Source of the DNA: Bacteroidaceae bacterium | Lineage (GTDB): Bacteria; Bacteroidota; Bacteroidia; Bacteroidales; Bacteroidaceae | Length of the DNA stretch: 34,514 bases | Assembly (NCBI GenBank): GCA_024401275.1 | Contig: JAKSLJ010000033.1 | Location: forward strand, 1 to 34,514 | Direction of reading: 5' to 3' | Part shown: one piece after another, positions 1-34,514 of the stretch | Layout: each line of letters starts with the position of its first letter | Numbering within the stretch: position 1 is the stretch's first letter | Notes under the pieces: generated by a model | Seen by the model: only the letters and a program-made list of their open reading frames with translations | Told to the model about the DNA's origin: nothing | Databases searched by the model: none | Position numbers and translations under genes: made by a program

Positions 1-203
1 CCGTCTGTGCTCTGACCTGTAGAAGCACCAGTGAAGAGTCCTACCTTGAACTCCTTGCCAGCCTCTATCTCAGGCTTGATGAGCTCAGCGAGAGCGCGTG
101 TTACCGCCTTTGGTGAACCGGCAGGAGTAAATCCTGAAAGACCAAGGTTGTCGCCGTTCTTGATGAGGGAAGCTGCCTCTACGGCTGAAATTCTTTTAAG
201 CAT
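1..203 (-). CDS. Acetyl-CoA hydrolase / succinate CoA-transferase family, N-terminal fragment
   Basis: Only the first 67 or so codons lie in the window; the gene runs off the left edge. Translated from the ATG at 203 it begins MLKRISAVEAASLIKNGDN and contains GFTPAGSPKAV followed by GLFTGASTG. This matches the N-terminus of the acetyl-CoA hydrolase/transferase family (Ach1/Cat1/ScpC type). These enzymes move CoA between acetyl-, propionyl- or butyryl-CoA and succinate or acetate, which fits succinate/propionate fermentation in Bacteroidales. The exact CoA donor cannot be told from this piece. It lies downstream of recA on the same strand, separated by a GC palindrome and a tandem repeat that ends 7 nt before the start codon. 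Confidence 0.85.
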   Translation of the reverse strand, partial: MLKRISAVEAASLIKNGDNLGLSGFTPAGSPKAVTRALAELIKPEIEAGKEFKVGLFTGASTGQSTD

Positions 204-210
204 AATATTA

Positions 211-240
211 TTTACAATTTACTGATTTACAATTTACTGA
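211..240 (-). repeat. Tandem 15-bp repeat in the leader of the CoA transferase
   Basis: Two perfect copies of a 15-bp unit (tttacaatttactga on the plus strand) sit directly upstream of the start codon. On the coding strand this reads as GTAAATTGTAAATCAGTAAAT. The same motif is found immediately before the zinc-ribbon gene at 17036. It belongs to a set of short tandem leader repeats in this window; the function is unknown. Confidence 0.7.
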
Positions 241-275
241 TTTTTCCTCCCCTTGTGGGGGAGTCAGAGGGGGTC
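241..275. repeat. GC-rich palindromic intergenic element, copy 1
   Basis: On the minus strand it reads GACCCCCTCTGACTCCCCC, then ACAAGGGGAGG and a run of A. The copy at 34363 is nearly identical, and related copies occur at 13631, 13771 and 23924. The C5 and G4-5 tracts can pair as a hairpin. It directly abuts the recA stop codon, so it may act as a terminator or RNA-processing site, but its recurrence marks it as a dispersed repeat. Confidence 0.75.
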
Positions 276-1370
276 TTAATCTTCTGGAGTTTCTTCTGTG
301 TCATCGTCGTCATCGTCCTCTGATACAGGGAGCTGTGCGCCGGTGTTCTTGATGTGGTCGATGATCTTTGCGGAGATTTCGTCTGCCATCTCCTCGTTGT
401 CGCGGAGAAGGGTTACGAAGTTGTCCTTACCCTTAATCTTTGTGCCTTCGTATGAAAGCATTGCGCCAGCCTTCTTGATGATGTCAAACTGAACACCCAT
501 CTCCATGATTTCGTCGATGCGTGAGATGCCTTCGCCGAACATGATGTTCACTTCGCAGCGCTTGAAAGGAGGAGCCACCTTGTTCTTTACCACCTTAATC
601 TTGGTAGTATTGCCCACTACATCGTCCTTGCCTTCCTTTATAGCCTTGCTCTTGCGTACATCGATACGTACGGAAGCATAGAACTTCAGGGCATTACCTC
701 CAGTAGTGGTCTCTGGGTTTCCGAACATGATACCAATCTTCTCGCGGAGCTGGTTGATGAAGATGACTGTAGTTTTTGTCTTTGAAATGTTGGCTGTCAT
801 CTTGCGGAGAGCCTGTGACATCAGACGAGCGTGGAGACCAACGGCGGAATCGCCCATAGCACCTTCGATTTCCTTCTTTGGAGTGAGGGCTGCTACAGAG
901 TCAATCACGATAAGGTCAACAGCTGAAGAACAGATGAGCTGGTCGGCAATCTCAAGGGCATCCTCGCCACAGTCAGGCTGCGACATGAGGAGGTCGTCTA
1001 TCTGTACGCCGAGGTTTGAAGCGTAATAAGGGTCGAAAGCGTGCTCAGCGTCAATGAAGGCACAGATGCCACCCTGCTTCTGGCATTCCGCAATAGCATG
1101 AATGGCGAGTGTTGTCTTACCAGAACTCTCTGGACCGTAGATTTCAATGATACGTCCCTTTGGATAACCGCCGCAACCAAGGGCGAGGTTGAGTCCGATG
1201 CTTCCCGTAGGAATTACCTCGATACCTTCTACAGCCTTGAGATCCATCTTCATGATAGAACCCTTGCCGTGATCCTTTTCTATCTTGGCGAGAACGGTCT
1301 TAAGTGCATTAAGTTTGTCCTCTTGGTTTGTCGGTCTTTCCTGACGACCGGTTTTTTCTTTTTTTGCCAT
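276..1370 (-). CDS. recA: Recombinase RecA
   Basis: RecA, 364 residues, the ATP-dependent strand-exchange protein and LexA co-protease. The Walker A loop GPESSGKTT is at about residues 79-87, followed by the DAEHAFDP and Walker B ([13 protein letters not shown]) segments, the L2-loop region ([13 protein letters not shown]) and a very acidic C-terminal tail (SEDDDDDD). I chose the MAKKEK start at 1370. An in-frame ATG 14 codons upstream (1412) would lie inside the promoter -7 box at 1410-1417, so it cannot be on the transcript. It is probably transcribed from its own promoter. No LexA box was recognised. Confidence 0.98.
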
Positions 1371-1409
1371 ATTTGATAATGAATTTATTTTTCGTTGTTT
1401 ATTTCGGTG

Positions 1410-1441
1410 CAAAGGTAACGATTTATTTTTGTTTCCGCAAG
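1410..1441 (-). promoter_or_regulatory. Bacteroidetes-type promoter of recA
   Basis: On the minus strand a TACCTTTG -7 box (1410-1417) is preceded about 20 nt upstream by a CTTGC element (1437-1441). The expected transcript start lies near 1403-1405, giving a leader of about 35 nt before the RecA ATG. Confidence 0.75.
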
Positions 1442-1625
1442 TTTTTTAAAGAAAATTTTTATTGTGAAATATATTTGCAGAAGAATACTGCCCACAATCT
1501 TCCGCAAAAGAAGGCTCTCTTAGAGGACAAAGAATCCCCACCTCGCAAAATGTTGGATAGTTTTTTTGCTGCGGTTAAGGCAGTGTGCTAACCTCAGTAC
1601 ATCAAGGGGATGAGAGGTGATAAAA

Positions 1626-2411
1626 CTATATCACCCCATACTTCTTGAGGATTTTGCAGAGTCCATCGTTGTCAATGTGGTCGGTTACATCGTCGGCTTC
1701 GCTTTTTACGGCGTCGGTGCTGTTGCCCATAGCAATGCCGATGCCGGCAGCTTTGAGCATAGGGACATCGTTGTCGCCATCGCCTATAGCCATGGTTTCT
1801 GATATGGAGATGCCGAGAAAATTCGCGACATCATTGACAGCCAGTCCTTTGTTCACCCCTTTGCGAGTGATGTCCATGAATGCCGGGTACCAGCGGCTGC
1901 TCTCGCAACTGTCAAGAGCTGCCATCACCTCCTGCTCTATCTGCTTTGGAAAGAACGGAGTGAACTCGCTGACACCTTCCGCCAGAACGGTTTCTAGCGC
2001 AGTAAGTTCGCCGGCAAAGTAAGGGATATTGTGCATCTCAACAAACACCTTGTGGAAAATCTCGTCGCGGTTTACGCAAGTTACATTCTCCTTGCCCGAA
2101 ACGATGCAAGCCACATTCTCTTCGTCAGCCTTGGCAAGAACCTTCCTGACATCCTCATTGCTCATGGGATAGAAGCTAACCTCCTGGCCTCCAATGGTGT
2201 TATAAGCACCGTTAGTGCAACTGTAGCCGTCTATGTAAGGCTCAATTTCCGTAAGATTATTGATTATCTTACGGCAACGACCAGTGGCAATGATTATCTT
2301 AACTCCATTGTCGTGAGCCTGCTTAATGGCGTTGATGGAGGATTGAGGAATGCGGTGAGTATCAAAGCTGACGAGAGTTCCGTCAACATCAAGGAAGAGT
2401 GCTTTTATCAT
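1626..2411 (-). CDS. Cof-type HAD-superfamily phosphatase
   Basis: A 261-residue HAD hydrolase of the Cof/YbiV class, which usually dephosphorylates sugar phosphates, pyridoxal phosphate or related metabolites in the cytoplasm. Motif I is FLDVDGTLV (residues 6-14), motif II is IIATGR (about 40-45), and motifs III/IV are the lysine region plus GDGDNDVPML near residue 215. The cap domain between them is of the C2 type. The substrate cannot be predicted. It is a single gene convergent with nothing nearby. Its stop codon lies inside a 7-bp inverted repeat (GGTGATA/TATCACC) at about 1616-1635. Confidence 0.9.
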   Translation of the reverse strand: MIKALFLDVDGTLVSFDTHRIPQSSINAIKQAHDNGVKIIIATGRCRKIINNLTEIEPYIDGYSCTNGAYNTIGGQEVSFYPMSNEDVRKVLAKADEENVACIVSGKENVTCVNRDEIFHKVFVEMHNIPYFAGELTALETVLAEGVSEFTPFFPKQIEQEVMAALDSCESSRWYPAFMDITRKGVNKGLAVNDVANFLGISISETMAIGDGDNDVPMLKAAGIGIAMGNSTDAVKSEADDVTDHIDNDGLCKILKKYGVI

Positions 2412-2465
2412 TATGTAAGTAATAAGATATTGAAAGTTCGATTGGCAGCGTACCTAAAAACTATG

Positions 2466-2473
2466 CAAAAGTA
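2466..2473 (-). promoter_or_regulatory. Probable -7 box for the HAD phosphatase gene
   Basis: TACTTTTG on the minus strand matches the Bacteroidetes TAnnTTTG box 55 nt upstream of the ATG. No good TTTG element is found 19-21 nt further upstream, so support is partial. Confidence 0.45.
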
Positions 2474-2534
2474 ATGAATTTGAAGAAGAAAAACCGTTTA
2501 TAGAGGGTAAAAGTGAATAAAATGGTGGTTTTTC

Positions 2535-2565
2535 TTTGTCGTAAAACAAACATTTTATACTTTTG
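2535..2565 (+). promoter_or_regulatory. Bacteroidetes-type promoter of the helical lipoprotein
   Basis: TTTG (2535-2538), a 19-nt spacer, and TACTTTTG (2558-2565) form a textbook Bacteroidetes sigma factor promoter. The ATG follows 39 nt after the -7 box, in an A/T-rich leader with no Shine-Dalgarno sequence. Confidence 0.8.
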
Positions 2566-2603
2566 CACTTGATAAAGTAATAAATTCTATAATTCAAACG
2601 ACA

Positions 2604-3335
2604 ATGAAAAAAGTTATTCTTTCTATTATGGCTGTTGCTGCCATTTCTTTCTCTTCTTGTGGCAACAAGACTGAGAACGGTGGTGATGCTGACTCTACAA
2701 CAAACGAGATGGAGGTTAATGTTTTACCAGATTGGACAGTTGCAGAGCAGGCAGTTAAAAGCCTTGATGCTTCTCTTGAGATTGGCACTCCAGAAGATGT
2801 TGAGGATTGTGTTGAGCGGATGGAGGTTCAGGTTACCAAACTTATTGAGCAAGGTAAACTAGACGAGGCTAAGGCATATGCAGAGAAGATCCAGAACTTC
2901 GTAAAGGAAAATAAGGAGAAGCTTGCTGCTACTGGTAGTGCGCTCGTTTCTTCTTTCGTTTCTTCTACAGAGAAACTGGACCTCAACAATCTTGAAACTT
3001 CTGCGCAGGACTTGCTTTCTACTGTTAAGGCTGCTGCAGGAGAATCTGGTGCAAAGGCGCTCTCTGACGTGGAAGGAGCTGCAAAGGAGGCCGCACAGGC
3101 TGTTGCTGGTGACGCAGCAGGCAAGGTTGAGGCTGCAAAGTCAAAGGTTGACGAGGTCAAATCAAAGGTAGATGAGGCCAAAGCAAAGGTTGACGAAGTG
3201 AAGTCAAAGGTGGACAATGCTCCAGAAACTGCCAAGAAAGCTGTGGAGGATGCTAAGAACAAGGCTAAGGAAGACCTCAAGAATAAGGCAAACGAAGAGG
3301 TGAATAAAGGACTTAACAAGCTTCTAGGAAAGTAA
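2604..3335 (+). CDS. Predicted lipoprotein with 7-residue coiled-coil/LEA-like repeats
   Basis: 243 residues. The N-terminus MKKVILSIMAVAAISFSSC is a lipoprotein signal peptide with the modified cysteine at residue 19, followed by GNKT, so the mature protein is probably anchored in the outer membrane. The rest is almost entirely Ala/Lys/Glu/Val helix. Residues of about 178-212 carry tandem heptads of the type KVDEVKS, encoded by 21-bp DNA repeats near 3125-3220, and a Lys/Asn-rich tail ends NKGLNKLLGK. The composition resembles LEA or apolipoprotein-type amphipathic helices. I recognise no family with a known function. It may be an envelope spacer or stress protein, but that is only inference. 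Single-gene unit. Confidence 0.8.
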   Translation: MKKVILSIMAVAAISFSSCGNKTENGGDADSTTNEMEVNVLPDWTVAEQAVKSLDASLEIGTPEDVEDCVERMEVQVTKLIEQGKLDEAKAYAEKIQNFVKENKEKLAATGSALVSSFVSSTEKLDLNNLETSAQDLLSTVKAAAGESGAKALSDVEGAAKEAAQAVAGDAAGKVEAAKSKVDEVKSKVDEAKAKVDEVKSKVDNAPETAKKAVEDAKNKAKEDLKNKANEEVNKGLNKLLGK

Positions 3336-3400
3336 TAAGTAAGTGATTACAATATTTTTTATAATCAAGAATTAGTGAATTATATGGTTTGTCCAAAGGT

Positions 3401-3480
3401 GTAGGGCGAGGATTTCCGAGCCGCGATTCTGGTATTATTCCCGCGAAACGGCTCGGAAATCCTCGCCCTACATTTTTTTA
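3401..3480. terminator. Long perfect inverted repeat between convergent genes, probable bidirectional terminator
   Basis: A 23-bp perfect inverted repeat has arms at 3401-3423 and 3449-3471 with a 25-nt loop, and is followed by ATTTTTTTA on the plus strand. An extra direct copy of the end of the right arm (TCCTCGCCCTACATTTT) follows at 3481-3497 and supplies the last codons and stop of the adjacent permease gene. The right arm and its flank (GCGAAACGGCTCGGAAATCC) resemble the 22-nt repeat units at 18860-18903, so this is probably both a terminator and a member of that repeat family. Confidence 0.75.
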
Positions 3481-3488
3481 TCCTCGCC

Positions 3489-4652
3489 CTACATTTTAGA
3501 ACCGACTCTTCTGAGTTGTAGCTGGCGGATGAAGTAGGCTACGAGATAGAAGAGGAATTGTGCGCAGAGTGCAGCGAGATAATGGTGCACCTGGTCAAGG
3601 CTGCACCCCATTTCGTTCAAACGGACGAAGGCGCGGGCAGCTGGTGTGCTTGGTAGGAACCATGCCACATACTCCCAAAATTCCGGTATAGACGCTTCCG
3701 GCCATGACACGCCGACGAGGAAAAGCATCGGCAGAGAAGAGAATACGATGCAAATCATACAGTCCTCACGACGACGGAAGAACGTACTGATGAACATGGC
3801 AAAGGTTAGCATTGCGCAGAGCATCGGCACAAGGAGAACGCAGAAGTCGTGGAACTGGATATGCTGAGTGAAGCCGAAGATCTTAGGCGTTACAAGCAGC
3901 ACATACGTTGCCATGACCAGATAGACGGCACCGTAAGAAAGGAACACTCCCCAGAAGTCCTTCAGCATAGAACCATAGTCGGAAGGTTGGCGGCGCATGG
4001 CTGGCGGCACGTTTCGCGTCTTTCTGCCACCAAGAATCTGGAGCTGACGGTTCCATCCGGCACGCATAGAAATGCCGAGAATGAGCGTCTGCTGCAAGAT
4101 GAGCACGATGACCGCCTGGAGAAGGAAGTTTCCGTAGCCTCCGGTGGTGTTGTACATGCTGTGCTCCTCCATCTTTATCGATGCTGCCTGCAACTGATCC
4201 TCGCGGGCGGTCTTGTTCTGCGCCAACTTAATCTGAATCTTTGAGTTCTGTTCCAGATTGAGGTTGGTGAGCGTCATATAGATGGTCTTATAGTAAAGCA
4301 TGAAGCTCATGTCGATGTAGGCGCTGATGGTGGTCTGCTCCATGCGGTTTGTCTTTGTGGCAAAGTCTGAAGGGAAATAGACTATTCCGAACGCCTTCTG
4401 CTCGGCAAGCATACGCTCAGCCTCCTTCATGTCGCCACAGAGAGCGGCAACCTCAAGGTCGGGAGTGCCGTCAATCTTCTGTATAAACTGCCGCGAATTG
4501 CTGCTGTGCGACATATCAACCACGCACACAGGTACCTCTCTCACCACTTCGTTCGTGTAGATCCACGAGTAGAGGAGAGGATATATCAGCGGTACTATTA
4601 CGGAAAGCAACAGTACGCCTGAGTCGGTGAATATGGACTTTAGGGTTTTCAT
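3489..4652 (-). CDS. ABC-2 type permease (second of the efflux operon)
   Basis: 387 residues, ABC2_membrane_3-type architecture: one N-terminal membrane segment (VLLLSVIVPLIYPLLYSWIY, about 13-32), a large periplasmic domain of about 150 residues (starting VREVPVCVVDMSHSSNSRQF), then five or so membrane segments. Together with the upstream permease it would form the membrane channel of a YbhS/YbhR-like exporter that works with HlyD and TolC partners to move a substrate across both membranes. Last gene of the operon. The 101-nt spacer to the previous gene consists of a GAATGCAG inverted repeat element. No nucleotide-binding protein is encoded nearby. Confidence 0.88.
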   Translation of the reverse strand: MKTLKSIFTDSGVLLLSVIVPLIYPLLYSWIYTNEVVREVPVCVVDMSHSSNSRQFIQKIDGTPDLEVAALCGDMKEAERMLAEQKAFGIVYFPSDFATKTNRMEQTTISAYIDMSFMLYYKTIYMTLTNLNLEQNSKIQIKLAQNKTAREDQLQAASIKMEEHSMYNTTGGYGNFLLQAVIVLILQQTLILGISMRAGWNRQLQILGGRKTRNVPPAMRRQPSDYGSMLKDFWGVFLSYGAVYLVMATYVLLVTPKIFGFTQHIQFHDFCVLLVPMLCAMLTFAMFISTFFRRREDCMICIVFSSLPMLFLVGVSWPEASIPEFWEYVAWFLPSTPAARAFVRLNEMGCSLDQVHHYLAALCAQFLFYLVAYFIRQLQLRRVGSKM

Positions 4653-4753
4653 TAATGCTGAATGCAGAATTCAGAATGCAGAATTAGCTTGCACTTTGAC
4701 TTTATTTCGGGAGTAGAGAATTCTGCATTCTGCATTCAGAATTCTGCATTCCC
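4653..4753. repeat. GAATGCAG-type inverted repeat element, intergenic copy
   Basis: The whole spacer between the two permease genes is one inverted repeat. The left arm (about 4654-4685) and right arm (about 4717-4751) are built from GAATGCAGAATTC-like units separated by a loop of about 30 nt. A second copy, with the same arm composition but a different loop, lies inside mnmE at 22597-22692. In transcript form it would fold into a long hairpin between two cotranscribed genes. Confidence 0.85.
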
Positions 4754-5863
4754 TTAGGCTTCGTAATCAAACTTCGCGTAGGCGCGCTTGATGTTCCAAG
4801 TGACTGCAAGTGGGAAAGCGGCGAAGATAATCATCGCAGAAATCCACATCCATGAGTATTCCAGTGGATAGCCATGGAATATGTTCAGCTGATATGCCAT
4901 GAAGTAATGTCGAAGCGGGAAGATGTACGACAGGCTCTGTATCATTGGGTGCATGGAGGCTATAGGATAAGCCGTGCCCGACATGGAGAAGTTCAGCACG
5001 CTCCAGAGCGAGCAGATACTGAGTGCCATGCGGAAGTGAGGGAAGAGTCCGAAGAGTAGCACCGCTCCGCCCTGTGCCGCAAAGACCATCAGTATGGAGA
5101 GTCCGACGATGACCAGCCAGCTGCCCTTGTGCGGGAAGTCAAGATAGCCGTAGAAGTATATCTGACAGCAGAGCATTATCACGATGTAGATGGCAGCGAT
5201 AGGCAGCAGTTTCTTTGTCATGACAAGGAGGATGCTGTTTTTGTTTTTCCTTAAAGTTTCTTTTGCCGTGCCTTCGCGAAGCTCTGAACCGAGAGAGTAG
5301 ATGCTCATCATGCCCACAAACATAATGATGATGCCCGGAATAATCATCGTGGAAAGATAGGCATTATAGTTCGTCCATGGGTTGCCGAGCATGTGAGCGT
5401 CAAGCAAAACTGGCTGAAGGAATGTCTCTATCTGATGGTCGGAAGCTCCTTTAGCACGCAGCGTAGCCTGACCGACAGCTGCCTTGGCGAGAGTGGCAAT
5501 GGTGCGGAGGTCCTTGTAGGCAAGTGTTCCTGCCGTGAAGAAGGCTGAGTTATAATATATATGTATAGTAGGCTGACGTGCTGACATCACCTTACTGCTC
5601 ATGCCTTCCGGGAAGACTATGTAGCCATAGATCTCCGTGTTCTCAAGTGCCTCGCGAGCTTCTGCCTCAGTGCGATAGACCTCCTTCACCGTCGTTGACT
5701 GGAACGCATCGACTCTACGGATCAGCGTGCGGGTCGTGGAGGAATTGTCATAGTCCACCACTCCTACAGGCAGTTCCATAGGAAGTCCCTCCGTCATCAA
5801 GGATGTAAAGAACAGGATGACGAAGACAGGGGCTATAATATATAGGAATATCTTTATACGCAT
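4754..5863 (-). CDS. ABC-2 type permease (first of the efflux operon)
   Basis: 369 residues, the same architecture as its neighbour: N-terminal membrane segment (IFLYIIAPVFVILFFTSLM), periplasmic domain (ELPVGVVDYDNSSTTRTLIR to about residue 165), and about five C-terminal membrane helices. The start leaves almost no cytoplasmic N-terminus, shorter than in typical members. However, a TGA occurs in frame just upstream and the ATG lies only 7 nt after the HlyD stop, so no longer form is available. Probably forms a heterodimer with the downstream permease. Substrate unknown (lipid, drug or peptide export are all possible). Confidence 0.88.
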   Translation of the reverse strand: MRIKIFLYIIAPVFVILFFTSLMTEGLPMELPVGVVDYDNSSTTRTLIRRVDAFQSTTVKEVYRTEAEAREALENTEIYGYIVFPEGMSSKVMSARQPTIHIYYNSAFFTAGTLAYKDLRTIATLAKAAVGQATLRAKGASDHQIETFLQPVLLDAHMLGNPWTNYNAYLSTMIIPGIIIMFVGMMSIYSLGSELREGTAKETLRKNKNSILLVMTKKLLPIAAIYIVIMLCCQIYFYGYLDFPHKGSWLVIVGLSILMVFAAQGGAVLLFGLFPHFRMALSICSLWSVLNFSMSGTAYPIASMHPMIQSLSYIFPLRHYFMAYQLNIFHGYPLEYSWMWISAMIIFAAFPLAVTWNIKRAYAKFDYEA

Positions 5864-5870
5864 GTAAGCC

Positions 5871-6854
5871 CTATTTGTTCAATATAAGGCTCATGCCTGG
5901 TCGCAGACCTTCTTCTGCATTTACTGGGCGAGCCTTTACCTCGAAAGTCTTGATGTCATACTGACCTTTCTCCTTGGTCGCTTTCCAAGTGGCGTAGGTG
6001 CCCTGATCTTTCATCGCGAACACTTTGAGCTTGATGTCCTTGTCGAAGGCAGGGCAGAAGGCAGTGATAACAGAGCCAATCTTTATGCCCTTGAGCTTGT
6101 CTTCGCGGATATTGAATGTGCCCCAGGCATCGTCCATCATGGCGATTGTCATCACCGGACTGCCAGAGCCGACGAGTTCGCCAACCTTAGGATAGATGGC
6201 AGCAACCTCGCCGTCGAACTCAGCACGCTGAACGGTCTCGTTGATGTATGAGTTCACTTCCTTGACAACGCCCTGAGCCTGACTCCTCTTTGCTGCCGCA
6301 GCACGCTTCTCTTCTTCGCGAGCGCCCTTGACAGCCATGTCGTACTGACTCTTAGCAGCTTCGCACTGTGCCGTAGCAGCCTTGTACTGAGCGAGAGTCT
6401 CGTCGCGTTTCTGGGCAGTCATCACGCCGCCTTCATAAAGACGGTTGACGCGCTCGTACGACTTCTCCATGATTTCCTTTGCAGCCTTAGCCTGTTCCCA
6501 GAGTTCGCGAGCACCACGAATCTGCTCTTCGCGAGCGCCATTGTTAGCCATGTCAGACATTGCTGTTGCTGCATCAACAACGCTTGTTGCCTGATCGTGC
6601 TTTGCCTCAATGTCTGGAGCGTCAAGAACGGCAAGGCGGTCGCCAGCCCTCACATGGTCGCCTTCGCGTACAAGAATATTCTTTATGCGACCAGGAATCT
6701 TGAAGGAAACGCGATATTCCTCCACCTCTACCTGACCCTGAATACTTTCGTCCTTCTCCTGCTTGCCGATGGCAAACTCGCCAATGGCAGCTACAGCAGC
6801 CACGACAAGTACGAAAAGGGCGATGCCGAGAATTATGTTTATTACTTGTTTCAT
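5871..6854 (-). CDS. HlyD-family periplasmic adaptor protein
   Basis: 327 residues. A single N-terminal membrane segment (INIILGIALFVLVVAAVAAI) is followed by a split biotinyl-lipoyl domain (VSFKIPGRIKNILVREGDHV at about 48-67). A long alpha-helical coiled-coil hairpin follows (residues of about 85-205, rich in Ala/Glu/Lys), then the second lipoyl half (AEFDGEVAAIYPKVGELVGS) and a beta-barrel domain ending GLRPGMSLILNK. It bridges the inner-membrane permeases and the TolC channel. It lies 9 nt downstream of the tolC gene and 7 nt upstream of the first permease, so the four genes are an operon. Confidence 0.92.
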   Translation of the reverse strand: MKQVINIILGIALFVLVVAAVAAIGEFAIGKQEKDESIQGQVEVEEYRVSFKIPGRIKNILVREGDHVRAGDRLAVLDAPDIEAKHDQATSVVDAATAMSDMANNGAREEQIRGARELWEQAKAAKEIMEKSYERVNRLYEGGVMTAQKRDETLAQYKAATAQCEAAKSQYDMAVKGAREEEKRAAAAKRSQAQGVVKEVNSYINETVQRAEFDGEVAAIYPKVGELVGSGSPVMTIAMMDDAWGTFNIREDKLKGIKIGSVITAFCPAFDKDIKLKVFAMKDQGTYATWKATKEKGQYDIKTFEVKARPVNAEEGLRPGMSLILNK

Positions 6855-6863
6855 CTTTTCTTT

Positions 6864-8357
6864 TTACATTCTACCTAAGTTCTTCTTCAGATTAAGTTGC
6901 GCAAGAATGAGTTCAATCTCTGCGTCAATGCGCTGGGTTTCAGCCTGAAGCCACGCTGTCTGTGCAGCCATAACCTCTGTGGAGGTCATAACGCCTTCGG
7001 AGAAACCGAGGTTTGCGCAGCGCAGGTTCTCGTTGGCTTTCTCAATGTTCTTCTTCGATACGCCAAGCTTTCTCTGAGCTTCCGCAATCTTGAACTTGTT
7101 CTGTTCCACTTGAAGTTCAATGAGTTCAGTTGCTTCATCAAGTTCCAACTCAGCGATGTTCGTAGCCGCCTTTGCCGCTTCCACCTTGTATTTGTTGGCG
7201 TTCCAGTCCCAGATAGGAATACGCGCCATAACGCCCACACTCCAGTCAATGCCGAATTTCTTCTCAAAACCGTGGTAGCCAGTAGGATTGCTTACCAATA
7301 TTCCGCCCGTAGCAAGCACCTGCGGACGGTTTGCAGCCTTGATAAGTTTCTGCGATTCATGGGCAAGGTCGGCAGCGTGAGACAGCAATTGAAGTTCCGG
7401 ACGGTTTGTGAAATCGTCTGTCCCATTGGCTGTTTCGGCTACGGCAGTCACGACCTTTCCACTGAGATCGTCGCTCTTTTCGTCTTCAAGAGCAATGTCC
7501 GAATCCAGTGGAAGTCCGCATTGTTGGCAGAGAAGCATCTTGGCAAGCTTTATGCCGTCCTCTACCTGCAGCTGTGTCATCTCAGCTTCGTTGAGTGCTA
7601 CGCCTACCTTCAGTCCGTCAGCCTTTGTGGCAACACCTTCGTCAATGCACTTCTGCACATCGCTGTTCAGTTTGCCAACAAGAGCAACAAACTCATCAGC
7701 GAGCTTCTTCTTGTGTGCCAACTGCACCACGAGCCAGTAAGTCTTGCTCACATCGTAAACCGTGTTCTGACGCGTCTGCTCTTGAGTAACCTCGCTTATC
7801 TGCTCGGCAATGGCACTCATCTCCTTGGCAGTGTTGATGGCACCGCCCATGTAGATAGGTTGTGTCACGAGGACAGAGCCGGCGTAGATGTTGCGAGTGT
7901 CAGTGCGCAAGGCATCCTTTACGCTGCTTCCTACTGAGTTCAAACCTTCGGTAACGCCCTGCATGTTCTGGCCGAGTTCCTTGCCGAGTTCCTGAGCCTG
8001 CTCCGGAGAGATGATACCTTTCTGGATAAGCATTGCCATGGCATCGGAAACACTCTCGGTAAGTCCGCTGGTGGCATTCGTTCCGAGGTTGGTGAGCATG
8101 TTCTTCTGCGAATTGTTCAGCAGAGAAATCTCTCTTCCGAAGTGCTGATACCCGAGCACGGCACTCACTCTAGGCAGCGAAAGTGTAGAGGCAGACTTGT
8201 GCATGTTTGCAGAAATGTCGCCCTTAACCTTCGCCACTGCCATCTTCTTGTTGCCTTGCACAGCCATCTGCTGGCACTCGTCGAGCGTCAGTACGCGCTG
8301 AGCTGAAGCACAGATTACTGGCAGTATGCTTAATAATATAATGTATAATCGTTTCAT
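6864..8357 (-). CDS. TolC-family outer-membrane efflux protein
   Basis: 497 residues from the ATG at 8357. The signal peptide is MKRLYIILLSILPVICASAQ and the mature start RVLTLDECQQMAVQGN is the usual first OEP helix. Two outer-membrane efflux repeats follow, with long helical barrels and the typical IPIWDWNANKYKVEAAKA segment in the second half. It forms the trimeric outer-membrane duct of the exporter. An in-frame ATG at 8387 would add ten residues before the signal peptide, but it lies upstream of the predicted transcript start, so I reject it. First gene of the operon. The insert at about residues 95-145 (rich in Gly/Gln/Glu) is longer than in many family members. Confidence 0.92.
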   Translation of the reverse strand: MKRLYIILLSILPVICASAQRVLTLDECQQMAVQGNKKMAVAKVKGDISANMHKSASTLSLPRVSAVLGYQHFGREISLLNNSQKNMLTNLGTNATSGLTESVSDAMAMLIQKGIISPEQAQELGKELGQNMQGVTEGLNSVGSSVKDALRTDTRNIYAGSVLVTQPIYMGGAINTAKEMSAIAEQISEVTQEQTRQNTVYDVSKTYWLVVQLAHKKKLADEFVALVGKLNSDVQKCIDEGVATKADGLKVGVALNEAEMTQLQVEDGIKLAKMLLCQQCGLPLDSDIALEDEKSDDLSGKVVTAVAETANGTDDFTNRPELQLLSHAADLAHESQKLIKAANRPQVLATGGILVSNPTGYHGFEKKFGIDWSVGVMARIPIWDWNANKYKVEAAKAATNIAELELDEATELIELQVEQNKFKIAEAQRKLGVSKKNIEKANENLRCANLGFSEGVMTSTEVMAAQTAWLQAETQRIDAEIELILAQLNLKKNLGRM

Positions 8358-8365
8358 TTCGGCTG

Positions 8366-8396
8366 CAAAATTACGCAAAACTATCAAACTGGCAAA
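8366..8396 (-). promoter_or_regulatory. Bacteroidetes-type promoter of the tolC efflux operon
   Basis: On the minus strand TTTG (8393-8396), a 19-nt spacer and TAATTTTG (8366-8373) match the consensus exactly. The start of transcription is expected at about 8360-8361, only a few nucleotides before the ATG at 8357, so the mRNA would be nearly leaderless. Confidence 0.8.
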
Positions 8397-8504
8397 AGTT
8401 TTTTCACATAATTGGACAAAAGTGGAACTTTACCGCCTTTTGGAACAAAATAAAAGTAAGTAAAGTCTTTTAAGTTGGCTCCCTCGTTAACTTTTCTTAA
8501 AAAG

Positions 8505-8537
8505 TTTGAGGCTTTACGTTTTTTTTGTATAACTTTG
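8505..8537 (+). promoter_or_regulatory. Promoter of the DUF4465-like lipoprotein
   Basis: TTTG (8505-8508), a 21-nt spacer and TAACTTTG (8530-8537) precede the ATG at 8604. It is divergent from the tolC promoter about 110 nt away. The leader of about 60 nt ends in an A-rich stretch, as is usual for this group. Confidence 0.7.
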
Positions 8538-8603
8538 CAGCCGAAAATCAGGATGAGGAGTGAATCCCCATCATAAAAAACAAAAAATAAAAGACAAGCA
8601 ACA

Positions 8604-9419
8604 ATGAAAACATCAAGATTCTTTACACTTCTCGCTGCTGTTTCGTTCCTCTTTGCTTCATGTCTGAGCATTGACGACGACAAGAACAACAATACAGAGG
8701 AACAGCTCAAGTTCGAAACTGTGGTAGGCTTTGAAGAAGCTACTCTTGGCAATGACGGCACATTGTTTGGCACTCCTTATGCCACCAAGGAGACAAACTC
8801 CCTCGTGTTTGACAATCAGGTGGATCAGATAAATGATACTACCTCTATTAGCTATGGTTATACAGTGTCAAGGCTCTACAACAAGAAGACAGAGGGCGGC
8901 GACTCAAGCCCTTACTCTGTGTTCTCTTACATGACTTCTCAGCAAGGCACAAAGTTCGCTGCCTATATACCAAACGACTTGGCTCCTAACTACATCCACC
9001 GCAAGGATGGCACTGCTTTCAAGCCATATTACATGGATCTTGCCATTTCTACAAAGACACTCCAAGCCGCATTGAATGGATATGGCGATGATACTCCTTT
9101 CGGCGAGAAAGACTCAATCACAGTGACTATTCGCGGCATTGATACTATGGGTGTGGGTTCTACAAACAAACTTACTTTCAAGCTCGTCGGCAAAGGCGGC
9201 TTGCTGCAGATGGATTCATATAATGGATATTACGGCTATCTCTCGTTTGGATATCTGAGCTCGTATTCTAACCTCTGGGTACCAATCTATCTGACAGACC
9301 TTGGTGCAGTGACTAAGTTGCTCATCGAGATGAAATCAACAAAGAAGAATACTCCACTCGGTTTGGCAATAGACAATTTCGCCACATATACCACAGCTTC
9401 TTCTACGACGACGAAATAG
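8604..9419 (+). CDS. Predicted lipoprotein, DUF4465-like
   Basis: 271 residues. A lipoprotein signal peptide (MKTSRFFTLLAAVSFLFASC) puts the lipid-modified Cys at residue 20, followed by an acidic/Asn linker (SIDDDKNNNTEE) suited to surface exposure. The body (VVGFEEATLGNDGTLFG to LGLAIDNFATYT) has the beta-rich look and the closing xxP/G-x-AIDNF signature of DUF4465 proteins, which occur in Bacteroidetes as cell-surface lipoproteins of unknown role. The family assignment is from recognition of the layout, not a search. Monocistronic, followed by the 22-nt repeat array. Confidence 0.65.
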   Translation: MKTSRFFTLLAAVSFLFASCLSIDDDKNNNTEEQLKFETVVGFEEATLGNDGTLFGTPYATKETNSLVFDNQVDQINDTTSISYGYTVSRLYNKKTEGGDSSPYSVFSYMTSQQGTKFAAYIPNDLAPNYIHRKDGTAFKPYYMDLAISTKTLQAALNGYGDDTPFGEKDSITVTIRGIDTMGVGSTNKLTFKLVGKGGLLQMDSYNGYYGYLSFGYLSSYSNLWVPIYLTDLGAVTKLLIEMKSTKKNTPLGLAIDNFATYTTASSTTTK

Positions 9420-9464
9420 CTCCAAAACCACTAATGGCAGTCGCTTTCCCTGATGACTTTTATA

Positions 9465-9662
9465 GTAGCATCATGGAAAGCGAAACTCTTTCCCAAGGAA
9501 AACGAAACGTTTTACCAAGGGAAATGAAACGCTTTTCCAAGGGAAAGCGAATGTCCCGCCTAGGCTTACATATCATTTTCTTATAAGAAATTAAATTTTT
9601 TCTAGTAAGAAAATAAAACTTTTCTTATAAGAAACTGCACCCATTTCTTATAAGAAAATGAC
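9465..9662. repeat. 22-nt-period palindromic repeat array A
   Basis: Nine consecutive blocks of exactly 22 nt (9465-9486, 9487-9508, and so on to 9641-9662, the last shifted by 1) fill the space between the lipoprotein and aat. Each block carries a partial dyad. In the first half the core is TTCCCAAGGAAAA / TACCAAGGGAAAT followed by GAAAC. In the second half it becomes the perfect 14-bp palindrome TTTCTTATAAGAAA at 9577, 9621 and 9644, with a two-mismatch copy at 9599. The first unit also pairs with TCGCTTTCC at 9441-9449, which could serve as a terminator stem. No spacers are present, so this is not CRISPR. Confidence 0.8.
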
Positions 9663-9676
9663 ATGAAACTCCCGTC

Positions 9677-10342
9677 ATGACCATCTATAAACTCCCAGAA
9701 GACGACCACTGGTTCCCTGATCCAACTTCAATACCACCCGAAGAGCGAAGTCCAGAAGGACTTTATGCTGTGGGAGGCGACCTGCATGTGGAACGTCTGA
9801 TAGAAGCTTATTCTCAGGGCATCTTCCCGTGGTCGGCTATCACAAATGACGAACTGCACTGGTACTGTCCGATGGATCGCTTTGTTATTTTCCCCGAAGA
9901 GATTCACATTTCTCATTCCATGCGCACGCTGCTGAACAAGGAAAAGTATGCCACTTCCATGGACCTTGATTTCAACGGAGTAATCCGAAATTGCGGTAAA
10001 TTGCGCATTCATGAAGAAGGAGCATGGCTCGGCGACGACATCATAAAAGCCTATACGGAACTGCACAGGAAGGGCTATGCACACAGTGTTGAGGTCTGGA
10101 ATCTGGAAGGAAAGCTCGTGGGCGGACTCTACGGCATAATGATGAACAAGAGTTTCATTGGCGAGAGCATGTTCTCCCTTGAGCCAAGCACTTCCAAGAT
10201 AGCACTCATCAGTCTGGCGCAATCCATGGCAATGAACAACTTCCACATGATTGACTGTCAGGTGGAAACGCCGCATCTGAAGTCTATGGGCGGACGCCAC
10301 ATCTCGTACGAGGAGTACATGGACATTCTGTATAAGCAATAA
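9677..10342 (+). CDS. aat: Leucyl/phenylalanyl-tRNA-protein transferase
   Basis: 221 residues, full length. It transfers Leu or Phe from charged tRNA to N-terminal Lys or Arg of proteins, creating degrons for the ClpS-ClpAP N-end-rule pathway in the cytoplasm. The hallmark N-terminus FPDPTSIPPEERSPEGLYAV is followed by GGDLHVERLIEAYSQGIFPW, then HISHSMRTLL, VEVWNLEGKLVGGLYGI and SKIALISLAQSM. clpA and clpS are not in the window. The start lies 14 nt after the repeat array. Expression must begin within or near the array because no separate promoter was recognised. Confidence 0.96.
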   Translation: MTIYKLPEDDHWFPDPTSIPPEERSPEGLYAVGGDLHVERLIEAYSQGIFPWSAITNDELHWYCPMDRFVIFPEEIHISHSMRTLLNKEKYATSMDLDFNGVIRNCGKLRIHEEGAWLGDDIIKAYTELHRKGYAHSVEVWNLEGKLVGGLYGIMMNKSFIGESMFSLEPSTSKIALISLAQSMAMNNFHMIDCQVETPHLKSMGGRHISYEEYMDILYKQ

Positions 10343-10363
10343 TGTTAATTTTGTCACTTACTT

Positions 10364-10948
10364 ATGCAAGACCTTTACAAAACCATAGCCGCACCCTCCG
10401 AGGGCTACTACACTCAACTCAAGAGCAAGTTCTACTGCTTTGCCATTCCTGTTGACACAGTTGACCAGGTAAAGGACATTGTGGCGCAGTATCGCAAGAA
10501 GTTCTACGATGCCCGCCATGTGTGCTATGCCTATGTTATCGGTCCGGACAAATCGGAATTCCGTGCAAACGACGATGGCGAGCCTTCAAGCACGGCAGGC
10601 AAACCAATACACGGGCAGATTGTTTCGCGCGACCTTACGAACATCCTTGTCATTGTGGTGCGATACTATGGCGGCGTGAATCTCGGCACCGGCGGACTTA
10701 TCATAGCCTACCGCTCAGCTGCCCAGGAGGCGCTTGATGCGGCGGAAGTGGTGGAAAAGCAGGTGGAAGAGGTTATTGTTCATAACTTCCAATATGCGGA
10801 AATGAACGCTGTTATGAAAATCGTAAAAGACACAAAATGCACAGTTATTGCACAGAATTTTGACAACGATTGCACAATAACTCTTAAAATAAGACAATCT
10901 GAGGCGGAAAATCTTAGGGAGAGACTCAAAAAAATAGCTTTTGCTTAA
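10364..10948 (+). CDS. YigZ/IMPACT family protein
   Basis: 194 residues. The UPF0029 N-terminal domain carries the signature RANDDGEPSSTAGKPIHGQI (about 66-85) and VRYYGGVNLGTGGLIIAYRS (about 97-116), followed by the smaller C-terminal domain with an EF-G-like fold. Bacterial homologues (YigZ, YvyE) are conserved proteins of uncertain role, related to eukaryotic IMPACT, which modulates Gcn2 signalling. It lies 21 nt after aat and is probably cotranscribed with it. Confidence 0.92.
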   Translation: MQDLYKTIAAPSEGYYTQLKSKFYCFAIPVDTVDQVKDIVAQYRKKFYDARHVCYAYVIGPDKSEFRANDDGEPSSTAGKPIHGQIVSRDLTNILVIVVRYYGGVNLGTGGLIIAYRSAAQEALDAAEVVEKQVEEVIVHNFQYAEMNAVMKIVKDTKCTVIAQNFDNDCTITLKIRQSEAENLRERLKKIAFA

Positions 10949-10968
10949 TAATAATGTAGGATTTTTCT

Positions 10969-10976
10969 TAACTTTG
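10969..10976 (+). promoter_or_regulatory. Probable -7 box of the LacI regulator gene
   Basis: TAACTTTG followed by CAGC, 49 nt before the ATG at 11026, matches the Bacteroidetes -7 consensus. The nearest upstream TTTG is 25 nt away, longer than usual, so the -33 element is uncertain. Confidence 0.55.
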
Positions 10977-11025
10977 CAGCACCAAACAACCAACAAATCA
11001 AAGCACAAACACAAAACGAAACTAA

Positions 11026-12087
11026 ATGGCAAAGATTAGAATCAAGGATATCGCAGAGCAGGCTGGAGTGAGCGTCGGCACCGTTGACCGTGTGCTTCAC
11101 AACCGCCCAAACGTATCTCCTTCAGCCCGAAAGAAGGTGGAAGATGTACTGGAAAGCATCAACTACAAACCTAATGCATATGCTTCTGCACTTGCATATA
11201 ATAGGGATTATACTTTTTATGTCATCATGCCGCAGCATACCTCCGAGGCTTATTGGGCAGAAATTGAGGAAGGCATCCACAAGGCTTGCGAGCATAGAGA
11301 CGACTTCAACGTGAAGGCAGAGATTCTGCACTACGAGCGATACAATGACGATGATTTCATGAAGCAGTGCCATGTCTGTCTGGAAATGCAGCCGGATGCA
11401 GTGGTACTCGTGCCTACGCATTCTGACGTAACGAAGATGTTCACCGACAAACTTCATGAGCTCAATGTTCCGCTCATGCTTCTTGACTCTTATATGCCGG
11501 AACTCTCACCACTATCTTTCTTTGGTCAGGATTCCTTCTCCAGCGGATATTTTGCTGCCAAGATGCTGATGCTGCTCGCTGCCAACGACAAGCAGATAAT
11601 GCTGATGAAGCAGATGAAGGATGGCAGAGTATCCAGCAAGCAGCAGGAAAACCGTGAGATAGGTTTCCGTAACTATATGCGAGGACACTTCCCTGAAGTG
11701 GAAATTCTTGAACTTGATCTTCCGCTGGACATGAAAAAGGAAGGCTATTCCAATCTTCTTGAGAAGTTCTTCGACGAGCATCCTAATGTTCACCACTGTA
11801 TAACACTGGCTTCAAAAGCGTATCTCGTGGCAGAATTCCTTCTCTATACAAAGCGTACTGATGTTAAGATCATGGGTTATGACATGGTGCCTAAGAATGC
11901 GGAATGTCTCCGTAAGGGCTCTATCTCGTTCCTCATTGCGCAGCACGCCTTCATGCAGGGCTTCCATTGCATTGACACTCTCGTGAAGAGCATCGTGCTT
12001 AAAAGAGAAATTAAGCCGGTAAACTACATGCCAATCGAGCTCCTCACAAAGGAAAATGTTGATTTCTACAACAGAACGCAGATATAA
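11026..12087 (+). CDS. LacI-family transcriptional regulator
   Basis: 353 residues. An N-terminal LacI helix-turn-helix (IRIKDIAEQAGVSVGTVDRV, residues 4-23, with the hinge motif KKVEDVLESINYKPNAYASAL) is followed by a periplasmic-binding-protein-like sugar domain (Peripla_BP_4 type, containing GYFAAKMLMLL and KIMGYDMVPKNAECLRKGSI). It lies 41 nt upstream of altronate dehydratase in the same direction, so it probably senses a hexuronate intermediate and controls hexuronate use. Effector and operator are inferred only; I see no clear operator palindrome. Confidence 0.92.
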   Translation: MAKIRIKDIAEQAGVSVGTVDRVLHNRPNVSPSARKKVEDVLESINYKPNAYASALAYNRDYTFYVIMPQHTSEAYWAEIEEGIHKACEHRDDFNVKAEILHYERYNDDDFMKQCHVCLEMQPDAVVLVPTHSDVTKMFTDKLHELNVPLMLLDSYMPELSPLSFFGQDSFSSGYFAAKMLMLLAANDKQIMLMKQMKDGRVSSKQQENREIGFRNYMRGHFPEVEILELDLPLDMKKEGYSNLLEKFFDEHPNVHHCITLASKAYLVAEFLLYTKRTDVKIMGYDMVPKNAECLRKGSISFLIAQHAFMQGFHCIDTLVKSIVLKREIKPVNYMPIELLTKENVDFYNRTQI

Positions 12088-12118
12088 CTAAAAACTAAAA
12101 ACCAAAACCCCAAAACCA
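12088..12118 (+). repeat. A-rich tandem leader repeat upstream of uxaA
   Basis: CTAAAAACTAAAAACC followed by AAAACCCCAAAACC fills the spacer before uxaA. The same ACTAAAAACC units precede the rubredoxin-like gene at 34451. It may provide an unstructured A-rich translation-initiation region. Confidence 0.5.
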
Positions 12119-12128
12119 TATAACTCTC

Positions 12129-13619
12129 ATGACTAACCAAGCTGCTTATCTCAGAATCAACCCTATCGACAAGGTAGTCGTTGCTCTGCGCCCAATGAAG
12201 GCTGGCGAGGAAATCGCCAGTGGCGTAAAACTTCTTCAGGATGTGCCTCAGGGCCACAAGATTCTCCTTCAGGATGTGAAGGAAGGTGAAGACATCATCA
12301 AGTATGGCTACCCAATCGGTCATGCTCTCAAGGATATGACTGCCGGCGAGTGGGTCAACGAGGACAATCTCAAGACAAATCTCTCTGGCACTCTCGAATA
12401 TGAATACAAGCCAGTTGACGAAAAGCTCAACATTGCAAAGAGCGACAAGACTTTCAACGGCTACAAGCGTGCCAACGGTGAGGTCGGCGTGCGCAACGAA
12501 GTGTGGATTGTTCCTACTGTTGGTTGCGTAAACGGCATCGCCGAGGAACTTGCAAAGCGCCTCGAGGAGGAAACAAAGCTCGAAGGCATTGACGCGGTTC
12601 ACGCTTGGCACCACAACTACGGTTGCTCGCAGCTCTCAGAAGACCACGAGAACACTCGCAAGGTGCTCCGCGACATCGTGCTTCATCCAAATGCAGGTGC
12701 TGTGCTCGTAGTTTCTCTCGGTTGCGAGAACAATCAGCCAGAGGACTTCATGGCTATGCTTGGCGACTATGATCAGAGCCGTATCAAGCTCATGGTTACT
12801 CAGCGAGTTGAAGGCGATGAAGTGGAAGAAGGCATGAAGATTCTCCGTGAACTCTACGCTATCGCTAAGCAGGATGAGCGTGAAGTTTGCCCACTCTCTG
12901 ACCTTCGCGTAGGTCTTAAGTGTGGTGGTTCTGACGGCTTCTCTGGTATTACGGCAAACCCTCTCGTTGGTGAGTTCTCAGACTTCCTCGTTGCTCAGGG
13001 CGGTACATCAATCCTTACTGAGGTTCCAGAGATGTTCGGTGCAGAGACTATCCTCATGAACCGCTGCGAGACAAAGGAACTCTTCGACCAGACAGTAAAG
13101 CTCGTAAACGACTTCAAGGAATACTTCCTTTCACACGGCGAACCTGTTGGCGAGAACCCATCTCCAGGTAACAAGGCAGGCGGTATCTCTACTCTCGAGG
13201 ACAAGGCTCTCGGCTGTACTCAGAAGTGCGGTCGCGCTCCTGTAAGCGGCGTGCTCGGTTATGGTGAGCGTCTTCAGGTTAAGGGCCTCAACCTTCTCTC
13301 TGCACCAGGCAATGACCTCGTGGCTTCAACAGCTCTTGCGGCTTCAGGTTGCCAAATCGTGCTCTTCACAACAGGTCGCGGTACACCATTCGGCACATTC
13401 ATTCCAACTATGAAGGTTGCCACAAACTCACAGCTTGCAGCAAAGAAGCCTAACTGGGTTGACTTCAATGCAGGACAGCTCGTGGACGGTGTTGACATGC
13501 CAACAGTTCTTGAAAGCTTCATCGACAAGGTCATCGCTGTTGCCAACGGTGAGCCAGCACAGAACGAGAAGAACGGCTACCGCGAAATCTCGATCTTCAA
13601 GAATGGTGTGACGCTGTAA
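12129..13619 (+). CDS. uxaA: Altronate dehydratase
   Basis: 496 residues. An N-terminal SAF domain (VVVALRPMKAGEEIASGVKL through GYPIGHALKDMTAGEWV) is fused to the large iron-dependent dehydratase domain (GYKRANGEVGVRNEVWIVPT, LKCGGSDGFSGITANP, LGCTQKCGRAPVSGVL). This is the full-length single-chain UxaA arrangement. It converts D-altronate to 2-keto-3-deoxygluconate, the galacturonate branch of pectin breakdown, in the cytoplasm. The galactarate dehydratase (GarD) paralogue is a possible alternative, but length and layout favour UxaA. The partner genes uxaB and uxaC are not in the window. Codon use is strongly biased, suggesting high expression. Confidence 0.92.
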   Translation: MTNQAAYLRINPIDKVVVALRPMKAGEEIASGVKLLQDVPQGHKILLQDVKEGEDIIKYGYPIGHALKDMTAGEWVNEDNLKTNLSGTLEYEYKPVDEKLNIAKSDKTFNGYKRANGEVGVRNEVWIVPTVGCVNGIAEELAKRLEEETKLEGIDAVHAWHHNYGCSQLSEDHENTRKVLRDIVLHPNAGAVLVVSLGCENNQPEDFMAMLGDYDQSRIKLMVTQRVEGDEVEEGMKILRELYAIAKQDEREVCPLSDLRVGLKCGGSDGFSGITANPLVGEFSDFLVAQGGTSILTEVPEMFGAETILMNRCETKELFDQTVKLVNDFKEYFLSHGEPVGENPSPGNKAGGISTLEDKALGCTQKCGRAPVSGVLGYGERLQVKGLNLLSAPGNDLVASTALAASGCQIVLFTTGRGTPFGTFIPTMKVATNSQLAAKKPNWVDFNAGQLVDGVDMPTVLESFIDKVIAVANGEPAQNEKNGYREISIFKNGVTL

Positions 13620-13630
13620 GAGAGCCACCA

Positions 13631-13802
13631 TAAAGCCCCCCATCCCCCGAAGGGGGAGCTTTTAAATGAATTTGCGACTCTCATGGAGGTGTCCTGCCCT
13701 CAGGACACCAACTATCGCAAAAGTAATATAGTTCCAAATAACATTACTCTTTGCCCTCAAGACAATTAAGAAATTCCCCCTTCGGGGGGTAGGGGGCTTT
13801 AA
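13631..13802. repeat. Inverted pair of GC palindromes (copies 2 and 3) bracketing a hairpin
   Basis: Two copies of the GC element face each other: AAAGCCCCCCATCCCCCGAA (13633 onward) and, on the opposite strand, AAAGCCCCCTACCCCCCGAA (from about 13800 leftward). Each copy is itself a hairpin (CCCCC/GGGGG), and as an inverted pair they can also pair across about 110 nt. Between them is a perfect 9-bp stem with a 4-nt loop (13688-13709, GGTGTCCTG/CAGGACACC). No gene is present. It may terminate uxaA transcription or represent a small non-autonomous element. Confidence 0.7.
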
Positions 13803-13805
13803 ATT

Positions 13806-14630
13806 ATGACCATAGATCTCTCCAACTTCCTCTCTCTCCTTGCCACCGGAGCCTTCGACACTCCGCTGGACGTTCAGCCTATGTCGCGCTTCAAGTGGCA
13901 GAGGCTTATGCGCTTTGCTGAGAACGAGGAGGTTGGGGAGTTCCTTCGTTACGGCATACAGCGCAGTATCTATGGCGAAGAGATACTCAGCAAGAATACG
14001 CGTCTCACTTCCGACCAGATGTTCGATTTCAGACATAATGTCTATGCAGATTTCGTAAACAACGTACTCCCGGTAACGCGTTTCTCAAACACAATGCTTC
14101 GCCGCAAACTCAGGAAAGTCTTTGAAGATGAAGTGCATAGCTATAATACGCAGATGCCTAAGCTTGCACTTCTTGACATGATCTGCCACTTCATAAAGCA
14201 GGCTTTCGACGGAATATTCTCCTTCCTCGATATACTGATGATTGGACTATACCTTCGTCAGGAAGGCGATAAGGTGGACTTCAACGGACTTGACGACGAC
14301 ATTGCCACACTCAATCTCAAGAAAGTGGCAAATCTTATTGGAACAATCCTTGTGAATTCTTTCGGCTTCTCAAGAGACGAAATTCAGTTCTGCAAGGATA
14401 TTGACGAGAATGCCGATGACATTGTACGGCATTATTTCTATCTCGCCTTCAATGAGCAGATTAGCATCCGCCATAAGGAAATGACGCAGAGCCAGACTGC
14501 AATGGGTGCTCACGACCATTCGCGCATCTCGGCAAAACGCGGCTGGTATTATGCGCGCTACCATCGTGTGGAAGCTGTCTCGAGCTATTGGGCTAACATA
14601 TTCAACAGCATAACGATGGTGGAAGAATAA
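13806..14630 (+). CDS. Conserved-looking protein of unknown function
   Basis: 274 residues, no signal peptide. The protein is mainly helical and rich in Phe, Asp and Arg, with a mildly hydrophobic central stretch (FIKQAFDGIFSFLDILMIGLYL, about 121-142). Charged segments flank it: VFEDEVHSYNTQMPKLALLD before and DKVDFNGLDDDIATLNLKK after. The C-terminus ends in SRISAKRGWYYARYHRVEAV. The reading frame, length and codon use are those of a real gene, but I recognise no domain. It starts directly after a GC palindrome and is followed 43 nt later by the GH25 gene. The context does not indicate its role. Confidence 0.8.
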   Translation: MTIDLSNFLSLLATGAFDTPLDVQPMSRFKWQRLMRFAENEEVGEFLRYGIQRSIYGEEILSKNTRLTSDQMFDFRHNVYADFVNNVLPVTRFSNTMLRRKLRKVFEDEVHSYNTQMPKLALLDMICHFIKQAFDGIFSFLDILMIGLYLRQEGDKVDFNGLDDDIATLNLKKVANLIGTILVNSFGFSRDEIQFCKDIDENADDIVRHYFYLAFNEQISIRHKEMTQSQTAMGAHDHSRISAKRGWYYARYHRVEAVSSYWANIFNSITMVEE

Positions 14631-14673
14631 AACAGCAACGCTCCCTGGATTCCCCTTCGGAGCAATTACAGAT

Positions 14674-15360
14674 ATGAAGAAACTCCTATATACTCTTTTC
14701 CTCTCCCTATTATATATTAATGTGCATGCACAACAGGAGGTCTGCGAAGACACTTGCTTGCATGTTCACGGCATAGACATCAGTCACTATCAAGGCAATG
14801 TGTTCTGGGAAGCCATCGGCGATAACTCGAAGATGGCGTATGTCTATATAAAGTGTACGGAGGGAGGCGACAATCAAGACCCTACTTATGTTAAGAATAT
14901 ACAGCTTGCCAAGCAGTACGGATTGAAGGTGGGTAGCTATCATTTCTATCGCCCAAAGACCGACCAGCAGACGCAGCTCCGCAATTTCCTTGCACAGTGT
15001 AAGGCTGAACAGCAGGACTTGCTCCCGATGATCGACATTGAGTCGGCTGGTGGTTATAAGGCAGATCGTTTCTGCGACTCGCTCTTCAAGTTCATCGACC
15101 TTGTGGAGCAAGCTATAAAGCAGAAGCCGCTGCTCTACACATACAAGAATTTCTACAACACTTACCTTGTTGGAAAGATAGACGGCTATCCTCTCATGAT
15201 AGCTTGTTACACAAATGATCCGCCGGTCCTCATGGACGAGAAGGACTACACTATGTGGCAATACACACAGAACGGTCGTATCAACGGCATTAAGGGACAT
15301 GTGGATAAGTCGCGCTTCATGGGGCAACACTCCATGCGTGAGATAAGGTACAAACATTAG
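14674..15360 (+). CDS. Glycoside hydrolase family 25 (lysozyme-type muramidase)
   Basis: 228 residues. A signal peptide (MKKLLYTLFLSLLYINVHA) is followed by a GH25 catalytic domain. HGIDISHYQGNVFWEAI (about 31-47) carries the first conserved Asp. YVYIKCTEGGDNQDP, GLKVGSYHFYRP and LLPMIDIESAGG carry the remaining active-site acids, and the fold closes with MWQYTQNGRINGIKGHVDKSR. These enzymes cut the N-acetylmuramyl beta-1,4 linkage of peptidoglycan. Export to the periplasm and a role in wall turnover are likely. It has only the catalytic domain, no wall-binding repeats. Two nt separate it from tsaE. Confidence 0.93.
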   Translation: MKKLLYTLFLSLLYINVHAQQEVCEDTCLHVHGIDISHYQGNVFWEAIGDNSKMAYVYIKCTEGGDNQDPTYVKNIQLAKQYGLKVGSYHFYRPKTDQQTQLRNFLAQCKAEQQDLLPMIDIESAGGYKADRFCDSLFKFIDLVEQAIKQKPLLYTYKNFYNTYLVGKIDGYPLMIACYTNDPPVLMDEKDYTMWQYTQNGRINGIKGHVDKSRFMGQHSMREIRYKH

Positions 15361-15362
15361 CT

Positions 15363-15749
15363 ATGCTCGAAATAAAGATTCCATCACTCGACAAGATAAA
15401 CGAAGCGGCACGCGACTTCCTCTCGCAGATAGGCGACAATACCGTAATCGCCCTCTACGGTGAGATGGGTGCCGGCAAGACGACATTCGTTAAGGCTATC
15501 TGCGACGAACTGAAAGTTGCAGACCAAGTTACTTCGCCTACTTTCGCCATCGTAAACGAATACACTTCCGGCATAGACGGCGAACCTATCTACCACTTCG
15601 ATTTCTACCGCATAAAGAACTTGGAGGAAGTCTATGACATGGGCTACGAGGAGTATGTCTATAGCGGATGCCTCTGCCTTATGGAGTGGCCAGAACTCAT
15701 TGAGGAACTCCTTCCTGAAGACTGCCTAAAAGTAAAGATATCACATTAG
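15363..15749 (+). CDS. tsaE: tRNA t6A biosynthesis ATPase TsaE
   Basis: 128 residues, YjeE/TsaE family. The Walker A GEMGAGKTTFVKAIC (about 34-48), switch segment VTSPTFAIVNEY, DFYRI and the EWPE motif near the C-terminus are all present. It powers the TsaB-TsaC-TsaD complex that adds threonylcarbamoyl to A37 of ANN-decoding tRNAs. It is slightly shorter than most relatives, ending soon after CLKVKISH, but complete in motifs. Tightly packed between the lysozyme (2 nt) and the SpmA-SpmB-like gene (4 nt), so cotranscribed. Confidence 0.93.
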   Translation: MLEIKIPSLDKINEAARDFLSQIGDNTVIALYGEMGAGKTTFVKAICDELKVADQVTSPTFAIVNEYTSGIDGEPIYHFDFYRIKNLEEVYDMGYEEYVYSGCLCLMEWPELIEELLPEDCLKVKISH

Positions 15750-15753
15750 GCCT

Positions 15754-16983
15754 ATGCTAAACTATATTTGGTTCTCATTCTTCGCAATAGCCTTCATCGC
15801 CGCAATATGCCAGTCGGTATTCGGCGGTGATGCCGATGTGTGGTCGCGCTTGATGAACTGCACCTTTGACTCGTCGCAGAAAGCATTCGAGATATGTCTC
15901 GGCCTTACTGGTGTGCTCACTTTCTGGCTTGGACTTATGAAGATTGGAGAGAAAGCTGGACTTGTGGCTAAGCTCGGCAAATGGATAAGCCCACTCTTCT
16001 CGCGTATCTTTCCGAGCATCCCGAAAGGTCATCCGGCATCAGGAAGCATCGTACTCAATGTCTCGGCAAATATTCTCGGACTTGACAATGCTGCTACTCC
16101 TATGGGACTGAAGGCAATGAAGGAACTACAGGAGCTGAACCCGAAGAAGGACACCGCTTCCGATGCGATGATAATGATGCTTGTGCTTAACACTAGCGGA
16201 CTTACCATCATACCTATTTCGGTTATGATGTATCGCGCACAGTATCATGCGGCAAATCCAAGCGATGTGTTCATTCCGATACTCCTTGCCACATTCTGCA
16301 GCACACTTGTCGGACTCATCCTCGTCTGTCTCAAGCAGAAGATAAATCTTTTCGACAGAGTTCTTGGCACTATGTTGCTCGGCTCTATTGCTTTCATTGG
16401 TGGTATATGCTGGCTTTTCAGCAGCATGAACCAAGAGCAGATAGCATTCTATTCTACGCTCTTCAGCAATGTCCTTCTCTTCTCTGCCATAATGCTTTTC
16501 GTGGTGAGCGGACTGATAAAGAAGATTCCAATCTTTGAGACTTTCATTGAAGGAGCAAAGGAAGGATTCTCTACCGTGGTCACGATTATACCTTACCAGA
16601 TAGCGCTCTTCGTGGGCATCTCGCTGTTCCGTGAGTGCGGAGCGATGAACTTCATTACTGATGGCATTGGATGGCTTGTAAGTCTTGCTTGGCTGCCAAC
16701 CGACTTCGTGCCGTCGCTTCCATGTGCCATTCTCAAGCCGCTCTCTGGCGGTGGAGCTCGTGCAGCAATGCTCGATGTCTTCGAGGCATACGGAGTGGAT
16801 AGCTTTGCCGGAAAACTCGCCTCCTGCATTCAAGGGGCTACCGATACGACAATGTACATCATAGCCGTTTATTTCGGCAGCGTAGGAATAAAGAAGTTCC
16901 GCTATGCAGCAACATACGGACTCTTGGCAGATCTTGTCGGCGTTATTGCCGCAATCTGTATCGGCTACATCTTCTTCGCATAA
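15754..16983 (+). CDS. SpmA-SpmB-like fused nucleoside-recognition (Gate) membrane protein
   Basis: 409 residues with about ten hydrophobic segments. The N-terminal half resembles spore maturation protein SpmA (GLTGVLTFWLGLMKIGEKAG, ANILGLDNAATPMGLKAM, LNTSGLTIIPISVMMYRAQY). The C-terminal half resembles SpmB (EGAKEGFSTVVTIIPYQIAL, PLSGGGARAAMLDVFEAYG, CIQGATDTTMYIIAVYFGSV). Such fusions are widespread in non-sporulating Bacteroidetes. The Gate domain is shared with nucleoside transporters, and the role is probably transport, but the substrate is unknown. Confidence 0.9.
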   Translation: MLNYIWFSFFAIAFIAAICQSVFGGDADVWSRLMNCTFDSSQKAFEICLGLTGVLTFWLGLMKIGEKAGLVAKLGKWISPLFSRIFPSIPKGHPASGSIVLNVSANILGLDNAATPMGLKAMKELQELNPKKDTASDAMIMMLVLNTSGLTIIPISVMMYRAQYHAANPSDVFIPILLATFCSTLVGLILVCLKQKINLFDRVLGTMLLGSIAFIGGICWLFSSMNQEQIAFYSTLFSNVLLFSAIMLFVVSGLIKKIPIFETFIEGAKEGFSTVVTIIPYQIALFVGISLFRECGAMNFITDGIGWLVSLAWLPTDFVPSLPCAILKPLSGGGARAAMLDVFEAYGVDSFAGKLASCIQGATDTTMYIIAVYFGSVGIKKFRYAATYGLLADLVGVIAAICIGYIFFA

Positions 16984-16998
16984 TGCTAAGGCGCAGCC

Positions 16999-17038
16999 AA
17001 ATAGTAAATAGTAAATCCGTAAATTGTAAATGTAAATG
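16999..17038 (+). repeat. GTAAAT tandem leader repeat overlapping a start codon
   Basis: AAATAGTAAATAGTAAATCC followed by GTAAATTGTAAATGTAAATG forms short degenerate tandem units, and the last unit supplies the ATG of the zinc-ribbon gene. The same GTAAATTGTAAAT unit precedes the CoA transferase gene (211-240). Confidence 0.55.
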
Positions 17039-17809
17039 AGATATTGCAGATTCTGTGGCACTCAAGTGCCAGACGATTCCATATTCTGTCCACGTTGCGG
17101 AAAGGAACTCGCACCGCCTGAATCGTCAAATCAAAAAATCGCCCCATCGCCTAATGATGACGACGAGAATGAACCAAAGAAGAAATCCCTTTGGGGCTGC
17201 ACCATCTTCTTCATACTCTTTGCAGGAGCTTGTGCTGTCGGAGTCTTCATATACAACTCATTCTTCACTGGACGTGAGAATCCGCTTATCCCACAAGATG
17301 AGGATTCCATAGCCGTTGTGGATGAGCAGGAGACAGCCCAGCCCGTCAGCGAAGACCTGCAAGGCGATGACCAGCCTATGGATGGCGAAAGCTTGTTGCA
17401 GCTTCGAGTACAGAAGATCTACGACGATGTGCTCTTCAATAGCAATAGGAACGGATGTGTCCAGCAATATTGCACGGATGCCTTGAAGGTGCTTATCAGC
17501 AAGGCTGAGGCTACGGGCGAGTATTGGATAGACTATGACTTCTGGACATACTCCAACGATTGCGACAGACCTGCCATTGAGTCCGTTAAGGTAGAAACCT
17601 ATTCCGGTTATATGGCAGATGTGAAGGTCGCCGTCCGTCCTTATGCCGACGGCCAGGCGGTGAATGTCATCGTGCTGAAGATGGAAAGGGAAAACGGTCA
17701 ATGGCTCATTGATGACTTCCTCAAGAACGGAAAGAGCGTGCGAATGCTCGCCCGCCGTGCCATTGACGAGAACTCCGCCCGATACGATGTCGCAGACACC
17801 CTATATTAA
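17036..17809 (+). CDS. Zinc-ribbon membrane protein with DUF3828-like C-terminal domain
   Basis: 257 residues. An N-terminal zinc ribbon (CRFCGTQVPDDSIFCPRCGK, residues 4-23, four Cys) is followed by an acidic linker. Then comes one membrane segment (CTIFFILFAGACAVGVFIY, about 59-77), a second acidic linker, and an extracytoplasmic domain. The latter (RVQKIYDDVLF to NGQWLIDDFLKNGKSVRMLA) resembles the DUF3828/NTF2-like domains that end in a conserved W-x-I-D-D. The ribbon would lie in the cytoplasm and the domain in the periplasm. Function unknown; the layout suggests a sensor or scaffold. Confidence 0.85.
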   Translation: MRYCRFCGTQVPDDSIFCPRCGKELAPPESSNQKIAPSPNDDDENEPKKKSLWGCTIFFILFAGACAVGVFIYNSFFTGRENPLIPQDEDSIAVVDEQETAQPVSEDLQGDDQPMDGESLLQLRVQKIYDDVLFNSNRNGCVQQYCTDALKVLISKAEATGEYWIDYDFWTYSNDCDRPAIESVKVETYSGYMADVKVAVRPYADGQAVNVIVLKMERENGQWLIDDFLKNGKSVRMLARRAIDENSARYDVADTLY

Positions 17810-17896
17810 TTGAAAAATGAGAATTGATAATGGACAATTAAGCTGTGCGACAAATAATTATCAATTATCCATTATCAATTATCCATTAAATCAAAG
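17810..17896 (+). repeat. AATTGATAAT-type inverted repeat element upstream of the OmpA-domain gene
   Basis: A left arm (AATTGATAATGGACAATTA, about 17820-17840) pairs with TAATTATCAATTATCCATTA (about 17856 onward). The right side also contains a 14-bp direct repeat (ATTATCAATTATCC). The whole lies in the leader of the next gene. Similar units (GAGAATTGATAAT) occur before the nucleotidyltransferase-fold gene at 31242. Confidence 0.7.
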
Positions 17897-17900
17897 ATTT

Positions 17901-18365
17901 ATGAAAAAGATACTCACACTTCTCTTCGCCGTCTTCGCAGTAAGTATGGCTACTCAGGCTCAGGTCTCAAAGGATCAGGAGATTGAAGCCCTCAAGAAAC
18001 AAATAGCTGAGAAGCAGCTCATCATCCGCATGCACCAGCAGGGCAACCTAGTTCCTTATGTTCACTTTGACAAGAACTCAGCGACTATCACTAATACCTA
18101 CGATGCTTCGCTCGAAATGCTTGCCACCTACATAAAGAAACACCCTAATGCCGTTATAGAGGTTCGCTCGTACGCTTCTGACGATGAAACCAATGTGAAG
18201 GCTCTTTGTGAAGCGCGTGCAAAGGCGGTCATAGCGAAGCTCACCAATGTCTATAAGGTAAAGCCTGCACAGTTCCGCACCATCATTGTCGGACAGGGAG
18301 CAAAGATATACGAACAGCAGGAATTCAACCGTATTGTTACCTTCAACGACAATAACAAGAAATAG
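17901..18365 (+). CDS. Small exported OmpA-domain protein
   Basis: 154 residues from the ATG at 17901. I chose this start because MKKILTLLFAVFAVSMATQAQ is a complete signal peptide; the longer frame from 17817 is only repeat DNA. After a short coiled-coil (KDQEIEALKKQIAEKQLIIR) comes an OmpA C-terminal-like domain: LVPYVHFDKNSATIT, MLATYIKKHPNAVIEVRSYA, AKAVIAKLTNVYKVKPAQFR. Such domains bind peptidoglycan non-covalently from the periplasm. It lacks a beta-barrel and a lipid anchor, so it is a soluble periplasmic form. The exact peptidoglycan-binding Asp/Arg pair cannot be placed with certainty. Confidence 0.88.
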   Translation: MKKILTLLFAVFAVSMATQAQVSKDQEIEALKKQIAEKQLIIRMHQQGNLVPYVHFDKNSATITNTYDASLEMLATYIKKHPNAVIEVRSYASDDETNVKALCEARAKAVIAKLTNVYKVKPAQFRTIIVGQGAKIYEQQEFNRIVTFNDNNKK

Positions 18366-18379
18366 GGTAGGATAGGGCT

Positions 18380-18450
18380 GCAAAGGCAAGTTTTCGGGAA
18401 GTGCTGTTTGACAACAGTCAAAAAAACACTTTGTTATTGAAAACTTTTGC
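18380..18450 (+). other. Nested hairpin region (candidate structured RNA or 3' UTR)
   Basis: Three nested stems can be drawn: AAGTTTTC/GAAAACTT (18388-18395 with 18439-18446), AGTG/CACT (18400-18403 with 18427-18430) and CTGTT/AACAG (18404-18408 with 18413-18417, loop TGAC). It begins about 15 nt after the OmpA-domain stop codon. It is most simply the 3' UTR or terminator of that gene, though it lacks a U-run. Confidence 0.4.
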
Positions 18451-18482
18451 GCCATTGGCTTCCCGCTTTCATATTTTCTTTA

Positions 18483-18490
18483 TACCTTTG
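18483..18490 (+). promoter_or_regulatory. -7 box of the tRNA-Glu promoter
   Basis: TACCTTTG followed by CAGCC, 25 nt before the tRNA, matches the Bacteroidetes -7 box. The upstream TTGG (18455-18458) is 24 nt away, so the -33 element is weak. Confidence 0.6.
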
Positions 18491-18515
18491 CAGCCGCAAA
18501 CTTAGAACAACTAAT

Positions 18516-18589
18516 GCTGGATTCGTCTAGTGGTCCAGGACGCCTGCCTCTCACGCAGGAGATCACGGGTTCGACTCCCGTATCCAGTA
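18516..18589 (+). tRNA. tRNA-Glu, anticodon CTC
   Basis: The cloverleaf can be drawn by hand. Acceptor GCTGGAT pairs with ATCCAGT (first pair G-U), and the D-arm is GTCTAGTGGTCCAGGAC. The anticodon stem is CCTGC/GCAGG with loop CTCTCAC, giving anticodon CTC for GAG codons. The T-arm is ACGGG/CCCGT with loop TTCGACT, and the discriminator is A. CCA is not encoded. The D-arm and T-arm sequences are typical of bacterial tRNA-Glu. Confidence 0.93.
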
Positions 18590-18595
18590 CTGATT

Positions 18596-18626
18596 CGGAA
18601 CTTTCCTCGGAAGGTTCCGTTTTTTG
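18596..18626 (+). terminator. Rho-independent terminator after tRNA-Glu
   Basis: CGGAACTTTCC and GGAAGGTTCCG form an 11-bp stem (one G-U) and are followed directly by TTTTTTG, 7 nt after the tRNA. Confidence 0.88.
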
Positions 18627-18707
18627 TTTCTAATAAGTTTGAGAGATTCACATGTAATTATAATCTTTTTACAAGTGCAAAGTTATGTTTTTTAGCAATA
18701 ATATACC

Positions 18708-18989
18708 TTTTGTTTGTTTGTGTTTATGCGGAAAGAAATGAAGAATTTCCCTTCCGAATAATACTTTGCGTAAGTTTGGTTAAAACTAAACTATAGACAT
18801 CCGGAATTAGACACCATGTCTAGTATAATCGGCAAGCGATTCAAAATCCTTAGGAAAACGACTCGGAATCCTTAGCGAAACGACTCGGAATCCTTGGCGA
18901 AACATATCAAAAGTCATAGGCGGGCTTGATTGGGAAACGCAAATCCCTATTTCTTTCCGAATAAACACAAACACAAACAAACACAAAAT
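18708..18989. mobile_element. Candidate MITE-like element with inverted terminal repeats, inside a 580-nt gene-free stretch
   Basis: The gap 18590-19169 has no credible gene. Within it, 18708-18739 (TGTTTGTGTTTATGCGGAAA core) is matched in inverted orientation by 18949-18989 (TTTCCGAATAAACACAAACA core). About 25 nt are contiguous with one mismatch, plus extra ACAAA units on the right. The arms enclose about 210 nt that include the 22-nt repeat array B. No transposase is encoded and no clear target duplication is seen. The rest of the gap (18627-18707 and 18990-19083) shows nothing I can name. Confidence 0.5.
18838..18925. repeat. 22-nt-period repeat array B
   Basis: Four consecutive 22-nt blocks at 18838, 18860, 18882 and 18904. 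Blocks 2 and 3 differ at one position (core ACTCGGAATCCTTAGCGAAA). Block 1 has the same CCTTAGGAAAAC dyad core, and block 4 is degenerate. Period, dyad core and the closing GAAAC match array A at 9465-9662. Confidence 0.75.
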
Positions 18990-19083
18990 CACACCTTAGT
19001 GCATTCTAACGACTCTATGAGGCATCGTTTCCACAAAGAGGCATTCATTTTCTTTGCAAAACATAAAAAATCCATGTTAAAAC

Positions 19084-19114
19084 TTGCATAGTATTTACAA
19101 ATTAGTTAACTTTG
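19084..19114 (+). promoter_or_regulatory. Bacteroidetes-type promoter of the PatB/MalY gene
   Basis: TTG (19084-19086), a 20-nt spacer and TAACTTTG (19107-19114) precede the ATG at 19170, leaving a leader of about 50 nt. Confidence 0.7.
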
Positions 19115-19169
19115 CAGACAATATAACATAGGAAGAACTTCTAACTGTTGGATGTAATAATCATTATTT

Positions 19170-20336
19170 ATGAAATATAATTTTGACCAAGTGATTGACC
19201 GTAGCAATACGGGATCATACAAATATGGAAGACTGAAGAACTTCTTCGGTCGTGAGGACCTGCTGCCGCTATGGGTGGCAGACATGGACTTTGCTACTCC
19301 TGACTTTATCATCGACACGATAAAGGAGCGTATAGAACACCCAGTCTTGGGCTATGTTTGTGACCCTGACGACTGGAAACCGTCAGTCATTGACTGGGAG
19401 CGCGAGCATCATGGATGGGAGATAAATCCTGACCATCTCTGCTTTATAAATGGTATTATGAAGGGCGTAGGTCTGGCTATCAACCGCCTTGTGCCGGAGG
19501 GAAAGAAGGTTATTGTGCAACCACCAGTATATCACATGTTCAAGTATGTGGTTGACGGCAACAAACGCCCGATTGTTTACAATCCACTGAAGGAACGCGA
19601 AGACGGTCTATACGACATGGACTTTGAGAATCTGGAGGAGGTTATTGACGACGACTGCCGCATGCTACTGCTTGCAAACCCTCACAATCCGGGTGGCGTT
19701 TGCTGGAGTAAGGAAACGCTTGCAAGACTTGCAGACATTTGCGCAAAGCATAATATAATAGTTGTGTCGGACGAGATTCATGCCGATATGGCGATCTTCG
19801 GCAACAAGCACACTCCGTTTGCAACCGTCAGTGAGACGGCTGCGCAGATAAGCATTACGTTTGGAGCGCCTACAAAGGTGTTCAATATGCCTTCGCTCAT
19901 TTCTGCATGGGCTGTTGTGCCTAACGATGAATTGCGCGAAAAGTATGTCGATTGGCTTGACGGACTTGAAATGCTGGATTCAAATATCTTTGCCATGCCA
20001 GCTGCTGTGGCAGCTTATCGTAAGGGTGAAGATTGGCGCAAGCAGATGCTGGCTTACGTAGAAGACAATATCCGCTTTGTGGAAGACTACTGCAAGAAAT
20101 ACATTCCGAATATTCGCCCTGTACGCCCTGAGGCAAGTTTTCTTGTATGGCTTGACTGCCGCGGACTCGGATTGTCGCAGCAGGAGCTTGAGGACTTGTT
20201 CGTGAACCGTGCAAGGGTGGCTTTCAACATAGGCATCATTTTCGGACAAGGCGGCGAAGGCCACATGCGTCTGAATGTTGCTACACCAAGAGCGTTCTTA
20301 ACGGAAGCTTTGGAAAGGGTAAGGGAAGCGCTTTAA
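19170..20336 (+). CDS. PatB/MalY-type PLP-dependent C-S lyase or aminotransferase
   Basis: 388 residues, fold-type I PLP enzyme of the MalY/PatB group: start FDQVIDRSNTGSYKYG, LPLWVADMDFATPDFI (about 32-47), LLLANPHNPGGVCW (substrate and PLP contacts), VVSDEIHADM and the FGAPTKVFNMPSLISAWAVV segment with the Schiff-base Lys. These enzymes usually split cystathionine or cysteine conjugates (cystathionine beta-lyase activity), giving homocysteine or thiol, pyruvate and ammonia. The exact substrate is not fixed by sequence. Monocistronic, with its own promoter and a hairpin terminator shared with the convergent cupin gene. Confidence 0.92.
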   Translation: MKYNFDQVIDRSNTGSYKYGRLKNFFGREDLLPLWVADMDFATPDFIIDTIKERIEHPVLGYVCDPDDWKPSVIDWEREHHGWEINPDHLCFINGIMKGVGLAINRLVPEGKKVIVQPPVYHMFKYVVDGNKRPIVYNPLKEREDGLYDMDFENLEEVIDDDCRMLLLANPHNPGGVCWSKETLARLADICAKHNIIVVSDEIHADMAIFGNKHTPFATVSETAAQISITFGAPTKVFNMPSLISAWAVVPNDELREKYVDWLDGLEMLDSNIFAMPAAVAAYRKGEDWRKQMLAYVEDNIRFVEDYCKKYIPNIRPVRPEASFLVWLDCRGLGLSQQELEDLFVNRARVAFNIGIIFGQGGEGHMRLNVATPRAFLTEALERVREAL

Positions 20337-20339
20337 TGT

Positions 20340-20380
20340 GAAAAATGAAAAGTGAAGAATGCTTTTCACTTTTCATTTTC
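20340..20380. terminator. Bidirectional hairpin terminator
   Basis: AAAAATGAAAAGTGAAG and TTTTCACTTTTCATTTTC form a stem of about 15 bp around GAATGC, between two convergent genes. Both sides are A/T-rich, so it can end transcripts in either direction. Its GTGAAAAATGAAAA units resemble the tandem leader repeats seen elsewhere. Confidence 0.7.
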
Positions 20381-20382
20381 TC

Positions 20383-20712
20383 TTATTGCTCTGGCACTAC
20401 GGCTGTGAACTGTACCTCTTCAGCACTGTCATTGATAAGGCTGTGAGTATTGCCCTTGGCGCAATAGTGGCACTGTCCTTCGTGCAGTTCAATCATCTCG
20501 CCGTTGTAAAGCACATGGGCATGTCCTTTTGTAAGGAAGATAATCTCACTGCTTGTGTCGTGAGTGTGGAGTCCGATGCTTGCGCCTGGTTGAAGGCGGG
20601 CAGTGAAGATGCGATTCTTGCCGTCAAAGAACATACGTGCCTCGAGGCTCTTTTCGCCTCCCTTGAAATTAGGAAGGCTGGCTTCCTCAATGTTTTTGAA
20701 ATCGATTATCAT
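20383..20712 (-). CDS. Small cupin-domain protein
   Basis: 109 residues, a single cupin_2 barrel. Metal ligands are in GLHTHDTSSEIIFLTKGHAHVL (two His and a Glu in motif 1) and HYCAKGNTHSLIN (His in motif 2). Probably a metal-binding cytoplasmic protein or isomerase-like enzyme; the ligand cannot be predicted. It stands alone, convergent with the PatB/MalY gene and divergent from greA. Confidence 0.9.
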   Translation of the reverse strand: MIIDFKNIEEASLPNFKGGEKSLEARMFFDGKNRIFTARLQPGASIGLHTHDTSSEIIFLTKGHAHVLYNGEMIELHEGQCHYCAKGNTHSLINDSAEEVQFTAVVPEQ

Positions 20713-20822
20713 AGTTTTTCAGATTAATGGGTTATTCTTTTGTATCTGTAAAATAAAACGAAGAACCAGACGTTTTATTGTGCATTTTCAAAAAATACTC
20801 AAGATTATGTCTTAGGAAATTC

Positions 20823-21287
20823 ATGGAATACTTATCGCAGGAATGCTACGACCAACTTGTAGCGGAATTGGATGAATTGATAAAGGTGGTAATGCCTAAA
20901 GCGCAGGACGAATTGGCTGAGGCTCGTGCTAAGGGCGATTTGAGCGAGAACTTTGAGTATCATGCCGCAAAGCGTGAACTGAGAAGAATCATGGGAAAGA
21001 TACGTTTCAAGTCTAATGTGCTCAAGTTTGCCCGTGTCCTGGATCCTAACATGCTTGCCGTCGATACTGTAGGCCTACTGCGCAAGGTGGAGTTTACTAA
21101 TCTTGGAAATAACGCCAAGATGACTTATACCATTGTCAATCCTCATGAGGCGAATCTGAGCGAGAAGAAGATTTCCATCAAATCGCCTATTGCCGAGGCT
21201 ATGCTCGGAAAGAAGCAAGGAGACATCGTTGAGGCGCATGTCCCAACAGGAATCATAAAACTCAGGATTGATAATATTACGATTTAG
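20823..21287 (+). CDS. greA: Transcription elongation factor GreA/GreB family
   Basis: 154 residues from the ATG at 20823. This start is chosen because MEYLSQECYDQLVAELDEL is the usual Gre N-terminus; the frame from 20778 adds 15 residues unlike the family. The N-terminal coiled-coil has the RNA-cleavage tip motif GDLSENFEYHAAK with acidic residues, followed by the FKBP-like C-terminal domain (SEKKISIKSPIAEAMLGKKQ, GDIVEAHVP). It rescues backtracked RNA polymerase. Standard length. No clear TAnnTTTG box was found just upstream. Confidence 0.94.
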   Translation: MEYLSQECYDQLVAELDELIKVVMPKAQDELAEARAKGDLSENFEYHAAKRELRRIMGKIRFKSNVLKFARVLDPNMLAVDTVGLLRKVEFTNLGNNAKMTYTIVNPHEANLSEKKISIKSPIAEAMLGKKQGDIVEAHVPTGIIKLRIDNITI

Positions 21288-21321
21288 GCGTGAATAGCCC
21301 TTTTATTTCCCGATGCAGAAT

Positions 21322-21400
21322 TTATTTTCCCACGCAGAAGTGGCTGAAGATGTTGCCAAGGACTTCGTCAGTGCTTATTTGTCCACCGGTGATGTCGTCG
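21322..21400 (-). pseudogene. Duplicated 3' end of mnmE (remnant)
   Basis: On the minus strand this encodes DDITGGQISTDEVLGNIFSH then FCVGK and a stop. That is 23 of 25 residues identical to the end of the intact mnmE gene (22289-23704), with about 85% DNA identity over about 75 nt; the stop is TAA here and TAG there. The frame can be followed weakly upstream to about 21425 (HALVDVHHIMA) and then meets a stop. Downstream flanks (GTGAA, ATAGC, TATTTCC) are also partly alike. The DKNYY gene lies between the two copies. Confidence 0.8.
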
Positions 21401-21483
21401 GCCATAATATGGTGGACATCAACGAGCGCGTGGAATGTAAAAAAGGAGTATCACGTTTGCCGTTCTTCCATTGTATATGCTAT

Positions 21484-22206
21484 TCAAGGTCGAAGGTGGT
21501 AGGTTCGGTCTTTATCCTTTCCTCGGAAATATTCCACTTCCTGGAATGTTGCAGGATCTGCTCCCACTACGATTGTGTCCATGAAATAGACTTGGTATTT
21601 GTCCACCGCAAAGTACCCAGAGTATTCTTTGGCGTTGATGGGGTGGAAACTTTCATAGTCGGCAATTTTCATGCGAGGGGTGCTGCAGGCGTGATTGCCT
21701 TGGAGGAAATAGGCGTAGAGGGAATCCTTTGCCCAATGGGTATTAAAATCATCAGAATTGCCCATCAGCACAAAGGATGACTTATCTGCCACATGGAGCG
21801 GTTGAGCCTCCCAATAGTAGTCATTGCTGTCTTCGGCAAAATAATAGGTATGAACCACGAACGTGGATGGGTCTGCACCTTCCACCTGTTGATCTGCTCG
21901 GAACACCAGACAGTCGTCTGTGGCGTACCAATATCCCAAAGTACGGAATGAGGCTCCATTGATTCCTTTAAGCAGTGAGTTCTCGAACCAAGCATGCTTG
22001 GCATCGTGCCCGAATCTATTATCTAATTCCACAAAAGTTTTGGCATCAGCCTCGGGTATCAGCTCAAGACTATAACCAGTGCCCTCATTGAAGTGTACAA
22101 AATATACCTTACCATCCTTGATCTTGTAGGTATCACAAGAGGCCAGGATAAGCGACGAGAGCAACACCAATGCCCATATAACTCTGTTCATTATATATTC
22201 TTTCAT
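21484..22206 (-). CDS. DKNYY-type lipoprotein
   Basis: 240 residues as given, or 235 from the second Met at 22191. The signal peptide MNRVIWALVLLSSLILASC has the lipidated Cys just after LILAS. The mature part has repeated DKNYY-like units: DGKVYFVHF, DAKTFVELDNRFGHDAKHAW, GADPSTFVVHTYYFAEDSND, DKSSFVLMGNS, DKYQVYFMDTIVVGADPATF. This repeat family (KNYY) is found in surface lipoproteins of Bacteroidetes and Fusobacteria with no known role. It lies between the mnmE remnant and the intact mnmE on the same strand, which suggests it arrived together with the mnmE tail duplication. Confidence 0.82.
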   Translation of the reverse strand: MKEYIMNRVIWALVLLSSLILASCDTYKIKDGKVYFVHFNEGTGYSLELIPEADAKTFVELDNRFGHDAKHAWFENSLLKGINGASFRTLGYWYATDDCLVFRADQQVEGADPSTFVVHTYYFAEDSNDYYWEAQPLHVADKSSFVLMGNSDDFNTHWAKDSLYAYFLQGNHACSTPRMKIADYESFHPINAKEYSGYFAVDKYQVYFMDTIVVGADPATFQEVEYFRGKDKDRTYHLRP

Positions 22207-22288
22207 AAAGATTTTTCACTCTTTATTCTTTGCTTTTTATTTTTCAGTGAAAATAGCTCGTTAATCAACTATTTCCTAACGTTGAATG

Positions 22289-23704
22289 CTATTTTCCCAC
22301 GCAGAAATGGCTGAAGATATTGCCTAAAACCTCGTCTGTGCTTATCTCTCCGCCAGTGATGTCGGCAAGGTGCGAGAGACATAGGCGAAGGTCTTCGGAG
22401 AGCAGATCTGTAGGAATGCCCATGTTCATGCCGGAGAGAACTCGCTGAAGGGCTTCTTTAGCCTTGAGGAGTGCTTCGTAGTGGCGTGCGGAGGTTACGA
22501 TAATGTCGTTCTCCTTTATCTCTGGAATGTCGGCAGCAGTAACGAAAGCGTCTTCAAGAAGGTCGATGTTAGTGCCTTCCTTGGCGGAAAGTTCTATTAA
22601 TGCAGAATGCTGAATGCAGGATGCAGAATTAGGTTGTGTGTTATTGTCTATTTTGGAATTGTTCTGCATTCTGCATTCTGCATTCTGCATTCCCAACCTG
22701 TCTATTTTATTGCGGACAATGATGAGTTTCTGCGTAGGTTTTATCTCCGATTTTATTTCTGAAAGTGATTCGGTGGTAGGGTCTTCGTCAATGAGCCAAA
22801 GAACGATGGCTGCCTCGGAGAGTTTCTTCCTGGTGCGCTCTATGCCTATCTGCTCTACGGCATCGTCGGTCTCGCGAAGACCGGCTGTATCGATGAAACG
22901 GAAGTCAATGCCGCGGAGATTAATGGTGTCTTCAATGACATCGCGAGTGGTGCCGTGGATGTCGCTGACGATGGCTTTGTCCTCATGAAGCAGTCTGTTG
23001 AGGAGCGTTGACTTGCCGACATTGGTCTTGCCGACGATTGCCACAGGCACGCCGTGCTTCAACGCTTGTCCGGTCTTGAAAGAATTGGCAAGTCGGGAGA
23101 TATGGTCGTAAATGGTCTGCGAGAGCTGAAGAAGCTCTGTGCGATCGGCAAACTCAAGGTCTTCATGGTCGGAGAAGTCAAGCTCAAGTTCCATGAGCGT
23201 AGTAAGATGAAGCAGTTTCTCGCGCAGCTGAGCGAGTTCAGAAGAGAAATTGCCGCGCAACTGCGACATTGCCATGCGATGAGTAGCGGCATTTGTAGAT
23301 GCTATAACATCTGCCACAGCCTCAGCCTGACTGAGATCCATCTTACCATTGAGGAAAGCCCTTTGAGTATATTCACCCGGAAGAGCCTGTCGGCAACCTC
23401 CGTTGATAAGCGTCTGAAGGATAGTGGTGATGACATAAGGGCTGGCGTGACAGGAAATCTCTACGGAGTTTTCGCCTGTATAAGATTGCGGTGCACGGAA
23501 GACGGAAACGAGGACATCGTCCACGGTCTCTTCGCCGTTCATGAAGCGGCAGTAATGGAGCGACTGCCCCTTGGCTTCGGCAAGCGACTTGCCCTTACCA
23601 AAAGGTACACAGAGTTTGTCGGCGATGCCGATGGCATCAGGACCGGAAACGCGGATTACGGCTATTGCTCCGCCCTTGGCGGTTGAAAGTGCACAGATAT
23701 TCAA
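22289..23704 (-). CDS. mnmE: tRNA modification GTPase MnmE
   Basis: 471 residues. With MnmG it adds the carboxymethylaminomethyl group at U34 of certain tRNAs. An N-terminal folate-binding domain (ALSTAKGGAIAVIRVSGP) and helical domain are followed by the G domain: P-loop VAIVGKTNVGKSTLLN (about 221-236), DTAGLRETDD, NKID (about 333-336) and SAKEG. The C-terminal FCVGK carries the conserved Cys. Between NKID and SAKEG lie about 30 extra residues (GMQNAECRMQNNSKI to CIQHSALI) encoded by a GAATGCAG repeat element. The only usable start is TTG at 23704; a stop lies upstream in frame and no ATG is available. This start is a few residues shorter than usual. Confidence 0.95.
   Translation of the reverse strand: MNICALSTAKGGAIAVIRVSGPDAIGIADKLCVPFGKGKSLAEAKGQSLHYCRFMNGEETVDDVLVSVFRAPQSYTGENSVEISCHASPYVITTILQTLINGGCRQALPGEYTQRAFLNGKMDLSQAEAVADVIASTNAATHRMAMSQLRGNFSSELAQLREKLLHLTTLMELELDFSDHEDLEFADRTELLQLSQTIYDHISRLANSFKTGQALKHGVPVAIVGKTNVGKSTLLNRLLHEDKAIVSDIHGTTRDVIEDTINLRGIDFRFIDTAGLRETDDAVEQIGIERTRKKLSEAAIVLWLIDEDPTTESLSEIKSEIKPTQKLIIVRNKIDRLGMQNAECRMQNNSKIDNNTQPNSASCIQHSALIELSAKEGTNIDLLEDAFVTAADIPEIKENDIIVTSARHYEALLKAKEALQRVLSGMNMGIPTDLLSEDLRLCLSHLADITGGEISTDEVLGNIFSHFCVGK
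22597..22692. repeat. GAATGCAG-type inverted repeat element inside mnmE
   Basis: Left arm AATGCAGAATGCTGAATGC and following units (22598-22630) pair with right-arm TTCTGCATTCTGCATTCTGC units (22661-22690) around a loop of about 30 nt. The arms match the intergenic copy at 4653-4753. It is translated in frame as part of the G domain of MnmE, between the G4 and G5 motifs. Confidence 0.88.
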
Positions 23705-23720
23705 GATATACGGATTTAAG

Positions 23721-23747
23721 CTCCACCGAAAACGGTGGGGAATAGTC
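23721..23747. repeat. Hairpin-GGAATAGTC element, 5' side of mnmE
   Basis: CCACCG/CGGTGG with an AAAA loop (23723-23738) is followed by GGAATAGTC. It lies 17 nt upstream of the mnmE TTG start. Together with 26880-26903 it forms the GGAATAGTC-tailed variant of the hairpin family. Confidence 0.7.
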
Positions 23748-23758
23748 GGGATTATGAT

Positions 23759-24658
23759 TTACGAATTTATCAGCCTCGCCATCATAACGGCTGAAAGGGC
23801 GGCGGTTTCGGTGCGAAGGCGTGAGGTGCCGAGAGAGATTGAATGATAACCTTTAGACAGGGCAAGCTCCACTTCTTCGTGATGGAAGTCGCCTTCGGGA
23901 CCTATGAGTATGACGACATTGGAACCCCCTCTAACTCCCCCGCAAGGGGGAGGACAATCGCGGCAAGTGGGGCTTTCCTTTGCTTCGCTATTGGAGGATA
24001 GCAGGGTAAAGAGATGCTCTTTGGGGATGTCGTCGTAGCAATGAGCTATGCAGTAGATAGTATTGGGGATGCCCGATGAAGATTCATCGGGAACGGTAGC
24101 TGAGCCAAGCGGAGATGCGCTTGGAACGGTGGTTGCTTGGGCAGTCGCCGAGATCTGCGACTGCTGTTCGCGCTGCTTGAGGGTGGGATTATGGGCTTCA
24201 ATGAAGTCGGAGAAGGACTGCATATCGTTGACTATCGGCATCCATGCCTTGCGGCTCTGCTTAACAGCGCCAAGCACTTTCGTCTCAATGCGGTCAATGC
24301 GCAAGTTGCGACGCTCGGAGAGTCGGCAGTCAAGGAAGGAGAGTTCGTCGAAGCCAATCTCGGTAGCCTTTTCAGCAAACCACTCTATGCGGTCCATCAT
24401 CTTCGTCGGAGCCATGGCAAGATGTATTCTACCGCTCCACTCACGCTCTTGTGGAAGGGATTCTATGATGCGATAGTTGCAATGCTTCTTGGTAGCCATC
24501 GTGATCTCGGCACGATGGAAAGTGCCTTTGCCGTCAATGAGAAAAACCTCGTCGCCAGCCTGCAGTCGCAAAACGCTGACAGCATGCTTAGCCTCATCCT
24601 CGGGCAGTTCCGTACTGCTGAGGGCATCGGGAGCATAAAAGTATCGTTCTTCTTTCAT
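23759..24658 (-). CDS. rsmE: 16S rRNA m3U1498 methyltransferase RsmE, with repeat-derived insertions
   Basis: 299 residues from the ATG at 24658 (MKEERYFYAPDAL); the longer frame from 24691 overlaps the porin gene. The N-terminal PUA-like domain (AKHAVSVLRLQAGDEVFLID) is followed by the SPOUT knot (WFAEKATEIGFDEL, VVILIGPEGDFHHEEVELAL, LGTSRLRTETAALSAV). It methylates N3 of U1498 in 16S rRNA using S-adenosylmethionine. The family is normally about 240-250 residues. Here two extra segments are present: residues of about 174-199 (ATTVPSASPLGSATVPDESS), encoded by two hairpin-AACGGTGG units, and about 235-245 (CPPPCGGVRGG), encoded by a GC palindrome. Catalytic motifs are intact. Starts 2 nt after the porin stop, so cotranscribed with it. 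Confidence 0.93.
   Translation of the reverse strand: MKEERYFYAPDALSSTELPEDEAKHAVSVLRLQAGDEVFLIDGKGTFHRAEITMATKKHCNYRIIESLPQEREWSGRIHLAMAPTKMMDRIEWFAEKATEIGFDELSFLDCRLSERRNLRIDRIETKVLGAVKQSRKAWMPIVNDMQSFSDFIEAHNPTLKQREQQSQISATAQATTVPSASPLGSATVPDESSSGIPNTIYCIAHCYDDIPKEHLFTLLSSNSEAKESPTCRDCPPPCGGVRGGSNVVILIGPEGDFHHEEVELALSKGYHSISLGTSRLRTETAALSAVMMARLINS
23924..23953. repeat. GC-rich palindromic element (copy 4), inside rsmE
   Basis: ACCCCCTCTAACTCCCCC followed by GCAAGGGGGAGG matches the intergenic copies at 241-275 and 34363-34400. It is translated on the minus strand as CPPPCGGVRGG just before the GPEG knot motif of RsmE. Confidence 0.88.
24071..24132. repeat. Two tandem hairpin-AACGGTGG units inside rsmE
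   Basis: Unit 1: CCCGATGAA/TTCATCGGG (24072-24091, 2-nt loop) plus AACGGTAG. Unit 2: CCAAGCG/CGCTTGG (24105-24124) plus AACGGTGG. The stems differ in sequence but each unit has the same layout and tail as the intergenic copies at 25948, 26911 and 26952. Confidence 0.85.
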
Positions 24659-24660
24659 TC

Positions 24661-25935
24661 TTAAAATGCAATCTGGAACTGTGTAACCCATGCGTTGCTT
24701 ATCTTGCCGAGCTTAGGGTTAGTGTGCACGAACTGCGATGCTATGCGACACTGCTTGTAAAGCCAATACTGGAGACCGAGAGTGAGAGTGTTTGTCTCGT
24801 CGTTCTTTATCTTCTTGAGATAATCGTAGTCGGCAACGAGGTCGAGTTTCTTTGGAATGAGATGATACTCAAGGTCAACATACGCGCCTTGCATATCTGC
24901 CTTTGCGTCCTTACCCCACATATATTCGCTGCGGAGATAGAGCGGCTTTCCTTTCCATTCCACACCAAGGGCATAGCGCTGACGATGGTAGTTCTCGCCT
25001 TGCTTTATCATCGGCGCACCATCTTCGCCAATGAACTTCGCATTCTCAGCCTGAGAAGTGCCGAGGGCGAAAGAGCCGGAGAAGAGGAGTGAAGACGTAG
25101 GCATATAGTTGAGCATACCTATGACAGACTTCTGGTTGTTGTTTTCCTTGACGCTCATTCCTGTGCCGTTGAAGATACCAATCTGATAGTTCAGTAGTGG
25201 ACGACCGTTCTTAGGGAGGAGGTCACCGGTAAGCATGATTCCTGCATCACGAGCCACGTGGTTTCCGACAGCAGGGTCAGTGGCAATACCGGTCATGTAA
25301 AGCACGGAATTGTCGAAGCCGATGTTGCTGAGGATTGTCGGAGGATAGATATTCTCAAGAGTATAAGGCTGCTTGAACTGACCGACACGAACCTTCAGTG
25401 CTGACGAGAAAGCATACTGTGCATAGTACTCATGAAGCTTTGCGGCAGCAGCATCAAACATAACGAAGAACGAGAGTTCCTTGGTAAGCTCTGCGTTTGC
25501 CATGAGAATCAGTCGGGTAATGTCGAAGGCATTAGTGGTTTGGCCGTTGGTATGCTTGTAGGTATAGCCTGTCTGAGCATAGCCGAAGAGGGTAACTTTT
25601 GACGGACCGATAATTATGTTTGCCGGCATGACAGGCTGCTCGCCATCTATGCTGCGACGGGCAGCAAGTTCTTCGTCGGAATAGAGGGTGGTGGTGAGCT
25701 TAACAGGGATCTCCTTTGTGGCGGCTTCTGTAGGGGCGGTGATGGAACCAGAAGCTGACGCTTCAGGCACTGGGGCTGGAGCGTTTTCTTTCTCTACGGT
25801 GATGGCGGTGGGGGCTTTCTCAACGGCGATGGTGGTTGCCGATGTAAGCGTTGGAACGCCATCGGTGGGTTCTTCTATGGCAAAGGCTGTCAGCGAAGAA
25901 AGGAGGGCGATTATTGTGAAGAGTAGTTTTTGCAT
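24661..25935 (-). CDS. Outer-membrane porin, phosphate-selective porin O/P type
   Basis: 424 residues. The signal peptide MQKLLFTIIALLSSLTAFA is followed by a low-complexity Ala/Pro/Thr/Val linker of about 60 residues. The beta-barrel begins KVTLFGYAQTGYTYKHTNGQ, continues with LSFFVMFDAAAAKLHEYYAQ and VRVGQFKQPYTLENIYPPTI, and ends with ASQFVHTNPKLGKISNAWVTQFQIAF (a typical C-terminal Phe). This layout fits Porin_O_P outer-membrane proteins. Substrate unknown; the family was named for phosphate/pyrophosphate porins of Pseudomonas, but specificity cannot be carried over. The linker DNA resembles the hairpin-GGAACGGTGG repeats (see findings). Confidence 0.87.
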   Translation of the reverse strand: MQKLLFTIIALLSSLTAFAIEEPTDGVPTLTSATTIAVEKAPTAITVEKENAPAPVPEASASGSITAPTEAATKEIPVKLTTTLYSDEELAARRSIDGEQPVMPANIIIGPSKVTLFGYAQTGYTYKHTNGQTTNAFDITRLILMANAELTKELSFFVMFDAAAAKLHEYYAQYAFSSALKVRVGQFKQPYTLENIYPPTILSNIGFDNSVLYMTGIATDPAVGNHVARDAGIMLTGDLLPKNGRPLLNYQIGIFNGTGMSVKENNNQKSVIGMLNYMPTSSLLFSGSFALGTSQAENAKFIGEDGAPMIKQGENYHRQRYALGVEWKGKPLYLRSEYMWGKDAKADMQGAYVDLEYHLIPKKLDLVADYDYLKKIKNDETNTLTLGLQYWLYKQCRIASQFVHTNPKLGKISNAWVTQFQIAF

Positions 25936-25947
25936 ATTGGTGGGAAG

Positions 25948-25975
25948 CCCGAGGGAAAAGCCTCGGGAACGGTGG
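25948..25975. repeat. Hairpin-AACGGTGG element between porin and BASS genes
   Basis: CCCGAGG/CCTCGGG (25948-25967, loop GAAAAG) is followed by AACGGTGG and a T-run on the plus strand. It lies 12 nt upstream of the porin ATG. Confidence 0.75.
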
Positions 25976-25979
25976 TTTT

Positions 25980-26840
25980 TTACTGGTTGTTTTTTGAGAT
26001 TTTTGTGCAGCCAACGAAGATGAGGAGCACGATGTTCATCATCAAAGCGTAAATGATGGCTGGTATAGCATATACACTATCGTTGAAAATGAAAGGACTG
26101 GAAGCAATGGCAATAGCCTGAGCTGCATTTTGCATACCGACTTCAATGACGATGGTCTTCTGTTCCGTTCCGTTAAGACCAGTTAATTTCGCCAAAATCC
26201 AACCGCCGAGGATTGAAGCAAGGAGAAGTGCCGTAACACTGAGACCGAGCATGGCGAAATTGTCTGCGATAGTCTCTCTGTGCTGTACAAAATAAGCTCC
26301 GGCAAGGAATACCAATGCAGGGAAAGCAAGTTTTGAGAGAACTTTCTCTATCTTCTGAGCCGCATTGCTTGCGTATTTCTTAACCGTCATACCGAGAGCG
26401 ATAGGCACAAGCATGAGCAGGATATTCTGAACAAGAAGGTTGCCGATAGGGAGATTTATTGACGTGCCTGAGTTTCCTACAAACGAAACCGCAAAGTCGA
26501 GTACGAACGGAATGGTAACGAGTGTCACGATGCTGCTTATGGCAGTAAGCGATACAGATAGTGGCACATCGCCTTTGGCAAGCATGGAGAAAATGTTTGA
26601 CGAAGAACCGCCCGGACAACATGCTATGAGGATAAGTCCTACAAAGAAAACGCTCTCAAGACCTGTTGCCCATGCGAGCAGAAAGGCGATGAGAGGGAGC
26701 AGGATAATCTGACCAGCAAGTCCGACGAGTATTGGTCGCGGACGCTTTGCAAACATTTTGAAGTCATCGATGCTGAGCGTAAGACCGAGGTCGAACATCA
26801 GCAGGGTGAGAATGGGAAGTACAATGAATAATGAGTTCAC
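25980..26840 (-). CDS. Bile acid:sodium symporter (BASS) family transporter
   Basis: 286 residues with about nine membrane segments. The family features are IACCPGGSSSNIFSMLAKGD (about 73-92) and GMQNAAQAIAIASSPFIF in the crossover helix. BASS-family proteins in bacteria carry organic anions, pantoate or arsenite-like substrates with Na+; the name does not prove bile-acid transport. The start is GTG at 26840, as no ATG occurs in frame upstream. It follows manA on the same strand, with a 108-nt spacer largely made of hairpin repeats. Confidence 0.9.
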   Translation of the reverse strand: MNSLFIVLPILTLLMFDLGLTLSIDDFKMFAKRPRPILVGLAGQIILLPLIAFLLAWATGLESVFFVGLILIACCPGGSSSNIFSMLAKGDVPLSVSLTAISSIVTLVTIPFVLDFAVSFVGNSGTSINLPIGNLLVQNILLMLVPIALGMTVKKYASNAAQKIEKVLSKLAFPALVFLAGAYFVQHRETIADNFAMLGLSVTALLLASILGGWILAKLTGLNGTEQKTIVIEVGMQNAAQAIAIASSPFIFNDSVYAIPAIIYALMMNIVLLIFVGCTKISKNNQ

Positions 26841-26879
26841 GAGATTGTAATCTTTGGTTTTAAGGAGTATTGAAGACCT

Positions 26880-26982
26880 TGCGGAAAACCGCAGGGAATA
26901 GTCTTATGGACCGAAGCGGACGCTTCGGGAACGGTGGCTAATCTTCGCTCACGCTCTAAGAGCGCGAGAACGGAACGGTGGG
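26880..26982. repeat. Cluster of three hairpin elements, the last overlapping the end of manA
   Basis: Unit 1: TGCGG/CCGCA (26880-26893, loop AAAA) plus GGGAATAGTC. Unit 2: CCGAAGCG/CGCTTCGG (26911-26928, 2-nt loop) plus GAACGGTGG. Unit 3: CGCTC/GAGCG (26952-26964) with an outer CTC/GAG pairing, then GGAACGGTGG at 26972-26981. Unit 3 supplies the last codons and the stop of manA. Confidence 0.85.
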
Positions 26983-28022
26983 AACTTTCGGAACAGACGG
27001 TGGAGGAAATTCTGCTTGCGACTGTCTATGAAGGCGTCAAGTATCTGTACCTTCTTGCTTTGCGGAATGACATCGTAGTCCGCAATAGAGGCAGGAATAA
27101 GGCAGGAGTAACCTTCACGAAGGGAAATTTCATCGCCTGTCTGTCTGATACGAATAGTACAACTGCCGCGAGTACACATCGTTATGATGAAGGAATCGTA
27201 TTTCTTCAAGTTGCGATGGAAGGGAGCATGCAGGTCAACAACCCTGACGCTGAAATATTCGGAATCGACACACTTGTTGGCATGAGATGCTTTTTGGCTG
27301 TACTCCGTCATGTAGTTGTCGTTGACGGTGAAGTCAAGAGCCTGTGCTGCAAGTTCTGTGTGAAGCTGTCGCGGCTTGCCGTCAAGTCCAGGGCGGTTAT
27401 AGTCATAAACGCGATAGGTAACATCGCTGCTCTGCTGAATCTCTGCCAGCAACACTCCGCCGCCAATGGCATGAATGCGACCGGCTGGAATGTAGAAAAC
27501 ATCGCCTGTGCGAAGTTCATGACGCGCAAGATAGTCAGTTATCGTTCCATCAGCTACACAACGGCTGTATTCTTCTGGTGAAAGCTGTTTGCTAAAGCCG
27601 GAATAGAGCGAAGAGCCGAGTGGCGCATCTATTACGTACCACATCTCCGTCTTGCCCATCTTGCCATGTTCGCGCTGTGCCATCTCGTCATCTGGATGAA
27701 CCTGGATTGAAAGGTCATTGCGGGCATCAATGAACTTGGCTAGCAGTGGCATCTTGTTGTTGTATTCCTTTGCCACCGCCTTGCCCAATATTTCCTCTGG
27801 CAACTCTGCAACAGCCTCTTCCAACGTCTTGCCTTTTAGGAATCCGTTTGCTATCACGCAAGGAGAACTTGCCACAGCACTGACCTCCCAGCTTTCACCT
27901 ATTGGCGAAACGTCTTTTACGCTCTCCGCATCAAGCTTCTTCCATTGGGCAATACGCTCTCCGCCCCACACCGTCTGGTGCAGGTTGTTTTCAAAGAGAA
28001 GAGGATAGAGTAATTTGCCCAT
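26949..28022 (-). CDS. manA: Mannose-6-phosphate isomerase, class I
   Basis: 357 residues. It interconverts fructose-6-phosphate and mannose-6-phosphate, feeding GDP-mannose and fucose synthesis or mannose use. A zinc site is formed by LSIQVHPDDEMAQREHGK (about 100-117) and TEMWYVID; the HAIGGGVLLAEIQQSSDVTYR segment and cupin-like C-terminal half are present. The final residues (FPPFRSRALRA) are encoded by a hairpin-GGAACGGTGG element and are unlike family C-termini, so the original end was probably replaced. It lies 5 nt after rfbB and belongs to the surface sugar operon. Confidence 0.95.
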   Translation of the reverse strand: MGKLLYPLLFENNLHQTVWGGERIAQWKKLDAESVKDVSPIGESWEVSAVASSPCVIANGFLKGKTLEEAVAELPEEILGKAVAKEYNNKMPLLAKFIDARNDLSIQVHPDDEMAQREHGKMGKTEMWYVIDAPLGSSLYSGFSKQLSPEEYSRCVADGTITDYLARHELRTGDVFYIPAGRIHAIGGGVLLAEIQQSSDVTYRVYDYNRPGLDGKPRQLHTELAAQALDFTVNDNYMTEYSQKASHANKCVDSEYFSVRVVDLHAPFHRNLKKYDSFIITMCTRGSCTIRIRQTGDEISLREGYSCLIPASIADYDVIPQSKKVQILDAFIDSRKQNFLHRLFRKFPPFRSRALRA

Positions 28023-28027
28023 TTGGA

Positions 28028-29158
28028 TTAAACGTTGTACATGCTTTCGTAATACTTTTCGTACTCGCCAGAAGTGATGTTCTCAAGCCATTCTTCGTTC
28101 TCAAGATACCATTTCACGGTGAGTTCAATGCCTTCCTCAAACTGAAGCGAAGGCTCCCAACCGAGTTCTGCCTGAAGTTTACGAGAGTCGATGGCATAGC
28201 GTGCATCGTGGCCGAGACGGTCTGTAACGTAGGTGATGAGGTTCATATCCTCGCCTTCCTCACGACCGAGAAGACGGTCAACGGTGTTGATCACAACCTT
28301 TATGATGTCAATATTCTTCCACTCGTTGAAGCCGCCGATATTGTAAGTCTCGGCGATCTTACCGTTATGGAAGATGGTATCAATGGCACGAGCATGGTCA
28401 ACAACATAAAGCCAGTCGCGAACGTTCTCGCCCTTGCCATATACAGGCAGCGGCTTGCGGTTGCGAATGTTGTTGATGAAGAGCGGGATAAGCTTCTCCG
28501 GGAACTGGTAAGGACCGTAGTTGTTAGAGCAGTTTGTCACTATTGTCGGCATTCCGTAAGTGTCATGATAAGCGCGAACAAAGTGATCTGACGAAGCCTT
28601 TGAAGCAGAATAAGGAGAGTGAGGATTATACTTTGTAGTCTCAACGAAGAACTCCTCGCCGTAAGCGCAGTGATCCTTGCCCGTAGAAGCCTTTGTTGTA
28701 AACGGAGCCTCCACGCCTTCAGGGTGAGTCATTTCGAGAGCGCCATAAACCTCGTCTGTTGAGATATGATAAAAACGCTTGCCTTCGTACTTTTCAGGAA
28801 GACTCTCCCAATAGAGCTTAGCTGCCTGAAGGAGCGAAAGAGTACCCATCACATTTGTTCGTGCGAAAGTAAACGGATCCTTGATAGAGCGGTCAACATG
28901 GCTCTCTGCTGCAAGATGGATGATTCCGTCAATCTTCTCGTCCTGCATAAGCTTATAGAATGCATCGAAGTCGCAGATGTCCATCTTCACGAACTTGTAG
29001 TTCGGCTTGTCCTCAATATCCTTGAGGTTAGCAAGGTTTCCTGCGTAAGTAAGCTTATCAAGATTGATGATATTATACTCCGGATACTTGTTTACAAAAA
29101 GTCTTACAACATGGCTGCCGATGAAACCAGCACCGCCGGTGATTACTATATTTTTCAT
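28028..29158 (-). CDS. rfbB: dTDP-glucose 4,6-dehydratase
   Basis: 376 residues, extended short-chain dehydrogenase. NAD-binding GGAGFIGSHVV is at residues 7-17. DKLTYAGNLANL, HLAAESHVDRSI and the catalytic DEVYG and YSASKASSDHF (Tyr-x-x-x-Lys) follow, with NCSNNYGPYQFPEKLIPLFI and RDWLYVVDHARAI. It forms dTDP-4-keto-6-deoxyglucose, the second step of dTDP-rhamnose synthesis. It is 30 nt downstream of rfbD on the same strand. rfbA and rfbC are not in the window. Confidence 0.96.
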   Translation of the reverse strand: MKNIVITGGAGFIGSHVVRLFVNKYPEYNIINLDKLTYAGNLANLKDIEDKPNYKFVKMDICDFDAFYKLMQDEKIDGIIHLAAESHVDRSIKDPFTFARTNVMGTLSLLQAAKLYWESLPEKYEGKRFYHISTDEVYGALEMTHPEGVEAPFTTKASTGKDHCAYGEEFFVETTKYNPHSPYSASKASSDHFVRAYHDTYGMPTIVTNCSNNYGPYQFPEKLIPLFINNIRNRKPLPVYGKGENVRDWLYVVDHARAIDTIFHNGKIAETYNIGGFNEWKNIDIIKVVINTVDRLLGREEGEDMNLITYVTDRLGHDARYAIDSRKLQAELGWEPSLQFEEGIELTVKWYLENEEWLENITSGEYEKYYESMYNV

Positions 29159-29188
29159 AATTGAAATTGTTTTATCGCTATTTATAGT

Positions 29189-30106
29189 TTAGATAGTCTT
29201 GTAGGCGTTCATATTACAAAGGCACTTCTTTAAGCTTTCCGTCCAATACGGAATCTTTATGCCGAAGGTTTCCTTTATCTTTGTCTTATCCAGAACGGAA
29301 TATGACGGACGCTTGACCGGTGAAGGGAATTCGTCTGAATGGCATGGCTGGATGTCACACTCTGTGTTGCCGGCATATTCGGCAATCATCTTCGTGAAGT
29401 CGAACCATGAGCAGACGCCTTCGTTGCTGTAGTGATATATGCCAACATAACTGCCGAAGTCCTCTTGCTCACCAAAGACCTCAAGCGCTTTCTGTATGGC
29501 ACAAGCCAAATCCCAAGCGTAAGTAGGCGTTCCGCATTGGTCGAAGACCACCTTCAGCTGAGGCTTTGTTGCTGTAAGATTGAGCATGGTCTTGCAGAAG
29601 TTCTTGCCAAACTCCGAGTAAAGCCAAGCCGTACGGATGATAATATATTGACAGCCAGTAGCCATTATTTTCTCCTCGCCATGCAGCTTAGTCATTCCAT
29701 ATACACCAGTAGGAGTTCCCTTCTGGCCTTCTTTGCAAGGAGTGTTGTATGGCTCTTTGCCAAAGACATAGTCAGTTGAAATCTGCACAAGCAGACCGCC
29801 AACTTCCTTCATGGCGATGGCGAGATTCTCCGGAGCTGTTGCGTTGAGTTTCTCAACCAACTCATATTTCTCGGGATCCTCAGCACCGTCAACATTCGTC
29901 CATGCCGCACAATTGACGATGGCATTTACACCATGTTCACTGACCATCTGTCGAATGGCGTCAAGGTCTGTTATGTCGAGCATGACAGTCTCAACACCTT
30001 CCTGTTCCACGACATCCGTAAAGATGAAATTGTCGCCAGATTCTTTTGCAATGATTCTCATCTCATTGCCCAGCTGTCCGTTTGCGCCAGTAACAAGTAT
30101 ATTCAT
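29189..30106 (-). CDS. rfbD: dTDP-4-dehydrorhamnose reductase
   Basis: 305 residues. NILVTGANGQLGNEMR (2-17) binds NAD(P)H, and NCAAWTNVDGAEDPEKYELV, STDYVFG and YGMTKLHGEEKI (catalytic Tyr/Lys) are the family motifs. It reduces dTDP-4-keto-L-rhamnose to dTDP-L-rhamnose for polysaccharide or glycoprotein synthesis. It starts 5 nt after the nucleotidyltransferase-fold gene. Confidence 0.95.
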   Translation of the reverse strand: MNILVTGANGQLGNEMRIIAKESGDNFIFTDVVEQEGVETVMLDITDLDAIRQMVSEHGVNAIVNCAAWTNVDGAEDPEKYELVEKLNATAPENLAIAMKEVGGLLVQISTDYVFGKEPYNTPCKEGQKGTPTGVYGMTKLHGEEKIMATGCQYIIIRTAWLYSEFGKNFCKTMLNLTATKPQLKVVFDQCGTPTYAWDLACAIQKALEVFGEQEDFGSYVGIYHYSNEGVCSWFDFTKMIAEYAGNTECDIQPCHSDEFPSPVKRPSYSVLDKTKIKETFGIKIPYWTESLKKCLCNMNAYKTI

Positions 30107-30111
30107 ATTAA

Positions 30112-31242
30112 CTATAGTTTCTTCAGTATATTTTTCTGAATGTTAATCTTCATCAGAGCTAAAAGGAGTTTGATACATTCTTTTGGGAATATTCGGAAAT
30201 GCCTGAGATAAGCCTTATAGAAAAGCAGTAGGTTGAATATGCTCTTTATGGATTTTCCGTCTCCGATGTTAAATTCCTTTATGTCATGTTGCAGCAGAAT
30301 GTCCAGCACTTTCGGAGCATTGTTGCTGTACTTCTTTTCATAGAGCAGAACATTCTCGGCTGGTATTCCCATACATTCAACTGCCATCTGAGTGAAAATC
30401 TTCCAAGTGTTTAGAAAACCGAAATCCTTTAAGTATTGCTCAGTCTTTTTCGCAGAGGATATCACATCCATTGTTTCCGTTATCCTTCGCGTCATTTGCA
30501 GCCAGTCGCAAACCTGCCTGAAAAGAATGCCGTATCCCACAAAGTGGCGGAACATGTGGAGGAAAGTGAAAACCGTGTTGAGTTCTATTGGCAGAAGTGC
30601 CACCTCGGTGCCATTAATGCTTATTCTTGGGCATTCCTGGTACTTTTCGGCAAGGCAAGGCAGAACTGCTTCTTGAAACGCTTTGTCATTGCTGCTTGGC
30701 AGTATGGCTGCAAACTTATGCAACTCAAGCGTTACGCCATGGCACGACAGCATACCGTGTACCATATCCTCATGAATCCAGTCGCCGACAAGTCCCGCAT
30801 TCTTCAGACATTCTTGCGCCTTGTAGAAGTTGTCTTTGCCGACGAGCAAGTCAATATCGCCAGGCGAGCGATACAATGGGGTAGGGTAGAACGATGCGCA
30901 CCCCTGTCCTTTAAGCAGTATGGAATTTATGCCAGCTTCGTTGAGCGTTGACACGATATCGCTGACAGCTTTGTTCACTTCTTCATTGCGTGCGACGAGT
31001 TTTCGTGTCTGACCGTAAAACTCCAACTTTGCGTCGAGTGGCAGTTGGGATGCGAGCGTCGGATTATTCTCAATGCCTCCCCACACAGTGCCAAGCACGG
31101 TCTGATTGAATAGCTCTTCCATGAGCGGCATCCAGTCAATGTGGGAGAAGTCAATGCCTGCTTCCGCCTTGTCGGTCAACGCCAAGCGTAGCAACTGAAT
31201 AATATGTTTCTGAATTTCTGTCACGATATTATCAATTCTCAA
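30112..31242 (-). CDS. Nucleotidyltransferase-fold protein (NTP_transf_5-like)
   Basis: 376 residues from TTG at 31242, or 370 from GTG at 31224; no ATG start is available. The TTG lies within the AATTGAGAATTGATAAT repeat, so the GTG just after it may be the true start. The core SILLKGQGCASFYPTPLYRS followed by PGDIDLLVG (about 113-141) has the G-x-x-x-x-x-x-R-x-x-x-D-I-D-x-L layout of the nucleotidyltransferase superfamily. HGVTLELHKF supplies the third acidic site. Such proteins often sit in surface polysaccharide loci, but their substrate is unknown. Confidence 0.85.
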   Translation of the reverse strand: MRIDNIVTEIQKHIIQLLRLALTDKAEAGIDFSHIDWMPLMEELFNQTVLGTVWGGIENNPTLASQLPLDAKLEFYGQTRKLVARNEEVNKAVSDIVSTLNEAGINSILLKGQGCASFYPTPLYRSPGDIDLLVGKDNFYKAQECLKNAGLVGDWIHEDMVHGMLSCHGVTLELHKFAAILPSSNDKAFQEAVLPCLAEKYQECPRISINGTEVALLPIELNTVFTFLHMFRHFVGYGILFRQVCDWLQMTRRITETMDVISSAKKTEQYLKDFGFLNTWKIFTQMAVECMGIPAENVLLYEKKYSNNAPKVLDILLQHDIKEFNIGDGKSIKSIFNLLLFYKAYLRHFRIFPKECIKLLLALMKINIQKNILKKL

Positions 31243-31262
31243 TTCTCAATTTTTAATTGAAA
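31225..31262 (-). repeat. AATTGAGAATTGA tandem leader repeat
   Basis: On the minus strand, AATTAAAAATTGAGAATTGA followed by GAATTGATAAT fills the space between ugd and the next gene. It shares the GAGAATTGATAAT unit with 17819-17832. Confidence 0.55.
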
Positions 31263-32597
31263 TCAGTCTCTCTTGAAAATATCTCGAGTGTAAACCTTGT
31301 CGGCAACATCATCAAGGCAAACTGCATAGCGGTTGGCGATGATAGCTTGCGATAGAGCCTTGAATTTCTCCAGGTCATTCACTATCTCAGAACCAAAGAA
31401 TGTTGTGCCATTCTCGAGCGTAGGTTCGTAGATAATTACCTTTGCGCCCTTTGCCTTAATACGCTTCATCACGCCCTGGATAGACGACTGTCGGAAATTG
31501 TCGGAATTGCTCTTCATCGTCAGACGGAACACACCGATGGTACATTCCTTCATGCCTGCCTCGTACTCGTTCTTGCCGGAATAGCTATACCAACCTGCCA
31601 TCTTGAGTACCTGGTCGGCAATGAAATCCTTTCGTGTGCGATTGGACTCCACAATAGCCGTCATCATGTTCTGTGGCACCTCATTGTAGTTTGCCAAGAG
31701 CTGCTTCGTGTCCTTTGGCAGACAGTAGCCGCCATAGCCGAACGATGGGTTGTTATAGTGCGTACCGATACGCGGATCCAAGCCGATGCCCTGGATGATT
31801 GCCTGAGAATCAAGTCCCTTTACCTCTGCATAAGTGTCAAGCTCGTTGAAGTAGCTTACGCGAAGGGCAAGGTATGTATTAGCAAACAGCTTCACTGCTT
31901 CTGCCTCCTTCAGTCCCATGAAGAGCGTGTCAACATCTTCCTTTATGGCACCTTCCTGAAGAAGCTGTGCGAATGTCTTGGCATATTCTTCCATGTGATT
32001 GCCTGAGATGGCTACGATGGCATCGTTCTCCTCCTTATATTCCGGCTGGCGAATCATCTTAGGATAACCTACGATGATGCGGCTTGGGTAGAGATTATCA
32101 TAGAGAGCCTTTGACTCGCGGAGAAATTCCGGAGAGAACAGCAGACGGAACTTGAAGTCGGAATCCTTTGCCTTGAACTTCTCAGCATATTTCACATAAA
32201 GCGAGCGGCAGTATCCCACAGGTATAGTCGATTTGATGACCATCACGGCATTTGGGTTTACCTCCAGCACAAGGTCTATGACATCCTCAATATGGTGGGT
32301 ATCGAAGAAGTTCTTCTGCGGATCATAGTTTGTAGGTGCCGCAATCACAACAAAGTCAGCATCCTTATATGCAGCATCGCCATCGAGGGTGGCTGTAAGG
32401 TCAAGCTCTTTTTCTGCGAAAAACTTCTCGATGTACTCATCCTGAATAGGAGAAATGCGATTGTTGATCTTCTCCACCTTTTCGGGAATCACATCGACAG
32501 CTGTCACTTTATGATGTTGTGCAAGCAATGTGGAAATAGACAATCCCACATATCCTGTGCCCGCAACAGCTATTTGAAGTTCATTGAAATTTCTCAT
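31263..32597 (-). CDS. ugd: UDP-glucose 6-dehydrogenase
   Basis: 444 residues. The N-terminal Rossmann domain has [20 protein letters not shown] (8-27), followed by the hinge and [20 protein letters not shown]. The catalytic cysteine lies in [17 protein letters not shown] (about 285-301), and a second Rossmann domain completes the protein. It oxidises UDP-glucose to UDP-glucuronate with NAD+. A UDP-N-acetylsugar dehydrogenase is less likely given [10 protein letters not shown]. It supplies acidic sugar for capsule or exopolysaccharide. Confidence 0.93.
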
Positions 32598-32921
32598 AAC
32601 ATTTGACGAAATTTACTCAAAGATTTTTCTTTTGTTTTTTTGCTCGAAGATTTAGAGCCCCTTGATAAGGGGCGGCTATAATGCAGGGTTACTTCGCTAC
32701 GTTAGTTTCTTTTATTTCTTAGCCAGTTTCTTTGAGCTACAGATAATCTTGAAGAATTTGTTATTTTTATTAATCTCTTGGGGAATATGTGGAACATGGG
32801 GAAGGTTTAACATTGTCTAGTTTCCCCATATTACCCACTTTCCCCACGAGGTACAAAACAACTATCGCATTTCCACACGAGATTTACTCAAATATTTTTC
32901 TTTTTTTAATCTTTTCATTTA
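32598..32921. repeat. Gene-free 324-nt spacer with a long direct repeat and a long hairpin
   Basis: Direct copies of a motif of about 31 nt (core ATTTACTCAAAGATTTTTCT) lie at 32606-32636 and 32877-32907, 271 nt apart, with three mismatches. Between them is a three-part stem: GGGGAA/TTTCCCC (32780 and 32839), GTGG/CCAC (32789 and 32835) and ATGGGGAA/TTCCCCAT (32796-32803 and 32822-32829). A smaller hairpin GCCCCTT/AAGGGGC lies at about 32657-32673. No ORF of note is present and no clear promoter for ugd was found. It may contain the terminator of the aminotransferase gene. Confidence 0.6.
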
Positions 32922-34178
32922 TCAATTATCTATCGCCTCCTTGATGCAATCAACAATGTATCTTACGTCCTCGTCAGTCACACATGGACCTGCAGGAATA
33001 CACATGCCGACCTTGAAGATGTCCTCGCTGACTCCGTTCACGTATGCCGGACAGCCCTGATAGACAGGCTGCTTGTGCATAGGTTTCCATACAGGACGAG
33101 CCTCAACCTTCTTGTCGAGCATGAACACACGCATTGCCTCAACGTTGTCGTTTGGCTGACAGTCGGTAACGGCACTCTCTGCGGCATGGATCACACCCGC
33201 AGCACCACCTACTGCAGTCTTAACAACCTCCTTATAGGCATTCTCCTGACCTTTCACCTTCAACTGCGGATCAAGGGTGATGGTGCAGAGCCAGTAGTTG
33301 GAATCATAGTCGGCTGAAGGTGCTTCGTGAATAGTCACGCCCTCCACGTCCTTTAGTAGTTCCTTGTACAAAGCCTGAACATGCTTATGGTGTGCGATAT
33401 GGTCTTCTACAATAGTCATCTGACCGCGACCGATGCCGGCACAGATATTCGACATGCGGTAGTTGTAGCCTATCTTCTCGTGCTGATAGTAAGGGTAGCT
33501 CTCGCGATACTGCGTAGCATACATCATCACCTCGTTCCATTCCTGGTCGTTGCCCGTAATCAGCGCACCGCCACCGGAAGTAGTAATCATCTTGTTGCCG
33601 TTGAACGACAGCACGCCATACTTTCCGAATGTGCCGAGCACCTGTCCCTTATACTTGGAACCGAACCCTTCGGCAGCATCTTCCACTACAGGAATGCCAT
33701 ACTTGTCGGCAATTGCCATGATTCTCTCGCAGTCGTAAGGCATACCATAGAGCGCCACCGGAACGATAGCCTTTGGCAGTTTGCCGGTCTTCTCCTTGCG
33801 ATCGATGATGGCCTTCTCCAGAAGTTCTGGATCCATGTTCCATGTGTCCTTTTCGGAATCCACGAACACAGGCGTAGCACCGAGATAAGTTATCGGATGA
33901 CTTGACGCACAGAATGTGAATGACTGCACGATAACTTCATCGCCAGGTTTCACTCCGCAGTTGAGTAGGGCCAGATGAACGGCTGCCGTACCTGCCGACA
34001 GCGCCACTACGCGCTTTCCCTCGCCCACGAATTCCTCCAAGTCTTTTTCAAATCCGTTCACGTTCGGTCCCAGTGGCACAACCCAATTGGTGTCGAACGC
34101 TTCCTTTACATATTTCTGTTCAGCACCCTCTTCCGACATATGCGCCAGACAGAGGTATATCATTTTTCTTTCAGCCAT
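32922..34178 (-). CDS. DegT/DnrJ/EryC1/StrS-family aminotransferase
   Basis: 418 residues, PLP-dependent sugar aminotransferase. EAFDTNWVVPLGPNVNGFEK (about 27-46), SAGTAAVHLALLNCGVKPGD, EDAAEGFGSKYKGQ and FNGNKMITTSGGGALIT (with the Schiff-base Lys) are the family hallmarks. It transfers an amino group to a keto-sugar nucleotide for surface glycan synthesis; the sugar is not predictable. The start MAERKMIYL at 34178 is 21 nt after the -7 box; a second Met at 34163 is also possible. First gene of the sugar operon. Confidence 0.93.
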   Translation of the reverse strand: MAERKMIYLCLAHMSEEGAEQKYVKEAFDTNWVVPLGPNVNGFEKDLEEFVGEGKRVVALSAGTAAVHLALLNCGVKPGDEVIVQSFTFCASSHPITYLGATPVFVDSEKDTWNMDPELLEKAIIDRKEKTGKLPKAIVPVALYGMPYDCERIMAIADKYGIPVVEDAAEGFGSKYKGQVLGTFGKYGVLSFNGNKMITTSGGGALITGNDQEWNEVMMYATQYRESYPYYQHEKIGYNYRMSNICAGIGRGQMTIVEDHIAHHKHVQALYKELLKDVEGVTIHEAPSADYDSNYWLCTITLDPQLKVKGQENAYKEVVKTAVGGAAGVIHAAESAVTDCQPNDNVEAMRVFMLDKKVEARPVWKPMHKQPVYQGCPAYVNGVSEDIFKVGMCIPAGPCVTDEDVRYIVDCIKEAIDN

Positions 34179-34198
34179 AATTGATAGTATTTTGCTTG

Positions 34199-34229
34199 CA
34201 AAATTACATATTTTTCTTCATTCAGCAAA
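34199..34229 (-). promoter_or_regulatory. Bacteroidetes-type promoter of the sugar-nucleotide operon
   Basis: On the minus strand, TTTG (34226-34229), a 19-nt spacer and TAATTTTG (34199-34206) match the consensus exactly, just upstream of the aminotransferase start. Confidence 0.8.
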
Positions 34230-34336
34230 ATTTATATCCGAAAATGCTCCCTACAAGCCCATATATATTAGGAAAACCGTCATTCCCCATTAGAAAAACC
34301 ATGCTGAAAGACCCCATATCCTCTACAAAAACTCCT

Positions 34337-34344
34337 TACCTTTG
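34337..34344 (+). promoter_or_regulatory. -7 box of the rubredoxin-like gene
   Basis: TACCTTTG followed by CCC matches the -7 consensus about 107 nt before the ATG. The transcript would carry the GC palindrome (34363-34400) and the A-rich repeat in its leader. No clear TTTG is found upstream. Confidence 0.5.
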
Positions 34345-34362
34345 CCCTCGTAAAAAAACAAA

Positions 34363-34400
34363 GACCCCCTCCGACTCCCCCACAGGGGGGAGGGGAAAAA
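34363..34400. repeat. GC-rich palindromic element, copy 5
   Basis: GACCCCCTCCGACTCCCCC, then ACAGGGGGGAGGGG and an A-run. It is nearly the same as the reverse strand of 241-275. Here it would form a hairpin in the 5' leader of the rubredoxin-like gene rather than after a gene. Confidence 0.8.
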
Positions 34401-34401
34401 A

Positions 34402-34446
34402 CCAAAACATTAAACTAAAAACTTAAAACTAAAAACCAAAAAACAA
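34402..34446 (+). repeat. ACTAAAAACC tandem leader repeat
   Basis: Repeated ACTTAAAACTAAAAACC units end 4 nt before the start codon, with the same units as the uxaA leader (12088-12118). Confidence 0.55.
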
Positions 34447-34450
34447 CATT

Positions 34451-34514
34451 ATGGAAAAGTGGATTTGTAAAGATTGTGGCTATGTGCACTATGGTGCGGA
34501 AGCCCCTGACCGTT
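34451..34514 (+). CDS. Rubredoxin-like domain protein, N-terminal fragment
   Basis: Only 21 codons are visible before the right edge: MEKWICKDCGYVHYGAEAPD. The Cys-x-x-Cys-Gly-Tyr-Val-His knuckle followed by G-x-x-A-P-D is typical of the short rubredoxin domain of rubrerythrin-type or desulforedoxin-like proteins. Those use two such knuckles to bind one iron for electron transfer in oxidative stress defence. The rest of the protein is outside the window, so its class cannot be settled. Confidence 0.75.
   Translation, partial: MEKWICKDCGYVHYGAEAPDR

Follow-up and report, generated by a model that had tools for sequence, protein, structure and literature searches.

A dispersed palindromic repeat lying in frame within mnmE and other genes of a Bacteroidaceae genome

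The palindromic element in mnmE and its intergenic copy

The analysed window (34,514 nt; contig JAKSLJ010000033.1 of a Bacteroidaceae bacterium) contains an open reading frame (ORF) on the minus strand (22289–23704) that we assign to mnmE (trmE), which encodes a tRNA modification GTPase, on the basis of the ORF and its domain matches (TrmE_N, MMR_HSR1 and MnmE_helical). A palindromic element within this gene (22598–22692, minus strand) encodes GMQNAECRMQNNSKIDNNTQPNSASCIQHSAL (approximately 31 residues), placed between NKID (G4) and SAK (G5) of MnmE. The two arms (22599–22628 and 22662–22691) are 93% complementary, are separated by 33 nt and consist of 7-nt units (GAATGCA and variants). The open ORF and the complementary arms bear out the proposal of the initial annotation that an inverted-repeat element lies in frame inside mnmE; the repeated units that it described are also present, but the unit is 7 nt long, not 8. 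Folded as RNA, the element reached −41.9 kcal/mol (z = −7.57), a value that none of 200 shuffled sequences equalled. The arm end and core-like stretch TGCAGAATTAGGTTGTGT (22622–22639, plus strand) has three mismatches to TGCAGAATTAGGCTGCGC. Across the window, GAATGCAGAAT matched 15 times at ≤1 mismatch (1.13 expected), a count reached by none of 100 shuffles. A second copy of the element (4653–4753; element matches at 4653–4751) occupies the entire gap between two minus-strand ORFs, adjoining on one side an ORF at 3489–4652, whose start codon runs to 4652, and on the other an ORF at 4754–5863, whose stop codon begins at 4754. The earlier identification of this intergenic element with that in mnmE holds. 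Among Rfam families searched over the window at the gathering score, none matched the element and the only hit was a tRNA (18516–18589). Separately, roughly the final 25 codons of mnmE (22290–22364) are partially duplicated about 1 kb away, at 21323–21397, with 85% identity.

Copies within and between genes

The mnmE site is one among dozens in the genome, and related repeats are found in other species of the genus. In the source genome (G000; 3.20 Mb, 71 contigs, 91.45% complete), GAATGCAGAATGCAGAAT matched 182 + 229 = 411 times at ≤3 mismatches, versus 1 + 1 for the reversed pattern. At ≤1 mismatch it occurred in 12 of 299 genus genomes including this one, which had 93 + 136 matches; the next (G170) had 10. 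The 216.5 kb fetched around matches held 57 clusters with 343 matches; as this covers 343 of the 411 and was begun from the strongest copies, the site list is incomplete. Palindromic clusters within ORFs numbered 19, in 16 ORFs (S2–S5, S8, S12–S17, S19, S22, S24–S26, S31, S32 and S37). Nine arrays formed N-terminal, signal-peptide-like segments (S10, S21, S29, S36, S41, S48 and S53–S55), with S56 in addition at a contig end; six lay in the linker before a YNLAGQRV...GIVIKNGK-type C-terminal motif (S30, S33, S34, S46, S47 and S52); and five were found elsewhere in ORFs (S6 (LGT), S9 (GH3), S27, S44 (PrmC) and S57 (GSCFA)). Sixteen clusters fell outside these classes and appeared intergenic, the ORF ends on either side looking complete. 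One candidate, S42, is a single three-mismatch match and was set aside as chance. The genome search thus returned many further copies both in and between genes, as an insertion would predict. Single hairpins in genes span 82–113 nt, and the PrmC array is long and has no hairpin. Many intergenic copies start a few bases past the preceding stop codon (for example, L178 2357–2438, L209 2492–2617 and L187 948–993).

The hundreds of unit copies, their species-specific dialects and the hairpins between genes, one of which fills a whole intergenic gap, are also what functional DNA signals such as uptake sequences or terminator hairpins might look like, with the copies in genes simply being tolerated. 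Uptake sequences are tolerated within genes of other bacteria. We regard this explanation as very unlikely, given that the copies add tens of codons and do not look like products of point mutation, that the arrays differ greatly in length and the arms in sequence, and that no recogniser is known. Searches of plasmid and phage records for the element, and of viral contigs for arm plus core, gave no matches; the heptamer triplet occurred in 15 viral-contig stretches, some of them palindromic with another loop. Two viral contigs (L366 and L370) carry GAATGCA palindromes with a different loop, several within 12–15 kb.

Family matches identified 15 of the 16 host ORFs of palindromic clusters: MnmE, RdgB/HAM1, ClpB, MetH, Lon, an RluA-subfamily protein, MurF, YggS, MutS2, Glyco_transf_9, Sel1, WbqC, a protein with AMP-binding plus acyltransferase domains, isoleucine–tRNA ligase (ileS) and ABC-F; the remaining ORF had no Pfam match. 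When the insert was included, RdgB, MetH, Lon, MurF, YggS, MutS2, IleS and ABC-F, as well as PrmC, scored above at least one NCBIfam cut-off of the same name. ClpB scored below its cut-off (1145 versus 1232.1 bits), its open frame also being without the first 118 model positions, as did the RluA-subfamily protein (137.2 versus 192.7). The Glyco_transf_9 protein was below the cut-offs of heptosyltransferase models and the AMP-binding protein below those of all models shown, and the WbqC protein had no NCBIfam match.

In-gene clusters were picked for spanning an open frame, so their open state is no independent evidence. Over the span of the element, one of the six frames is open in nine clusters, two in five, three in three and four in two. 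In the nine with a single open frame (9/19), this is the gene's own frame, and a shared codon phase is forced there. This bears on the idea that the inserts are removed or skipped, through RNA excision or translational bypass, so that the protein is normal. The strong hairpin would suit such a process, and bypassed palindromes in yeast mitochondrial genes are mentioned in the available text of PMC6649704. Yet skipping would not require an insert to preserve the frame, whereas the sole open frame is that of the gene in those nine clusters (chosen, as stated, by open frame), and no gene split by an out-of-frame copy was seen when the flanking ORF ends at the 16 intergenic-looking sites were read by eye, without homology. 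We consider removal or bypass extremely improbable.

Because the arms look the same on either strand, the strand has to be assigned by the core. Of the 14 clusters with a clear core (≤2 mismatches), 13 carry it on the AQPN-reading strand and one, S26, the other way round; all 21 core copies on the AQPN strand are in one codon phase. The MnmE cluster (S2) has its core on the AQPN strand with three mismatches. At the same number of mismatches, the core is probably the other way round in S31, S32 and one S14 copy; in S22 and S37 no core stands out clearly. As a control, 5 of 2,000 random 95-mers from the window reached ≤2 mismatches and 32 reached ≤3. A common strand for all in-gene copies, first read from the arms, is wrong for at least S26 when judged by the core.

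Empty sites, the MnmE loop and the repeat family across the genus

MetH (1,379 amino acids in an open frame in this genome) provides empty sites. Ten other MetH loci were taken, of which nine were usable (all except L346). A 61-residue stretch between RPMLER and QLVNVIGG is absent in 9/9 aligned relatives, and 77 residues follow DTLN, versus 20 in all eight relatives measured there (L341 left out). Two further MetH inserts lie in linkers that are variable among the relatives too.

The corresponding comparison for MnmE drew on 60 relatives, all of which matched the MnmE query (several only through a related GTPase), and on 80 named MnmE loci from a GTDB scan; 30 + 80 loci were kept, and 103 of these 110 were parsed (seven failed). 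The stretch from NKxD to SAK+3 has 47 residues here versus a median of 34 across the parsed loci, a rough value because in several rows parsing began too far upstream or broke off too soon. The element itself does encode the roughly 30 residues that it was said to add, but the net gain at MnmE is smaller. The peptide of the ECRMQNA type was found only in our genome, none of the other 102 parsed loci (7/110 unparsed) carrying these residues, as predicted for an insertion. Three MnmE chains with solved structures in the alignment also have a shorter G4–G5 stretch. The nearest full-length MnmE sequences are approximately 62–65% identical, the nearest named ones being from Prevotella and other Bacteroidales, and the comparison yielded no close relative whose MnmE site is empty; the assembly of G096 (86% complete), which carries the element, has only related GTPases and no MnmE. 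For want of such a relative, insertion and replacement of an existing loop are indistinguishable at this site. The lineage-limited insertion proposed initially is supported in that the peptide is restricted to this genome among the parsed loci; as an insertion confined to the lineage it could not be proved, with the nearest MnmE at the identity given and G096 offering no empty-site DNA.

The MnmE loop is naturally variable, which makes a local origin of the element there possible. Arrays of period 7 occur in this loop in 7 of the 103 loci including our own, each with 0/200 single-letter shuffles as good: GAATGCA in our genome, CAAACCT in L054 and L117, CTCACCT in L060 and, judged by peptide alone, CTCACCT-like in L145, AATGAAG-like in L066 and AATTGTC-like in L166. 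Of the MnmE loci from nine additional genomes with the core or the heptamer, none of the seven shown has such a peptide (L329 and L334 left out). Two Prevotella records have in-frame CAAACCT arrays at a second MnmE site, before DEVLVSVFRAP (L117 3188–3218 and L145 3148–3287).

The core AATTRGGCTGCGC was found as exact copies in 40 of 298 genus genomes including our own (23 copies here and 26 in G231, with six control matches in total) and in 33 of 301 family genomes (five control matches). Heptamers that differ between species, among them AATTCAT, AATGCAT, AATTGAG, AATGAAG and AATTAAG, lie beside many of the core copies. Some matches to AATTRGGCTGCGC, such as those in L219 and L232, fall in normal coding sequence; in family genus g54 the core belongs to another kind of repeat unit, which we did not count as this element. 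A G096 glycosyltransferase, the same one as in our genome, has the core and spacer at the same site, but with arms reading NAKCVMR. A linker of MutY holds a core-containing NWAAQNN insert in four species (L224, L229, L231 and L298) and CTCACCT- or CTCTCTC-type arrays instead in others. In a syntenic intergenic site with approximately 90% identical flanks (L178 2357–2438 versus L238), G000 and G096 both carry the element, with opposite core orientation and a different loop, differences that allow for rearrangement in place.

These data bear on whether the element moves at all. Heptamer microsatellites could have expanded where they stand, by slippage during replication in loops tolerant of length change, hairpins arising later by template switching. 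The strict 7-nt period in genus loci fits such growth (five sets of loci, selected for MnmE or MutY without regard to repeats, gave 3, 13, 6, 3 and 0 runs at lag 7 and none at lags 4–6 or 8–9), as do the different heptamers held by the same MnmE and MutY loops in different species and the long PrmC array without a hairpin. Slippage in place does not, however, account for the core and spacer that unrelated sites have in common, which imply that sequence was copied from place to place, nor for the core-bearing palindromes in MetH at points where the aligned relatives have nothing. We judge it unlikely that slippage alone produced the inserts.

Arm sequence, interpretation and comparison with known repeats

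Repeated GAATGCA is free of stop codons on both strands, so that both hairpin arms are translatable (ECRMQNA/CILHSAF). A palindrome needs both strands, and only a heptamer open on both can therefore sit whole in a gene. Among 15 other heptamers checked, only CTCTCTC is also stop-free both ways, and each of the 12 AAT-type units meets a stop on one strand or both; the property is shared by 592 of 1,172 cyclic heptamer classes and hence is not rare in general. A sister family in the same genome, with the same core and AATTGAT-type arms, has no spanning ORF of ≥90 amino acids at any of its seven core sites.

The two readings of the arm differ in character, with mean Kyte–Doolittle values of +1.6 for CILHSAF and −1.3 for MQNAECR. 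All nine N-terminal arrays read CILHSAF and seven of eight internal or linker arrays read MQNAECR (Fisher P = 4 × 10−4, post hoc and on hand-entered counts; S6 and S27, with ambiguous orientation, and S56, at a contig end, were omitted). On reading by eye, the nine N-terminal arrays are followed by an AQ-ending motif in six cases, a lipobox-like cysteine in two and ASAK in one. The AQ-ending motifs may relate to the Bacteroidetes Q-rule. Hosts of these arrays include PorV-like, SusD-like, CE2-like, FGE-sulfatase/PEGA and DUF6175 proteins and a protein that matches TPR weakly; Pfam gave no match for three of the nine. From sequence, the N-terminal CILHSAF arrays are predicted to be signal-peptide-like N termini.

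Taken as a whole, we think it probable that the segment at 22598–22692 is a copy of a dispersed palindromic repeat resembling MITEs or REPs, which survives in genes as an in-frame, putatively translated insert. Such an element would have arms of 7-nt units flanking a GC-rich core, which comprises AATTRGGCTGCGC and a short spacer, and the common core and spacer point to mobility, by which copies may arise at many places. Most insertions into genes should be lost; the survivors would be those that keep the frame, read without stops and fall in a loop, linker or signal peptide able to tolerate extra residues. Because GAATGCA is open both ways, whole palindromes could persist in genes, whereas the AATTGAT-type sister has been seen only between genes. 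The arm units would change from species to species, probably by slippage or by copying from one repeat to another. More tentatively, and with rather less confidence, this repeat could be a genus-wide mobile palindromic cassette with a conserved core and species-specific arms that change in concert. Its stop-free arms would make it nearly blind to frame and strand, with one strand supplying polar loops and linkers and the other hydrophobic signal-peptide cores, and it might repeatedly supply essential-type genes with new protein parts.

In its behaviour the element is like the Rickettsia palindromic elements (RPEs), the parallel drawn at the outset, and in its structure like known heptameric repeats (according to the parts of PMC4679880 and PMC4692102 available). 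RPEs, of about 150 bp (Ogata et al. 2000, 2002, via the available text of the review PMC10969869), are there described as short palindromes in many copies, in and outside unrelated genes, in frame and with a similar peptide per copy. Here too we find a palindrome predicted to fold into a stable hairpin, many dispersed copies, and insertion into unrelated genes whose frames remain open and which share a similar peptide. The element differs in phylum, in having species-differing heptamer arms around a common core, in the single arrays that also form signal-peptide-like N termini and, against the length given in that text, in its hairpins of 82–113 nt. We do not file it as an RPE, as the named MnmE sequences closest to ours come from Prevotella and other Bacteroidales.

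The tandem 7-nt units are those of heptameric simple sequence repeats. TAACTGA heptamers have been reported from Beggiatoaceae, cyanobacteria and five Bacteroidetes (MacGregor 2015, PMC4679880, available in part). They are likewise dispersed 7-nt direct repeats, some in Bacteroidetes and a few inside ORFs, but in the main genome studied are mostly intergenic or upstream of start codons, with one inverted repeat, and the available text does not describe in-frame protein inserts with a common core. The GGGAATC and GGGGA(C/T)T repeats of Xanthomonas and Nostoc also form dispersed heptameric arrays but, in the text available, are of the G-quadruplex type and under-represented in coding regions (PMC4692102). 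PARCELs resemble the element as apparently mobile repeat coding DNA with dyad symmetry; as presented in the accessible part of PMC2996958, they differ in being 25-residue tandem protein domains in ORFs without assigned functions rather than additions to housekeeping genes. The coding palindromes of Nematomorpha mitochondria are inverted repeats translated within genes, but those described in the available text of PMC6649704 are perfect repeats in which both arms encode conserved host residues, with no single dispersed element. Searches with topic and sequence words found no literature on these repeats in Prevotella or Bacteroidales among open-licence papers, which is weak evidence of absence.

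Protein-coding palindromes are mainly a Rickettsia subject in the available part of the review PMC10969869. The present sites suggest that repeat DNA scattered in a genome can become part of working proteins; Bacteroidales cases in genes such as ileS, lon, clpB and metH, with species-differing arms and the stop-bearing sister family as a natural control, would allow tests of the route by which repeat DNA comes into proteins, of the filter on survivors and of whether new signal peptides arise from it.

The window contains other short repeats. A second, shorter palindromic repeat with the end TCGGGAACGGT lies at 24067–24097, 25943–25973 and 26905–26935, elsewhere in our genome at C45:6776–6806 and C9:31088–31118, and also at L339 4077–4107. 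It is read in frame as a TVPEASASG-like peptide in the ORF at 23759–24691, in C45 and in MetH of G096; five exact copies were present in the DNA fetched from our genome and none in 232,865 bases taken from 59 loci of other genomes. AATTTAC, a third unit resembling a heptamer, occurs at 210–238 and 17003–17031, which are 93% complementary to each other. AATTGAT/AATTATC-type 7-nt arrays lie at 17808–17886, with a hairpin (17819–17839/17863–17883), and at 31228–31251, and AACTAAA-like 7-nt arrays lie at 12086–12118 and 34399–34445.
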